Program-made: the position numbers and the translations under genes
Notes under the pieces: generated by a model
Database searches by the model: none
What the model was told of the DNA's origin: nothing
Seen by the model: only the letters and a program-made list of their open reading frames with translations
In this document: piece by piece, positions 1 through 64,000 of the stretch
How the letters are laid out: every line of letters begins with the position of its first letter
How positions within the stretch are numbered: the stretch's first letter is position 1
Assembly (NCBI GenBank): GCA_949959305.1
Contig: CATLJA010000002.1
Span: forward strand, 1-64,000
Direction of reading: 5' to 3'
DNA: 64,000 nt
Origin: an uncultured Oscillibacter sp.
GTDB lineage: Bacteria; Bacillota; Clostridia; Oscillospirales; Oscillospiraceae

Positions 1-111
1 CTGCGGTGCTGCGTTCATTTTCTTCGACTCCTTCTTGAATTGGTTGTTATTTCCATTCTTGACTGAGTCGTTCTCTTTTATTCTGTCAGAGTTTGTCGTT
101 TACACGGATTT

Positions 112-354
112 TTATGGGGTCTCCTGCAACCGCAGAAATACCCGTTCCAAAACGCCCTTTTTCGCCCAGCGGTTTATCCGAACATAGATCACGTGCCAAT
201 CTCTGTATTCTTTGGGCAAGCTCCTCCATTTGCACCCATTTTCCACTACGTATACCACTGCATTCAATACGTCCAGGCTGCTGATTTTGGCTGGTTTCCG
301 CTGTTTGGGAAAGCTCTCTTTGATTTGCTCGTATTGCTCTTTCTTTATTTCCAT
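112..354 (-). mobile_element. IS5-family-like transposase N-terminal fragment (DUF4096-type ORFA); no intact ORFB seen
   Basis: Translation MEIKKEQYEQIKESFPKQRKPAKISSLDVLNAVVYVVENGCKWRSLPKEYRDWHVIYVRINRWAKKGVLERVF resembles IS5-type ORFA; reading frame stops and no clear continuation to the window edge. Confidence 0.75.
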
Positions 355-518
355 TCTTTGATTATATCACAATCCAACTTATGTGAACACTACCTGGGAT
401 TACGGTGGATACCCTGTTTCTCTAACCACAGCCACATCCTTCGACAGCCATAGGTCTGCCTGCATCGCTCTTGTTGAGATCGAAGAAGCTCTGCGCACGC
501 GGCACACGGTACACCATA

Positions 519-3083
519 TTACGGCAGGGTATCCAGCACCTTGCACACGGCGGCGCGGGTCATGGCCGCCTCCGGATCCAGCCTGCCGTCCGTACCGCTC
601 ACTGCGCCCAAGCCCACCAAGGTCTGGAAATGGGAGTAGGCGTAGGCGGGGATGGCGCTCTCATCGGAAAACTGGCTCAGATCAGCGGCGGAAGTGCCGG
701 AGGGGGCGGGCTCGCCGGGCTGATCCGGCGCATCCGGGGAAACCGGATCCTGGGCGGGCGCGTCCGGCGCGCCGGGGGCGTTGGGGTCCAAGGGGAACAG
801 CGGCACGTCCGGCAGCTCTGGCACACCGCCGTTGTTCTCCTCCTGCATGCCCAGCATTCGTCCCAGCATGGTTACCGTCTGGGCCCGGGTCAGGGGGCTC
901 TGGGGGCTGAAGTGGGTGGGATCGGTGCCGTTGACGATGCCCAGCACATACATGGCCCGGATGGCGTCGCCGGCCCAGTCCTCCGTGGAGCCCAGATCTG
1001 TGAAGGGCAGGGCCGCCAGGGCGTAATCAGCCGTGTCCAGGCCCATGTACCGGGCCAGCAGCACCGAGAACTCCGCCCGGGTCACACCCTTGTCCGGGTA
1101 GGCGAACAGCTGGCCGTTCACCTCCACACCCGTGAGCACGCCCTGGTAATACAGGCTGGTGAGATAAGGACTGGCCCAGTGGTCCTGGGTGTCCGCAAAG
1201 GGGTCATCCGCCGTCACCGTCACCGATACCCGGGCGCTGACGCTGCCCCGGGTGGCAGTAACCGTCCCCGTGCCCGGGGTGGAGGCGGCGGTGAACAGGC
1301 CGCTTTCATCCACGGTTCCCACATCCCCCTCCACCGTCCAGACCAGATCCGAGGCGCTGATCTCCAGCGGCCGATGGCGGTAGGTGGCGGCGGCGGTGAA
1401 ACCGATGGTCTGTCCCGGCGTGACGGACAGATTGGTGACAGCGGAACCGTCCTGCTGGATGGACAGGGTCTCCGGCTCGTCCAGCACCAGCACGTCCAGT
1501 TGGGAGGAGACCCCGCCGGAACGGGCGGTCACCGTGACCACGCCGCCTGTGGGGGGCGCGGTCAGCACGCTGCCCGCTATGGCGCCCCCGGTGGCCTCCA
1601 GGCTCACAGAGCCGCTCATGGGGAAGAAATTGGTGTCCGCCAGCTGGGCGCTGAACGCTACCGTATGGCCCGCCAGCACCGCCGGCGCGTTGGCGGTGAG
1701 ATAGATGCTGCCGGGAACACCGGTGGCCTGACCCGGAGCCAGCAGAAGGACGTGGTTGGTGACCTTCCGCTCGGTCTTGTCGCTGGGGGAGTTGAGGACC
1801 TTGGCGGAGGCGCTGTCCGGGAGGGCGGCCAGGGCGGTGGTAGAGCCGCCGCCGTCCAGGGCCAGGGCCGTGACGCACCCCAGCTCCGCCATCCGCTGGG
1901 CTACCACGCTCAGGGACGCGCCCATGCTGTGGCTGGACTGGCGGCCGTCGATGGCATAGAGGACCACGTCTCCGTTGGCCTTCACGCCCACGGCGGTGCG
2001 GGGGGCGGCCACGGCCTCAAAGTCCGTGATGGGCTGGCCGTCGGAGACCAGCAGATACAGGGCCCCGATGGCCTCGGCCACGTCGTTCCAGGCCGGGTCC
2101 GGGGTGGAGAAGGAGACGGTAAGGGTCTGCCCCGGGGTCAGGGACCGGAGGAAGGACAGCCCCACGTCGTAGCCGTTGGACGCGCCGGAGAGGAGGACCT
2201 GGTCCTGTCGGAGCACCCGCTCATTGGCGTCCTCCGAGACCTCCTCCACCCGCAGGGTCAGGGACTCCCCGATGGAGGCCCGGCCCCCCACGATGGCCGC
2301 CACCACGTTCACCCCGTCGGAGGCGACGGAGGGGCCGGTGTCGTGGTCCGTCCGGTAGTCATAGGTGAGCATGGTGATGCCCGCCTTGTCCACCCGGGGC
2401 TTGTTGAGGGAGGCCAGCTTCACGCTCTGGGTATCCGTGGAGGCGGTGATCTCCAGCTGGGGCTCCCCGATGACCGCGCTGCCGTCCTGGCGGAAGCCCA
2501 CGGCGTAGTAGCTGGACGCGCCGGAGAGGAGCTGACCGGCGGAGATGAGTATGCCCAGGGGGTAGCCGGTGGCAGTATCATAGAAGTCGCCGTTGACCGC
2601 TCCCACCACCCGGTAGCCCAGCCCCTCGTAGTACCGGGCCGCCTCGGAGGCGGTGAGCCGGGCGCAGACAGAGCTGCCGTAGGCCGCCACGGGGATCACC
2701 TGTCCGATGCCCGGGCTGTAGGACAGGGCGGACAGGCTGAGGGCGCTGTTGGTGAGCAGCCAGCCGGGGATGTCCTCGTCCGCCGGCGGCGGGTCTCCTC
2801 CGGCGTCCTCAGGGCCAGGGGGCGTGAAGGGCGACGAGGGAAGGCTGGAGAGGCCGCCGGCAGGCGAGTAGGTAAAGTAGTACTCGTGGCGGGGCTTGTC
2901 GTAGCCGCCGCTCCAGAAGATGTTCTCGCTGTAGACCACGCCGTCCCCAATGGCGGCGCTGCGCAGCCAGACCTCCTGGCCGTAGGCCTGGGAATCGGCC
3001 AGCGCCGTGGAGGCGGGCAGGAGGGCGAGGACCAGGATCAGGGATAAAACCAGGGATAAAACCAGGGATAAAGCTCGTTTCAT
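519..3083 (-). CDS. Secreted phosphodiester glycosidase-family protein (NAGPA-like) with Ig-like repeats and three C-terminal SLH domains
   Basis: Signal peptide MKRALSLVLSLVLSLILVLALLPASTALA; motifs TAVGVKANGDVVLYAIDGRQSSHSMGASL and LGCVTALALDGGGSTT; SLH-like segments DHWASPYLTSLYYQGVLTG..., DWAGDAIRAMYVLGIVNGTD... Confidence 0.85.
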   Translation of the reverse strand: MKRALSLVLSLVLSLILVLALLPASTALADSQAYGQEVWLRSAAIGDGVVYSENIFWSGGYDKPRHEYYFTYSPAGGLSSLPSSPFTPPGPEDAGGDPPPADEDIPGWLLTNSALSLSALSYSPGIGQVIPVAAYGSSVCARLTASEAARYYEGLGYRVVGAVNGDFYDTATGYPLGILISAGQLLSGASSYYAVGFRQDGSAVIGEPQLEITASTDTQSVKLASLNKPRVDKAGITMLTYDYRTDHDTGPSVASDGVNVVAAIVGGRASIGESLTLRVEEVSEDANERVLRQDQVLLSGASNGYDVGLSFLRSLTPGQTLTVSFSTPDPAWNDVAEAIGALYLLVSDGQPITDFEAVAAPRTAVGVKANGDVVLYAIDGRQSSHSMGASLSVVAQRMAELGCVTALALDGGGSTTALAALPDSASAKVLNSPSDKTERKVTNHVLLLAPGQATGVPGSIYLTANAPAVLAGHTVAFSAQLADTNFFPMSGSVSLEATGGAIAGSVLTAPPTGGVVTVTARSGGVSSQLDVLVLDEPETLSIQQDGSAVTNLSVTPGQTIGFTAAATYRHRPLEISASDLVWTVEGDVGTVDESGLFTAASTPGTGTVTATRGSVSARVSVTVTADDPFADTQDHWASPYLTSLYYQGVLTGVEVNGQLFAYPDKGVTRAEFSVLLARYMGLDTADYALAALPFTDLGSTEDWAGDAIRAMYVLGIVNGTDPTHFSPQSPLTRAQTVTMLGRMLGMQEENNGGVPELPDVPLFPLDPNAPGAPDAPAQDPVSPDAPDQPGEPAPSGTSAADLSQFSDESAIPAYAYSHFQTLVGLGAVSGTDGRLDPEAAMTRAAVCKVLDTLP
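3031..3072. repeat. 12-bp tandem repeat (gataaaaccagg, about 3 units plus a degenerate unit) inside the signal-peptide coding region
   Basis: Direct reading: accaggatcagg gataaaaccagg gataaaaccagg gataaa. Confidence 0.85.
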
Positions 3084-3220
3084 GGGATCTCCTTTACTGA
3101 TACAGGGCAGGATCTATGTACGCCCCTTCCAGGGGGACAACGTATCTACTATAGCACAACCGGGTGGAAATGTCCACCTCCTGAAAATGGAGAAAATTCC
3201 CGAATGAGTCTATAGGCAGA

Positions 3221-3255
3221 CATAGGCGCAGCCGCTGACCGCGGCTGCGCCTATG
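3221..3255. terminator. Strong hairpin downstream of the MDR gene (terminator-like, no clear T tract)
   Basis: cataggcgcagccgc-tgacc-gcggctgcgcctatg, 15-bp perfect stem. Confidence 0.5.
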
Positions 3256-3285
3256 CTGTCCGCTTCTCAGCGGCGTTTCCGTCTG

Positions 3286-4332
3286 TTACTCCTCGCTGGG
3301 GTCCACATCCACCAGCACCTTCATGGTGTTCTCCCGGTTGCCGTCAATGTACTGATAGGCGGCCAGATAGTCCTGGAAGGCAAAGTGCCTGCTCATGAGC
3401 GGCTTGAGCTGGATTTTTCCCTCCCCCACCAGCCGGATGGCGTCCACGTAGTCCTCGTGGCGGTACATCATGGAGGTGTTCAGATCCAGCTCCGAGTCGT
3501 TGAGCTTGGCCAGATCGCAGTGGGCCTGCCCCGCGAACACCGCCACCAGCACGATCATGCTGCCCTTCCGGGCGTTCTGGATGGCCTGATCCATGGTGAT
3601 GTCGTTGCCCGCGCAGTCGTAGATAACGTCCGCCTTGTCGGGGCCGAAGGCGTCCAGCAGGGCCTTGCCGAAATCGACGTCTCGGGTGTTGACAACCTCG
3701 TCCGCCCCGCACTGCTTTGCCAGCCCCAGCCGGTAGTCGGACACGTCGGTGGCCAGCACCTTCTCCGCTCCCAGGGCCTTCAGGGACTGGATGAGCAGGA
3801 TGCCGATGGGCCCGCAGCCCAGCACGCACACCCGCAGCCCCCTCACGTCCCCGGCCCGTCTGGCCGCGTGGACCGTCACCGCCAGGGGCTCGATCATAGC
3901 CCCCTCGTCGTAGCTCATTCCCTCCGGCAGGGGGGTGATCTTGGACTGATCGACGGCAAAGTATTCGCTGGCCGTGCCGGTGGTCTGGAAGCCCATGACC
4001 TTCAGGCTCTCGCAAAGGTTGTACTTCCCGTGGGTGCAGGGGTAGCACTTCCCGCAGAACACCTGGGGCTCGATGGTCACCCGCTGGCCCACCGTGAGGC
4101 CCTCCACGCCCTCTCCCAGGGCGGCGATCCGGCCGGAGACCTCGTGGCCCTGGGTGACCGGGTAGCTGGTATAGGGGTGCTTGCCGTGGTAGACGTGAAT
4201 GTCGGAGCCGCAGATGCCGATGCGCTTGATCCTCACCAGCACCTGTCCGGGGCCCGCCTGGGGGACGGGGACCCTGTCAAAGCGGATCTCTCCCGGGGCG
4301 GTCATCACTTGCTGAAGCATCGTTTTTTCCAT
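3286..4332 (-). CDS. Zinc-binding MDR alcohol/polyol dehydrogenase (sorbitol/idonate dehydrogenase-like)
   Basis: GICGSDIHVYHGKHPYTSYPVTQGHEVSG, CGKCYPCTHGKYNLC, Rossmann VLGCGPIGIL; start at METMLQ-like MEKTMLQQ within the ORF. Confidence 0.88.
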   Translation of the reverse strand: MEKTMLQQVMTAPGEIRFDRVPVPQAGPGQVLVRIKRIGICGSDIHVYHGKHPYTSYPVTQGHEVSGRIAALGEGVEGLTVGQRVTIEPQVFCGKCYPCTHGKYNLCESLKVMGFQTTGTASEYFAVDQSKITPLPEGMSYDEGAMIEPLAVTVHAARRAGDVRGLRVCVLGCGPIGILLIQSLKALGAEKVLATDVSDYRLGLAKQCGADEVVNTRDVDFGKALLDAFGPDKADVIYDCAGNDITMDQAIQNARKGSMIVLVAVFAGQAHCDLAKLNDSELDLNTSMMYRHEDYVDAIRLVGEGKIQLKPLMSRHFAFQDYLAAYQYIDGNRENTMKVLVDVDPSEE

Positions 4333-4547
4333 GGTAGATCGGTCCTTTCCTTGTGTGCGGCCTGCGGCGCCGCTGTTGCTTTTCATCTTAAAGCAACCCG
4401 GGCGGGCTGTCAACCGCCCCGTCCCGGAAACCGGGGTCAATCGCAAGAATGGGACAGGGATAGAAAAAATGGACCAGCGTTTCCCGCCGGTCCCGGTTGC
4501 GCATTTCTGCTATTCTGTCGCGTTCTTTCAAACCTGTTTTCCGCCGC

Positions 4548-4576
4548 TTGCGGGCGAAAATTTTGGATGATATAAT
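4548..4576 (+). promoter_or_regulatory. Putative sigma-A promoter (TTGCGG-17-TATAAT) for the FAD oxidoreductase gene
   Basis: Direct reading of hexamers with a 17-bp spacer. Confidence 0.5.
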
Positions 4577-4585
4577 CAATCCATC

Positions 4586-4610
4586 CCCAAATTATACGCC
4601 AGAATTTGGG
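4586..4610. promoter_or_regulatory. Palindrome CCCAAATT-N9-AATTTGGG between promoter and start codon; operator candidate
   Basis: Perfect 8-bp arms. Confidence 0.5.
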
Positions 4611-4640
4611 AGAAAAATCAAAAAAGGAGCGGATAGCAAT

Positions 4641-5936
4641 ATGGAACAGCTACAGCAGACCCGCACGGTTCCCGTGACGGGCAGCTATGACGTGGCCGTC
4701 TGCGGCGGCGGCCCCGGCGGCTGGATCGCCGCGGTGGCGGCCGCCCGGATGGGGGCGCGGACCGCCCTCGTGGAGCGAAACGGCTACGCCGGCGGCATGG
4801 CCACGGCGGGACTGGTGGTGCCCATCAGCGTCTTTGTCTACAGCGGAGAGCTGGTCTGCGGCGGCATCCCCTGGGAGTTTGTCCAGCGCATGGCGGACCA
4901 GGGGGGCGCGCAGGTGGAGGAGCCCCTGGGCAACGTGGCCCACGATCCGGAGATCTATAAGCTCACCGCCCAGCGGATGCTGCTGGAGAGCGGGGTCCAT
5001 CTCCACTTCCACTCTGTCCTCACCGGCTGCCGGCAGGAGGGGGGCCGTCTCACCCACGTGATCCTGGACACCAAGTCCGGCCCCCAGGCCCTGGCGGCCC
5101 GGTACGTCATCGACAGCACCGGCGACGGGGATCTGTGCGCCATGATGGGCGTGCCCATGCAGGAGAACGTCCTGCCCCTCCAGCCCGCCTCCCTGTGCTT
5201 CTGCCTGGGCGGCGTGGACACGGACCGGCTGGAGCGGACCCACCACGAGATCCAGGGCCTCAACTACCACAACGAGCGCATCCAGTCCTTCCTCCGGGAG
5301 CTGTCCAGAACCCGGGAGGTGCCCACCTTCGGCGGCCCCTGGTTCTGCCATCTGCTGCGCCCGGGCTCCGTGATGGTGAACATGACCCGCACAGAGGCGG
5401 ACATGACGGACCCCGCCCAGGCCACGGAGGCGGAGTGCCGCCTGCGGGAGGACGCCCACGCCCTCACCGCCCTGCTGCGGGAGCACTTCCCGGAGTTCCG
5501 GAACGCCCGGATCCTCTACACCGCCCAGCAGGCCGGGGTCCGGGAGACCCGCCACGTGAAGGGCGTCCACGTGCTCACCGGGGAGGAGTACCTCCAGGCC
5601 GTCCCCTTCCCCGACGCCGTGGCCCGCAGCGCCCACCCCATCGACATCCACAGCGGCGGCGACTCCCACCAGCGCTGCACCTTCCTGGAGAAGGCGGCCT
5701 ACATCCCCTATCGCTCGCTGATCGTCCCGGGGTTTGACAACCTGCTGGTGGCCAGCCGGTGCTTCTCCGGCGATCAGATCGCCTCGGCCTCCGTGCGGGT
5801 GCAGGCGCCGGTGATGTGCCTGGGGCAGGCCGCCGGCGCGGCGGCGGCCCAGTGCGCCCGGACCGGCGCCAGCGTCCACGACGCGGATATCCCTGCCCTC
5901 CAGGCTCTGCTGCGGGAGTGGGGCGCGGCGGTCTGA
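4641..5936 (+). CDS. FAD-dependent oxidoreductase (PF12831-like), paralogue 1
   Basis: SYDVAVCGGGPGGWIAAVAAARMGARTALVERNGYAGGMATAG; C-terminal NLLVASRCFSGDQIASASVRVQAPVMCLGQAAGAAAA. Confidence 0.88.
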   Translation: MEQLQQTRTVPVTGSYDVAVCGGGPGGWIAAVAAARMGARTALVERNGYAGGMATAGLVVPISVFVYSGELVCGGIPWEFVQRMADQGGAQVEEPLGNVAHDPEIYKLTAQRMLLESGVHLHFHSVLTGCRQEGGRLTHVILDTKSGPQALAARYVIDSTGDGDLCAMMGVPMQENVLPLQPASLCFCLGGVDTDRLERTHHEIQGLNYHNERIQSFLRELSRTREVPTFGGPWFCHLLRPGSVMVNMTRTEADMTDPAQATEAECRLREDAHALTALLREHFPEFRNARILYTAQQAGVRETRHVKGVHVLTGEEYLQAVPFPDAVARSAHPIDIHSGGDSHQRCTFLEKAAYIPYRSLIVPGFDNLLVASRCFSGDQIASASVRVQAPVMCLGQAAGAAAAQCARTGASVHDADIPALQALLREWGAAV

Positions 5937-5943
5937 GGGCCGC

Positions 5944-6816
5944 TCAGGCCCCCATCACGCGGCGCAGATACGCCACGGAGTCCGCTGCCGCCTGGTCCAG
6001 CTGCTCCGGTCCGGCCCCGCCGGAGAGGTCCCGCCACAGGGATACGTCCCTGCCTACCTGGCCGCCCATCACCACAAAGGGCTCCAGGACCACGAAGCCG
6101 CTGTAGTCAACCTCCCGGAGTACGCTTCCAATTTCGGCCCAGCTGAACCGCCCGCCGGGGCCGGGGCAGCGGCGGTTTGCCTCCCCCACGTGGAAGTGGC
6201 CCAGCAGGCTGCCGGCAGTGCGGACTGCTTCCAAGAGGGAGTCCTCCTCAATGTTCATGTGGAAGGTGTCCAGCATCACTTTCACGTTGGGCCTGTCCAC
6301 CTGCCGGACATAGCTGACACACTCTGCTGCGTCGTTTATCATGTATCCCTCAAAGCGGTTGAGGGCCTCCATGCACAGCGTAATCCCGCGGTCAGCGGCC
6401 ATATCCGCCAGGCGGCCCATCCGCCGGACGCTGCGCTCCCGATCGCCGGGCTTGTCCATGGGCTTTGAGAAGTCCACGGGCCAGTAGGAGTACAGGGCCC
6501 CGCCGATGCGGTCAATGCCCGCCAGCTCCATCTTCCGGAACATGTCGGCATAGAAGGCGAAGGCCCGCTCCACAGCGGCCTCGTCGGCGCTGGCCAGGTT
6601 GTGCTCCGGACGGGGGCCATAGCCGCCGGTGAGGAGAATTCCGTTGTCTGAGGCGGCCTGGCGCAGCTCCCGGAAGAAGCTGTCCTCCTCCAGATGAAAG
6701 GCGCCGCAGGCCACCTCCAGGATATCAAACCCCAGGCGGCGGCACTTCTCCACGTAGGGCACAAACTGTCCGCCCCACTCTTTTTCCCAATAGGCGTAGT
6801 AAATTCCGTATTTCAT
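5944..6816 (-). CDS. D-psicose(allulose)/D-tagatose 3-epimerase family protein
   Basis: MKYGIYYAYWEKEW..., GGALYSYWPVDFSKPMDKPGDRERSV, MEALNRFEGYMIN, VKVMLDTFHMNIEEDSLLEAVRTAGSLLGHFHVGE, VVLEPFVVMGG resemble clostridial D-psicose 3-epimerases. Confidence 0.9.
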   Translation of the reverse strand: MKYGIYYAYWEKEWGGQFVPYVEKCRRLGFDILEVACGAFHLEEDSFFRELRQAASDNGILLTGGYGPRPEHNLASADEAAVERAFAFYADMFRKMELAGIDRIGGALYSYWPVDFSKPMDKPGDRERSVRRMGRLADMAADRGITLCMEALNRFEGYMINDAAECVSYVRQVDRPNVKVMLDTFHMNIEEDSLLEAVRTAGSLLGHFHVGEANRRCPGPGGRFSWAEIGSVLREVDYSGFVVLEPFVVMGGQVGRDVSLWRDLSGGAGPEQLDQAAADSVAYLRRVMGA

Positions 6817-8644
6817 GTTCTGTCCTCCTGTTTTCCTCCTGTGTTTCCTGTCTCAAAAACCGGCGCGTCCTTCTCTGTAAGGGCGGGAAGCTGGATGGTC
6901 ACGCAGGTGCCCATCCCCTCCCGGGAGGAGACGTGGAACGCCCCCTTTCCGCCGCTGAAGAGCATGACACGCTTGCGCACGTTGGACACGCCATAGCCCG
7001 AGCCGCCGGTCTCCAGGGCCTGACAGCGCTCCTCGCTCATGCCTGCGCCATTGTCCTCCACCTCGATGTACAGCTGGCCCTGGGATACCCAGCCCCGCAC
7101 GGTCAGCTCCGCCTCCGGCTTGTCGCAGTAGAGCAGGCCGTGGAGCAGGGCGTTCTCCAGCAGGGGCTGGAGCAGCAGCTTGGGCAGCACATACCCCTTG
7201 GCCTCCTCCTCCACGTCGCAGGAGACGCTGAAGCGGTCCTTGAACCGCTTGCCCATGATGACCAGGTACGTCCCCGACACCTCCAGCTCCTCGGACAGGG
7301 GGATGACCCCGGGGCCCCGGGTGATGCTCTGGCGCAGGTACCTGGACAGGGTGTTCACCATCCACACCGCCTCCTCCCGGTTCCCGTCCATAATCATCCA
7401 CTTGATGGCGTCCAGGGTGTTGTAGAGGAAGTGGGGCTTGATCTGGGCCTGAAGGGACTTCATCTGGGACTCGGTGATGGCCAGCTGGTCCTTGTACTGC
7501 TTCTCCGTCATGTCCTTCACCGTGGAAACGATCAAATCCGCGTTCCGCTCCAGCCGCCGCAGGGGGGAGTGGGACTCCTCCAGGCTGGCCGCGTCCCAGC
7601 CGGCGTGGAGGGCGTCCAGGTTCACGTTGACCCGGGCCAGGGTGATGTTCATGATGAAGTTATAGGCCAGAATGAAGATCATGGTCAGGGAGATCATCAG
7701 CACCAGCATCACAATCACGCCCATGGCGCTGGCCTGGGGGCTGTTGGCCATGGACAGCGCGGCGGCGGGGTACTCCATGACCACGTACCACTCCCCGCCG
7801 TAGCTGAGCCGGTCAAACACATAGGCCCGGTCCCGCTCCCGGAGGCTGCCGAAGCCGGCCAGCCGTATCTGCTCCATGGCGGCGGGAGGGATCACCTCCT
7901 GCCCCAGCCTGTCCCGCTCCTGGGCGGCCAGGCATACCCCCTCCCGGTTGACCAGGTAGCCCCACTGATCCGGAGAGCCGCCGTGGGAGAGCACCTCGTC
8001 AAAGGCGGAGATCTCCACGTCCAGCATCAGCACGCAGGCGAACCGGTCATAGTCCGAGCGCTGGCGCATGGTGTAGCCGCAGGTGAGCACGCTGCTGGAG
8101 GACCGGGTGCCGTCGGCCAGATCAATGACCGGCACCTCGTGGGTCTCCGCCCAGGTGAGGCCGCCGTGGCTGAGGAAGCGGTCCCGGTCCTCCTCGCTGA
8201 GCTGGTCCATGGAGTAGAAGGTGCCCTGCTGGCTGGAGTAGATCTTCTCTGACGGGACGTACAGCCGCGCCCCCGCCGGGCTGTCGCTGGTGTAGGCGGA
8301 GAGGATGGAGCGGATGTTGGAGAACTCCCGCAGCTGGGTCTCCCGGTCCCCGGCGGAGGTGACGTAGGGGTAGATCAGGGGCATCAGCTCCTCCGCGGAG
8401 CGCTGGACGGAGCGCAGGTGGTAGTCGATGTTGACCCGCCGCTGCTCCACGGACTGAAGAAGGGAGTCCCGCACGCTCTCCTCCATGCTCCGGGCGGAGA
8501 CCCGGGCAAAGGTGAACACGGCGGCCAGGGACAGGCCCACCATCAGCGCCATGCCCAGAAGGATCCGGCCCCAGGAGCCGCTCATGCTGTACTTCTTCAG
8601 GTTCTTCTCCAGCCGCTCCCTGGCCCGCCGCCAATCCCGGGCCA
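6813..8644 (-). CDS. Sensor histidine kinase (YesM-like, His_kinase/HATPase_c)
   Basis: QAQIKPHFLYNTLDAIKWMI, LLLQPLLENALLHGL, DNGAGMSEE; N-terminal TM and extracytoplasmic sensor. Confidence 0.92.
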
Positions 8645-10255
8645 TCAGGTGCCCTCCTGCTGGCCGCTCTCCCGGAAGGCGTTGAACCGGTACTCGCTGG
8701 GGGGCATCCCGGTCTGCTTCTTGAAGAGCTTGGAGAAGTAGCTGGGGGAGAGGTAGCCCACCCGGTAGCAGATGTCGTACAGGCGCACGTCCGGCTGCCG
8801 CAGCAGCTCCTTGGCGTGGCGGATGCGCTCCGCAGTCAGATACTCGTTGATGGTCAGGCCCGTGGACTGCTTGAAGAGCACGCACAGGTAGGTGGGCGTG
8901 AGATGGACCTGTCCGGCCAGACTGGTCACGGAAATCTGATCCATGTACTGCTGGTCAATGAGCCGCTTGATCTGCCCGATGAGGGCGCTGGTGCCGGGGT
9001 CCTGGTCCTCCCCCAGAAGCCGGGTGACCTCCGCCATGACCTGGAGGAGAAACCGCTCCTGCTCCACGTGGGACAGGCACCCCAGCCAGTGCTCCACCAG
9101 ACCCCGCTGGTTCCGGTAGGGGCTGTCCTCCCGGGTCCGCAGCCCGGGCATGGTCCGGGGCGGCAGGAGCAGCAGGCTGAGCATGAAGTTGTCCTGATCC
9201 TGCTCGGGCATGGAGCGGACGTAGGCGAAGGTGTGGCCCAGCACCGCCTCCACCTGGTCCGGCTGGCCGCTGAGGATGGCCTCGGGCAGCTGCTTCTCCG
9301 CGTACTCCCGGGCCGCCTTCAGGCTCTGGAGCTCCGGATATTTCTTCACCGCAATGGCTGTGTCCTCGGCCAGATAGTAGCAGTGCTCCAGGGCCTCGCA
9401 GGCCTCCTGGTAGGCCCCGGAGAAGGCGGACAGATCCGCCGGCTCGCTCAGGCCGATGACGGTCTCAAACCCCGTCTGCGCCAGAAAGCCCTCCTGAACG
9501 CACCGGGACACGTCCAGCATGTCCTGCTCGTAGTCCGTGGCCGCGCACTTGAGGATGATGATAAACTCGGAGTTCCGGTTCTTGAAGGTGAGGCTGCCGG
9601 ACTTGCCCTCCACGGCCCTGCTGCACACCCGCTCGCACTCCAGGGAACGGGCCAGCCGCTCCGGGCCGGAGAGGTTCCGGGCCACGTTCCACTTGTTGGC
9701 CAGCCGGATGACCATGCACACGTATTTGGCCGACGTGTCCAGATTCAGCCCCAGGTAGGACCGGCACACGGAGTCGTCCTCCCCGTCCAGCAGGGCCCGC
9801 AGGGTCCGCTCCCGGTGGAGGGGGGCCAGCCGGCGGATCTGCTCCTCCATGGCCTGGACCCGCCGCTTCTCCCGGCCCTGCTTGTCCAGCCGCTCCACCA
9901 CCCGGGAGATGGCGGCGGACAGCTCGTCCATGTCCACGGACTTGAGGATATAGTCGATGGCGCTGCTCTTCATGGCCTCCCGGAGGAACTGCACGTCTGC
10001 GTGGCCGCTGATGAACACGATCTGCACGGCGGGAAACTCGCTGCGCAGCTTCCTGGCCAGGGTGATGCCGTCCATATGGGGCGTCACCACGTCGGTGACC
10101 ACCAGCTCCACCGGATGCTCCCGGATATAGCGGTAGGCCTTCTCACAGTCGGGGAACTCCGCCGCCACGCTGACGCCGTGGCGCTCCCAGTCAAAGTGGC
10201 TGCGCAGCCCGGTCCGGACGGCCTCCTCGTCGTCGATGATAATAGCTCGATACAT
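8645..10255 (-). CDS. Response regulator with AraC-type DNA-binding domain (YesN-like)
   Basis: MYRAIIIDDEEAVRTGLRSHFDWE, VVTDVVTPHMDG, C-terminal YICYRVGYLSPSYFSKLFKKQTGMPPSEYR-type AraC HTH. Confidence 0.93.
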   Translation of the reverse strand: MYRAIIIDDEEAVRTGLRSHFDWERHGVSVAAEFPDCEKAYRYIREHPVELVVTDVVTPHMDGITLARKLRSEFPAVQIVFISGHADVQFLREAMKSSAIDYILKSVDMDELSAAISRVVERLDKQGREKRRVQAMEEQIRRLAPLHRERTLRALLDGEDDSVCRSYLGLNLDTSAKYVCMVIRLANKWNVARNLSGPERLARSLECERVCSRAVEGKSGSLTFKNRNSEFIIILKCAATDYEQDMLDVSRCVQEGFLAQTGFETVIGLSEPADLSAFSGAYQEACEALEHCYYLAEDTAIAVKKYPELQSLKAAREYAEKQLPEAILSGQPDQVEAVLGHTFAYVRSMPEQDQDNFMLSLLLLPPRTMPGLRTREDSPYRNQRGLVEHWLGCLSHVEQERFLLQVMAEVTRLLGEDQDPGTSALIGQIKRLIDQQYMDQISVTSLAGQVHLTPTYLCVLFKQSTGLTINEYLTAERIRHAKELLRQPDVRLYDICYRVGYLSPSYFSKLFKKQTGMPPSEYRFNAFRESGQQEGT

Positions 10256-10301
10256 GGATACCTCCTGTTCTCCCATCCATTGAGCAAATACGATAAAACT
10301 T

Positions 10302-10329
10302 AGTATACTCAGCCGCAAAAATTTGTCAA
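10302..10329 (-). promoter_or_regulatory. Putative promoter of the response regulator/kinase operon (TTGACA-16-TATACT on minus strand)
   Basis: Direct reading of the reverse complement. Confidence 0.5.
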
Positions 10330-10431
10330 CACCAGCAAATTCCAGCGGCGCATCCCGCCTTTAAGATGTATCCCCGGACTCAAAGAGGGTCCCTTTGGCA
10401 TAAAAAATTTTTTGATACGGAGGAAAAAACA

Positions 10432-11505
10432 ATGGCAATTCCCGCGACAATGAAGGCCCTGGTGGCCTACGGCAACGGCGACTACCGCTTTGAGAGCGCC
10501 TATCCCACCCCCGCCTGCGGGCCTGACGACATCATCATCAAGACCGAGGGCTGCGGCATCTGCGCCGGGGATCTGAAGTGCATGCACGGCGCGGAGCGGT
10601 TCTGGGGCGGCCAGGGCGCCCCCTCCTGGGTGCGTCCCCCCTTCATCCCAGGCCACGAGTTCCTGGGCCGCGTGGTGGAGGTAGGGGAGAACGTGACGGA
10701 GTACCGGGTGGGCGATCGGCTCACCGCAGACCAGATCGTCCCCTGCGGCAAGTGCCGCTTCTGCAAGTCCGGCCGGTACTGGATGTGCCAGCCCCACGCC
10801 ACCTTCGGCTTCCAGAAGGAGAACAACGGCGGCATGGCCGAGTACGTCCGCTACCCCAAGACCGCCGTGCTCCACCGGGTCCCCGAGGACATGCCCCTGG
10901 ACAAGGCCCTGCTCATCGAGCCCTACGCCTGTGCCAAGCACTGCGTGGACCGGGCTCAAATCACCAACGAGGACGTGGTGGTCCTCTCCGGCGCGGGCAC
11001 CCTGGGCCTGGGCATGGTGACCTATGCCAGGATGCAGAACCCCGCCAGGCTCATTGTCCTGGACATGATGGACCAGCGGCTGGAGAAGGCCAGGGCCTTT
11101 GGCGCGGATCTGACCTGGAACCCCTCCAAGGTGAACGTGGTGGAGGAGATCATGAAGCTCACCGGCGGCTACGGCTGCGATATCTACATCGAGGCCACCG
11201 GCCACCCCTCCTCCGTCACCCAGGGCATGGACATGATCCGGAAGCTGGGCCGGTTTGTGGAGTTCTCTGTGTTCGGCGCGCCCACCACCCTGGACTGGTC
11301 CGTCATCGGCGACGGCAAGGAGCTGGACGTGCTGGGGTCCCATCTCTCCCCCTACTGCTACCCCTTTGTCATTGAGCACATCGCTGACGGCACGCTGAAG
11401 ACCGACGGCATGATCCGCTCCACCTTCCCCCTGGAGGACTGGGAGACCGCCTTCGACTACGCCACCGGAAAACACGGGGACTTCAAGGTGGCCTTCACCT
11501 TCTGA
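10432..11505 (+). CDS. Zinc-binding MDR dehydrogenase (erythritol/L-threitol dehydrogenase-like)
   Basis: EGCGICAGDLKCMHGAERFWGGQGAPSWVRPPFIPGHEFLGRVVEVGE; CGKCRFCKSGRYWMC. Confidence 0.85.
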   Translation: MAIPATMKALVAYGNGDYRFESAYPTPACGPDDIIIKTEGCGICAGDLKCMHGAERFWGGQGAPSWVRPPFIPGHEFLGRVVEVGENVTEYRVGDRLTADQIVPCGKCRFCKSGRYWMCQPHATFGFQKENNGGMAEYVRYPKTAVLHRVPEDMPLDKALLIEPYACAKHCVDRAQITNEDVVVLSGAGTLGLGMVTYARMQNPARLIVLDMMDQRLEKARAFGADLTWNPSKVNVVEEIMKLTGGYGCDIYIEATGHPSSVTQGMDMIRKLGRFVEFSVFGAPTTLDWSVIGDGKELDVLGSHLSPYCYPFVIEHIADGTLKTDGMIRSTFPLEDWETAFDYATGKHGDFKVAFTF

Positions 11506-11545
11506 GGCACCACAAATTTGAGCCAGAAACCGAAAATTAGGAACA

Positions 11546-11574
11546 TTGACAGAGCGGAGCTGGTTTGATAGCAT
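11546..11574 (+). promoter_or_regulatory. Putative promoter TTGACA-17-TAGCAT for the downstream FAD oxidoreductase
   Basis: Direct reading. Confidence 0.5.
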
Positions 11575-11658
11575 AAATATGTACAATCTGCCAATACAGT
11601 GTCCCGCGCAGACCGATTCCCCGCGGGATACGCTGGAATCCGGACGGAGGAGATTACA

Positions 11659-13062
11659 ATGAAGCTGGAAACGCTGCAATACGACGTGGCGGTGATCGGC
11701 GGCGGCCCCGGCGGCCTGCCGGCGGCCATCGCGGCGGCCCGTCAGGGGGCGAGGGTCCTCCTGGTGGAGAAAAACGGCTACCTGGGCGGCAACCTGACCA
11801 TCGGCCTGCCCCTGCTGGGTTATCTGGACAAGGACGGCAACCAGGTGATCCGGGGCATTGCCCAGGAGCTGGTGGACGCGCTGGCGGAGCGGGGGGCGTG
11901 CAGCCCCCACCACTGGTGCCCCATGCACGACTCCGTTACCATCTATGACGACGAGGTGTTCAAGGTGGTGGCCCTGGAGAAGTGCCTGGAGGCGGGGGTG
12001 GAGCTGCTGCTGCACACCCAGGTCATCGGGGCCAACGCGGAAAACGGCCGCCTGAAGTCCGTCACCCTCTTCGGCAAGGGCCGCCGGATGGAGCTGGAGG
12101 CCAGGGTGTTCATCGACGCCACCGGCGACGGGGACGTGGGCTACATGGCCGGGGCCCGGTTCGACATGGGGCAGGCCGGCACCGGCGCTCTCCAGCCCCC
12201 CACCCTCATGTGCACCGTGGAGGGGGTGGAGCTGGAAAAGACCATCGCCTACATCGAGGCCCACCCGGAGCAGATGGTCCTGGCCCCCACCGTCGAGACC
12301 TACCCGGGCTACGACGGCAGCTACCTCCGGTCCAACCCGGACCACCACGTGCTGGTGGGGTTCCGGAAGCTGTTTCTGGAGCTGAAGGACCGGGGCGAGC
12401 TGCCGGTGGACCGGGACACCATGATCTACATCGAGACCCTGACCCCGGGCCGGGTGAACCTGAACTGCACCCGCCACCTGGGCGTGGACGGCAGCGACGT
12501 GCGGGATCTGACCCGGGGGGAGATCGAGGGCCAGATGCAGAACCTGAAGCTCATCGAGGTGCTGCGCCGGCACGTGCCCGGCTTTGAGAACTGCCGGCTG
12601 GTGCGGCTGTATCCCTTCCTGGGCGTCCGGGAGAGCCGCCGCTTCCGCGGCGTGGAGACCCTCACCGAGGCAATGCTCCTGGAGGGCCGGATCGGTGAGG
12701 ACGCGGTGGGCCTGGGGTCCTACATCATCGACATCCACGACGGCGGCGGCAGCGGCACCATCGTCAAGAAGGTCCGGCCCTACGGCCTGCCCTACGGCAT
12801 GTGCGTGTCCCGGGACGTGGACAACCTGATGTTCAGCGGCCGGTGCGCGTCCATGGACGCGGTGGCCCTGTCCTCCTGCCGGGTGATGCCGCCGCTGATG
12901 GCCATGGGCCAGGGGGCCGGCGTGGGCGCGGCCCTGGCGGTCCGGAAGGGCGTGGACCCGGGACAGGTGGACGTGGGGGAGATCCGGGCGGTCCTCCGGG
13001 CGGACGGCGTGATGCTGGAGCCCAGTCCGGAGGCCAGGGAGATGACCTTCCCCGGGGCGTGA
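11659..13062 (+). CDS. FAD-dependent oxidoreductase (PF12831-like), paralogue 2
   Basis: [75 protein letters not shown]. Confidence 0.88.
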
Positions 13063-13073
13063 GAGAAGGAACC

Positions 13074-13559
13074 GTGATTACCATCAAATGGACCGCCTCC
13101 GGCTATGCCTACCGGATGGGTGAGCTGCGGCCGGGCCACGGACAGTACATTGACCGGCTCTACCAGTTCGCCCACGTGCCCGAGGACCTGTACGGCTGCC
13201 CCCACATCATGACCCGGGGGGACGACAAGATGCTCCCCGAGGACCAGACCTGCTTCTCCATTGAGACAGACGGGCCCTGTGAGGTCTACGTCCTCTACCC
13301 GGACAAGCAGCCCGTCCTCCCCGGGTGGCTGGAGGCGTACCAGCGGGTGCGGAAAAACGTGACCCGCATGGACTCCCACCCCGACACCCTCAAGGGGTAC
13401 TTCTCCCTGTACAGACGGTCCTTCCCGGCGGGGGAGATCCTCTTTTACGGCAGCTCCCCCCGGGCCATGCTGGCGGAGGACTGGTATGTGGAGACCACAG
13501 GCACCAACTACTGCATGTATTCCGTGTGCGTCCGGGAGAGCCGGACAGCCGCGATGTGA
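13074..13559 (+). CDS. Stand-alone small protein resembling accessory beta-sandwich domains of pectate/rhamnogalacturonan lyases
   Basis: GTG start VITIKWTASGYAYRMG...; VYVLYPDKQPVLPGWLEAYQRV...YFSLYRRSFPAGEILFYGSSPRA resembles the 'VYVAYD..PSWL..F..YRKSFPAGTVTLGG' domain; no catalytic domain attached. Confidence 0.6.
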   Translation: MITIKWTASGYAYRMGELRPGHGQYIDRLYQFAHVPEDLYGCPHIMTRGDDKMLPEDQTCFSIETDGPCEVYVLYPDKQPVLPGWLEAYQRVRKNVTRMDSHPDTLKGYFSLYRRSFPAGEILFYGSSPRAMLAEDWYVETTGTNYCMYSVCVRESRTAAM

Positions 13560-13594
13560 CCGGCGGCCCGGCCGCCGGGAAAGAGAGGACAGCT

Positions 13595-15502
13595 ATGGAA
13601 CGATTTATTCAGGAGACGCCGGTACCCTCCCAGAACCCGCCCGTCCTGCACAGCTATGACGTGGTGGTCATCGGCGGCGGCATGAGCGGACTGTGCGCGG
13701 CCATCGCCTCCGCCCGGCAGGGGGCCAGCACGGTGCTGGTCCAGGACCGGGGGGTGTTCGGCGGCAACGCCAGCTCCGAGATGCGCATGCACATCTCCGG
13801 CGCGTCCTGCCACTGGGGCAAGAAGAACGCCTCCGAGACCGGCATCCTCATGGAGCTCCAGCTGGAGAACAAGTATCTCAACGACAGCTACAACTACTCC
13901 ATCTGGGACGGGGTCCTCTGGTCCGCCGCCCTGGAGACAAAAAACCTGACCGTCTTCATGAACACCACCATGGAGCGGGTCCACTCCGACGGGAAGGCGA
14001 TCCAGGGTGTGGACTGCTACCAGATGACCACCGAGCGCCGGCTGCGGCTGGTGGGGGACGTCTACCTGGACTGCACCGGCAACGGTACACTGGGCTACTT
14101 CGCCGGCGCGGCCTACGCCATTGGCCGGGAGGGCCGGGCGGCCTACGGCGAGAAGGACGCGCCGGAGGTCCCCGACGGCGAGACCATGGGCAACACCATC
14201 TACTTTGTGGCCGAGGACCGGGGCCGCCCGGTGAAGTTCACCAAGCCCTCCTGGGCCTACACCTTCGACGAGAGCGACTTCGTCCACCGCTACCACGGGG
14301 ACATCGTGGTCTACCACGACGCGGACGACGTGGTGGTGCTCAAGCCCGGCGAGGACTACGCGGACCACGCGGACCAGCTGGTGGAGAAGTACGACGTGAA
14401 GTCCGGCTACTGGTGGATCGAGCTGGGGGGCGACTGGAAGGACATTATCGGGCAGGCGGAGGAGATCCGCTGGGAGCTCTACCGCACCATCTACGGCGTG
14501 TGGGACCACATCAAGAACGGTGGGGACCACGGGGCGGAGAACTACGAGCTGGTGTGGGTGGGCAACCTGCCCGGCACCCGGGAGAGCCGCCGCCTGCTGG
14601 GGGACCACATCCTCACGGAGCAGGAGATCCTGGCCAACGCCCGGCATCCGGACGCGGTGGCCTACGGCGGCTGGCCCATGGACGAGCACGTGGCCCCGGG
14701 GTTCCGGGCCAAGGGGGCCATCCCCTCCCGGGTGCGCAGCTTCCCGGGACTGTACACCATCCCCTACGGCTGCTACTGCTCCGCCAATATCTCCAATCTG
14801 ATGATGGCCGGGCGGAACATCAGCGCCTCCAAGCTGGCCATGGGCTCCACCCGGGTGATGGCCACCTGCGCCGTGGGCGGCGAGGCCGCCGGCACCGCCG
14901 CCGCCATGGCCTCCCGGCTGGGTCTCACCCCCCGGGCCTTCGGCCAGACCCACATGGCGGAGCTCCAGCAGGAGCTGCTGAAAAACGACTGCTACATCCC
15001 CGGCCTGCGCAATCAGGACCCGGAGGATCTGGCCCCCAGGGCCCGGGTCTCCGCCTCCTCCCAGCAGCCGGGCTATGAGGCCGGTCAGGTCCTCAGCGGC
15101 ATCGCCCGCACGGAGGAGGGGGGAGAGGTCAACCTCTGGCGCTCCCAGGCCATGGGACCGGAGGGGGAGCGGCTGCGGCTGGACTGGAGCGAGCCTGTCT
15201 CCATCGGCCAGGTCCGGCTGACCCTGGACCCGGACCTCTCCGAGGAGCGGTGCATCTCCGTGTCCAAGGCGTTTCTGGACAAGGAGCCGGTGGGCGTGCC
15301 GGTCACGCTGCTGCGGGACTACACCCTCACCGCCTACCGGGAGGGCAAGGCCGTCTGGAGCCGGCGGGTGGAGGGCAACTACCAGCGCCTGAACGTGCTG
15401 GATCTGCCCCAGGCGGTGGAGGCCGACTGTCTGGAGCTCCATGTCCAGGCCACCAACGGCTGCCCGGAGGCCCGGGTGTTCGAGGTGCGGGTCTACGGGT
15501 AG
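13595..15502 (+). CDS. FAD-dependent oxidoreductase (PF12831-like) with C-terminal discoidin/CBM-like region, paralogue 3 (long form)
   Basis: YDVVVIGGGMSGLCAAIASARQGASTVLVQDRGVFGGNASSEMRMHISGASCHWGKKNASETGI; C-terminal WRSQ...LRLDWSEPVSIGQVRLTLDPDLS...LHVQATNGCPEARVFEVRVYG. Confidence 0.88.
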   Translation: MERFIQETPVPSQNPPVLHSYDVVVIGGGMSGLCAAIASARQGASTVLVQDRGVFGGNASSEMRMHISGASCHWGKKNASETGILMELQLENKYLNDSYNYSIWDGVLWSAALETKNLTVFMNTTMERVHSDGKAIQGVDCYQMTTERRLRLVGDVYLDCTGNGTLGYFAGAAYAIGREGRAAYGEKDAPEVPDGETMGNTIYFVAEDRGRPVKFTKPSWAYTFDESDFVHRYHGDIVVYHDADDVVVLKPGEDYADHADQLVEKYDVKSGYWWIELGGDWKDIIGQAEEIRWELYRTIYGVWDHIKNGGDHGAENYELVWVGNLPGTRESRRLLGDHILTEQEILANARHPDAVAYGGWPMDEHVAPGFRAKGAIPSRVRSFPGLYTIPYGCYCSANISNLMMAGRNISASKLAMGSTRVMATCAVGGEAAGTAAAMASRLGLTPRAFGQTHMAELQQELLKNDCYIPGLRNQDPEDLAPRARVSASSQQPGYEAGQVLSGIARTEEGGEVNLWRSQAMGPEGERLRLDWSEPVSIGQVRLTLDPDLSEERCISVSKAFLDKEPVGVPVTLLRDYTLTAYREGKAVWSRRVEGNYQRLNVLDLPQAVEADCLELHVQATNGCPEARVFEVRVYG

Positions 15503-15571
15503 ACGGACAAAAACGTTCTGCTTTGCCTCTGTTTCAGCCTGTTTTCCGGGCTTTTGTGATCGGCTCATTCA

Positions 15572-15621
15572 CCCCGGAGGGGACCGGCGCGGGTACTGCT
15601 CCCGCCCGGTCCCCTCCGGGG
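15572..15621. terminator. Very strong intergenic hairpin (terminator/attenuator-like, no T tract)
   Basis: ccccggaggggaccggcgcggg-tactgct-cccgcccggtcccctccgggg. Confidence 0.6.
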
Positions 15622-15796
15622 ATTATGTGTATATTGCATAAAAATTGTCTCCAATTTTCTACAGATATATTATTATTCCACAAAAAAGAACATCGGATTG
15701 AAAAAACGGAATATTTACGCGGCCTGCTTTTGGTGATACCATAAGCTCATAAAACAGGAAAGCGTAAGACGCTCTCCGAAGGAAAGGAGAGACCCC

Positions 15797-16783
15797 ATGA
15801 AAACACCTCCCGCCACCGCACTGACCGGCAGAGCGTCCCCCGGCGCCGTACTGGCGAAAAAGCTCACCAGCTTCGGGAACTATCTGCGCCAGCATTGGAC
15901 ACTGTATCTGATGCTGATCCCGGGCTTGTTCTTCCTCTTCATCTACAAGCTCCTGCCCCTCTACGGCCTGCAGATCGCCTTCAAGGACTACAAGATCTTT
16001 GCCGCCGGGGACCCCTGGAGCGCCATCGCGGCCAGCGAATGGTGTGGCTTTGAGCACTTTGCCAAGCTCTTCGGCAGCTCCCAGTTTACCAAGGTGCTGA
16101 CCAACACCCTGGTCATCAACGGGCTGAAAATCCTCTGGCTGTTCCCCATCCCTATCATCTGCGCCATCCTGCTCAACGAGATTCGCCAGAAGATCTACCA
16201 GAAGCTGTGCCAGACCCTGATCTATGTGCCCTACTTCTTCTCCTGGGTGCTGATCTTCGGCATTTTCTACTCCCTGCTGGGGTCCTACGGCATTGTCAAC
16301 AACATCATCGCCTCTCTGGGCGGCAGCCGGGTGGGCTTTTTCAGCGATCAGAGCGTCTTTCGCAGCGTCCTGGTGTTCACCGAGGGCTGGAAGGAGATCG
16401 GCTACAACACCATTATCTATCTGGCGGCCATCACCGGCATCGACGTCACCCTCTACGAGGCGGCCCGCATGGACGGGGCCAACAAGTTCAAGCAGATCTG
16501 GCACATCACCATGCCCGGCCTTCTGCCCACCATCGTCCTCATGCTCATCATGAAGGTGGGATACATCCTGACCACCGGCTTCGAGCAGATCCTGGTGTTC
16601 TACAGCCCGGCGGTTTACGACGTGGCGGATATCATCGAAACCTATGTCTACCGCATCGGCATGGGCCAGGCGGATTTCTCCCTGGCCACGGCCCTGGGCC
16701 TGTTCAACGCGGTGGTGGCCTTTGTTCTCATCGTGGGCGCCAATACCGTCAGCAAGAAGACGCTGGGCCGCAGCATCTGGTAA
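15797..16783 (+). CDS. Sugar ABC transporter permease (LplB/YtpO-type)
   Basis: MLIPGLFFLFIYKLLPLYGLQIAFKDYKIF; EAARMDGANKFKQIWHITMPGLLPTIVLMLIMKVG. Confidence 0.93.
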   Translation: MKTPPATALTGRASPGAVLAKKLTSFGNYLRQHWTLYLMLIPGLFFLFIYKLLPLYGLQIAFKDYKIFAAGDPWSAIAASEWCGFEHFAKLFGSSQFTKVLTNTLVINGLKILWLFPIPIICAILLNEIRQKIYQKLCQTLIYVPYFFSWVLIFGIFYSLLGSYGIVNNIIASLGGSRVGFFSDQSVFRSVLVFTEGWKEIGYNTIIYLAAITGIDVTLYEAARMDGANKFKQIWHITMPGLLPTIVLMLIMKVGYILTTGFEQILVFYSPAVYDVADIIETYVYRIGMGQADFSLATALGLFNAVVAFVLIVGANTVSKKTLGRSIW

Positions 16784-16795
16784 GGAGGATGTGAG

Positions 16796-17692
16796 ATGAA
16801 GAAAAAGAAAAGCACCGGCATCGCCCTGGACGCCAGCGAAAAGTTCGTCTCCGGCCTTGCCTACGTCCTCATGACCCTCTTCGCCCTGTGCGCCATCCTC
16901 CCCTGCCTCCACGTGGTCAGCAAGGCCTTCAGCAAGGGCACCTACGTCACAGCAGGTCTGGTGAACTTCTGGCCCAAGGGCTTCCAGCTGGAGACCATCC
17001 AGTACATCCTCTTTCAGACAGACTTCTTCAACGCCCTGAAAAACACCCTCATCGTCACCGGCGTGGGCACCCTCATCAGCCTCTTCACCAGCATCACCAC
17101 CGCCTACCCCCTCTCCAAGCCCGCCTTCCGGGGCCGGAAGGTCATCACGCTGCTGTACGTGTTCAGCATGGTGTTTTTCGGCGGTATGATCCCCGCCTAC
17201 ATGGTGGTGCGGATGCTGGGCATCCTGGACACCTACGCGGCCATGATCCTGCCCTTTGCCATTGTGCAGTTCAATATGTTCATTGTGAAGAACTACTTCG
17301 AGGGCCTGCCGGAGATCATCGAGGAGTCCGCCCGCATCGACGGAGCCGGGGATCTGCGCATTCTGGTGTCCATCGTCTGCCCCATGTCCACCCCCGTCAT
17401 CGCCACGGTGGCCCTGCTCTACGCCATCAACTACTGGAACAACTACTTCCACGCCATGATGTATACCCAGTCCCCCTCCATGCAGACACTACAGGTATAC
17501 CTCTACAACCTGATCCAGAGCGGCTCCGGCTACCTGGAGAACATGGCCGGCGGCACCCTGACCACCAACATCACCCCCGAGGGGCTGACGGCGGCGGCGG
17601 TCACCCTGTCCATCATCCCCATCATCGCCCTCTACCCCTTTGTCCAGCGCTTCCTCATCAAGGGCATCACCATCGGCTCCGTGAAGGGCTGA
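16796..17692 (+). CDS. Carbohydrate ABC transporter permease (LplC-type)
   Basis: EESARIDGAGDLRILVSIVCPMSTPVIATVALLYAINYWNNYFHAMMY. Confidence 0.93.
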   Translation: MKKKKSTGIALDASEKFVSGLAYVLMTLFALCAILPCLHVVSKAFSKGTYVTAGLVNFWPKGFQLETIQYILFQTDFFNALKNTLIVTGVGTLISLFTSITTAYPLSKPAFRGRKVITLLYVFSMVFFGGMIPAYMVVRMLGILDTYAAMILPFAIVQFNMFIVKNYFEGLPEIIEESARIDGAGDLRILVSIVCPMSTPVIATVALLYAINYWNNYFHAMMYTQSPSMQTLQVYLYNLIQSGSGYLENMAGGTLTTNITPEGLTAAAVTLSIIPIIALYPFVQRFLIKGITIGSVKG

Positions 17693-17755
17693 CGCCTCGT
17701 CTTTTAACCGCCACATCCGGCGGAGAAGAAAATATATAAAAAGGAGAAACGAACC

Positions 17756-19342
17756 ATGAAAAAGCCACTTGCACTGCTCCTCAGTCTGCTGATGCTGTTT
17801 TCGCTGACTGCCTGCGGCGGGGGCGGCAATAATCAGCCCGCCTCCGACGGCAATCAGTCCACCGAAGCGCCCAGCGGCGACAAGCAGACAGGCGGAACCA
17901 CTGTTCCCGAGCTGAAGGGGCCCGGCAACGTCACCCTCAAGCGCCTGGGCTATAACGCGGCCTTTGATCCCAACAACGACATCAACGCGGACGTGCTCAA
18001 GCAGTCCACGGGCTACGATGTGGAGTACTTCATGCTCCCCTCGGAGAATGCGGATGAGAAGCTGCTCATGGACATCTCTGGCGGAGCAAACTACGACAGC
18101 ATCAATATTTCCATCAACCAGTGGCGTACATTAGTATCCCAAGGTGCGCTCCAGCCCCTGGACGATGCGTTGGAGGCCTATGGCCAGGACGTTCTGGCGG
18201 GTAACTCTGAAAATGTATGGAATGCCCTGCGGGGAGATGACGGCCACATCTACGGCGTGCCCTACATGTACCCCCACTCCCATGAAATCGCCGCCTTCAT
18301 GGTAGCCCGCATGGACCTGCTGAAGGCCGCCGGCATCAACGAGGTTCCCACCACCATTGACGAGTTCTATGACTGTCTGGTGACCCTTAAACAGCACTAC
18401 GGCGATGAGTACGTCATCCTGGCCGGCCCCTATTTGCCTAACTCCGAGGCCAACGAGAACTGGGTCATCCCCAAGACCATCGCCTGCGCCTTCGGCATCT
18501 ACAACGACTGGATGGTAGATGAGAACGGCAAGGTCTATTACATGACCGAGGCGCCTAAATTCGCCGAGATGGTTGAGTTCCTGACCAAGCTGTACAACGA
18601 GGGCCTCATTGACCCCGACTGGGCCATCAACACCGAGTCCACCCTGAAGGAGAAATTCACCTCCGGCAAGGCCATCATCACCTGCGGCAACCGTGCCCTG
18701 GCCGACTTCTGCTCCGCCGCCCTCATTGAGAACCTGAACCTGAGCTGGGACGATCTGGCCTATATCTCCGCCCTGAAGGGGGCTGACGGTACCTGCACGT
18801 ATCAGAGCACGGAGGCCATCGGCTGGATCTCCTGCGTACCCAGATCCTCTGAAAATCTGGCCGATGTGGTGAACTGGTGGAATTTAAGGGTAAAGGATCA
18901 GCTGTTCATCACAATTGGCGAGGAGGGCGTCCACTTCAATTACGATGAAGATGGAGAAATCGAACCGATCAACCCCATCTTCGCTGAGGAGCGGGGCAAC
19001 TCCTACTGGTATCTGGATGTAACCGACCAGAAGGCATATGAATTCCAGTGGCCCTCCCGGGTGCGCAAATCCGAGGGACAGTGGCACTCCTTCTCTGCGG
19101 TGACCATGGACGCGGACCAGAGCATCTTTGTGCCCAACACCTTCGCCTTCATGCCCGCCAAGGAGAATTACGCCAAGTACAACACCGCTATTTTCAATGA
19201 TCTGCAGGATTATATCACCCAGGTCATGTCCGGCACCCGCACCATCAACGATCTGGACACATTCATGTCCGACTGGACCAACGCCGGCGGCGAGAGCGTG
19301 CGGGGCGATCTCCAGGGCTGGTACGACGAGTTCTACAAATAA
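17756..19342 (+). CDS. Extracellular solute-binding lipoprotein of the LplBC-type ABC importer
   Basis: Lipobox LLMLFSLTACGGGG; SBP family 1-like architecture; downstream of two permeases. Confidence 0.9.
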   Translation: MKKPLALLLSLLMLFSLTACGGGGNNQPASDGNQSTEAPSGDKQTGGTTVPELKGPGNVTLKRLGYNAAFDPNNDINADVLKQSTGYDVEYFMLPSENADEKLLMDISGGANYDSINISINQWRTLVSQGALQPLDDALEAYGQDVLAGNSENVWNALRGDDGHIYGVPYMYPHSHEIAAFMVARMDLLKAAGINEVPTTIDEFYDCLVTLKQHYGDEYVILAGPYLPNSEANENWVIPKTIACAFGIYNDWMVDENGKVYYMTEAPKFAEMVEFLTKLYNEGLIDPDWAINTESTLKEKFTSGKAIITCGNRALADFCSAALIENLNLSWDDLAYISALKGADGTCTYQSTEAIGWISCVPRSSENLADVVNWWNLRVKDQLFITIGEEGVHFNYDEDGEIEPINPIFAEERGNSYWYLDVTDQKAYEFQWPSRVRKSEGQWHSFSAVTMDADQSIFVPNTFAFMPAKENYAKYNTAIFNDLQDYITQVMSGTRTINDLDTFMSDWTNAGGESVRGDLQGWYDEFYK

Positions 19343-19368
19343 TCCATTGCTGCTCGCTATCATGAGAG

Positions 19369-19394
19369 GGCGGGATCTCTCCCGAGATCCCGCC
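19369..19394. terminator. Intercistronic hairpin after SBP gene (attenuator/mRNA stabiliser candidate)
   Basis: ggcgggatct-N6-agatcccgcc. Confidence 0.5.
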
Positions 19395-19422
19395 TTCTCC
19401 CAAAACAAGGAGGAAACTTCCA

Positions 19423-20793
19423 ATGTCCGTTACATTTCAGCAGGAGCTGCCCATCTATAAAGAGGTGGACGTGCTGGTGGCCGGCGCGGGTCCGGCAGGC
19501 GTGGGCGCGGCCGTGGCCGCCGCCAGAAACGGCGCAGACACCCTGGTTATCGAGGCCAACGGCTGCGTGGGCGGCATGGCCACCATGGGCGGCGTGGGCC
19601 CCTTCATGACCAGCTATGACGCCAACCACGAGAACATGATTATCCGGGGCGTATTTGAGGAGCTGGTAGAGCGGATGGTGGCCATGGGCGGGGCCATCCA
19701 CCCGGGAGAGGTCCACAACGAGGAGCCCCACTCCAGCTTCTACCGCCTGGGCCACAACAACGTGGGTCCCTTTGACCAGGAGGCCTTCAAGCTGGCGGCC
19801 TCCCGCATGATCCGGGAGGCCGGGGCGGCGCTGCTGCTGCACACCCAGTTCATCGCCGTGCTCAAGGAGGGGGACCGCATCGGCGGCGTGGTGATCGCCA
19901 ACAAGGACGGGCTGAGCGTGGTCCGGGCCAAGGTGGTGGTGGACTGCACCGGCGACGCCGACGTGGCCGCCCGGGCGGGATGCCCCTATGTGGTGGGCAG
20001 CGAGGAGGACGGCAACATCCAGCCCGCCTCCCTGTTCCTCCGGCTCTACAATGTGGACACGCCCCGGGTGGCGGAGCACATGGCCCAGCACCGGGAGGAG
20101 ATCCGGCCCTTCTACGGCCCCTACAGCTGGCTCATCCGGGAGCGGCCCCAGGCCTGGGGCGACATTCCCCGGGCAGAGGTGGGCGTGTTCGCCGACGTGC
20201 AGGAGGGGGAGTACCGGCTGAACGTGACCCGGGTGCTGGACGTGGACGGCACCAAGGCGGAGGATCTGACCCGGGCGGAGCTGGAGGGCCTGGAGCAGGC
20301 CCACAAGGTGTTCCGGTTCATGCGGGAGAACGCCGTGGGCTTTGAGAACGCCCGCATGATCGGCACCGCCGCCACCATCGGCATCCGGGAGACCCGGCAC
20401 ATCCGGGGTGAGTACCGGCTGACCGGGGAGGAGGTGGCCGCGTGCAGGGTGCCGGAGGGGACCATCGCCGTCATGGCCACCAATATGGACACCCACAACA
20501 GGGATAACCCCGGGGGGTCCTTCATTGTCCCCACCGCCGGCCCCTACTTCGGCGTTCCCTACCTGTGTCTGGTGCCCAAGGGCGCGGACAACCTGCTGGT
20601 GGCGGGCCGGGCCATCTCCGCCGACGCCCTGGCGGGCTCCGCCGTGCGCATGATGCCCAGCTGCATGGCCTTCGGACAGGCCGCCGGCGTAGCCGCCGCC
20701 ATGGCGGCCGCGGCGGACATACCGCCCCGGGACGTGGACGTGGCCGCCCTGCGCCGGAAGCTGACGGACCAGGGCGCGTTTGTGGGGGACTGA
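19423..20793 (+). CDS. FAD-dependent oxidoreductase (PF12831-like), paralogue 4
   Basis: VDVLVAGAGPAGVGAAVAAARNGADTLVIEANGCVGGMATMGGVGPF; NLLVAGRAISADALAGSAVRMMPSCMAFGQAAGVAAAM. Confidence 0.88.
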   Translation: MSVTFQQELPIYKEVDVLVAGAGPAGVGAAVAAARNGADTLVIEANGCVGGMATMGGVGPFMTSYDANHENMIIRGVFEELVERMVAMGGAIHPGEVHNEEPHSSFYRLGHNNVGPFDQEAFKLAASRMIREAGAALLLHTQFIAVLKEGDRIGGVVIANKDGLSVVRAKVVVDCTGDADVAARAGCPYVVGSEEDGNIQPASLFLRLYNVDTPRVAEHMAQHREEIRPFYGPYSWLIRERPQAWGDIPRAEVGVFADVQEGEYRLNVTRVLDVDGTKAEDLTRAELEGLEQAHKVFRFMRENAVGFENARMIGTAATIGIRETRHIRGEYRLTGEEVAACRVPEGTIAVMATNMDTHNRDNPGGSFIVPTAGPYFGVPYLCLVPKGADNLLVAGRAISADALAGSAVRMMPSCMAFGQAAGVAAAMAAAADIPPRDVDVAALRRKLTDQGAFVGD

Positions 20794-20835
20794 GCGGCTG
20801 TATGCACAGCTGAAAACCTGACAGGAGGATCCATC

Positions 20836-21678
20836 ATGTCAAATCTGCCCGGATTTCTGGACTTCACCCGGCCTGGTCCCGGCTTCGTGGACGACAGCCA
20901 GCTCCACCCCTTTGTGCGGTTCTGGAAGCGGTACGGACGGCACTTCTTCAAGCTGCTGCAGGTCAATCTGGTATACGCCCTGGTAACCCTGCCGGTCTAC
21001 GGTTGGCTTATGAGCCTCATCAACGCCGTCACCACCCAGACCGGGGGCGGCGTGGTGTCGGTGCTGGGGTCCCTGCTGCTGTATGTGGCCCTGGGCTGGC
21101 CGGTGTGGCTGCGGGCGGCGCTGGTGGGCGGGTCCATCCTCCTGCTGGGCCCCGCCACGGCGGCGCTGGGCCGGGCGGCCCTGGACTGCGCCTGGAGCCG
21201 GCCGGGCCTCTTCTGGCCCAACTTTTGGGAGGCCTGGAGGCGCTCCTGGCGGCAGGCGCTGCCGGTGGGGCTGGCGGACGTGCTGGCGGTGTTCGCCACG
21301 CTCTACTATCTGGTGGACGGCGAGACCTTTTTCGGCGCGGCAGGCGGGGTGCTGAAGGTGCTCTGGCTGGCGCTGGCCCTGGTGTACGCTATGGCCCGGG
21401 TCTACGTCTACCCCATTATGGCCACCGTGGAGCTGCCCCTGGGGGCCCTGCTCCGGGACAGTCTGGCCCTGGCCCTGCTGCGGCCCTGGCGTCCCCTGGC
21501 GGTGGTGGGGATCACGGCGGTGCTGTGCGCCCTGTGTCTGGCGGCGGATCTGGTGCTGATCCCCTGCTTTTTATACAGCTTCGCGGCGTTTTCCGCTGCG
21601 TTCTTTACCCAGCCGGTCATTCAAGAACATCTGCTCGCCCCTGCGGCGCGGGCGGAGGAAGGAAACGAGGAATCATGA
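20836..21678 (+). CDS. DUF624 family (YesL-like) membrane protein
   Basis: Multi-TM protein encoded with the LplBC-type importer; FWKRYGRHFFKLLQVNLVYALVTLPVYG start typical of YesL. Confidence 0.75.
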   Translation: MSNLPGFLDFTRPGPGFVDDSQLHPFVRFWKRYGRHFFKLLQVNLVYALVTLPVYGWLMSLINAVTTQTGGGVVSVLGSLLLYVALGWPVWLRAALVGGSILLLGPATAALGRAALDCAWSRPGLFWPNFWEAWRRSWRQALPVGLADVLAVFATLYYLVDGETFFGAAGGVLKVLWLALALVYAMARVYVYPIMATVELPLGALLRDSLALALLRPWRPLAVVGITAVLCALCLAADLVLIPCFLYSFAAFSAAFFTQPVIQEHLLAPAARAEEGNEES

Positions 21679-22706
21679 GAGCAGCCTATTTTCTGGGCAG
21701 CCGGACCATTGAGACCCGGCCCCTGCGTCTGCGCGCCCCCGGCCCGGGGCAGGCGCTGCTGCGGGTCCACGCCTGCGGCGTGTGCGGCACGGACGTACAT
21801 ATTTTTGCCGGCGGGAAGGGCTCGGCCAGCGTCACGCCGCCGGTCATACTGGGCCACGAGCTCTCCGGCACCGTGGAGGCCCTGGGCCCCGGCGTCACCG
21901 GACTGAAGGCGGGGGATCTGGTCAGCGTGGATCCCAACATCTACTGCGGGACCTGCCCCTCCTGCCGCCAGGGCAGAAAGCAGCTGTGCCGGGCCATGGA
22001 GGCCGTGGGCGTGACCATGGACGGCGGCTTCGCGGACCAATGCCTGGCGCCCGCGTCCCAGTGCGTGGTCCTCCCGGCGGGGACGGACCCGGAGCTGGCC
22101 GCCCTGACGGAGCCCCTGGCCTGCTGCCTCCACGGTATCGACAGGGCGGCCATCCGGCCGGGGGAGACGGTCCTCATCCTGGGCGGGTCCACCATCGGGC
22201 TGATGATGTTGCAGCTGGCCCGCCTGTGCGGCGCGGCCCGGGTGGTGGTCAGCGAGCCGGTGACGGCCCGGCGTGGGCTGGCCCTGGAGCTGGGCGCGGA
22301 CGGCGCGGTGGACCCCCTCCGGGAGGACCTGGCGCAGCGGACGGAGGCGCTGCTGGGCGGCGGGGCCAACGTGGTCATCGAGTGCGTGGGGGGCCGGACC
22401 GGCGCGGCGGCCCAGGCCGTGGATGCGGCCGGACCGGGCGGACGGATCCTGCTCTTCGGCGTGCCCCACCCGGAGGCCCTGCTGGAGACCAGCCTCTGCG
22501 CCATCTACCAGAAGGAGCTGACCATCCTGGGCTCCTTTGTCAACCCGGACACCCACAGCCGGGCGGCGGCCCTCATCGCCTCGGGCCGGCTGCGGCTGAA
22601 GGAGCTGATTACCCACCGGTTCCCTGTGGACCGGCTCCGGGAGGCCATCGAGACCCAGGCCGGCCCGGAATCCATCAAGGTACTGGTTGTACCGGAGGAG
22701 GACTGA
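21675..22706 (+). CDS. Zinc-binding MDR alcohol dehydrogenase
   Basis: ATGA overlap with upstream gene; HACGVCGTDVHIFAGGKGSASVTPPVILGHELSG; CGTCPSCRQGRKQLC. Confidence 0.88.
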   Translation: MRAAYFLGSRTIETRPLRLRAPGPGQALLRVHACGVCGTDVHIFAGGKGSASVTPPVILGHELSGTVEALGPGVTGLKAGDLVSVDPNIYCGTCPSCRQGRKQLCRAMEAVGVTMDGGFADQCLAPASQCVVLPAGTDPELAALTEPLACCLHGIDRAAIRPGETVLILGGSTIGLMMLQLARLCGAARVVVSEPVTARRGLALELGADGAVDPLREDLAQRTEALLGGGANVVIECVGGRTGAAAQAVDAAGPGGRILLFGVPHPEALLETSLCAIYQKELTILGSFVNPDTHSRAAALIASGRLRLKELITHRFPVDRLREAIETQAGPESIKVLVVPEED

Positions 22707-22707
22707 C

Positions 22708-24567
22708 ATGTCTATCAATGTGGAAACGAGAGACTTTGACGTGGTGGTGGTGGGCGGCGGCCTGAGCGGCATGTGCGCGGCCATTGCCGCGGCCCGCCAC
22801 GGCGCGGAAACAGCCATTGTCCAGAATCGGTCCGTGTTCGGCGGCAATGCCAGCTCGGAGATCCGGATGCACATCGTGGGGGCCAGCTCCCACGGGGCCA
22901 AGCCGGATCTGGCGGAGACCGGCATCCTGCTGGAGCTGCTGCTGGAGAACAAGCGCCGCAACCCCTACGCCAGCTTCCCGGTCTTTGACGCCATTCTCTG
23001 GGAGGCCGTCCACCAGCAGAAGGGCCTCACCGCCTATCTGAATACCAACATGGACGACGTGGTCATGGACAGCGGCCGCATCGCCGCCGTGGTCTGCCAC
23101 CAGAACACCACGGAGACGGAGCTGCGCCTGGAGGGCCGGATCTTTATCGACGCCACCGGCCACGGCACCCTGGGCGTCATGGCCGGCTGCGGCAGCCGCC
23201 TGGGCAGCGAGAGCCGGGACCAGCACGGCGAGCCCAACGCCCCCGATATGGCCAACACGGACACCATGGGCAACTCCATCATGTTCAGCGCCATAGACCG
23301 GGGGGAGAAGGTGGTCTTTGAGAAGCCGGAGTGGGCCTACACCTTCTCCGAGGAGGATCTGCGCTACCGGGAGCACGGCGACTCCGTGGGCTCCCACGCC
23401 GACGGGGGCAGGCTGGTGGCCTTCGAGGAGGGCTCCGGCAGGCTGCCCAACTTCTCCAACGTGGACTCCGGCTACTGGTGGATCGAGCTGGGGGGAAGGA
23501 GCAACGACATCATCCGGGAGGGCGAGGAGATCCGGGACGAGCTGCTCCGGTGCGTCTACGGCGTGTGGGACCACCTGAAAAACCAAGGGGACCACGGGGT
23601 GGACAACCTGGATCTGGACTGGGTGGGCATGGTGCCCGGCTACCGGGAGAGCCGCCGGCTGGTGGGGGACTACCTGCTCACGGAGAACGACGTCCGCTCC
23701 AACCGGGTGTTCCCGGACGCGGTGGCCTACGGCGGCTGGCAGATGGACCAGCACACCCCCGGCGGCATCATGGACTTTGACAAGTATCCCAGCCGCATCC
23801 TCAACTACCCCGGCTGCTACACCATCCCCTACCGCTGCTTCTACAGCCGGGAGGTGCCCAATCTGATGATGGCGGGCCGGGACATCAGTGTCACCAAGAT
23901 GGCCTTCGGCTCCACCCGGGTCATGGGCACCTGCGCGGTGGGCGGCCAGGCCGCCGGCACCGCCGCCGCCCTGGCCGTCCGGCGGGGCGCCCTGCCCGGG
24001 GACATGGCCGGGCACATGGAGGAGCTCCAGCAGACCCTGCTGCGGGACGACTGCTACCTCCCCGGCTTTGCCAACAGGGACCCCGGCGATCTCTGCCGGA
24101 CCGCCAAGGTCACCGCAGCCTCCTGGAAGGAGGGCCGGGAGCCGGAGAAGGCGGTGAACGGCGTGGCCCGCCGGGTGGACGGGGAGGAGAACTGCTGGGA
24201 GTCCCGGGATCTGGAGAGCGCCCAGCTGACCCTGAAGCTGGCACAGCCCGCCAGGGTGGGCCAGGTGCGGCTGACCTTTGACCCCAATCTCACCCGGGAG
24301 ATCATGCCCTCCATGACCCGCAACGTCCGGGCCCGGCAGGTGAAGGGCCTGCCCCCGGAGCTGGTGCGGGACTACCGGGTGGAGGCCCTGCGGGACGGGG
24401 AGTCCGTGTGGAGCAGGACCGTCACCGGCAACGGCCAGCGGCTGAACGTGCTGGAGCCGGAGGAGCCGCCGGTGTGCGACGCGCTGCGGATCACGGTCCT
24501 GGCCACCCACGGCCTGGACAGCGCCCGGATCTTCGAGGTGCGGGCCTACGAGAAGGGAGAGAACTAA
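22708..24567 (+). CDS. FAD-dependent oxidoreductase (PF12831-like) with C-terminal discoidin/CBM-like region, paralogue 5 (long form)
   Basis: FDVVVVGGGLSGMCAAIAAARHGAETAIVQNRSVFGGNASSEIRMHIVGASSHGAKPDLAETGI; C-terminal CWESRDLESAQLTLKLAQPARVGQVRLTFDPNL. Confidence 0.88.
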   Translation: MSINVETRDFDVVVVGGGLSGMCAAIAAARHGAETAIVQNRSVFGGNASSEIRMHIVGASSHGAKPDLAETGILLELLLENKRRNPYASFPVFDAILWEAVHQQKGLTAYLNTNMDDVVMDSGRIAAVVCHQNTTETELRLEGRIFIDATGHGTLGVMAGCGSRLGSESRDQHGEPNAPDMANTDTMGNSIMFSAIDRGEKVVFEKPEWAYTFSEEDLRYREHGDSVGSHADGGRLVAFEEGSGRLPNFSNVDSGYWWIELGGRSNDIIREGEEIRDELLRCVYGVWDHLKNQGDHGVDNLDLDWVGMVPGYRESRRLVGDYLLTENDVRSNRVFPDAVAYGGWQMDQHTPGGIMDFDKYPSRILNYPGCYTIPYRCFYSREVPNLMMAGRDISVTKMAFGSTRVMGTCAVGGQAAGTAAALAVRRGALPGDMAGHMEELQQTLLRDDCYLPGFANRDPGDLCRTAKVTAASWKEGREPEKAVNGVARRVDGEENCWESRDLESAQLTLKLAQPARVGQVRLTFDPNLTREIMPSMTRNVRARQVKGLPPELVRDYRVEALRDGESVWSRTVTGNGQRLNVLEPEEPPVCDALRITVLATHGLDSARIFEVRAYEKGEN

Positions 24568-25868
24568 TGGAGACCGTTTCCTATACCAGAGAGATCCCGG
24601 TTTACAAGCGCTTTGATGTGATTGTCTGCGGCGCGGGCCCCGCCGGGATCTGCGCGGCCGTGGCCGCCGCCCGGCAGGGGGCCAAGGTGGCGCTGCTGGA
24701 GCGCTACGGCGTGCCCGGCGGCAACCTGACCTGCGGCCACGTGGGCCCCATCCTGGGCATGGTGGGCAAGGGGACCATGCGGGACGAGCTGATGGCCCTG
24801 CTGGAGGTGCCGGACAACGACATGATCGGACGGGTGGGCGTGGCCCACGACATGCAGCGGGCCAAGACCGTGCTGACGGAGTTCATCCACCACGAGAACA
24901 TTGAGGTCTACCTCCAGACCATGGCAGCCGACGCCCTGGTGGAGGACCACCGGGTCACCGGCGTGGTGATTTCCACCAAGGAGGGGCTGCTGGCCCTGGA
25001 GGGCAAGGTGGTGGTGGACGCCACCGGCGACGGGGACGTGGCCGCCTTCGCCGGCTGCCAGATCGAGAAGGGCCGGGAGGACGGGCTCATGCAGCCCGTG
25101 ACCCTGGAGTTCACCCTGGACAACGTGGACGAGGACCGGGGCGTTATCTGCATCGGCGACGTGGACGACGTGGAGTTCAACGGCCAGCGGTTCCTGGACT
25201 ACTGCAAGCAGTGCGCCCAGAAGGGCATGCTGCCGGAGCACCTGGCCGCCGTGCGGCTGCACCCCACAGTGCACAAGGGGGAGCGGCAGGTGAACACCAC
25301 CCAGGCCAACGGCGTGGACAGCACCAAAATAGAGGACCTGTATCCCGCTGAGCTGGCCCTGCGGGGACAGATCGACACGCTGATCCGCTTTTTCCGGGAG
25401 AACCTGCCCGGATACGAGAACTGCAAGTACATCGCCTCCGGCACCACCACCGGGATCCGGGAGAGCCGCCGGGTGGTGGGGGAGTACCTCATCACCGCCG
25501 AGGAGCTGGCCGCGGGCAAGCGGTTTGACGACGTGGTGGTCCACAGGGCGGAGTTCATCGTGGATATCCACAACCCCGCCGGGGCCGGGCAGGCGGAGGA
25601 GAAGATCCAGTATGTGGTCCCCTATGACCTGCCCTACGGCTGCTTTGTGCCCAAGGGGGTGGACGGCCTGATGACCGCCGGACGCTGCATCTCCGGCACC
25701 CACCGGGCCCACGCCTCCTACCGGGTCATGTCCATCTGCATGGCCATGGGTCAGGCGGTGGGCGTGGCGGCGGCCCTGTGCGCCCGCCAGGGCTGCCAGC
25801 CCAGGGAGCTGGACGTGAAGGCGCTGCAAAAGGAGCTGGCCGCGCTGGGCGTGGAGCTGTTTGACTGA
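24567..25868 (+). CDS. FAD-dependent oxidoreductase (PF12831-like), paralogue 6
   Basis: TAATG overlap with upstream gene; FDVIVCGAGPAGICAAVAAARQGAKVALLERYGVPGGNLTCGHVGPI; GLMTAGRCISGTHRAHASYRVMSICMAMGQAVGVAAAL. Confidence 0.88.
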   Translation: METVSYTREIPVYKRFDVIVCGAGPAGICAAVAAARQGAKVALLERYGVPGGNLTCGHVGPILGMVGKGTMRDELMALLEVPDNDMIGRVGVAHDMQRAKTVLTEFIHHENIEVYLQTMAADALVEDHRVTGVVISTKEGLLALEGKVVVDATGDGDVAAFAGCQIEKGREDGLMQPVTLEFTLDNVDEDRGVICIGDVDDVEFNGQRFLDYCKQCAQKGMLPEHLAAVRLHPTVHKGERQVNTTQANGVDSTKIEDLYPAELALRGQIDTLIRFFRENLPGYENCKYIASGTTTGIRESRRVVGEYLITAEELAAGKRFDDVVVHRAEFIVDIHNPAGAGQAEEKIQYVVPYDLPYGCFVPKGVDGLMTAGRCISGTHRAHASYRVMSICMAMGQAVGVAAALCARQGCQPRELDVKALQKELAALGVELFD

Positions 25869-25936
25869 GATCCTATACATTATATAATGTATCCGCCGCC
25901 CCGCAGGCGTGGTAAGCCCCGCTTTCCACAGCAGAA

Positions 25937-25975
25937 GGCCGTGTTATTGGAACGCCCAATAACACGGCCTCTTTT
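25937..25975. terminator. Rho-independent terminator (bidirectional-capable)
   Basis: ggccgtgttattgg-N5-ccaataacacggcc followed by tctttt. Confidence 0.9.
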
Positions 25976-25978
25976 CTC

Positions 25979-26140
25979 TCACTCCCCCGCTAATCGCGCC
26001 TCCTGGGCCGCCAGGGTGGCCAGGGTGTCCCCCAGCTGGACGAATACCGCCGCCAGTACTGCCAGCTCCGAGGCGGACATGGCGCTGTAGAGCGCGTTGG
26101 ACACCGCCGTCACCAGGGCGGTCAGCTCCCGTGGGTCCAT
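25979..26140 (-). CDS. Small conserved protein (53 aa, DUF6774-like)
   Basis: MDPRELTALVTAVSNALYSAMSASELAVLAAVFVQLGDTLATLAAQEARLAGE. Confidence 0.55.
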   Translation of the reverse strand: MDPRELTALVTAVSNALYSAMSASELAVLAAVFVQLGDTLATLAAQEARLAGE

Positions 26141-26290
26141 GGAAATCCCTCCTCGGGCTATCTTATGCCGTCCCGTCCGTCCCTGCGCCGCCGGCCCTGC
26201 GGGGGAAAGAGGGGCGCGGGCGAAACCGCCTTGCAATCCCCGGGCGGTTTATGGTAAAATAGCCCCAAGAACGACGAAAAGGAGAACAGC

Positions 26291-27274
26291 ATGAAGGGGT
26301 TTCTGGTCCTGCTGGCGGCGCTGCTGACCCTGACCGGCTGCGGCGCATGGGACGACGGTGACGCGTCCGCCTTCGCTCCCGGGGAGGAGGAGCGGCTGAC
26401 AATCTACACCTCCCACAAGGCGGAGGTCTACGGCCCCATTGTCCGGGAGTTTGAGGAGCGCACCGGCATATGGGTCCAGGTGGAGACCGGCGGTACCGCC
26501 GAGCTGCTGGAGCGCATCGCCGGCGAGGGGGAGGACACGCCCTGCGACCTCCTCTTCGGCGGGGGCGTGGACAGCCTGTCCGCCTGCGCGGACCTCTTCG
26601 AGAGCTACGAGAGCCCCCGGGCCGCCGCCCTGGACCCGTCCTACCGCTGCGCCGGCGGCAGCTGGACCGCCTTCTCCGTCCTGCCGGTGGTGCTCATCTA
26701 CAACCCCGTGCTGGTGCGTATGAACCCTCCGGAGGGCTGGTCCAGCCTTCTGGACCCCGCCTGGCGGGGGCGGATCGCCTTCACCAGCCCTGCCGTCTCC
26801 GGCTCCAGCTACACCGCCCTGGCCACGCTTCTGCAGGCCCTGCCCAGCAGCGGGGACGTGCTCAGCGCCTTTTACGACAACCTCCAGGGCCGGGTGCTCC
26901 CCGACTCCGGGGCCGTGGTGGGCGCGGTGGCCGAGGGCGCCTGCGTCATCGGCGTGACCCTGGAGGAGACTGCCCGCAAGGCCGTCCAGGCCGGCAGCGA
27001 CATCGCCATTCTCTATCCAGGGGAGGGCACCAGCGCCCTCCCCGACGGCATGGCCGTGGTGGCCGGGTGCGCCCACCGGGAGAACGCCCGGCGGTTCATC
27101 GACTTCGCCCTGGGGGAGGACGTGCAGCGGTTTCTGGCCCGGGTCTGCCAGCGCCGCCCGGTCCTGGGGGACGCCCAGGAGGAGCTCCGCCTCATAGACT
27201 ACGATCTGGACTGGGCCGCCCGTGCGCGTGAGGATGTGCTCGCCTGGTGGCGGGAGATGGAGGCGGCGCAATGA
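26291..27274 (+). CDS. Extracellular solute-binding lipoprotein (Fe3+/phosphoglycerate-type SBP family)
   Basis: Lipobox LLTLTGCGAW; LTIYTSHKAEVYGPIVREFEERTGIWVQVETGGTAELLERIAGEGE. Confidence 0.88.
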   Translation: MKGFLVLLAALLTLTGCGAWDDGDASAFAPGEEERLTIYTSHKAEVYGPIVREFEERTGIWVQVETGGTAELLERIAGEGEDTPCDLLFGGGVDSLSACADLFESYESPRAAALDPSYRCAGGSWTAFSVLPVVLIYNPVLVRMNPPEGWSSLLDPAWRGRIAFTSPAVSGSSYTALATLLQALPSSGDVLSAFYDNLQGRVLPDSGAVVGAVAEGACVIGVTLEETARKAVQAGSDIAILYPGEGTSALPDGMAVVAGCAHRENARRFIDFALGEDVQRFLARVCQRRPVLGDAQEELRLIDYDLDWAARAREDVLAWWREMEAAQ

Positions 27275-28989
27275 TGGAGACCATTCGGGCCTGGGTGGGC
27301 CGGTCCTTCCGCAACCGGATCTTTGTGGCCATGCTGGCGGCCACCCTGCTGCCCCTGCTGGTATGCGGAGGGCTGATGCTGAACCTGCAGGTGACCCGCA
27401 GCCAGGAGAGCCTGGCCCAGGAGTCCCACGCCCAGCTGGCGGCCCTGGGCGGCGCCCTGGACGACTTCCGGGATGCCTGCCGGGATATCGCCCGCACGCT
27501 GTCGGACAGCACGGTGGTCCGCTCCGCTCTGCGCCGGGGCGGCGAGGACTCCCGGACCCTCTACCAGGTGCTCTTTCGCACCGCCGAGTCCCTGCGGCCC
27601 TATGCCCGCTTTGACATCTATGACCGGCAGGGCGTGTGCCGCTACACCACCGCCAGCACCCCGCCGTTGGGGGAGCGGGACCCGGGCTGGGGCATCCTGT
27701 GGGACGCCGGTCAGGAGGAGGGTCTGGCCCTCCGGGCTGGAGAGGACGGCGGGCTCGTCGCCGCCCAGGCGGTGCGCAGCCGCGGCGGCGATATTTTGGG
27801 ATATGTGACCGCCCAGGTGGAGCAGGAGGGCTTTGACCGGATGTTCAACGGCCTGTACAGTGCGGCCGGCGAGGTGCTGCTGCTGGACGGACGGTGGCGG
27901 ACGGTCTACTGCTCCCAGCCCTCCCAGGGGCGCTCCACAGTGGAGTGCCTGCGGGAGCAGCTTCTCGCGGGGAGCCCTCTGACCGGCGTGACCGGGGAGT
28001 ACGCCTTCTTCGCAGCCCAGCGGCCGGACACAGGCTTTGTCCTCATTCTCCAGCGTCCCCGGCCCTTCACCGCCCTGGTGCTGCGCAGCTTCTACCTGGT
28101 GGGGGCCATAGTGGGGGCAGTGTGCCTTCTTCTGTGCATGTGGTGCGCCTGGGTGCTCAGCCGCGCCCTCTCCCGGCCGGTCCACCAGCTGGACGAGGCC
28201 ATGGGCGAGGTGGAGCGGGGCCGTCTGGACGTGCGCCTGGAGACGGACCGGGCCGACGAGCTGGGCCGCCTGTCCAGCCGCTTCAACCGGATGGCGGCGG
28301 AGTACCGGCTGAACCTGGACCGGTCCGTCCAGCGGGAGCGGGAGCTGAACCGGGCCCGTCTGGGGATGCTCCAGGCCCAGCTGAACCCCCACTTTCTCTA
28401 CAACACCCTGGACGCCATGAAGTGGCTGGGGGTGGCCCATCAGGCCCCGGAGGTGGCCGCCCTGGCCACGGATCTGGCGGACATCCTCCGCTTCAGCATC
28501 TCCGGGGAGGAGCTGGTCACGCTGGAGCGGGAGCTGGAGCTCCTTGACCGCTATCTCGACATCCAGCTCATCCGCTTTGAGGACCGCTTCACCTGCGAGA
28601 TCGACGTGGCGGACCGGCTTCAGAGCTGTCTGGTGCCCAAGCTGGCCCTCCAGCCCCTGGTGGAGAACGCCATCATCCACGGCGTGGCGGACCGGGACGA
28701 TGGCTACATCAAGGTGCAGGCGGTCCAGGAGGGGGACGATCTGGTGCTCCGGGTCTCCGACAACGGCTGCGGCATGACTCCGGAGGTGCTGGAGCGGCTC
28801 AACAGCGGGGATAAGAGAATACCTGGCGGACATCTTGGCTTGTATAATACGGATAGTATCATTCGTCTGCGGTTTGGGGCGGCCTATGGGCTCACGGCCC
28901 GGTCTGTCCCCGGGGAGGGCAGCTGCGTAAGTCTGCGCATGCCCATACAGAGAGAGGAGGCTGGCGATGCTGAAGGTGCTGATCGTTGA
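27271..28989 (+). CDS. Sensor histidine kinase (YesM-like)
   Basis: LGMLQAQLNPHFLYNTLDAMKWLGV; LALQPLVENAIIHGV; overlaps upstream SBP gene by 4 bp. Confidence 0.92.
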   Translation: MMETIRAWVGRSFRNRIFVAMLAATLLPLLVCGGLMLNLQVTRSQESLAQESHAQLAALGGALDDFRDACRDIARTLSDSTVVRSALRRGGEDSRTLYQVLFRTAESLRPYARFDIYDRQGVCRYTTASTPPLGERDPGWGILWDAGQEEGLALRAGEDGGLVAAQAVRSRGGDILGYVTAQVEQEGFDRMFNGLYSAAGEVLLLDGRWRTVYCSQPSQGRSTVECLREQLLAGSPLTGVTGEYAFFAAQRPDTGFVLILQRPRPFTALVLRSFYLVGAIVGAVCLLLCMWCAWVLSRALSRPVHQLDEAMGEVERGRLDVRLETDRADELGRLSSRFNRMAAEYRLNLDRSVQRERELNRARLGMLQAQLNPHFLYNTLDAMKWLGVAHQAPEVAALATDLADILRFSISGEELVTLERELELLDRYLDIQLIRFEDRFTCEIDVADRLQSCLVPKLALQPLVENAIIHGVADRDDGYIKVQAVQEGDDLVLRVSDNGCGMTPEVLERLNSGDKRIPGGHLGLYNTDSIIRLRFGAAYGLTARSVPGEGSCVSLRMPIQREEAGDAEGADR

Positions 28990-29713
28990 CGACGAGGCGG
29001 TGGTCCGCCGGGGGATCATGCTGGGCATGGACTGGGCGGCTATGGGCTGCGTGGTGGTGGGCGAGGCCTCCAACGGGGAGGAGGGGATCGCCGCCGTGGA
29101 GCGGTACAGCCCCAATCTGATTATCACGGACGTGCGGATGCCCCGGATGGACGGGATTGAGATGCTGGGCCGGCTGCGGGAGATGGGGTGCAGGGCCCAT
29201 GTGATTCTCCTCACCGCCCACAGCGACTTCTCCTACGCCCGCTCGGCCCTCCAGCTGGGGGCGGACGACTACCTGCTCAAGCCCTTCCGGGACCAGGAGC
29301 TGGTCAGCGCCATCGACAAGGTGCGGCGGAAGGAGCAGGAGCTGACGGATCTGACCGTGCAGGACGCTCTGCCTCTGGCCAAGGGGGATAAGAGCAAGTA
29401 CGTCCTCCAGGCCCTGGGCTACATCGCGGAGCACTACGGGGACCAGGACATCTCCATCACCACCATTGCCCAGCACCTGGGGGTGAGCGAGGGACACCTG
29501 AGCCACGTGTTCAAGAAGGAGACCAGCTATACCATCATCAGCTACCTGACCCAGTACCGGGTCCACACGGCCATGAAGCTTTTGCAGGACTGCCGGTACA
29601 AGGTCTACGAGGTGGCGGAGATGGTGGGGTACCGGGACGTGGCCTACTTCGGCAGCACCTTCAAAAAGCAGGTGGGCATGTCCCCCTCGGAGTACCAGGA
29701 CCGGTGCCGGTGA
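28967..29713 (+). CDS. Response regulator with AraC-type DNA-binding domain
   Basis: MLKVLIVDDEAVVRRGIMLGMDWAAMG; AEMVGYRDVAYFGSTFKKQVGMSPSEYQ. Confidence 0.93.
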   Translation: MLKVLIVDDEAVVRRGIMLGMDWAAMGCVVVGEASNGEEGIAAVERYSPNLIITDVRMPRMDGIEMLGRLREMGCRAHVILLTAHSDFSYARSALQLGADDYLLKPFRDQELVSAIDKVRRKEQELTDLTVQDALPLAKGDKSKYVLQALGYIAEHYGDQDISITTIAQHLGVSEGHLSHVFKKETSYTIISYLTQYRVHTAMKLLQDCRYKVYEVAEMVGYRDVAYFGSTFKKQVGMSPSEYQDRCR

Positions 29714-29748
29714 TTTTTGAAAAATTTGAAGAAAATTCGGGTTTTCTC

Positions 29749-29779
29749 TTGACTTTCCCCCTGGTGGAAGGGGTATGGT
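29749..29779 (+). promoter_or_regulatory. MerR-type promoter (TTGACT, 19-bp spacer, TATGGT) upstream of YhfC-like gene
   Basis: ttgact-ttccccctggtggaagggg-tatggt. Confidence 0.75.
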
Positions 29780-29823
29780 GGACCCATCAAGGGCCCCCTG
29801 CGGGCCGGAAAGAAGGGAATCCT

Positions 29824-30585
29824 ATGATAAGTACAGGCGCGGCCGCCCTCATGATCCTGATGGCGGTTCTCACCGTTGTGGGCCCGATGGCGGGTATGCT
29901 GTTTCTCCGCCGGCGGGGCGGGCGGTGGCGGGACTTTTGGGTGGGCGGGGCGGCGTTCTTCCTCTTCGCCATGGTGCTGGAGCAGATCCTCCACACGCTG
30001 GTCCTCCGCTCCCCCCTGGGTCAGATCCTACAGGGCAATATCTGGCTCTACGGCCTCTACGGAGGGCTGGCGGCGGGGATCTTCGAGGAGACCGGCCGGT
30101 TTCTGGCCTTCAAGCTGGTTCTGAGGAAGCGGCGGGAGCGGATCACGGCCCTCAGCTACGGCGTCGGCCACGGCGGAATGGAGGCCTTTCTCCTGCTGGC
30201 TGTGACCTACCTCAACAACCTCTACCTGTTCTCCGTCCTCTCCAACGGCGGGACCCTGGCCCCGGAGCTGACGGCGGCCCTGGAGAATCTGGCGGCGATG
30301 CCCGCCGCCATGTACCTCTGGGCGGGCGTGGAGCGGGTCATCGCCATCACCCTCCACATGGCCCTGTCGGTGCTGGTGTTCACCGCTGTGACCCGGCCCG
30401 GAAAGCGCTGGCTGTTCCCGGCGGCCATCGGGCTCCACGCAGCCGCGGACTTTTCCACCCTCGTGTCCGCCGCCTATCTTCCGGTGGCGGCGGTGGAGCT
30501 GCTGGCGGCGGCATGGGCCCTGGCTCTGGTGTGGCTGGCAGTGGGATTGTATAAAAAACTCCCCCAAACCCCAGAAAGCCCTTGA
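29824..30585 (+). CDS. YhfC-family (PrsW/CAAX-like) intramembrane metalloprotease
   Basis: GIFEETGRFLAFKLVLRKRRERITALSYGVGHGGMEAFLLLA, ...IGLHAAADF; about 7 TM segments. Confidence 0.8.
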   Translation: MISTGAAALMILMAVLTVVGPMAGMLFLRRRGGRWRDFWVGGAAFFLFAMVLEQILHTLVLRSPLGQILQGNIWLYGLYGGLAAGIFEETGRFLAFKLVLRKRRERITALSYGVGHGGMEAFLLLAVTYLNNLYLFSVLSNGGTLAPELTAALENLAAMPAAMYLWAGVERVIAITLHMALSVLVFTAVTRPGKRWLFPAAIGLHAAADFSTLVSAAYLPVAAVELLAAAWALALVWLAVGLYKKLPQTPESP

Positions 30586-30612
30586 CCTTCCCCCTGCTGG
30601 AGGGTATATAAT
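30582..30612 (+). promoter_or_regulatory. MerR-type promoter (TTGACC, 19-bp spacer, TATAAT) upstream of merR-like gene
   Basis: ttgacc-ttccccctgctggagggta-tataat with spacer identical in layout to 29749-29779. Confidence 0.78.
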
Positions 30613-30626
30613 GGGCCAAAAGCGAG

Positions 30627-31283
30627 GTGGTCCCTGTGAAGATCAATGAGGTGGAGGCCCTGGTGGGCATCACAAAAAAGAATATCCGCTTCTACGAGGA
30701 GAAGGGCCTGCTCTCCCCCAGCCGCAACAGCGAAAACGGCTACCGGGACTACGGCCAGGAGGAGGTGGACGTCCTCCGGCGCATCAAGCTGCTGCGAAAG
30801 CTGGGCGTGCCCATTGAGGAGATCCGCCGGATGCAGGAGGGGACCCAGACCGTGGGGGACGGCATGCGCCGCCACCTGGTCACCCTGGAGCGGGAGCGGC
30901 AGAACATCGACGAGGCGGTGCGCCTGTGCGGCCTGCTCAAGGAGCGGGAGGTGCCCCTGGGGGAGCTGGACGCGGAGAGCGTGCTGGAGGAGATGGCGGA
31001 GCTGGAGCGGGCCGGAGCCACCTTCCAGAACAAGCAGCGCCAGGACGTGCGCATCCGCTATGTGGCCCCGGTGGCGGCGGCGCTGGTGATGGTGGCGCTG
31101 ATGTCGGGTGTGGCGGCGGTGATGCTCTGGGCCTTCTGGGCCGCGCCGACTGGCGCGCCCCTGGCGGTGGTGCTGGCGCTGGAGGCGGTCCCCCTGCTGA
31201 TCATCTGCGGGGTGCTCTACGCCCTGTTCCAGCGGATCCGGGAGATCGGCAGGGGCGAGTCCGACGACGCCAAGCAGTACTAG
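30627..31283 (+). CDS. MerR-family transcriptional regulator with C-terminal transmembrane helices
   Basis: KINEVEALVGITKKNIRFYEEKGLLSPSRNSENGYRDYGQEEVDVLRRIKLLRKLGVPIEEI; C-terminal hydrophobic VAPVAAALVMVALMSGVAAVMLWAF and LALEAVPLLIICGVLYALF. Confidence 0.88.
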   Translation: MVPVKINEVEALVGITKKNIRFYEEKGLLSPSRNSENGYRDYGQEEVDVLRRIKLLRKLGVPIEEIRRMQEGTQTVGDGMRRHLVTLERERQNIDEAVRLCGLLKEREVPLGELDAESVLEEMAELERAGATFQNKQRQDVRIRYVAPVAAALVMVALMSGVAAVMLWAFWAAPTGAPLAVVLALEAVPLLIICGVLYALFQRIREIGRGESDDAKQY

Positions 31284-31385
31284 ATGTTTACCAGGGCGGA
31301 ATAGCCGCCCTGGCCAGTCCGCCGGGGGCGCCGGCGGGCAGAGCGGCGGAAAAACGCCCTGTTTGCTGTAAAGGAGCTGAGATTG

Positions 31386-31598
31386 ATGAACAAGAGGAGC
31401 AAAAAGAAGATCGCCCCCATTGTGGCGGCGGCTCTGGTAGTGGTGTACCTGCTGCCCATCACAGGCGGGCTGGCGGCGGCTGCGGGGCTGCTGGGGGCCA
31501 CTGTGGGCGGCGCGGTGATCGTGGGCGTGCTGTACGCCATGGGCCAGCGCCTGCGGGAGATCGACAGCGGGGAGGAAGAGGATGCCAAAAAATACTGA
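31386..31598 (+). CDS. Small membrane protein with RLREIDSGEEEDAKKY C-terminal tail
   Basis: MNKRSKKKIAPIVAAALVVVYLLPITGGLAAAAGLLGATVGGAVIVGVLYAMGQRLREIDSGEEEDAKKY. Confidence 0.75.
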   Translation: MNKRSKKKIAPIVAAALVVVYLLPITGGLAAAAGLLGATVGGAVIVGVLYAMGQRLREIDSGEEEDAKKY

Positions 31599-31845
31599 AA
31601 ACGCACAGGCCCAGCGGCGCAGGGAGGCCATCTGGAGCGCGGCTGTCTCCACGGCCATGCGGCTGCTGATGGCCGCGGTGCTGCTGTGGCTGCGGTGGGG
31701 CAGGGACGGGGGGAGCTTCCTCTCAAAGCTGCTGGTGATTGTTCTGGTTCTGGAACTGGGGAGCATTGTCCCCATCTGGATAAATCTGAAAAAAAGGCTA
31801 GAGGAAATACAAGGAGGAGAAGAAGATGCTGCTGCTCAATATTGA
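31582..31845 (+). CDS. Small membrane protein with RLEEIQGGEEDAAAQY C-terminal tail
   Basis: Overlaps upstream ORF by 17 bp; two hydrophobic segments. Confidence 0.75.
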   Translation: MPKNTENAQAQRRREAIWSAAVSTAMRLLMAAVLLWLRWGRDGGSFLSKLLVIVLVLELGSIVPIWINLKKRLEEIQGGEEDAAAQY

Positions 31846-32137
31846 CCACGTGCCCGGGAGGGAGATCGAGGCCCTGGGGATCGTAAAGGGGACCATCGTG
31901 CAGTCGAAGAACTTCGGCAAGGACTTCATGGCCGGGATGAAAACCCTGGTGGGCGGTGAGATTACCGGCTACACGGAGATGCTGGTGGAGGCCCGCCAGC
32001 TGGCCACCAAGCGCATGGTGGACGAGGCGGAGGCCCTGGGAGCGGACGCCATTGTGAACATCCGCTTCGGCTCGTCCTCTGTGATGCAGGGGGCGGCGGA
32101 GGTCATCGCCTACGGCACCGCGGTTCGCCTGCGGTGA
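31826..32137 (+). CDS. YbjQ/UPF0145 family heavy-metal-binding-domain protein
   Basis: PGREIEALGIVKGTIVQSKNFGKDFMAGMKTLVGGEITGYTEMLVEARQLATKRMVDEAEALGADAIVNIRF. Confidence 0.9.
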   Translation: MLLLNIDHVPGREIEALGIVKGTIVQSKNFGKDFMAGMKTLVGGEITGYTEMLVEARQLATKRMVDEAEALGADAIVNIRFGSSSVMQGAAEVIAYGTAVRLR

Positions 32138-32150
32138 AAGGATCCGCCCT

Positions 32151-32762
32151 ATGACCATTCAGGAGAAGATGCACAGCGGGGCGCTGTACCTGCCTATGGA
32201 CGAGGCCCTGTTTCAGGAGCAGCTGGACTGGCTGGACCGGCTCTGGGACTTCAACGCCACCCGGCCCTCCCAGCTGGCGGAGCGGGAGACTCTGCTCCGG
32301 GAGCTGTTCGCGGAGATCGGGGAGGGGTGCTACATCGAGCCGCCCCTCCACGCCAACTGGGGCGGACGCCACGTCCACTTCGGGCGGAACATCTACGCCA
32401 ACTTCAATCTGGCCCTGGTGGACGACACCCACATCTACGTGGGGGACAATACCATGTTCGGCCCCAACGTGGTAGTGGCTACGGCTGGTCACCCCCTTCT
32501 GCCGGAGCTGCGGGAGCAGGGCTATCAGTACAACGCGCCGGTCCATATCGGCAGGAACTGCTGGATCGGCGCGGGGGCCATCCTCCTGCCCGGGGTCACG
32601 GTGGGGGACAACGCGGTCATTGGCGCGGGGAGCATTGTCACCAAGGACGTTCCCGCCAGCGTGCTGGCCGTGGGGAACCCCTGCCGGGTGCTGCGGGAGA
32701 TCGGGGAGCATGACCGGGCCTACTACTTCAAGGACCGGAGGATCGACGGCAGCGCCCTATAA
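32151..32762 (+). CDS. Sugar O-acetyltransferase (maltose/galactoside acetyltransferase family)
   Basis: CYIEPPLHANWGGRHVHFGRNIYANFNLALVDDTHIYVGDNTMFGPNVVVATAGHPL; hexapeptide repeats. Confidence 0.92.
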   Translation: MTIQEKMHSGALYLPMDEALFQEQLDWLDRLWDFNATRPSQLAERETLLRELFAEIGEGCYIEPPLHANWGGRHVHFGRNIYANFNLALVDDTHIYVGDNTMFGPNVVVATAGHPLLPELREQGYQYNAPVHIGRNCWIGAGAILLPGVTVGDNAVIGAGSIVTKDVPASVLAVGNPCRVLREIGEHDRAYYFKDRRIDGSAL

Positions 32763-32794
32763 AAGAAGCGCTGTGACCTCTCACAGCCTGAAAG

Positions 32795-32835
32795 AAACCC
32801 CGTACAGCCGGCAGTCTGCCGGCTGTACGGGGTTT
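32795..32835. terminator. Rho-independent terminator, 19-bp perfect stem
   Basis: aaaccccgtacagccggca-gtc-tgccggctgtacggggttt. Confidence 0.92.
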
Positions 32836-32902
32836 TGCGTCTTTGCTTGTTGTTTTCTCCGGGCACAGGGAAAGCCCATGAGCCCGGCCCGGGAACGGCC
32901 GC

Positions 32903-34669
32903 TCAGTGCAGCAGCCACCCGGGAATATCCGTGTCCGGCTCCGGCGCGGGCTGCGGAGGATCCTCCTGGGCCGGCGGAGGCGCGGGCTCGCCGCCGGCGT
33001 CCGGCATGGGGGGCGGCACGGGTATGCCCGCGTCCCCCACGGTGGGCTGGCTGAAGTCCGGCATCTCCGGCGTTACCGGCCGGCCGGCGGTGCCGGAGAG
33101 GATGATCTGGTTGCGGCTTTTATAGTTGCTCTTGGCCTCCACATTGCTGGAAAGGAGCGTGCCGTCGCCCTTGTAGACGTTGCGGTAGGAGACCACCTCA
33201 TAGCCGGTGTAGCCGTTCTGCTTCTGCCGCTGCTCCCCCCAGGGCAGCTCCTCCGTCTCCACGTACTCGGTCTCGTACTTGGTGGTGCCCAGCAGATCAT
33301 AGGTCATCTTCACGTAGGTGTCGTCGGTCTTGGTGCCTACGATGGTGACGGTGAGCTTGCTGTTGGCGTAGCCCACGTCGATCCGGATGGGGTAGCCGGT
33401 GTTGTTCTTGAAGCGGAACTCCGGCCCGCCCCAGCTGACGGTGGCGTCCATGCCCAGGGTGATGTAGCCGGGGTAGAAGCGGTGGTTGTAGCGCTCCACG
33501 ATCTCCAGATTGGCCAGCAGGGTGGCCAGGTAGATGGTGCTGGAGACCTGGCAGATGCCGCCGCCTACGGTGTTGACGGTCTCGCCGTTGACGTAGGTGG
33601 CCGCCTCGCCGTAGCCCCGCTCCACAGTCCGCTTGCCCACCACCTGATTGTAGTCGAACACATCCCCGTCGTTGAGCACCAGCCCGTTCACCGCCGCGCC
33701 GGCCAGCTTCACGTTGCCCTTGCGGGCGCCGGTGCCGCTGACGTTGGTGGTGGTGGTGCTCAGCACGTCCCGGAACAGCACCGCCTCCAGCTCCTGGGCG
33801 GTCATCTTCGGGTAGACCACCTCGGCGGGCAGCTGCACCGTCTCCCCGGGCACGGCGGCCTCCAGGGCAAAGGCGGCGGCCTCCGGGTCCAGCCGGACCC
33901 CCACCTCGCCGTCCACCACCTTGCCGGTCTCCACATCGTACCGGGCGGCGCTGGGCTCCGCGTTCAGCTCCTGGGCCAGGGCCTGGAGGTCCAGATCCAG
34001 GGCCGGCAGCTCCTCCCACGGAGCCTCCACCTCGCCGGGATCCCCCTCCAGGTACTCCAGCTCCTCCACCAAGCCCTCCTGGTCCAGCCGCTGGCCCGCG
34101 GCGGGCTTGGTGGCGTACAGGCCGTCCCGGCTGAGCTGGTAGCTGCCGTCGATGCTCTGACGGTCAAAGCCGGCCGCCAGCTCCTGGGCAGTGCGGCGCA
34201 GGATCGCCGGGTCAAAGGCGCTGACCTCCGCCTCCACCTTGGTGGACCCGCCCAGACGGCCCTTGAGCATGGTCCAGCCGTTTTTGAGCCAGCCCAGCGC
34301 GCCCTCCTCCCGGCCAATGTGCCAGGCGGCGTCCGTCAGCTCCTCTGTATCAACCTGGGCGCCCAGCTCCTTCTGGGTGTATGTACCGAGCTCCAGCCCG
34401 TTGGCGGTGACGGTCACCTCTCCGCTCAGCAGGGCGTCCGGGCTCACCCGCTCCGCCAGCTCCTCCCGGCTCAGCCCCTCCAGGGACTCCTCCCCCAGCT
34501 GTACGCCCGGGAAGACCTGCTGGTAGCTGCCGGCGTAGGCGCACAGTCCGGCCGCGGCGGCGATGAGCAGGCCTGCCGCCGCCGCGGCGGCGATCCAGCC
34601 GGCCTTGCCGCCCCTATTCTTGTTGGTCTGCTCCAGCAGCTCCTGCTGTGAGACCCGTTTTCCATCCAT
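32903..34669 (-). CDS. VanW-family / peptidoglycan-binding-4 domain membrane-anchored protein
   Basis: N-terminal TM; NDGDVFDYNQVVGKRTVERGYGEAATYVNGETVNTVGGGICQVSSTIYLATLLANLEIVERYNHRFYPGYITLGMDATVSWG. Confidence 0.92.
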   Translation of the reverse strand: MDGKRVSQQELLEQTNKNRGGKAGWIAAAAAAGLLIAAAAGLCAYAGSYQQVFPGVQLGEESLEGLSREELAERVSPDALLSGEVTVTANGLELGTYTQKELGAQVDTEELTDAAWHIGREEGALGWLKNGWTMLKGRLGGSTKVEAEVSAFDPAILRRTAQELAAGFDRQSIDGSYQLSRDGLYATKPAAGQRLDQEGLVEELEYLEGDPGEVEAPWEELPALDLDLQALAQELNAEPSAARYDVETGKVVDGEVGVRLDPEAAAFALEAAVPGETVQLPAEVVYPKMTAQELEAVLFRDVLSTTTTNVSGTGARKGNVKLAGAAVNGLVLNDGDVFDYNQVVGKRTVERGYGEAATYVNGETVNTVGGGICQVSSTIYLATLLANLEIVERYNHRFYPGYITLGMDATVSWGGPEFRFKNNTGYPIRIDVGYANSKLTVTIVGTKTDDTYVKMTYDLLGTTKYETEYVETEELPWGEQRQKQNGYTGYEVVSYRNVYKGDGTLLSSNVEAKSNYKSRNQIILSGTAGRPVTPEMPDFSQPTVGDAGIPVPPPMPDAGGEPAPPPAQEDPPQPAPEPDTDIPGWLLH

Positions 34670-34712
34670 GCCAACCTCCTTCTTCCCCCAGAAGAGAGGG
34701 GGAAGCGTTCCT

Positions 34713-34742
34713 ATTGTGGTATATTTTCTAGTGTACCACAAT
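34713..34742. promoter_or_regulatory. Palindrome ATTGTGGTA-N12-TACCACAAT upstream of vanW-like gene; operator candidate
   Basis: Perfect 9-bp arms. Confidence 0.5.
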
Positions 34743-34815
34743 ATAAAGGAAAAAGAATTACAATTTTGTAACAAGGAGACGGAAAATTTTTGTGCTATTC
34801 TCCTTTTTTGCCGCC

Positions 34816-34844
34816 TTGACTTTTTCCGACAGAAGGGGTACTAT
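34816..34844 (+). promoter_or_regulatory. pyrG promoter (TTGACT-17-TACTAT)
   Basis: Direct reading. Confidence 0.6.
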
Positions 34845-34900
34845 TGGAAAATATTATTTTGCGGCAGGAGCGGAGCTCCGCTGCGGAGGAGGGATATTTG

Positions 34901-36502
34901 ATGCCGGTAAAATACATCTTTGTCACCGGCGGCGTGGTTTCGGGCCTGGGCAAGGGGATCACCGCCGCCGCCCTGGGCCGCCTGCTCAAGCAGCGGGGCC
35001 TGCGCGTGCGGGTGCAGAAGCTGGACCCCTATCTCAACGTGGACCCGGGCACCATGAGCCCCTACCAGCACGGGGAGGTGTTCGTCACCGACGATGGGGC
35101 GGAGACGGACCTGGATCTGGGCCACTACGAGCGGTTTATTGACGAGAGCCTGGACGTGAACTCCTCCGTCTCCGCGGGCAGGGTCTACTGGGAGGTCCTC
35201 AGCCGGGAGCGGCGGGGGGATTTTCTGGGGGGCACGGTGCAGATCATCCCCCACATCACCGACGAGATCAAGCGGCGCATCTGCCAGCTGGATCAGCCGG
35301 GCGTGGACGTGGCCATTGTGGAGATCGGCGGCACGGTGGGGGACATCGAGTCCCAGCCCTTTCTGGAGGCCATCCGCCAGGTGGCGGCGGAGCGGGGGCG
35401 GCAGAACGTCATGTTCCTCCACGTGTCTCTCATCGTGTCCATCCCCGGCACCGGGGAGTGCAAGAGCAAGCCCACCCAGCACTCGGCCAAGGAGCTGCTG
35501 GGACTGGGCATCCAGCCGGACGTGATGATCTGCCGCAGCGACGGACCCGTGCCCCGGGAGGTCCTGGAGAAGATCTCCCTGTTCTGCGGCATCCCTGTGG
35601 AGAACGTCATCCCCAACCTGACGGCGGATCTGCTCTACGAGGTCCCCCTGATGCTGGAGCAGGAGGGACTGGCGGAGGCGGTGGTGCGGCGGCTGGGTCT
35701 GGACTGCCATGAGCCGGATCTGACCGAGTGGACCGCCATGGTCCAGCGGGCCCGGCATTTGGAGGGGGCGGTGGAAATCGCCCTGGTGGGGAAGTACGTG
35801 GCCCTCCACGACGCGTACCTCTCTGTGGCCGAGGCTCTGACCCACGCGGGCATTGAAAACGGCGTCAAGGTGTCGGTCCGCTGGGTGGACAGCGAGACGG
35901 TGACCGACGATAACGCCGCCCAGGTCCTGGCCGGGTGCGGCGGCGTGCTGGTTCCCGGCGGCTTCGGGGACCGGGGCGTGGAGGGCAAGATCAGCGCCAT
36001 CCGCTATGCCCGGGAGAACCGGGTCCCTTTCCTGGGCATCTGCCTGGGAATGCAGATGGCGGTGGTGGAGCTGGCCCGCCACGCCGCGGGGCTGCCCTGC
36101 GCCCACTCCGCCGAGCTGGACCCGCAGACAAGGGAGCCGGTCATTGCCCTGATGCCGGATCAGGCGGGCGTGACCAGCAAGGGGGGCACCATGCGGCTGG
36201 GCAGCTGGCCCTGCGTTCTGACCGCAGGGTCCCGGGCTGCGGCGGCCTACGGAACAGAGCGCATCGACGAGCGCCACCGCCACCGCTATGAGTTCAACAA
36301 CGACTACCGCCAGCCCCTGGAGGCGGCGGGACTGGTCCTCTCCGGCCTCTCCCCGGACGGGCGGCTGGTGGAGGCGGTGGAGCTGAGGGACCACCCCTGG
36401 TTTGTGGGGGTGCAGTTCCACCCGGAGCTCAAGAGCCGTCCCAACCGGGCCCACCCCCTGTTCCGAGAGTTTGTAGCGGCAGCAAAGGGGACAAGGGCAT
36501 AG
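34901..36502 (+). CDS. pyrG: CTP synthase
   Basis: [34 protein letters not shown]-terminal glutamine amidotransferase [14 protein letters not shown]. Confidence 0.98.
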
Positions 36503-36506
36503 AGAG

Positions 36507-36543
36507 CGTGCCGCGCCATTTCCATGGCGCGGCACGTCTGTTT
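36507..36543 (+). terminator. Rho-independent terminator of pyrG
   Basis: cgtgccgcgccat-ttcc-atggcgcggcacg tctgttt. Confidence 0.85.
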
Positions 36544-36790
36544 ACAGGCGCATGTCCGTAACCCAGCTGGTGAGCAGCAGGAGGTAGGACAGGGGCCAGA
36601 GCAGGAACAGGGGGCCGCTGTACGCGCCCAGGGGCGTTCCCGGGCAGATCACCAGCCGCAGCAGGCCATAGAGCACCAGCACAGCCAGGGACAGGTACTG
36701 GGCCCACAGGGCCAGGGGGGCGTACAGCGCCGCCCGGCGGCGCAGGCAGGGGGTCAGATCAATTACCTTGCCGGGTTCCTTCACATACAT
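36542..36790 (-). CDS. Small membrane protein, hypothetical
   Basis: 82 aa with two hydrophobic segments. Confidence 0.5.
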   Translation of the reverse strand: MYVKEPGKVIDLTPCLRRRAALYAPLALWAQYLSLAVLVLYGLLRLVICPGTPLGAYSGPLFLLWPLSYLLLLTSWVTDMRL

Positions 36791-36925
36791 GGCGTTTTCC
36801 TCCTTTATGTTGCTTCCTGTATAACAGAATACAATAATCGCTGTCCAAAAGTATGGACAGTCGGCAGCAGCGGCTCTATCCTATTCTAGTCTGCCGCCGG
36901 GGAGGATATGCCCCCTGCCCAGAAC

Positions 36926-36960
36926 AAGACCCGCAGGGCGTTCACCCTGCGGGTCTTGCT
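36926..36960. terminator. Hairpin terminator downstream of flavodoxin-type gene
   Basis: aagacccgcaggg-N6-ccctgcgggtctt. Confidence 0.75.
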
Positions 36961-36967
36961 TTGCGAA

Positions 36968-37516
36968 TTATTCCATGGACCTGCCCAGCTGATAGGCAGT
37001 ATCCAGCTCCGGACGGCCCTGGATATCGCCTGCGGCCATCACGCCGCCGCACAGCACCTTCCCCAGGCTGTCCCAACCTAAGTGAGACATCAACCGATCG
37101 TACCAGTAGGTGGTTTCCTCGTAGCCGTTACCCTCGGCCGCCATCAGCAGAACGCACTTTTTGCTGGGGTTCCGGTAGTCCTTATCGCACTCCGCAACAG
37201 CAAACAGCCTGTCAATGGCGGTTTTCAGCTGGCCGCTGATGGTCCAGTAGTACAAGGGGGAGGCCAGAACCACCACATCGGCGGCCCTGTAGGCTGCGTA
37301 TATCTGCTCCATGTCGTCCCGCTGGACGCATGGATGCTCCGGGTCCTTGCCGCCGCCGAAGCAGCCCTTGCAGCCGTGAATGCACATCTTATCCAGGAAA
37401 AAGGCGGTGACCTTGTTTCCCGTCTCCTCCGCGCCGCGGGTAAAGGCGCTTACCAGTTGGGACGTATTCCCGTTTTTTCGGGGACTGCCGTTGAGTATCA
37501 GAATTTTTGCCGCCAT
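36968..37516 (-). CDS. Flavodoxin-family NAD(P)H oxidoreductase / iron-sulfur flavoprotein
   Basis: KILILNGSPRKNGNTSQLVSAF; CIHGCKGCFGGGKDPEHPC; SPLYYWTISGQLKTAIDR. Confidence 0.88.
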   Translation of the reverse strand: MAAKILILNGSPRKNGNTSQLVSAFTRGAEETGNKVTAFFLDKMCIHGCKGCFGGGKDPEHPCVQRDDMEQIYAAYRAADVVVLASPLYYWTISGQLKTAIDRLFAVAECDKDYRNPSKKCVLLMAAEGNGYEETTYWYDRLMSHLGWDSLGKVLCGGVMAAGDIQGRPELDTAYQLGRSME

Positions 37517-37530
37517 TATACGCCCTCCCT

Positions 37531-38076
37531 CTACAGCTTATCCGCCAGGGCCGCCGCCTGCTTGCAGCCGTCCGTTCTGTCGATGTCTCCTTTGTTCAAT
37601 ACGCCAGGAATCAAAACCTCTCCTGCCATCGTCCATTTCAGCAGCGCGGCAGTGCGCTCCATCGGAATGCGCACACCGTCAAAAACAGACATGTCCTCCT
37701 CCTCACAGCAGGCAATCATGGCGCACTCCTTACCCGCCACGTCCTTGCCGCCAACCACAAAGGAGAACAGCCTGTCAATAACGCCTTTGATCTGGGCGGG
37801 GATGGTATACCAGTAGACCGGCATGGTGAATACGACTGCGTCCGCCTCCAGAATTGCGGGAGCAATCGTGTTGAAGGCATCGTCAAAGGAGCATGCCTTC
37901 CCTGTCTTGAAGCATGTTTCGCAGGCGCGGCATCCGCCCACATTCTGCATGGCCGCGTCAAAGCGGGTGACGGCGTGCCCCTTGGCCTCCGCAGCCTGGA
38001 TGAAGGCGTCGGTCATAGCGAAGCTGTTGCCGCCTTTGCGGGGACTGCCAGTGATGACCACGATTTTTTTGCCCAT
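37531..38076 (-). CDS. Flavodoxin-family NAD(P)H oxidoreductase / iron-sulfur flavoprotein
   Basis: KIVVITGSPRKGGNSFAMTDAF; VGGCRACETCFKTGKACSF; MPVYWYTIPAQIKGVIDRLF. Confidence 0.88.
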   Translation of the reverse strand: MGKKIVVITGSPRKGGNSFAMTDAFIQAAEAKGHAVTRFDAAMQNVGGCRACETCFKTGKACSFDDAFNTIAPAILEADAVVFTMPVYWYTIPAQIKGVIDRLFSFVVGGKDVAGKECAMIACCEEEDMSVFDGVRIPMERTAALLKWTMAGEVLIPGVLNKGDIDRTDGCKQAAALADKL

Positions 38077-38163
38077 AAAGCACTCTCCTGTTTGATGAAA
38101 TTTGTTGAGCTATTGACTTCGCTCCTGGTATGCACTATCATAATCATGGATAAGAAAAAAAGC

Positions 38164-38190
38164 AAGTACGCACATGAAAGTGCGGTACTT
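38164..38190. promoter_or_regulatory. Imperfect dyad aagtac-gcac...gtgcggtactt in the divergent hxlR/flavodoxin promoter region
   Basis: Left AAGTACGCAC, right GTGCGGTACTT (one-base bulge). Confidence 0.55.
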
Positions 38191-38211
38191 ACTAAAAGGA
38201 GAGTGTACCGT

Positions 38212-38544
38212 ATGACAAATCAGTGCATCGCCGGGGCCTGTCTGGGGAGCACAGGGTTCAGTTATACCCTGTCGCTGATCAACGGAAAGTATAAAATGAA
38301 TATCCTGTATGCCCTGATGGAATTTCAGGTGGTCCGGTTCAACGAGATGAAAAAGTACATTGGCACCATATCCTATAAGACCCTCAGCTCCAGTCTGAAG
38401 GAGCTGGAGGCGGACGGCCTTGTCCATCGGGAGGAGTACCCTCAAATTCCGCCCAAGGTGGAGTACAGCTTGACGGAGCGGGGGCGGTCCCTGATTCCCA
38501 TTCTGGACGCAATGTGCGTTTGGGGCGAGAAAAACCGCCAATAG
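38212..38544 (+). CDS. HxlR-family transcriptional regulator
   Basis: FSYTLSLINGKYKMNILYALMEFQVVRFNEMKKYIGTISYKTLSSSLKELEADGLVHREEYPQIPPKVEYSLTERGRSLIPIL. Confidence 0.92.
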   Translation: MTNQCIAGACLGSTGFSYTLSLINGKYKMNILYALMEFQVVRFNEMKKYIGTISYKTLSSSLKELEADGLVHREEYPQIPPKVEYSLTERGRSLIPILDAMCVWGEKNRQ

Positions 38545-38580
38545 CAGAAGGGAGACGGCGTAAGCCGTCTCCCTTCTGCT
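38543..38580 (+). terminator. Terminator hairpin after hxlR-like gene
   Basis: agcagaagggagacggc-gtaa-gccgtctcccttctgct. Confidence 0.75.
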
Positions 38581-38594
38581 GTTAAACGTCTGAC

Positions 38595-38888
38595 TTATCC
38601 CAGCCGGACCTCCTTGGCCTGCTCCGGCAGGAAGCAGCCTTTCAGGTCATACTTGTTGTATCCACTGTAGTCCGACAGAGCCCGGCCCTCCAGGAAGTAG
38701 CTGCGGATGAACCGCTTTCCGTCCACGCACGTCCAGTTCTCCTGATCCCAGGTGAGATACCCGTCGTCATCCGTGCGCTTCTCAGCGAAGATCAGATCCA
38801 CCTGGCGGTTGTGGCTGGCCACCAGATCAATGAGCTCCTCCGCCGTCAGGTCCAGCTCCTTCTTGTTGACCGTATCCATGACTTTCAT
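38595..38888 (-). CDS. Hypothetical protein at the 3' end of the grd operon (97 aa)
   Basis: MKVMDTVNKKELDLTAEELIDLVASHNRQVDLIFAEKRTDDDGYLTWDQENWTCVDGKRF...; follows grdD directly on the same strand. Confidence 0.65.
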   Translation of the reverse strand: MKVMDTVNKKELDLTAEELIDLVASHNRQVDLIFAEKRTDDDGYLTWDQENWTCVDGKRFIRSYFLEGRALSDYSGYNKYDLKGCFLPEQAKEVRLG

Positions 38889-38902
38889 CTCAGCGGCCCC
38901 CT

Positions 38903-40057
38903 TTATCCGATATACCCGGCGGCCTTGAGGATCTCCTGGGACTTGGCCAGATTGGCCTCGCTCATCATCACCAGGGGGCCGGTGCAGCCCATGCCGGTCT
39001 CGGCGTAGATGCCGGCCTTCCACAGGGCCTTGGCCGCGTCCTCCAGGTCCATGACCTCGATGCCGGGAATGCTGGCGGTGCAGGGCTCCGCCGGGGGAGC
39101 CTTCACGTCCTCGTCCGCCGCTGCCGCGCCCTTGGCGGCGGCCTTGCGGTCAGCGAGGATCTTGCTCAGGCCCGCCTTCTCCGCCGCGGCAAACTCCTTG
39201 GCCGCCACGTCGAAGACCTTGCCCTTCACCAGCTCGCCGGCGAATTGCAGGGCGTTGGCCACCAGGGGCGCGCCGCTGGCCCGGGAAACGATCAGCACCA
39301 GCTTGTCATAGCCGGGGCCGATGCCGGGGCCGTAGCCGTAACCGGCGGACTCGAAGCTGCCGCCGGTGGTGAAGGCGGAGAGCATCTTCACCAGCACGTT
39401 GCCGGTGAGGCTGTCGCACACCAGCACGTCCGGCGTGCCCTGGAGCACGTCGTTGCCCCGGAGCACCGCGCCGCCGTCCGCCCGGGCGGACTGGGCCCAC
39501 TGGAAGTCGTAGCCGCCCTCCTTGAGCTGGTTGAGGGCCATCTCCGTCTGCCGGGCGCCGTCCACGTTCAGAATGCCCACAGTGGGGTTCTTCACGCCGC
39601 AGGCCTTGGCGGTGATGATGCCGTAGACCGCGTTCTTAATCATGCCCTCGATCCGGTCCGCGCTGGCGGTGCCGGTGGAGGTGGCGATGAACATCTCCTT
39701 GCCCTTGGCGGGGGTGACCACACGGCCCACCGTGGACACGCCGATGGGGAAGGGGAAGTGCATGGTGACTGCGCCGTCCACCTCGCCCTTCTCCACCATC
39801 TGCTCCATCCGCTTGTGGCCCTCGTCCTCATTGTCCACATGGACAGTGGTGACGCCCTCGGCCTCCAGGGTGCCGATATAGTACACGTCCACGCCCCTGC
39901 GGGCGGCGGCCACGGCGGCGGCCATGGCGTTCTCCTCGCCGTGCTCGCTGCCCATGCCGGTCAGGGCGATCTTGGGCCTGGGGCCGAAGGAGCCGGTCTC
40001 CAGGCCCTCCGCCATCTCCAAAAACGCCTTGGCAATGGTTTTTTCCAGATTACTCAT
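38903..40057 (-). CDS. grdD: Glycine/sarcosine/betaine reductase complex component C alpha subunit
   Basis: 384 aa PlsX-like protein directly downstream of grdC; RPKIALTGMGSEHGEENAMAAAVAAARRGVDVYYIGTLEAEGVTTVHV. Confidence 0.92.
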   Translation of the reverse strand: MSNLEKTIAKAFLEMAEGLETGSFGPRPKIALTGMGSEHGEENAMAAAVAAARRGVDVYYIGTLEAEGVTTVHVDNEDEGHKRMEQMVEKGEVDGAVTMHFPFPIGVSTVGRVVTPAKGKEMFIATSTGTASADRIEGMIKNAVYGIITAKACGVKNPTVGILNVDGARQTEMALNQLKEGGYDFQWAQSARADGGAVLRGNDVLQGTPDVLVCDSLTGNVLVKMLSAFTTGGSFESAGYGYGPGIGPGYDKLVLIVSRASGAPLVANALQFAGELVKGKVFDVAAKEFAAAEKAGLSKILADRKAAAKGAAAADEDVKAPPAEPCTASIPGIEVMDLEDAAKALWKAGIYAETGMGCTGPLVMMSEANLAKSQEILKAAGYIG

Positions 40058-40072
40058 ACCAATGCACCTCGT

Positions 40073-41620
40073 TTACTGGGCATCCGCCAGCAGGGTGGCG
40101 GCAAAATCCTTCATGGCCTTGGCGATCATGCTCTTGACCTCCTCCTCGCTGACCCCGGACTGCTCCGCGCCGGTGTTGGCCTGGATGACAAAGGACACGC
40201 CGTCAAACAGGTTGGTCATGCGGCCCAGGAACAGGGAGCCCTTGCCGATAATCATGACGCGGTTGATCTTGCCGGCCATGATGTCGTTGCGGGCAAAGCC
40301 GATATAGGGCACGCCGGAGGGGATGTGGCCCTGGGTGGGGGCCCAGCCGGTGAGGCCGTGGCTGACCGGGAAGGTGGCCAGATCGGCCTTCTGGAGCTCG
40401 CCCCGCTTCACCGCCAGGGCGGCGATCATCTTGTAGTTGGACAGGGGCACGTCGCCGGCGCCGGCGGGCTTGGTGATGTCGGGATTCTGCATCTCGGGGG
40501 AGTACTTGTCAATGTCGGTGATCTTCAGGCCGTGCTTGTCCAGAGGATTGGTCACCAGGCTGGAGATGACAGCCTGGGGGGCGGAGCCGGTGCCCACGGT
40601 GTGGCGGCCCAGCATATCTAGGTTGATCTCCGGGCTCACGCCGTCGTCCTGGGTGAGCACCACGGCAAAGCCGCCGATCATGTCCTCCATGATGGGCAGG
40701 CCCTTCTTCACGTGGTCCTTGCCGTTCATGCCCAGCTTGGCGGTGCAGCCGCCGGCGGTGACCACCACGGTCTTGTACGCGCCGGAGGCCACCAGGGCGG
40801 CAGCCTCGATCATGGCGTGGGCGGGGGCGGCGCAGAAGCCCCGGGCGTCAGAGCCGGTGGCGTTGTCGAGACCGGCGATCTCAGCGGCGGACTTGGCGAA
40901 GTTGCCGCCGCCCCGCTGGTTCATGTCGCCGCAGGCCTCCTCGGCGCAGTCCACCACGTACTCCACGTCCTCCTTGGCGATGCCCGCGTTCTTGATGGCG
41001 CTGAGCAGAGCCATGACGGAGCTGGCCTTGCTGACCAGATTCTCGTGCATCACGTGGGCGGAGAGGTTCACGTCAATGTCGTGGGCGCGGGTGACGCAGC
41101 CCACCAGCTCGCCCTTGTGGTAGAGGGCCTCGGAGTGCTCCTCGTCCACCAGCCGCTTGATCTCGGCGGCCTCGGTCTGGGCCTCGGGGATCCGGGCCAG
41201 GATGCTCTCGTCCATGATGGGGTTGGCGGCCAGTGCGGCGCGGTGGGCGTTCACAAAGCCTTGCTCCAGCTTCACCAGGCCGAACACGTCGCAGGCCTGC
41301 ATGAGCAGCAGGAACTCCTCCTGGGGCATGATCTGGCCGAAGGGGCCAAAGCGGTCATTGACGTCGCAGGTCTTGTCGCACCAGGGCTGGGCCACCTCGG
41401 CCAGCTGATCGGGGTGCTTGTTGCCGATATAGACCTGGTTGGGCCAGTAGCTGAGGGCCTGGTCAAAGCTGCGGATGTGGCTGGGCAGCTCCTTGAGATA
41501 CTCGCTCTCGGGGTTGACGATGCGCTCGGTAGTCTGGGTGGTGCCGTTGTGCAGGACCATGTCCGGGGTGTGCACCAGGATATACCCGGCGCCCTTGATA
41601 ACACTTTTCATGGGTTCCAC
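40073..41620 (-). CDS. grdC: Glycine/sarcosine/betaine reductase complex component C beta subunit
   Basis: 515 aa FabH-like protein; VIKGAGYILVHTPDMVLHNGTTQTTERIVNPESEYLKELPSHIRSF. Confidence 0.94.
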   Translation of the reverse strand: MEPMKSVIKGAGYILVHTPDMVLHNGTTQTTERIVNPESEYLKELPSHIRSFDQALSYWPNQVYIGNKHPDQLAEVAQPWCDKTCDVNDRFGPFGQIMPQEEFLLLMQACDVFGLVKLEQGFVNAHRAALAANPIMDESILARIPEAQTEAAEIKRLVDEEHSEALYHKGELVGCVTRAHDIDVNLSAHVMHENLVSKASSVMALLSAIKNAGIAKEDVEYVVDCAEEACGDMNQRGGGNFAKSAAEIAGLDNATGSDARGFCAAPAHAMIEAAALVASGAYKTVVVTAGGCTAKLGMNGKDHVKKGLPIMEDMIGGFAVVLTQDDGVSPEINLDMLGRHTVGTGSAPQAVISSLVTNPLDKHGLKITDIDKYSPEMQNPDITKPAGAGDVPLSNYKMIAALAVKRGELQKADLATFPVSHGLTGWAPTQGHIPSGVPYIGFARNDIMAGKINRVMIIGKGSLFLGRMTNLFDGVSFVIQANTGAEQSGVSEEEVKSMIAKAMKDFAATLLADAQ

Positions 41621-41641
41621 AGCCTTTCTTCATTTTTTGTA

Positions 41642-41850
41642 TTTTTAGCAGTCATTCTTTTTCTTTCCGCACACCGCCGGGGCGGCCTTACCCGAAAAAA
41701 TCAAAAGAACCTCAGAGGCCCTTCAGGCGCGGCCTGACGCGGAATGGCAGAAGACCGGAACCGCCTGCCGTCCGCAGATGGGCAGCCGCTCATCTAAAGT
41801 TTTTCTTTTGATTCTTTTCTTTGTTCACAAAGAAAAGAATGACTGCAAAA
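41642..41850. repeat. About 200-bp element in grdA-grdC intergenic region flanked by inverted repeats (gcagtcattctttt ... aaaagaatgactgc)
   Basis: Direct reading; arms 41648-41661 and 41833-41846; related sequence at 54221-54270. Confidence 0.7.
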
Positions 41851-41917
41851 ATATACGCCATTTTTCGCAAAACGCGGAAAGGGCGGCGGCAAGCGCCGCC
41901 GCCCAGGCTTTCGCCTA

Positions 41918-42394
41918 TTAGCCCAGGTACTTGCAGTGTTCGTCGCGAATGGCGCTCATCTCACTGATGATGTCATCCACATCCAGAACCATCTCCATCA
42001 TGGAGACCTGCTCGTCATAGACGGCGTCGTCAAACTCCGCCTTCACTTCGGGCTCGCACACATGGTAAACCGTGAGTCCCAACGAGACTCCTGTCAACGG
42101 ACCGGCATAAGTGGGGTCACCGGCGGTCACTGTCTCAGCGGCCAGGCCGGAGGCTTCGCCCTCAGCGGCGCCCAGGAGAACAACAATGTTCTCGGGACCG
42201 TACTGCTCAGCGAACTCCTTGACTCTCTTCTGATTCTCCAGATCCATTGCACCAGCGGCGGTTCAGACGAAGCACTCCGTCGAGGAAAACACGACCTCGG
42301 CGCCAGCGGACTGGGCGCAGGCCTCAATGGCCATGCCGGGAATGCCGTCGCGGTCACCAATGATGATGACCTTCTTGCCAGCCAAGATGCTCAT
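41918..42394 (-). CDS. grdA: Glycine reductase selenoprotein A; in-frame TGA (Sec) at 42263-42265
   Basis: [83 protein letters not shown] track only shows the post-TGA part. Confidence 0.97.
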
Positions 42395-42467
42395 GCTCTT
42401 TTCCTCCTTTGCTTTAGATTTTTTATAGAATCCTTTCGGAATCTACAACAAGGGAATTGTGTACGCC

Positions 42468-42785
42468 TTACGCGTACTTCTTGATCATTGCCTCCACGTT
42501 CTCAGCCGTGGCGTCCTCCTTGACGCAGGAGTCGATCATCTCGCCGTTCTCATAGATGGCGATGACAGGCAGACCCAGAATCTTCTGGCTGATGGCCAGA
42601 CGGCGGGCCTTGGTGGTGTTCAGGGCGCAGAACTTGATCTTGTCGCCATAGGTCTCCGCAAAAGCGTGGACGTGGGGCATCAGCGCCGCACAGGGCACGC
42701 AGCCGTCGCCATAGAAGTCCACCAGCACCTTGCCCTCGGCCTTAAGGACCTCGGCCTCAAAGGTATTCTTGTCCAGTTCCAGCAT
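42468..42785 (-). CDS. trxA: Thioredoxin with CVPC active site, grd-operon type
   Basis: KVLVDFYGDGCVPCAALMPHVHAFAETYGDKIKF. Confidence 0.9.
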   Translation of the reverse strand: MLELDKNTFEAEVLKAEGKVLVDFYGDGCVPCAALMPHVHAFAETYGDKIKFCALNTTKARRLAISQKILGLPVIAIYENGEMIDSCVKEDATAENVEAMIKKYA

Positions 42786-42841
42786 AAAAGCAACCTCCTA
42801 ATGATAAGATAGAGACAGTATACAGCATTTCCAGGGAAAAA

Positions 42842-43780
42842 TCAATGGTTGCTGACATAGTGCTCGGCCTGCATGGCGGCAATCGCGCCGTCTGCGGCGG
42901 CGGTGACCACCTGGCGCAGGCTCTTGACACGGATGTCGCCGGCCGCAAACACGCCGGGGATGCTGGTGTGCATGTTGTCGTCCGTCTTGATGTAGCCGTG
43001 CTCCATATCCAGCATACCCTCGAAGAGCTGGGAGTTGGGGTTGTAGCCGATGAAGCCGAACAGACCGAACAGACCGTCGTCCTCGTCCGCCTTCACCTCG
43101 GTCAGCTCGCCGGTCTTGGTATTCTTCACCGTCATGGTGCTCAGCAGCTCGTCGCCGTCCACCTTCACCACCACGCTGTCCCACATGAAGGCGATCTTGG
43201 GGTTGGCAAAGGCCTTCTCCTGGATGGACTTGGCGGCCCGCAGCTCGTCGCGGCGGTGGATGATGGTCACCTTCCGGGCAAACTTGGTCAGGTACATGGC
43301 CTCCTCCACGGCGCTGTCGCCGCCGCCCACCACGTACACCTCAAAGTCCTCAAAGAAGGCGGCGTCGCAGGTGGCGCAGAAGGAGATGCCCTTGCCGGTG
43401 AACTTGCCCTCGTTCTCGCAGCCGATGGGCTTGGGGAAGGCGCCGGTGGCGATGATGACGCACTTGGCCTCATACTCGCCCTTGGTCCCCACCAGCTTCT
43501 TCACGTCGCCGCTGAGGTCCACGCTCTTAATCACATCGGAGCAGCGCTCGGCGCCGAACTTCTTCGCCTGCTCCGTCATACGGGCAATGAGGCTGGGGCC
43601 GCTCTCGCCCTCCACCATCTGGCCCGGGTAGTTTTCAATTTCATCGGTGATGGCGATCTGGCCGCCATCCTGGCCCTTTTCGATAATCAGGGTGCTCAAA
43701 CGGCTGCGTCCCGCATAGAGGCCGGCAGTCAGGCCGGCAGGGCCGCCGCCCAGAATAATAACGTCGTAAACCTTGCTCAT
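42842..43780 (-). CDS. trxB: Thioredoxin reductase
   Basis: YDVIILGGGPAGLTAGLYAGRSRLSTLIIEKGQDGGQIA; SFCATCDAAFFEDFEVYVVGGGDSAVEEA. Confidence 0.95.
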   Translation of the reverse strand: MSKVYDVIILGGGPAGLTAGLYAGRSRLSTLIIEKGQDGGQIAITDEIENYPGQMVEGESGPSLIARMTEQAKKFGAERCSDVIKSVDLSGDVKKLVGTKGEYEAKCVIIATGAFPKPIGCENEGKFTGKGISFCATCDAAFFEDFEVYVVGGGDSAVEEAMYLTKFARKVTIIHRRDELRAAKSIQEKAFANPKIAFMWDSVVVKVDGDELLSTMTVKNTKTGELTEVKADEDDGLFGLFGFIGYNPNSQLFEGMLDMEHGYIKTDDNMHTSIPGVFAAGDIRVKSLRQVVTAAADGAIAAMQAEHYVSNH

Positions 43781-43803
43781 AACTCAATACTTCTCCCAGT
43801 ACC

Positions 43804-43835
43804 GGGGGTATGCGCCCCGCAGGGCGCATACCCTC
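43804..43835. terminator. Intercistronic hairpin between grdB and trxB (attenuator/processing candidate)
   Basis: gggtatgcgccc-cgca-gggcgcataccc. Confidence 0.5.
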
Positions 43836-43847
43836 CCGGCTGAATTA

Positions 43848-45152
43848 TCAGACCTCGAAAATGGTCTGGTCCTCGACCTCGGTGGTCAGAGCCTCCAGGG
43901 CGCGCTCCACCAGCTTGCGGCGGATCGCCTTCTCCTCGTCCATGGTGAGGGCGGGGTTGCCCAGGGGGTGGGGAATGGCAATGGTGGGAACGATACGGTT
44001 CGCGCCCACGGTCATGGAAATGGGGGTAACTGTGCACATATGCACCACGGGGATGCCCGCACGCTCAATCTCTTTAACCATCGTTGCACCGCAACGTGTG
44101 CAGGTACCTCACGTGCTGGTCATGATAACGGCATGAACACCGGCCTTGAGCAGCTTCTGGGCGTACTCAGCGGCAAAACCCTTGGCGTTGGCGACGGAGG
44201 TGCCGTTGCCGACGGTGGTATAGAACAGGTTGTGGAGCTTGCCGATCTTGCCTTCCTTCTCCATCTCGCGCAGCACGTCCACAGGCAGGACGCGGTCGGA
44301 GTCGGCGTTGGCGTAGACCGGATCGTAGCCGCCGTGAGCGGTCTCGTAGGTCTCGGCCGTCAGATCATCCACGCCGGTGATGTCGTACTCACCGTAGTGG
44401 GAGGCGGAGGAGGACTCGATGTGGTCCGGATTGCCCTTGGGGACGATACCGCCGGAGGTGCACAGGGCGATGGTGGCCTTGCTCAGATCCTTGATGGCCT
44501 TGTTGGGGGCCACGCGGTCGAAGGAGGGCATGGGATACTCGGTGGTGAAAGGCTTGTCATTGAGCTTGGCAACCAGCATGTCCACCGCGCGCTTGGCGCC
44601 CACTTCCTTCTCGAAGAAGTTGCGGCGGATGCCGTTGGGCATGTAGCCCTCCTCGGCGGAGGCGCCGATCTTCTCGCCCTTCATCAGCTTCAGGGCCAGC
44701 TTGGCCATGGCGGGGGCGGCCTTGCGCATGCCGGCGGCGCTGTTGGCGGTGGCCACGATGAGGACCTTGTTCTTCAGATCCGCACCGGGGTTCTCCTCGT
44801 ACATACCCGTCAGAACGGGGATGCCCAGCTCCTCCTGCACGGCGTTGGCGATGGTGGCGCAGGCGTAGCCGTAGCGGCCGGCGTTGAAGGCGGGGCCGGC
44901 AATGAACATGTCGGGCTTCTGCTCCTTCACCCAGTCGAGAACCTGCTTCTTGGCGTCCGCCTCGTGCTCGGCAAAGTAGGAGTCGCCGCAGACGATGGTG
45001 GCGGCAATCTCAGCCTCGCCCTTCCAGGCGGTGTTCAGCGCCATACCGGGGCCGACATAGCCCTCGCGCAGCTCGGGAGCCACGTGGGCCATCTCCTCGC
45101 CGCCGATGTTGGCAAAGAACTGGTTGATATAGTGTACAACTTTATAGCTCAT
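43848..45152 (-). CDS. grdB: Glycine reductase complex selenoprotein B; in-frame TGA (Sec) at 44109-44111
   Basis: MSYKVVHYINQFFANIGGEE...AGVHAVIMTST-U-GTCTRCGATMVKEIERAGIPVVHMCTVTPI; ORF track splits it at the TGA. Confidence 0.97.
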
Positions 45153-45183
45153 GGTTTGGTTTCCTCCTTTCCTTACAATTTAA

Positions 45184-46491
45184 TCAGCGGGCGCTCAGGC
45201 GGTTGAAGCCCATCTCGTTGGTAGCGCCGGTGATGACCTGGAGCTCCGCCTCGATGGTGCCGTCGGGCCGCAGGGACCCGGCATGGCCGCCGGCGATGAC
45301 GTCCACATAGTCCAGGGTGCCGATCACCTTGTCCATCTTGGGCAGGATGATGACCTCGTTGGCGTTGCCGCCGGTGACCACGGCGTCCGCCAGAGGATCG
45401 GCGTCCGCCAGGGACTGGCTCTTGCCGTCCTGGCCGGCGTACTCGTCGGTGATGATGACGGTCTTCACGCCCTGGAGCTCAATCTTCTTGCAGTTCATGA
45501 TGAGGTCTGTATCCGGGTTGCCGAAGCCCTCCTGGCTGACCAGGGCGCCGTCCAGATCCAGCAGGCGGCAGAGCTTGCTGGTCCAGTCGGAGGAGCGCTG
45601 CTTGTCGGCCAGGTACACGTTCTCATTGGTGATGATGTTGCAGACGTAGTTGAGGGTCTTGCCGTGGGCGGCGAACAGGTTGGCCACCACGGGGTTGTTC
45701 TGATGGTGATAGGTGGTATTCTTGTCGCAGGCGGACACGCAGTTGCCGCTGATGATGGCGCCATCCATGGTCTCGGTGGGGTTGATGATGGTGGTCAGGC
45801 TGCGTTTGGCATCCACGCCGTAGACATAGGTGTCGTGGAGCAGGCCCTGGCTCTGGAGCATGTGGACATAGGCCACGCGGGGCAGATTGGGATACTTCTC
45901 AATGCCCTCCTTGATGCCCAGGGTCTCGAACTCCGCCGTCTCGTCGGGGGTCACGCTGCGGCCAATCTCACCGATATAGGTGGCGGCGCGGAGACCCGCG
46001 ATGCGCACGGCGTGCTCGTACTCGTGCTTGTGGTCCTGGTAGCCCTCGGCGGGCTCGGCAACCACCACGAGGTTGTTCAGCTTGGAGAACGGGGTGTAGT
46101 CCGCGCCGGGGCCGGACATGTCGATGATGCCCTCCTGGAAGCCCACAATCTTGCCGGCGGTGACCACGGCCATGCCGCGCAGAACATGGGTCTTGCCGCT
46201 GCCCACAGTCTCCACCTTGCTGATGACGCCGGGGAACACGCCGCCGGGGCCCTCAACCTTCACGCGGGGCTCGATGACATCCTTCACAGGGGTGATCCGG
46301 ACGCTCTCGCCGGGCTTGGCGATGTCAAAGCTGAAGTCCTTAACCCAGGCCTTTACGTCGTCGTCCTCATACATAAAGGCCTTGACAGCATCCGGGTCAA
46401 CGTACAGGGTACCGTTTTCTACCTTGCATTCCTTTGAAAACTGGATATCTTTGATCTGGATATAGCCCAGTTCCAATTTCAAAGTGAACAC
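45184..46491 (-). CDS. grdE: Glycine reductase component B alpha/beta proprotein
   Basis: 435 aa; MDGAIISGNCVSACDKNTTYHHQNNPV contains the pyruvoyl-forming Cys region. Confidence 0.95.
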   Translation of the reverse strand: MFTLKLELGYIQIKDIQFSKECKVENGTLYVDPDAVKAFMYEDDDVKAWVKDFSFDIAKPGESVRITPVKDVIEPRVKVEGPGGVFPGVISKVETVGSGKTHVLRGMAVVTAGKIVGFQEGIIDMSGPGADYTPFSKLNNLVVVAEPAEGYQDHKHEYEHAVRIAGLRAATYIGEIGRSVTPDETAEFETLGIKEGIEKYPNLPRVAYVHMLQSQGLLHDTYVYGVDAKRSLTTIINPTETMDGAIISGNCVSACDKNTTYHHQNNPVVANLFAAHGKTLNYVCNIITNENVYLADKQRSSDWTSKLCRLLDLDGALVSQEGFGNPDTDLIMNCKKIELQGVKTVIITDEYAGQDGKSQSLADADPLADAVVTGGNANEVIILPKMDKVIGTLDYVDVIAGGHAGSLRPDGTIEAELQVITGATNEMGFNRLSAR

Positions 46492-46518
46492 CTCCTCCTT
46501 CTAAATATTTATTTCCCA

Positions 46519-46537
46519 ATACCCCCGGAGGGGGTAT
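46519..46537. terminator. Short hairpin between grdX and grdE
   Basis: ataccccc-gg-agggggtat-type inverted repeat. Confidence 0.4.
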
Positions 46538-46561
46538 CAAAAAACCTTTCGTACACGGGGC

Positions 46562-47002
46562 TCAGCGCCCCTCCGCCTCCTGGACCCGCCGCAGCCCCGC
46601 CTCCGCGTCGAAGCCGATGGCCCCGGAGAGCAGCGTGTAGTCGATGAGCTGGAAGTCCCGCAGCACCCGCTCCGGCAGCTCGCGGACAATGGGCCTGAAC
46701 TTGTCGAACACGGCGATGGCGCTGGCCATCAGCTCCCCGTGCTGCTGGTCAAACCCGTGGGGGACCATGGAGACAATCAGGGATTTGTAGGGGGTCTCGT
46801 TGGGCTTGACGCTTCCGGCCAGAGGGTGGGTGTAGAGGGTATGGCCGGCGTAGACCATGTCCCGGGCCTCCACCAGGATCTCCCGGAAGCTCTTGTCCTC
46901 CTCCAGGCGGATGGTGTACAGCCCCTGCCCCTCCATGCACCGGCGCACCAGGGGGTTATTGGTCAGGATCAGATAGTCCCGGGGATTGCCCATGGCGCTC
47001 AT
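46562..47002 (-). CDS. grdX: GrdX family protein
   Basis: First gene of grd operon; MSAMGNPRDYLILTNNPLVRR...ILVEARDMVYAGHTLYTHPLAGSVKPNETPYKSLIVS. Confidence 0.88.
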   Translation of the reverse strand: MSAMGNPRDYLILTNNPLVRRCMEGQGLYTIRLEEDKSFREILVEARDMVYAGHTLYTHPLAGSVKPNETPYKSLIVSMVPHGFDQQHGELMASAIAVFDKFRPIVRELPERVLRDFQLIDYTLLSGAIGFDAEAGLRRVQEAEGR

Positions 47003-47034
47003 AAGCCGCCTCCTGTGTTGGAATAACCAATGAA

Positions 47035-47078
47035 TATAAAAAGAGCAAGGCAATAAAAGATAACTTATGCCTCGCTCT
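47035..47078 (-). terminator. Rho-independent terminator forming the riboswitch expression platform
   Basis: Minus strand AGAGCGAGGCA-N15-TGCCTTGCTCT-TTTTTAT. Confidence 0.82.
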
Positions 47079-47082
47079 GTTT

Positions 47083-47262
47083 CCAGCCTGAGAGATTCCC
47101 CGCCCCGGACGGTCCGGCACGGGTTGCTCCTTCGGCGCTTACGCTCTCCAGAGAGTTGTCGGCGTTCGGTCTGTTTGCCTGAGATCTTCGCGGCGGGGAT
47201 GGCAGCTCCAGCCGCTTATTCCTTCGGCCCCGCCCAGAGCGGGTCTCCCGAACACTTCATCC
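47083..47262 (-). ncRNA. Tandem glycine riboswitch (two gcvT-type aptamers) upstream of grdX
   Basis: Minus strand: GTTCGGGAGA...GGCCGAAGGAATAAGC...ATCTCAGGCAAACAGACCGAAC...ACTCTCTGGAGAGCG...GCGCCGAAGGAGCAA...AATCTCTCAGGC. Confidence 0.95.
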
Positions 47263-47404
47263 AACAGTATTCACAATTTTCACCCCGGATATCCCTGCCC
47301 GGTTGTCTTTAGTTTACGGGAAAAAGCGCGATATTACAAGCAAAAAAAGATAATATCAAAATTCGCAATGGAAATTTATTTATAGATTTTACCTATAAAT
47401 TGTT

Positions 47405-48319
47405 CTATCCCTGCGCCTTGCTCTTTCCGGCGAAGGCGTTGGCGGCGTAGTCGTAAAAGGCCTGGGCAATGGGGGAGAGGATGCTGTTTTTGTGGCGGAC
47501 CAGATAGAGCTTGCGCCGCAGGTTCACGCTGTCAAAGTTGAAGGACAGCAGCTTCTTGAACTGGCAGTAGTCCTCACAGGCGCTCTTGGAGATGACGGCG
47601 ATGCCCAGCCCCTCGCTGACCATCTGTTTGATGGACTCGGTGGACCGAACCTCCACGGCGATGCGGATGTCCCGCATGTCCACCCCCATCTCCTTGAGGA
47701 AGCTCTCCGTCTCCAGCCGGGTGCCGCTGCCGGGCTCCCGGCTGATGAATGGCTCCCGGGTGAGCTGGCGGACCGGGAAGCCGGTGGACTGAAAGGCCTG
47801 ATACTTGGGGGTGTTGGGGGTGATAATCACCAGCCGGTCCTCGGTCAGGGGCTGGTAGACGCACTTGGGAAGGCCGATGACCGTGCCGGTGAAGCCGATC
47901 TCCGCCTTTCGTCCGGCCACCCGCTCGGCCACCTCTGTGCTGTCCAGCACCTGGAGGCTGAAGCTGATATCCGGATAGACGCTGCGAAAGCCCTGGATGA
48001 GCTTGGGCAGGTAGTACTGGCCGGGGATGGTGGAGGCCGCCACGTGGATGGACCCCCGCATGTCGTGGGTGAAGGCCTTGATGGCCTGCACCGCCGCCGA
48101 GCGCAGGCGCAGGATCTCCTTGGCGTAGTCATAGAGGAGGTTGCCCGCGTCGGAGGGATAGATCTCCTTGGTGGTGCGCACCAGCAGCTTGATGCTCAGC
48201 TTCCGCTCCAGGGCGGCCACGTGGGCGCTGATGGTGGGCTGGGTCAGGTACAGGGACTCCGCGGCCCGGGAGAAGCTGCCCCGGTCCACTACGGCCACAA
48301 AGGCCTCCAGCTCCTTCAT
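47405..48319 (-). CDS. LysR-family transcriptional regulator
   Basis: MKELEAFVAVVDRGSFSRAAESLYLTQPTISAHVAALERKLSIKLLVRTTKEIYPSDAG. Confidence 0.93.
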   Translation of the reverse strand: MKELEAFVAVVDRGSFSRAAESLYLTQPTISAHVAALERKLSIKLLVRTTKEIYPSDAGNLLYDYAKEILRLRSAAVQAIKAFTHDMRGSIHVAASTIPGQYYLPKLIQGFRSVYPDISFSLQVLDSTEVAERVAGRKAEIGFTGTVIGLPKCVYQPLTEDRLVIITPNTPKYQAFQSTGFPVRQLTREPFISREPGSGTRLETESFLKEMGVDMRDIRIAVEVRSTESIKQMVSEGLGIAVISKSACEDYCQFKKLLSFNFDSVNLRRKLYLVRHKNSILSPIAQAFYDYAANAFAGKSKAQG

Positions 48320-48441
48320 ATCTATGTCGATTGGTATCCACCTCCGTTCTGTTGGCAGGGGGGACGGTCTGTGCCGGGGCGGCCCGGAAGCAGCCGCCCA
48401 AACGCAGAAAACCCCGGCAGCGTATGCGCGCTGCCGGGGTC

Positions 48442-48538
48442 TGGCGGGAATATGTGGGAATCGAACCCACCTAAGAGGCTCTTCACCCCTATCACTGGTT
48501 TTGAAGACCAGGGGGCACACCAGCACCCGTCTACTCCC
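48442..48538 (-). tRNA. selC: tRNA-Sec (anticodon TCA)
   Basis: Minus strand GGGAGTAGACGGGTGCTGGTGTGCCCCCTGGTCTTCAAAACCAG...long variable arm...GTGGGTTCGATTCCCACATATTCCCGCCA; anticodon loop CTTCAAA. Confidence 0.96.
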
Positions 48539-48606
48539 GTTTGCAACGCGATTTTATCACATGTTTCCGATTTATGCAACCGTTTCTTCCTGAAAATTAA
48601 TTTTTT

Positions 48607-50544
48607 CTATAGCTCCTCCCTGGGCGCGATGGCCTGGAAGGCGGGCCCGGGACGGCGGATGTCCCCGTCCTTTTTGAGGATCTTGTTCTTGTCGTAGTAC
48701 TCCAGCACCGCCAGGGCATACTTCCGGGACGTGGAGAGCATGTCCCGGAACTGGGCCAGGGTCAGCTCCTCCTCCCCGGCAAAGTGCTCCGCCGTGCGGC
48801 GGCACACCTGCTCGTACACCTCCCGGTGGACGCAGATCTGGGGCGTGAGCATCACCAGCCCGCCGCCGGACACCAGGCTCTCCACCACCTGCTTGCAGTC
48901 CGTCTGCTCCTTGGCCTCGAACATGCCGTAGATCTCGTCCAGGCCCGGCGTCTCCAGCCCCGCCTTCCGGTAGGCCTGCAAAATCCGGTCCCGGATGCCG
49001 GTCTGCCGCTTGGTCAGGTGGACGGAGAAGTCCGCCAGGGCGTACCGGTCCGCCACGGCCTTGATCTTCCCCTCGTGGCGCAGGGCCGCCAGCAGCGCGT
49101 CCGCCACCGCCTGGTCCGCCCCCTTGAGGAGCTTCTGGCGCAGCTCCGCCACCTTCATGCCCCCGTGGAGGGGGTTCTGCTTGTGGTACTGGGTCAGAAT
49201 GGACCGGCAGCTCTCCCAGAGCGCGTCAAACACGCTCCCCGCCAGATACCGCCGGGGCAGGGGCTCCAGCAGCCGTCCGGCGGCGCACAGGGCGTTCAGC
49301 TCCGCCTCCAGCTCCTCCGGCTCCCGGCTGAGGGACCCTGCCAGCTTTTCCAGCCCCGGCAGGGCCGTGCCCTGCTCGGCCACCGCCTGGAGCAGCTTCT
49401 CGTCCCCGCTGCCGCTCTCCCGGATGGCCAGGGCCTCCAGCACACGCTCGTCCCCCCGTTTGTGGCGCACCGGGCAGTCGTCCAGCACCACGCCGCCGCC
49501 GATGGTCTCCAGGGGGGAGTAGAAGCGGACCACGAACCGGTCCCCGCATTTGGCCGCCAGCTCCTCTGTCATGCGCAGCTGGGCGCAGCAGCTCTCCCCC
49601 GGGGCCAGGGCCTCCCGGTCCAGCAGCACCACCTTGCACAGCCGCACCGAGGAGCCGTGGTACAGGTGGAGCTGGCTGCCGGTGAGGATGGTCCGCTGGG
49701 AGTTTTTCAGGTTTTGCAGCCGCACGTCCAGCATCAGGCTCCTGCGCACGCTGCCGGGCTTGGCGATAGTGTCCCCCCGGGCCAGATCCGACTTCTTGGT
49801 GCCCGCCAGGTTCACCGCCACCCGCTGTCCCGCGTAGGCGGACTCCACGTCGCGGCCGTGGACCTGGAGGTTGCGCACCCGGGCCTGGAATCCGGTGGGC
49901 AGCACCTCCGCCATGTCCCCCACCGCCAGGGCCCCCTCGATGAGGGTGCCGGTGACCACGGTGCCGAACCCGTCCACGGAGAACACCCGGTCAATGGGCA
50001 GCCGGAAGGGGATGCGCAGGTTCTTCTCCCCGGCGGCCCGCACCAGCTCCCCCAGCTTCTCCTTCAATTCCGCCACGCCCTGGCCGGTGCAGGCGGATAC
50101 GGTATAGATGGGCTTGCCGGAGAGGAAGGTGCCCTCGGTCTGGGCCTTCACGTCCTCCTTCACCATCTCCACCCACTCCGGGTCCACCATGTCGCACTTG
50201 GTAATCACCACCAGCCCGTCCCGGATGCCCAGCAGGGAGAGGATGCCCAGGTGTTCCACCGTCTGGGGCATGAACCCCTCGTCGGCGGCCACCACCAGCA
50301 TGGCCAGATCAATGCCGCCGGCCCCGGCCAGCATGTTCTTGATAAACTTCTCGTGGCCGGGCACGTCCACGATCCCCGCCTGGGTGCCGTCGTCAAAGTC
50401 CAGGTGGGCGAAGCCCAGCTCGATGGTAATGCCCCGCTTCTTCTCCTCGGTGAGCCGGTCCGTGTCAATGCCCGTCAGGGCCTTCACCAGCAGGGTCTTG
50501 CCGTGGTCCACGTGGCCGGCGGTGCCGATAATGACATGCTTCAC
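48607..50544 (-). CDS. selB: Selenocysteine-specific translation elongation factor
   Basis: [54 protein letters not shown]-terminal winged helices. Confidence 0.97.
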
Positions 50545-51938
50545 CAGAGCACCTCCCCCAGCCGCTCCGCCACAAAGGAGATGTCGTCATCCCCCAGCGT
50601 CCGCGCGTCCAGCAGGTACTGCCCCTGGCTGATGCGCCCGATGATGGGCACCGGCGCCCGCCGCAGCTTCTCCGCCAGCTGGTCCACGGTCATCTCGCCC
50701 GGCTCGATGGCCACAGCCCAGCTCCCCATGGTCTGGGTGGGGCAGCTGCCGCCCCCCACCTGCCCCCGGGTCTCCACCACCCGAGCCGCGCCGCCAAAGC
50801 CCTCCAGGGCCAGGCGCAGCCGCTCCGCCCGGGCGTGGAGCTCCTGACCGGACTGGCCCAGCATCCGCAGCACCGGGATGTTCTTCTTTGCCCACTCCGG
50901 ATCCCGGTAGGCGTACAGCGTCTCCCGCAGGGCGGCAATGGTCATCTTGTCCACCCGCAGGGCCCGGGCCAGGGGGTGCTTTTTCAGCTTCTCGATGTAC
51001 GTCCGTTTTCCCAGGATCAGCCCCGCCTGGGGCCCTCCCAGCAGCTTGTCCCCGCTGAAGGAGATGACGTCCACCCCCGCCCTGACGCTCTGCTGCACCG
51101 TGGGCTCGTCGTGGATGCCAAAGGCGGTCAGATCCACCAGGGACCCGCTGCCCAGATCCTCGATCACCGGCAGGCCGGACCTTTTGCCCAGCTCCACCAG
51201 CTCCTCCAGGGAGGGCCGCTGGGAGAAGCCCACAATCCGGTAGTTGCTGGTGTGGACCCGCAGCAGGGCCCGGGTCTCCTCTCCGATGGCGTTCTCGTAG
51301 TCAAATAGGTGGGTCTTGTTGGTGGTCCCAACCTCCCGGAGGGTGCACCCGCACTGGGTCATGATGTCCGGAATGCGGAAGGACCCGCCGATCTCCACCA
51401 GCTCCCCCCGGGAGGTGATGACCTCCCCCCCCTTGCCCATGGCGCTGAGGATGAGGAGCACGGCGGCGGCGTTGTTATTGACCACCATGGCCGCCTCCGC
51501 CCCGGTGACCTCTGCCAGGAGACTGTCAATGTGGCTGTGCCGGGAGCCCCGGCTGCCGCTCTCCACGTCGTACTCCAGGGTGGAGTAGCTCCGGGCCACC
51601 TGCTCCACCGCGCTCACCGCCTGCCAGCTCAGCAGGGACCGGCCCAGGTTGGTGTGCAGCACCACGCCGGTGCCGTTGACCACCCGCCGGAGGGAGGAGA
51701 TCTGGTCCTGATAGGCCCGGTGACAGGCGGACTCCAGAATATCGCCCGGCTCGGGCAGCTGCGCTGTCTCGCCGGAGAGGATGCGCCCCCGCAGCTCCTC
51801 CAGCTCCTCCCGGATGGCGTCCCGAATGGCGGAGGGCGGGATAATCTCCGTCATGTCGTACAGCCGGCCCGTCTCGCCGGCCAGGGTCAGCAGCTCGTCC
51901 ACCTTGGGAATATTCCGCAGGAGCTTTTGTTGTTCCAT
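50541..51938 (-). CDS. selA: L-seryl-tRNA(Sec) selenium transferase
   Basis: [38 protein letters not shown]; overlaps selB. Confidence 0.97.
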
Positions 51939-52062
51939 GGAATCACACTCCTTCTCGTTTTCCATTTCTATAGTATAGCGGAAGTTTTTGTCAATGTCCA
52001 GGGGGTTATTCAAGAATTCTATAGAAGTGTCGGAAAAGCGGCGAAATATTTTTCCCAGGGGT

Positions 52063-52092
52063 GTTGACTCATTTGGTCAACGGCGGTATGGT
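52063..52092 (+). promoter_or_regulatory. Promoter TTGACT-17-TATGGT with overlapping palindrome GTTGAC-N7-GTCAAC (TetR operator candidate)
   Basis: Direct reading. Confidence 0.65.
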
Positions 52093-52115
52093 AGCGGGGA
52101 AAGGAGGGGCCGGGC

Positions 52116-52736
52116 ATGAACGAAAAATTCTTCTCTCTGCCGGAGAAGCGGCAGGATCTGATCCGCAGCAGCGCCATGCTGGAGTTCGGGGAGAACACAT
52201 TTAAAAAGACCAGCGCCGATGCCATCGCCAAGCGGGCCGGGGTATCCAAGGGCCTGCTGTTCCACTATTTCAAGGACAAGCGAGAGCTGTATCTCTACCT
52301 CTATCAGTACGCCTTGGACGTGTGCGTCAAGCACTACATGCTCAAGAGCTACGACTTCGGGGAGACAGACTTCTTTCTGGCCCTGGAGATTGGCCACAAG
52401 GTGAAGATGGATCTGGTCCGGCGCTACCCGGGGCTGTTCCGGTTCGTCATGCGGACCTACTACGAGCGGGACAGCGTCCTCTCCCCCAAGCTGCGCCAGG
52501 GGCTGGACGATCTGATGGAGAGCACCATCCGTGACTTTCTCTCCCGGATGGACCTGTACAAGTTCAAGGACGGGGTGGACCCCTACCAGGTGATCCGCCT
52601 GCTGCTCCTGGCGTCGGAGGGGATGCTGGCGGAGACCAACGCCTCCTCGGCGGAGGAGATCAACGCCCTGTTCGCGGAGTATAAGCGTCACGCGGACATG
52701 CTCCGTCAATTTCTATACAAGGAGGAATATTTATGA
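52116..52736 (+). CDS. TetR/AcrR-family transcriptional regulator
   Basis: KRQDLIRSSAMLEFGENTFKKTSADAIAKRAGVSKGLLFHYFKDKRELYLYLYQYA. Confidence 0.93.
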   Translation: MNEKFFSLPEKRQDLIRSSAMLEFGENTFKKTSADAIAKRAGVSKGLLFHYFKDKRELYLYLYQYALDVCVKHYMLKSYDFGETDFFLALEIGHKVKMDLVRRYPGLFRFVMRTYYERDSVLSPKLRQGLDDLMESTIRDFLSRMDLYKFKDGVDPYQVIRLLLLASEGMLAETNASSAEEINALFAEYKRHADMLRQFLYKEEYL

Positions 52737-53425
52737 TAGATATTACCAATCTGACCAAGGCCTACGGCAGGGCCCGGGGCGTCACGGACCTGACCCTTCA
52801 CGTCCCCGGGGGCAGCTGCTACGGCTTCATCGGTCCCAACGGGGCCGGGAAGAGTACCACCATCCGCACCCTCCTGGGGCTCCTCTCCCCCACCTCCGGC
52901 TCGGCCCGGGTGATGGGCATGGACTGCGTCCGGCAGCGGACGGAGATCCTGGCCCAGGTGGGCTACATGCCCTCGGAGGCCATGTTCTACCCCCAGATGC
53001 GGGCCGGAGAGGTGATCGCCTACTCCGCCGCCCTCCGGGGACTGGACTGCCGCCGGGAAGCCGGGGAGCTGTGCCGGGCTCTGGAGCTGGACGTGCGCAA
53101 GCGGGTGCGGGAGCTGAGTCTGGGCAACCGGAAAAAGGTTTCCATCGTGTGCGCCATGCAGCACCGGCCCCGGCTGTATATTTTGGACGAGCCCACCAGC
53201 GGCCTGGACCCCCTGGTCCAGCGGGCCTTCTGGCAGCTTCTGGAGCAGCGGCGGCAGGAGGGGGCCACGGTGTTCCTCTCCTCCCACGTGCTCTACGAGG
53301 TGGCCCGGTACTGCTCCCTGGCGGCCATCATTCGGGAGGGCCGGCTGGTGGCGGCGGGGACCACGGAGGAGCTGGACATTGAGAACAAATTCTTTGACTA
53401 CTACGAGGGGAGGCTGGGACAATGA
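52733..53425 (+). CDS. ABC transporter ATP-binding protein
   Basis: GPNGAGKSTTIRTLLGLLSP; LYILDEPTSGLDPLVQRAFW. Confidence 0.94.
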   Translation: MIDITNLTKAYGRARGVTDLTLHVPGGSCYGFIGPNGAGKSTTIRTLLGLLSPTSGSARVMGMDCVRQRTEILAQVGYMPSEAMFYPQMRAGEVIAYSAALRGLDCRREAGELCRALELDVRKRVRELSLGNRKKVSIVCAMQHRPRLYILDEPTSGLDPLVQRAFWQLLEQRRQEGATVFLSSHVLYEVARYCSLAAIIREGRLVAAGTTEELDIENKFFDYYEGRLGQ

Positions 53426-54207
53426 CCATTCTCAAGCATGAGGTCCGCAGCGGCCTGGCGGGGTGCATCCTCTGGAGCGCAGTGACCGGCGGACTGATGG
53501 CGCTGTGCGTGTCCATGTATCCGTCCATGTCCGGGTCCATGGACGACTTCTCCGCCATGTTTGCCAACATGGGGGATTTCTCCGCCGCCTTTGGCCTGGA
53601 CAAGCTTGAATTCGGGTCCGTCATGGGCTTTTACGGCACGGAGTGCGGGAACATCCTGGGTCTGGGCGGGGCGTTCTACGCCGCGCTGACAGCCATGGGC
53701 CTGCTGGCCGGCGAGGAGGGCGGTCACACGGCGGAGTTCCTGCTGACCCATCCGGTGAGCCGGGTCCGTGCGGCGGCGGAGAAGCTGGCGGCCCTGGCCG
53801 TGCTGGTGCTGGCGCTCAACGCGGTGTGCCTGGCCTGCGGGGCGGCGAGCATCCTGGCTGTCGGGGAGACGGCGGCGTGGGGGGATCTCCTCCGGTACCA
53901 CGCCGCCCTGCTGGGGATGCAGCTGGAGATTGGCGGCGTGTGCTTCGGCCTGTCGGCCCTGCTGCGGCGGAGCAGCTTCGGGCTGGCCATGGGGCTGGCG
54001 GCGGTGATGTACTTCTTAGGGCTGGTCATCAACCTGGACCAGGGGATGGCGTGGCTGCGGTTTGTGACACCTTATTACTATGCGGACGCGGCGCGGATCT
54101 ACGCCGGCGAGGCCCTGGCGGGACCTCTGGCGGCAGGGTGCCTCCTGGGCGCTGCCGGCGCGGCGTGGGGCCTGTGGCGGTACGGACGGAAGGACATCGC
54201 GGCGTAA
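53422..54207 (+). CDS. ABC transporter permease (ABC-2 type)
   Basis: ATGA overlap with ATPase gene; multi-TM; LLAGEEGGHTAEFLLTHPVSRVRAAAEKL. Confidence 0.88.
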   Translation: MTILKHEVRSGLAGCILWSAVTGGLMALCVSMYPSMSGSMDDFSAMFANMGDFSAAFGLDKLEFGSVMGFYGTECGNILGLGGAFYAALTAMGLLAGEEGGHTAEFLLTHPVSRVRAAAEKLAALAVLVLALNAVCLACGAASILAVGETAAWGDLLRYHAALLGMQLEIGGVCFGLSALLRRSSFGLAMGLAAVMYFLGLVINLDQGMAWLRFVTPYYYADAARIYAGEALAGPLAAGCLLGAAGAAWGLWRYGRKDIAA

Positions 54208-54220
54208 CCGGAGTGGGGCA

Positions 54221-54310
54221 TCATTCTTTTTCTTGAAAGAAAAAGAATCAAACAGAACTTTAGAGGATGTTCTCAGGGTGCTGCCGGCAGCATCCTGAGA
54301 CATCCTCTAG
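54221..54310. repeat. Dispersed repeat copy plus strong hairpin (terminator-like)
   Basis: tcattctttttcttgaaagaaaaagaatcaaacagaacttta followed by agaggatgttctcagggtgctgc/cggcagcatcctgagacatcctct. Confidence 0.65.
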
Positions 54311-54353
54311 GCTTTTCTGTGCTTCCTGTCCATCAAGGAGGGAAAAGCAGCCG

Positions 54354-54734
54354 CTAAAACACATTTTTGATACTCACGCTCTGGGTCTCCGCCAGCAGGC
54401 GGAGCTGGCTGGTGAGCTGGGCCAGCATCTGGTGGAAGTCCGCGTCGTCCCCCTCCCGGCACACCGCGAAGGCTCCCGCGAACAGCTTTTCCGCCTCGTC
54501 CAGCTCGTTGTGGTCCATAATGGTGTGGAAAAAGGTCTGGCTGCTGTCCCAGTCCTTGTACGCCTGCTCCAGCCGCCGCGCCGCCTCGGTCCAGTTCTCC
54601 TGGGCCGCCGACTGATCCGCCAGCTCCAGCGCCGCGTTCCACTGCTCCGTGCGCATCTCCACGTACCGCCCCGCCCACAGCGAAAAGCCCAGTATCAAGG
54701 CCAGCAGTCCCGCCGGCACGTACAGCGCCCTCAT
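54354..54734 (-). CDS. DUF4363-family protein
   Basis: MRALYVPAGLLALILGFSLWAGRYVEMRTEQWNAALELADQSAAQENWTEAARRLEQAYKDWDSSQTFFHTIMDHNELDEAEKLF. Confidence 0.8.
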   Translation of the reverse strand: MRALYVPAGLLALILGFSLWAGRYVEMRTEQWNAALELADQSAAQENWTEAARRLEQAYKDWDSSQTFFHTIMDHNELDEAEKLFAGAFAVCREGDDADFHQMLAQLTSQLRLLAETQSVSIKNVF

Positions 54735-55414
54735 GCCGCCCCCTCCTTTGCCACGCATACCACCGTGCCCGCCTCGTCCACGGTGAGGAAAAACACCTGC
54801 CGGGGCGAGGTGAGGCGGCGCGCGCGCAGCTGCTTGTCCAGCCACGCCCCGTCATACCCGCTGGCGGCCAGGTTCTCGCTCATCACGTGGCCGTCGTTGA
54901 TGAGCAGGGTGGGCAGGGTCACATCGTCCCTGACCTCCAGATTCATCACCTGGGGCGTCACGGGGCTGGCCTTTGTGTACGGCAGCACCGACACCTGCCC
55001 GCTGGTCTCCAGCACCGCGTACTTTACCGCCGCCAGATCACTGTACCCCTGGCTGCGCAGCTGCTCCAGCAGCTCGTCCACGGTGAAGCGGTTGCGGGCC
55101 ATGTTCTGCTGGAGGATCCTTCCGTCCCGGATGATGACCGTGGGGTGGCCGCAGACCAGCCCGCGGAACCGGATGGACTTCAGGCTGAAGAAGCTCAGCA
55201 GCATGGACAGGCACAGCAGCGTCACAATGGGGAACAGCCCGTTGACCAGCGGAATACCGAAGTCCTGCATGGGCACCGCCGCCAGATCGGATATAATCAG
55301 CGTCAGCACCAGCTCGCTGGGCTCCAGCTCCCCGATCTGCCGCTTCCCCATCAGCCGCAGGCCCACCATGAGGATAAAATACAAAATCACGGTCCGGAAA
55401 AACGCGGTGGTCAT
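54731..55414 (-). CDS. DUF421 (YetF-like) membrane protein
   Basis: TVILYFILMVGLRLMGKRQIGELEPSELVLTLIISDLAAVPMQDFGIPLVNGLFPI. Confidence 0.92.
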   Translation of the reverse strand: MTTAFFRTVILYFILMVGLRLMGKRQIGELEPSELVLTLIISDLAAVPMQDFGIPLVNGLFPIVTLLCLSMLLSFFSLKSIRFRGLVCGHPTVIIRDGRILQQNMARNRFTVDELLEQLRSQGYSDLAAVKYAVLETSGQVSVLPYTKASPVTPQVMNLEVRDDVTLPTLLINDGHVMSENLAASGYDGAWLDKQLRARRLTSPRQVFFLTVDEAGTVVCVAKEGAA

Positions 55415-55568
55415 TGTCCCACATCCTTTCCAGGTGAGTATTTGCCGGAAGGGCGCGGTTTATGCCTGCCGGACGCGGAAATCCATTCTGCGCCGGAGCC
55501 GCGCTCCCGCCTCTCCTTAAATTTTCCGCGCTGTGCTATTTGTCACTTGACAGGACGCACGGGAGGTT

Positions 55569-55615
55569 GTACTATATCTACGTTCGAATAAAAGAGATTA
55601 TACAACATCTAGTGC
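55569..55615 (+). promoter_or_regulatory. Two NrdR-box-like sites upstream of nrdD, centre spacing 31 bp
   Basis: gtaCTATATCTACgt (55569-55584) and taCAACATCTAGtgct (55600-55615). Confidence 0.7.
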
Positions 55616-55686
55616 TCCGCCGCCGGACAGTTATTTCCGGCCCAGGGTCACGGAAAGCTGATTTTTTTACGGAGGAGAAGGAGCGA

Positions 55687-58011
55687 ATGACCATTGAGAA
55701 GCTGAAAAAGAGGGATGGGCGGCTGGTGGCCTTTGACAAGGAGAAGATTGCCGCCGCCATAGCCAAGGCCTTTGAGGCCACCTACAAGCCCGGACAGGAG
55801 GACCGGGCCGCCGCCCTGGCGGAGGAGGTCCTGTCCATTCTGGAGGTGGAGGGCACGGCGGCCCCGGAGGTGGAGCACATCCAGGATATTGTGGAGCGGG
55901 TGCTCATGGACAACGGCTACGTCCAGACCGCCAAGGCCTACATTCTCTACCGCAACGAGCGCAGCCGGGCCCGGGAGATGAACACGCGGCTGATGAAGGT
56001 CTATGAGGACATCACCTTCTCCGACGCGGTGGACTCCGACGTGAAGCGGGAGAACGCCAACATCAACGGCGACACGGCCATGGGGGCCATGCTCAAGTAC
56101 GGCAGCGAGGGGGCCAAGCAGTTCTACCAGATGTTCGTCCTCAAGCCCGAGCACGCCAGGGCCCACCAGGAGGGGGACATCCACATCCACGATCTGGATT
56201 TCTACACCCTCACCACCACCTGCTGCCAGATCGACATAAAAAAGCTCTTCCGGGGCGGCTTCTCCACGGGCCACGGCTACCTGCGGGAGCCCAACGACAT
56301 CGCCTCCTACGCCGCCCTGGCCTGCATTGCCATCCAGTCCAACCAGAACGATCAGCACGGCGGACAGGCCATTGTCAACTTCGACTACGGCATGGCCGAC
56401 GGCGTGAAGAAAACCTTCCTGCGCTACTACACCCGCAATCTGGCCAAGGCCCTCATGCTCTGGCACGACATGGAGGACCCGGAGGAGGAGCTGAAGGCAC
56501 TGCGGGGTGAGATCGAGAGGGAGACGGGCCTGCACCCCTGCCTGGCCGGGTGCCAGGACTACCTGGACGAGGAGCGCAGGCGCCTGACGGAGCGGTACGG
56601 GGACGAGGAGGGGATGGCCAGGGCCCAGCGCATGGCGGTCCACTACGCGGAGAAGGAGACGGACCGGGCCACCTTCCAGGCCATGGAGGCGTTCATCCAC
56701 AACCTGAACACCATGCACAGCCGGGCCGGGGCCCAGACCCCCTTCTCCTCCATCAACTACGGCATGGACACCTCCCCCGAGGGCCGCATGGTCATGCGCA
56801 ACCTGCTGCTGACCACGGAGGCGGGCCTGGGCAACGGGGAGACGCCTATCTTCCCCATCCAGATTTTCCGGGTGAAGGAGGGGGTCAACTACAACCCCGG
56901 GGACCCCAACTACGATCTTTTCAAGCTGGCCTGCCAGTGCAGCGCCAAGCGCCTCTTCCCCAACTTCGCCTTCATTGACGCGCCCTTCAACCTCCAGTAT
57001 TACGATCCCCAGCGGCCGGAGACGGAGATTGCCTACATGGGCTGCCGCACCCGGGTGATCTCCAACGTCTACGATCCCTCCCGCCAGCAGTGCAACCAGC
57101 GGGGCAACCTCAGCTTCACCTCCGTCAATCTGCCCCGGATCGCCATCCGGGCCAAGGGAGATCTGGACGCGTTTTTCGACGAGCTGGACCGGAAGATGGA
57201 TCTGTGCGTGGAGCAGCTGCTGGAGCGGTTTGAGATCCAGGCCAGAAAGCACGTGTACAACTTCCCCTTCCTCATGGGCCAGGGGGTGTGGCTGGACAGC
57301 GAGAAGCTGGGCTGGACCGACGAGGTGCGGGAGGTGCTCAAGCACGGCACCCTCTCCGTGGGCTTCATCGGTCTGGCGGAGACCCTGGTGGCCCTCACCG
57401 GGGAGCACCACGGTGAGAGTGAGCGCAGCCAGCGGCTGGGGCTGGAGATCATCGCCCGGATGCGGGCCCGCATGGATGCGGAGAGCCAGAAGACGGGGCT
57501 GAACTTCTCCCTGCTGGCCACCCCGGCGGAGGGCCTGTCGGGCCGGTTCATCCGCATGGACAAGGAGAAATTCGGCGTGATCCCCGGTGTGACGGACCGG
57601 GACTACTACACCAACAGCTTCCATATTCCGGTGTACTACCCCGTCAGCGCCTTTGAGAAGATCAAGCTGGAGGCCCCCTACCACGCCCTGACCAACGCCG
57701 GCCACATCAGCTACGTGGAGATGGACGGGGATCCCATGAAGAACCTGGACGCCTTTGAGAAGGTGGTCCGGTGCATGAAGGAGGCGGGCATCGGCTACGG
57801 CTCCGTGAACCACCCGGTGGACCGGGACCCCTGCTGCGGCTATACGGGCATCATCGACGACGAGTGCCCCGGCTGCGGCCGCCATGAGCACGACGAGCGG
57901 GTGGGCTTTGAGCGTATCCGCCGCATCACCGGCTATCTGGTGGGCACCATGGACCGCTGGAACGACGCCAAGACGGCGGAGGAGACGGAGCGGGTCAAGC
58001 ACAACCTGTAA
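55687..58011 (+). CDS. nrdD: Anaerobic ribonucleoside-triphosphate reductase
   Basis: ATP-cone MTIEKLKKRDGRLVAFDKEKI; INTNSFHIPVYYPVS-type region; Zn Cys motif CCGYTG...CPGCG; glycyl-radical region RITGYLVGTMDRW. Confidence 0.97.
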   Translation: MTIEKLKKRDGRLVAFDKEKIAAAIAKAFEATYKPGQEDRAAALAEEVLSILEVEGTAAPEVEHIQDIVERVLMDNGYVQTAKAYILYRNERSRAREMNTRLMKVYEDITFSDAVDSDVKRENANINGDTAMGAMLKYGSEGAKQFYQMFVLKPEHARAHQEGDIHIHDLDFYTLTTTCCQIDIKKLFRGGFSTGHGYLREPNDIASYAALACIAIQSNQNDQHGGQAIVNFDYGMADGVKKTFLRYYTRNLAKALMLWHDMEDPEEELKALRGEIERETGLHPCLAGCQDYLDEERRRLTERYGDEEGMARAQRMAVHYAEKETDRATFQAMEAFIHNLNTMHSRAGAQTPFSSINYGMDTSPEGRMVMRNLLLTTEAGLGNGETPIFPIQIFRVKEGVNYNPGDPNYDLFKLACQCSAKRLFPNFAFIDAPFNLQYYDPQRPETEIAYMGCRTRVISNVYDPSRQQCNQRGNLSFTSVNLPRIAIRAKGDLDAFFDELDRKMDLCVEQLLERFEIQARKHVYNFPFLMGQGVWLDSEKLGWTDEVREVLKHGTLSVGFIGLAETLVALTGEHHGESERSQRLGLEIIARMRARMDAESQKTGLNFSLLATPAEGLSGRFIRMDKEKFGVIPGVTDRDYYTNSFHIPVYYPVSAFEKIKLEAPYHALTNAGHISYVEMDGDPMKNLDAFEKVVRCMKEAGIGYGSVNHPVDRDPCCGYTGIIDDECPGCGRHEHDERVGFERIRRITGYLVGTMDRWNDAKTAEETERVKHNL

Positions 58012-58027
58012 CCATAGAACAAAGACG

Positions 58028-58064
58028 GACATCAGGACGGGTCAGCCTGTCCTGATGTCGTTTT
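58028..58064 (+). terminator. nrdD terminator
   Basis: gacatcaggac-N10-gtcctgatgtc-gtttt. Confidence 0.85.
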
Positions 58065-58085
58065 ACCGGACAAAAAGGAGGCGCT

Positions 58086-58556
58086 ATGTATCAGCTTCTG
58101 TTCCAGAGCCCCCTGGGCCCGCTGACCCTCTCCGGGACGGAGGAGGCGGTGACGGCCCTCTCCTTCGGCGCTTTGCCCGGGGCGGGGGACGGGGCCTGTC
58201 CCCTGCTGGAGGAGGCCGCCCGGGAGCTGGATGCCTATTTCCAGGGCCGCCGCCGGACCTTCGCGGTCCCCCTGGCCCCCGCCGGAACGCCCTTCCAGCA
58301 GAGGGTGTGGGCGGGGCTGAGGGAGATCCCCTTCGGCGCTACGGCCAGCTACGGGGAGATCGCCGCCAGGATCGGGAGCCCCCGGGCCTGCCGCGCGGTG
58401 GGCATGGCCAACCACCGCAACCCCATTGCCATCCTCATCCCCTGCCACCGGGTGGTGGGGCGGTCCGGCTCTCTGGTGGGCTACGCCGGGGGGCTGGATA
58501 TCAAGCGGGCCCTGCTGGAGCTGGAGGGTGCGGCGCAGAGGCGGGCGGCGCCCTGA
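58086..58556 (+). CDS. ogt: Methylated-DNA--[protein]-cysteine S-methyltransferase
   Basis: GTPFQQRVWAGLREIPFGATASYGEIAARIGSPRACRAVGMANHRNPIAILIPCHRVVG. Confidence 0.95.
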   Translation: MYQLLFQSPLGPLTLSGTEEAVTALSFGALPGAGDGACPLLEEAARELDAYFQGRRRTFAVPLAPAGTPFQQRVWAGLREIPFGATASYGEIAARIGSPRACRAVGMANHRNPIAILIPCHRVVGRSGSLVGYAGGLDIKRALLELEGAAQRRAAP

Positions 58557-58698
58557 CCTGCCGCGCGTGAGCACGATTAACCGGATTCCGGACGGAAACG
58601 GCCTGATGCCCGGCACTGCTGTTTTCCCTGCCGCGTTGACACCTGGGTCCAAATCGGTTAAAATGAATGGAATCAAAACATAAGGACCGTGATAAACC

Positions 58699-59286
58699 AT
58701 GCTTTACCTGACGCAGCCCGATTATACTGTCAGCCGCTGGACCGGCGGAACCACCACACAGCTTGCCATCTTCCCTCCGGATGCCTCCTACGGAGCGCGG
58801 GACTTTCTCTGGCGGGTCAGCTCAGCGGCGGTGGAGGACGAGCGGAGCACCTTTACACCGCTGCCGGACTATGACCGCCGCCTGATGCTGCTGGACGGCT
58901 CCCTGCTTCTCCGCCACGATGATGGAGAGCCCCTCCGGCTGGACGCCTTCCAGGTTCACGCCTTTGACGGCGGCGCGGCCACAGAGAGCCAGGGCCGCTG
59001 CCGGGACTTCAACCTCATGCTCCGAAAAGGCCGCTGCCGCGGCGAGCTGCGTCCTGTGCGCTTTGCCGGCGCAGGGGAGGCGCAGCTCCCACCCCTTGAC
59101 GGCGGTTTTTCTCACCATGTTCTCCTCCTCTACTGCGCCGCCGGGCGCGGTCAGGCGTCTCTGGCGGGGGAGCTGTGCACTCTGGCGGAGGGCGAGAGCC
59201 TTTTGGCAGAGGATATCGGGAATGCCGCGCTGCGCCTGACGGTCCCCGGACCGGCAGATTTTGTGGCGGCGGAGATATGGTACTGA
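58699..59286 (+). CDS. HutD-family protein
   Basis: YTVSRWTGGTTTQLAIFPPDASYGARDFLWRVSSAAVEDERSTFTPLPDYDRRLMLLDG. Confidence 0.88.
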   Translation: MLYLTQPDYTVSRWTGGTTTQLAIFPPDASYGARDFLWRVSSAAVEDERSTFTPLPDYDRRLMLLDGSLLLRHDDGEPLRLDAFQVHAFDGGAATESQGRCRDFNLMLRKGRCRGELRPVRFAGAGEAQLPPLDGGFSHHVLLLYCAAGRGQASLAGELCTLAEGESLLAEDIGNAALRLTVPGPADFVAAEIWY

Positions 59287-59298
59287 GCGGAGCCGCCC

Positions 59299-61377
59299 AT
59301 GACTTACGAGGAATTTAAGCGCCAATATCCCATCCCCCTGAACCCGCAGCAGGAGGAGGCTGTGCGCCTGACGGAAGGCCCGGTTCTGCTGCTGGCTGTG
59401 CCGGGGAGCGGCAAGACCACCGTGCTGGTCACCCGTCTGGGATACATGCTCTGCTGCAAGGGCGTCCGTCCGGAGCAGGTTCTCACCGTGACCTATACCG
59501 TGGCGGCGACAAAAGACATGAAGGCCCGGTTTGTCAGCTTCTTCGGGGAAGAGCGCGGGGACAAGCTGACCTTCCGGACCATCAACGGCCTGTGCGCGGT
59601 GGTGATCGGGTACTACGCCCGGCAGAAGGGCACGGAGCCATTCGCGCTGCTGGATGATGAGCGGCAGCTCAACAGCGTCATACGGGACCTGCTCGCCCGC
59701 ACCGGCACGGCCTTTCCCAGCGATCTCCAGGTGAAGGCCGCCCGCACCAATATCACATACTGCAAGAACATGATGCTCACCGAAGCGGAGATCCACGCCC
59801 ACAAGGTGGATGGGATGGATTTTCCTCGGATCTATTTCGAATATCAGGATTATCTCCTCCGCAGCAGGCGCATGGACTACGACGATCAGATGGTCTTCAC
59901 CTACCGCATCTTCCGGAGATATCCGGATATTCTGTCCCACTTCCAGCGCCGGTGGCCCTACATCTGCGTGGACGAGGCCCAGGACACCTCGAAGATCCAG
60001 CACGCCATCCTCCGCCTGCTGGCCTCCGGCAGCATCTTTATGGTGGGTGACGAGGACCAGAGCATCTACGGCTTCCGGGCGGCCTGGCCCCAGGCGCTGC
60101 TGGCGTTTGAGCAGTTCTTTCCCGGCGCAAAGGTGTTGAAGCTGGAAACCAACTATCGCTCCAGCCGCGCCATCGTGGAGAAGGCGGACGCGTTCATTCG
60201 CCGCAACCAGAGCCGCCGTCCCAAGCAGATGCGCACCGATAACCGGCAGGGCAGCCCCATCCGCAGGATCCTGCTGGCGGATTACAGCCGCCAGTACAGC
60301 TACCTGCTGAAAATTGCGGAGAGCTGCGAGGAGTCCACGGCCGTTCTCTACCGCAACAACGACAGCGCCCTGCCGCTGATTGACCTGCTGGAGCAGAGGG
60401 GCGTCCCCTACGCATGCCGCCAGCGGGAGGGCTTTTTCTTCACCAGCCCGCTGGTGCGGGATATCACCGATATGCTGGAGTTTGCTTTTGACGACGGCAA
60501 CAGAGATTTGTTTCTCCGCTTCTACTACAAGCTGGACCTGAAGCTGAAAAAGGCAGTGGTCACAAAGCTGCTCTACGGAATGCCGCAGGATAAGAGCGTT
60601 TTTGAGACGCTGCTGGAGAGCGGCAGGCTGGAGCCCTGGCAGATCGGGAAAGTGAAGTCTATGCAGACCCACTACTCCAAGCTGCCCTATCTGACCAGCT
60701 TTGCCGCCATAACGCGGCTGGTGCGGTACATGGGCTACGGAGACTATCTCCAGGATCAGCGCAGCGACACAGCCAGGCTGGACATTTTGCTCTCTCTGGC
60801 GAATCAGACGCCTAAGGTGGGGCAGCTTCTTCTGCGCCTGCGGGAGCTGCGGGAGCGTATCGAGCGCCTGGAGCCCCGCCCGGACTGCCCCTTCGTGCTC
60901 TCCACCATCCATGCCAGCAAGGGCTTGGAGTATGACCATGTCATCCTGATCGACGCGGCGGAGGGCCTGCTCCCCTCAGCGGATGAGGGCGAGGAGCTGG
61001 AGGAGGAGCGGCGGCTTTTCTACGTGGGAGCCACCAGAGCGAAAAAGCAGCTGGAGTTTCTCTGCTACGAGAAGAGGTTCGGAGAGGCCTCCGACACCTC
61101 GTTCCCCTTTGTCTCCCAGTTTCTGGGCGAGGAGCCCAAAAAGCCCCAGGAACCGGAGAGCAGGTCCGCCAAGGCGGCCGGCCCCTCGGCAGAACAGCTC
61201 GCCGTCTGGATGAAGGACTACATTCCCGGCACGGAGGTTACCCATAAGATATTTGGACGGGGACTGCTGACCAGACGGGAGGGGACCTTTGCCGTGATTT
61301 CCTTCATGGAAACCGGAACCAAAAAGGTAGACCTATCCACTTGTCTGCGGCAAAAAAAGATTAGGCTGAGGCATTAG
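59299..61377 (+). CDS. UvrD/PcrA-like ATP-dependent DNA helicase
   Basis: LNPQQEEAVRLTEGPVLLLAVPGSGKTTVLVTRLGYML; ICVDEAQDTSKIQH; VGDEDQSIYGFRAAWP; LSTIHASKGLEYDHVILIDAAEG. Confidence 0.95.
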   Translation: MTYEEFKRQYPIPLNPQQEEAVRLTEGPVLLLAVPGSGKTTVLVTRLGYMLCCKGVRPEQVLTVTYTVAATKDMKARFVSFFGEERGDKLTFRTINGLCAVVIGYYARQKGTEPFALLDDERQLNSVIRDLLARTGTAFPSDLQVKAARTNITYCKNMMLTEAEIHAHKVDGMDFPRIYFEYQDYLLRSRRMDYDDQMVFTYRIFRRYPDILSHFQRRWPYICVDEAQDTSKIQHAILRLLASGSIFMVGDEDQSIYGFRAAWPQALLAFEQFFPGAKVLKLETNYRSSRAIVEKADAFIRRNQSRRPKQMRTDNRQGSPIRRILLADYSRQYSYLLKIAESCEESTAVLYRNNDSALPLIDLLEQRGVPYACRQREGFFFTSPLVRDITDMLEFAFDDGNRDLFLRFYYKLDLKLKKAVVTKLLYGMPQDKSVFETLLESGRLEPWQIGKVKSMQTHYSKLPYLTSFAAITRLVRYMGYGDYLQDQRSDTARLDILLSLANQTPKVGQLLLRLRELRERIERLEPRPDCPFVLSTIHASKGLEYDHVILIDAAEGLLPSADEGEELEEERRLFYVGATRAKKQLEFLCYEKRFGEASDTSFPFVSQFLGEEPKKPQEPESRSAKAAGPSAEQLAVWMKDYIPGTEVTHKIFGRGLLTRREGTFAVISFMETGTKKVDLSTCLRQKKIRLRH

Positions 61378-61481
61378 GGCCTGTTTGAAAAGTGTCGAAC
61401 CGCCCGGACGCCGGATCCGCAGAAACAGCCCGACGCCAGGACAGGCCGCATACAGATGACGGCCAGAAAGGGGATGACAAC

Positions 61482-62327
61482 ATGACGCTGCAAAATCTCC
61501 ATACCCACACGGTCTTCAGCGACGGCAAAAACACGCCGGAGGAGATGGTCCTGGGGGCTGTTCGGGCCGGCTGCACCTCCCTGGGGTTCTCTGAGCACAG
61601 CCCCCTCGCCCCCTTCTACGATCCGGACCGCTACGCCATGGAGGCGGCAGACCTGCCCGCCTATCGCAGCGAAATTCTCCGTCTGCGGGAGAAGTACGCC
61701 GGGCAGCTGGAGGTCTATCTGGGACTGGAGCAGGACTACGACTCCCCGGCCCCGGGCCCGGACTTTGACTACCTCATCGGCTCGGTTCACAGCGTGGTGG
61801 CGGACGGGGTGTGCCTGAGTGTGGACAACACCCGGGAGGCCCTTGTCTCCGCGGTCCGGGAGCACTTCGGCGGGGACTATCTGGCCCTGGCGGAGGCCTA
61901 TTTCCAGCGGGTTGGGGACGTGGCCGCCAGAACCGGATGCCAGATCGCGGGCCACTTTGACCTGCTCACCAAGTTCAACGAGGGAGACTGTCTTTTCGAC
62001 GCCGGCGCACCCCGATATCTGGACGCGGCCATGGGGGCCATGGAGGCCCTTCTGCGGCGGGATGTGCTCTTTGAGATCAACACCGGGGCCATGTCCCGGG
62101 GCTGCCGCACCGCCCCCTACCCCGCCCCATCTCTGCTGCGGGCTCTTCGGGAGAGGGGAGGGCGGATATGTATCACCAGCGACAGCCACAGCGAGGGCAC
62201 CGTTGCCTTCGCCTTCCGTCAGGCCGGGGAGCTGGCCCTGGCCTGCGGCTTCCGGGAGACCTGGGCGCTGACAGAGACAGGTTTTCAGGCAATCGGACTG
62301 GAGAAGTTTTTAGAGCACGTAAGCTGA
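61482..62327 (+). CDS. PHP-domain histidinol-phosphatase-like protein
   Basis: MTLQNLHTHTVFSDGKNTPEEMVLGAVRAGCTSLGFSEHSPL; DYLIGSVHSV; ICITSDSHSEGTVAF. Confidence 0.9.
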   Translation: MTLQNLHTHTVFSDGKNTPEEMVLGAVRAGCTSLGFSEHSPLAPFYDPDRYAMEAADLPAYRSEILRLREKYAGQLEVYLGLEQDYDSPAPGPDFDYLIGSVHSVVADGVCLSVDNTREALVSAVREHFGGDYLALAEAYFQRVGDVAARTGCQIAGHFDLLTKFNEGDCLFDAGAPRYLDAAMGAMEALLRRDVLFEINTGAMSRGCRTAPYPAPSLLRALRERGGRICITSDSHSEGTVAFAFRQAGELALACGFRETWALTETGFQAIGLEKFLEHVS

Positions 62328-62342
62328 GGAGGCAAAGACGCG

Positions 62343-63476
62343 ATGAAAAAGGTCCTGTTCGTCCCTGATTCCTTCAAGGGCACCATGTCCTCCCAGGAGA
62401 TCTGTGAAATACTCTCCCAGGAGCTCCACAAGGTATGGCCCCAGGCCGAGGCGGCAGCCATTCCGGTGGCGGACGGCGGCGAGGGCAGCGTGGACGCCTT
62501 CCTGGCCGCCGTGGGCGGGGAGAAGATCGCCGTCCCCTGCAAGGGCCCCTACATGGAGGACGTTCAGGGGTTCTACGGCCGTCTGCCCGGCGGCGCGGCG
62601 GTGGTGGAGATGGCGGCTGCGGCGGGCCTCCCCCTGGCTGGGGACCGGCTCCATGCGGAGCAGACCACCACCTGCGGCGTGGGACAGCTGATTCTGGCGG
62701 CCTTGGAGGGCGGTGCGAAAAAGCTGATTGTCGGTCTGGGCGGCAGCGCCACCAACGATGGCGGGGCCGGTATGCTGGCCGCCCTTGGCGTGCGGTTTCT
62801 GCGCCGGGACGGCACGCCGTATCTTCCGGTGGGCGGCACGCTGGACCAGCTTGACCGGGTGGACCTGAGCGGGCTGGAGCCGAGGCTGTCCCGGGTGGAG
62901 ATCATCGCCATGTGCGATATTGACAACCCTCTGTGCGGGCCGGCCGGGGCCAGCGCGGTGTTTGGACCCCAGAAGGGCGCGGACGAGGCCATGACGGCGG
63001 TGCTGGATCGGAATCTGTCCCACTTTGCAGACGTGGCGGCGGAGAGCCTGGGCCGTGATCTGCGGGATGCGCCCGGTACAGGGGCCGCCGGAGGCTTGGG
63101 GTTCGCCATGGCCGCCTTTTTGGGCAGCCGGATGCAGATGGGGATCGAGACGGTGCTGGACACGGCCGGCTTTGACCGCCTGCTGGAGGGTGCGGATCTG
63201 GTGATTACCGGCGAGGGCCGCATCGACAGTCAGAGCATGCGGGGCAAGGTTGTCACCGGTGTGGCCCGGCGTGCCAGGGCCGCCGGCGTGCCGGTGGCTG
63301 CCGTGGTGGGGGACATTGGAGACGGCGCGGAGGCCGCCTTCGATTTGGGTGTATCCGGGATTTTCAGCATCAACCGGGTGGCCGTCCCCTTCTCCCAGGC
63401 AAAGCTGCGGTCCAAGGACGACATGCGGGCCACGGCGGCCAACCTCTTTCGCTTTATGGAGCGGCTGGGCCTTTGA
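62343..63476 (+). CDS. Glycerate kinase
   Basis: VLFVPDSFKGTMSSQEICEILSQEL; VPVADGGEGSVDAFL; IVGLGGSATNDGGAGMLAALG; VITGEGRIDSQSMRGKV. Confidence 0.95.
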   Translation: MKKVLFVPDSFKGTMSSQEICEILSQELHKVWPQAEAAAIPVADGGEGSVDAFLAAVGGEKIAVPCKGPYMEDVQGFYGRLPGGAAVVEMAAAAGLPLAGDRLHAEQTTTCGVGQLILAALEGGAKKLIVGLGGSATNDGGAGMLAALGVRFLRRDGTPYLPVGGTLDQLDRVDLSGLEPRLSRVEIIAMCDIDNPLCGPAGASAVFGPQKGADEAMTAVLDRNLSHFADVAAESLGRDLRDAPGTGAAGGLGFAMAAFLGSRMQMGIETVLDTAGFDRLLEGADLVITGEGRIDSQSMRGKVVTGVARRARAAGVPVAAVVGDIGDGAEAAFDLGVSGIFSINRVAVPFSQAKLRSKDDMRATAANLFRFMERLGL

Positions 63477-63491
63477 GGTCCGGCCGCTCCG

Positions 63492-63557
63492 TCACATTTC
63501 CTGCCCCAGCGCCTCCTCCAGCTTGCCCAGCGCCCGTTTTTCAATGCGGGATACATA
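63492..63557 (-). pseudogene. C-terminal fragment of a sporulation sigma factor (SigK-like region 4.2), interrupted
   Basis: Minus-strand translation YVSRIEKRALGKLEEALGQEM* resembles B. subtilis SigK ...GISRSYVSRIEKRALMKM; continuity lost just upstream, next to recombinase. Confidence 0.7.
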
Positions 63558-63604
63558 GCGCCCCGGGTATTGTAAGCGATGCGGTTCGTGATTTTGTGTC
63601 GGTT

Positions 63605-63982
63605 TTATGCGGTTTCCAGCTGGTTGAAGCGAAATTTGATGATGATTTGTTTATCTGCTGTCAGCTCGATTCGTTCGATGAGGCTGACAAGCAGCTCCCG
63701 ATTGGTGGATGCGGTATCCAAGAACCGCTCCACCAGTTTTTTTGCCAAGTCGGCCTGTTCCGCCGGGGAGAAGTCCGGGCGGTCCAGCTGGCTGAGGCGC
63801 TGCTCCAGGGCAGCGCGGTCGGTCTTGACCTTGGTGTAGATGCGCTGAAAGTCGCCTTCGTCCAGAACGCCGCCCAGCTTATCCATGTAGACCTTGTCCA
63901 GATGGGCGGTCAGGCTGTCGATCTTAGCCTTGAGAGAGCTGATCTCCTTCTCGTTGTCCGCCTCCGCGACAGCCTTGGCCAC
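63605..63982 (-). CDS. Large serine recombinase, C-terminal part (continues past window edge)
   Basis: KEISSLKAKIDSLTAHLDKVYMDKLGGVLDEGDFQRIYTKVKTDRAALEQRLSQLD...ERFLDTASTNRELLVSLIERIELTADKQIIIKFRFNQLETA. Confidence 0.85.
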   Translation of the reverse strand: MAKAVAEADNEKEISSLKAKIDSLTAHLDKVYMDKLGGVLDEGDFQRIYTKVKTDRAALEQRLSQLDRPDFSPAEQADLAKKLVERFLDTASTNRELLVSLIERIELTADKQIIIKFRFNQLETA

Positions 63983-64000
63983 TGCCCTCTGTGCCTGTGG

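Follow-up and report, generated by a model that had tools for sequence, protein, structure and literature searches.

The question raised by this locus is whether a putative membrane protease releases a membrane-anchored transcription regulator encoded next to it. In the window (the whole stretch of DNA that was analysed, 64,000 nucleotides from an uncultured Oscillibacter sp.), yhfC lies directly upstream of a merR gene that is followed by two genes for small membrane proteins and by ybjQ (Table 1). The initial annotation saw in the gene pair a possible case of regulated intramembrane proteolysis, in which YhfC would cut MerR loose from the membrane.

Table 1. Positions of the genes and promoters of the yhfC-merR locus in the window
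Feature	Position	Strand	Description
yhfC operator/promoter	29749..29779	+	-35 TTGACT, 19-bp spacer with dyad TTTCC..GGAAGG, -10 TATGGT
yhfC (253 aa)	29824..30585	+	PF10086, putative intramembrane metalloprotease, about 7 predicted TM helices
merR operator/promoter	30582..30612	+	-35 TTGACC, 19-bp spacer, -10 TATAAT
merR (215 aa)	30636..31283	+	MerR HTH, dimerisation helix, linker, two predicted TM helices, C-terminal tail
tm1	31386..31598	+	small protein with 2 predicted TM helices, homologue of the MerR TM domain and tail
tm2	31582..31845	+	second small TM protein, tail the same as in tm1; overlaps tm1
ybjQ	31826..32137	+	PF01906 (Pfam E 1.9e-37); overlaps tm2
maltose/galactoside O-acetyltransferase gene	32151-32762	+	downstream of ybjQ

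The genes tm1, tm2 and ybjQ overlap one another and are therefore probably translated from one mRNA. The source bin (G000; completeness 79.5%, contamination 5.5%) holds two copies of the window-type MerR, one on the window contig (C2) and one at C1:56788-57435. The two are only 67% identical and fall in different clades of the MerR tree, so that, given the contamination of the bin, the window contig may stem from another species of the same family. The comparisons that follow are unaffected by this, because many genomes underlie them.

The YhfC protein belongs to PF10086 (Pfam E 9.2e-43, 146.7 bits against a family cut-off of 24.2), in agreement with the family and motifs first proposed for it. 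Its putative catalytic residues, which show no variation among 16 homologues, comprise EExxR (E88, E89, R92), HGGxE (H116, E120), E170/R171...H178 and H205. No sequence-level relative of YhfC was found in the PDB. The best Foldseek match of its AF2 model (pLDDT 92) is gamma-secretase APH-1 (TM-score 0.64, probability 1.00, with a non-significant E of 0.057). APH-1 is a non-catalytic scaffold, not a protease, so that the fold by itself does not prove YhfC to be active. A match of this kind is expected, since Rce1, PrsW and APH-1 form a superfamily with the EExxR motif and a shared fold (PMC6588880). The window protein, with its EExxR motif and conserved histidines and a predicted fold that may be APH-1-like, resembles both this superfamily and the other YhfC proteins of PF10086, from which it differs in that its gene is apparently under MerR control. 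By profile and motifs it is a putative intramembrane metalloprotease. Of the function of YhfC "little is known" (PMC13096917), and no dominant partner family was found among YhfC neighbours in Clostridia at large.

The MerR protein carries an N-terminal winged HTH of the MerR type (MerR_1, PF13411, Pfam E 1.4e-21) and, at its C-terminal end, two strongly hydrophobic segments of 19 residues (146-164 and 176-194) with a mean hydropathy of 2.5-2.7, as well as a basic juxtamembrane stretch. In the AF2 model (mean pLDDT 87), the HTH is followed by the antiparallel dimerisation helix of MerR proteins (residues 73-102). Beyond a short helix that serves as linker come two long helices (133-169 and 176-206), with only a very short loop between them. 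Structure comparison places CueR (the best match) and CadR as the nearest PDB entries. The domain layout first described for MerR is thereby confirmed, and its tethering to the membrane is backed as a prediction, which we infer from the hydrophobic segments and the modelled helices. With a DNA-binding domain and a predicted TM region, the protein has the sequence hallmarks of a transmembrane transcription regulator (TTR).

Across the MerRs of the window type, the HTH and the C-terminal tail (QRIREIxxGExDDAKxY) are both kept, with pairwise identities of 81-89% and 73-74%; the TM segments are the least conserved part (about 45-54%). When MerRs with and without YhfC were compared, no YhfC-linked signature was found in the TM region. 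Metal sensing of the CueR kind was considered and rejected on the cysteine pattern: in the homologue alignment only C98 is invariant and a second metal-ligand cysteine after the dimer helix is absent. The window MerR thus resembles CueR/CadR-type regulators in its HTH, its dimer helix and its CueR-like dyad promoter with a 19-bp spacer, but has a TM hairpin where these carry a metal-binding loop.

The same hairpin recurs in the small proteins of the operon. By hhalign, the tm1/tm2 family matches MerR residues 142-215 over nearly its whole length (probability 98.7, E 3.9e-16). The stand-alone hairpin proteins have 70-87 aa and no other domain, and in five genus genomes that were searched for the MerR TM domain every match lies at a merR locus. 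The small proteins resemble free-standing duplicates of the membrane part of MerR, dedicated to this regulator.

A conservation scan of named genomes gave 80 MerR loci, mostly from Oscillospiraceae (Oscillibacter, Lawsonibacter, Flintibacter, Pseudoflavonifractor and Colidextribacter), with a few from bins assigned to Lachnospiraceae or no further than Clostridia. The merR locus is also carried by the cultured species Oscillibacter valericigenes and Flintibacter muris. Of the 80 loci, 72 encode one or more recognisable small TM proteins, and ybjQ is downstream of merR in every one; judging by gene order, the conserved unit is merR, the small TM protein(s) and ybjQ. We know of no function for YbjQ (PF01906), and its invariant place beside a membrane MerR offers a lead to one. 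The yhfC gene is directly upstream of merR in 15 loci and not adjacent in the other 65. On the MerR tree, the yhfC label clusters in one clade (8 changes against a shuffled mean of 15), in which the gene appears to have been lost or gained several times. Conservation of the gene pair across Clostridia, initially named as a check whose failure would refute proteolysis, is thus borne out within one clade but not at the level of the family.

Within the genus, 26 of 37 genomes encode a window-type MerR and 2 a PF10086 YhfC. The PF10086 gene is absent from 24 of the 26 MerR-bearing genomes; some of these are incomplete bins, in which a single absence is no proof, but the pattern across 24 genomes is. 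In most species, then, the MerR system is maintained in the absence of YhfC. In a system of regulated intramembrane proteolysis, the protease should be kept wherever the membrane regulator works; here MerR, operator and regulon are kept without detectable YhfC, which consequently cannot be the obligatory releasing protease. On these counts, together with the lack of a TM-specific difference, the release of MerR by YhfC is not supported as the normal mechanism.

What links the two genes is their promoters. Both yhfC and merR are preceded by a MerR-type operator of their own, with an internal dyad, in nearly identical promoters with a 19-bp spacer; a dyad operator within a promoter of 19-20 bp spacer is characteristic of the MerR family. 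The view that the genes share an operator holds for its sequence, but there are two separate copies (29749-29779 and 30582-30612), the -35 element of the merR promoter overlapping the yhfC stop codon. With up to 3 mismatches allowed, these two are the sole matches in the 64-kb window (0.28 expected). A similar operator is found ahead of merR in 76 of the 80 loci, in most of them at a distance of 54-56 bp from the start codon, and ahead of yhfC in 14 of the 15 loci where yhfC is adjacent. In three of the four loci in which no merR site was found (L138, L156 and L158), yhfC has one, so that the pair may share one promoter there.

The operator was also searched in the 37 genus genomes, with one mismatch allowed and the reversed pattern as control. 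This gave 78 sites against 1 match of the reversed pattern, and only 3 of the 78 fall in genomes without a window-type MerR. Genes behind the operator, identified at representative sites, include a secreted PF00144 serine hydrolase of about 690 aa in about 17 genomes (one member assigned by Pfam, the rest by resemblance of their first residues), OEP-HlyD-RND efflux, TetR-HlyD-ABC and HlyD genes, one MATE gene and, in G034, ybjQ itself. A CPBP/Rce1-type protease gene in G021 (L084:1869-2789, - strand) follows a one-mismatch operator; belonging to the same superfamily as YhfC, it is another possible target of MerR. Both genus genomes with a PF10086 gene, G000 and G025, have the operator in front of that gene, and in G025 this is so even though yhfC is on a different contig from merR and has no merR beside it. 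It is therefore likely that yhfC is a target gene. The MerR regulon rests on a single operator motif, and MerR paralogues with a similar HTH could use some of the sites.

Two observations on individual sites may be added. At L079 (G023:C131:27389 and 28328), two opposite-facing operators are about 0.9 kb apart, one of them ahead of a MATE efflux gene. Five of the 78 sites (G033:C22:4279, G031:C73:15375, G001:C15:25984, G006:C5:20497 and G015:C9:60452) carry TTGACTCTCCCC...GGGAGGGCTTA, which resembles the operator of another regulator; this recurring palindromic promoter is probably the site of another MerR.

A second kind of membrane MerR came from the YhfC side. In a class-wide sample of YhfC loci, together with YhfC loci from relatives, three lie beside a MerR, and these MerRs are of a second type consisting of an HTH, a TM hairpin and a C-terminal zinc ribbon. 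No homology of their TM domain with that of the first type was detectable by hhalign (probability 0.7%). In other Clostridia, yhfC is directly adjacent to type-2 merR in 8 of 12 loci (L226, L227, L252, L253, L228, L254, L255 and L257), upstream in four and downstream in four, and the paired genes overlap; since 6 of the 12 come from genomes picked for YhfC, the proportion may be off as a rate. An independent search of one order found 7 of 8 type-2 loci paired with yhfC, all eight from one genus. Where yhfC comes first (L226, L227, L252 and L253), it is preceded by a gene for a stand-alone TM-zinc-ribbon protein, a homologue of the MerR C-terminus. Credible C-terminal TMs were seen in 1 of about 38 other MerRs of the class (about 3%, in a small sample biased to high-scoring HTHs). 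A third membrane layout is found at L282 (G096:C47:14878, + strand), where a 419-aa open frame combines a MerR HTH with three TM segments and one more domain at the C-terminal end. That yhfC is repeatedly found next to an unrelated membrane MerR suggests a closer tie than an ordinary target gene would have; with stand-alone membrane-domain copies in both systems, this leaves room for a direct connection between protease and regulator.

Our preferred explanation, to which we give a probability of about 0.7, is that MerR sits in the membrane as a dimer and activates promoters with a 19-bp spacer from there, that it senses a lipophilic compound or a disturbance of the membrane or envelope, and that YhfC is an optional effector induced by it. 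MerR would then be a one-component regulator that, from the membrane, binds TTGACCTTCC-N7-GGAAGGTrTA promoters as a dimer and presumably activates them by distortion of the DNA, as in CueR or BmrR. Sensing would fall to the TM hairpin, either by itself or jointly with the small hairpin proteins of the same operon. Besides autoregulating this operon, MerR would switch on an envelope/efflux regulon made up of the secreted PF00144 serine hydrolase, OEP-HlyD-RND and TetR-HlyD(-ABC) pumps and YbjQ, which an intramembrane protease (YhfC or CPBP) would join where one is present. YhfC would not be needed for the release of MerR, although MerR or the small hairpin proteins may in turn be subject to feedback from it. 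The domains, conservation, operator, regulon and small-protein homology on which this model draws are established at the level of sequence.

The model of proteolysis assumes that YhfC cuts the MerR hairpin, so that the DNA-binding part is freed or active MerR is removed; the stand-alone hairpins may be substrates as well. Such cleavage would explain the recurrent pairing, and it agrees with the finding that in a clade of type-1 MerRs yhfC is adjacent and preceded by the same operator, with its position next to an unrelated membrane MerR in 8 of 12 type-2 loci, in either order and with overlapping genes, with the scarcity of C-terminal TMs among the other MerRs of the class (about 1 in 38) and with the invariance of the catalytic motif residues. 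We nevertheless consider it doubtful, since yhfC is not adjacent in 65 of 80 MerR loci and a PF10086 gene is missing from 24 of 26 MerR-bearing genus genomes, the MerR TM region has no YhfC-specific change, and the best fold match of YhfC is a non-catalytic scaffold. If YhfC cleaves MerR or the hairpin proteins at all, it would do so as a further layer of control on top of the basic switch, and even this is not what we would expect. The broader proposal, that YhfC proteases act specifically on membrane-anchored MerRs or on stand-alone copies of their membrane domains, and that such arrangements evolved on two or more occasions from TM domains of unrelated kinds, is likewise doubtful.

Two further explanations dispense with a membrane regulator or with a link between the genes. 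BmrR and similar MerR relatives bind lipophilic drugs, and a soluble MerR whose hydrophobic hairpin did the same, with no membrane insertion, would suit the efflux genes of the regulon. The hydropathy of the two 19-residue segments, the basic juxtamembrane stretch, the long AF2 helices and the homologous hairpin proteins of 70-87 aa that consist of nothing else make this improbable. It could also be supposed that yhfC has some other function and stands upstream of merR by accident, as might be expected of a family with no dominant partner at class level; however, the operator in front of yhfC in 14 of 15 adjacent loci, as well as in front of the unlinked gene of G025, renders a chance neighbourhood very hard to believe.

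In the proteolytic response to envelope stress by PrsW, RsiW and SigW, the anti-sigma factor is cut by PrsW. Similarly, the window YhfC would be an intramembrane protease, from a related superfamily, that goes with an envelope-stress regulon; unlike PrsW, this putative protease is encoded by an apparently dispensable target gene. As a DNA-binding domain joined to a predicted TM region, which would regulate from the membrane, the window MerR is comparable to TTRs such as ToxR, CadC and S. aureus MbtS; a survey of TTRs describes more than 50,000 membrane transcription regulators (PMC10269533). It differs from them in its MerR HTH, its promoter of the DNA-distortion type and the operon copies of its own TM domain. 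Of the cases described so far, MbtS comes closest in the shape of its operon and in being controlled by a protease: its gene comes last, after two genes for predicted TM proteins, and the protein is degraded by the membrane protease FtsH (PMC9223772). The HTH of MbtS is classed as Xre (PMC3616918). MerR is not discussed in the main text of the TTR survey, whose supplementary Table S1 could list membrane MerRs (PMC10269533). "Membrane-bound MerR" and similar phrases were not found in a literature search that covered the main text of openly readable papers.

For the Oscillospiraceae of the gut, the system would amount to a sequence-defined MerR switch that works from the membrane, with its own operator and an efflux/envelope regulon, and it would place the uncharacterised YhfC family in a stress pathway. 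That two unrelated systems both encode copies of the regulator's membrane domain suggests a shared principle of control, by titration or by hetero-oligomers. If YhfC does act on membrane MerRs, these would be MerR switches tuned by a protease, and the YhfC family would gain its first known role.
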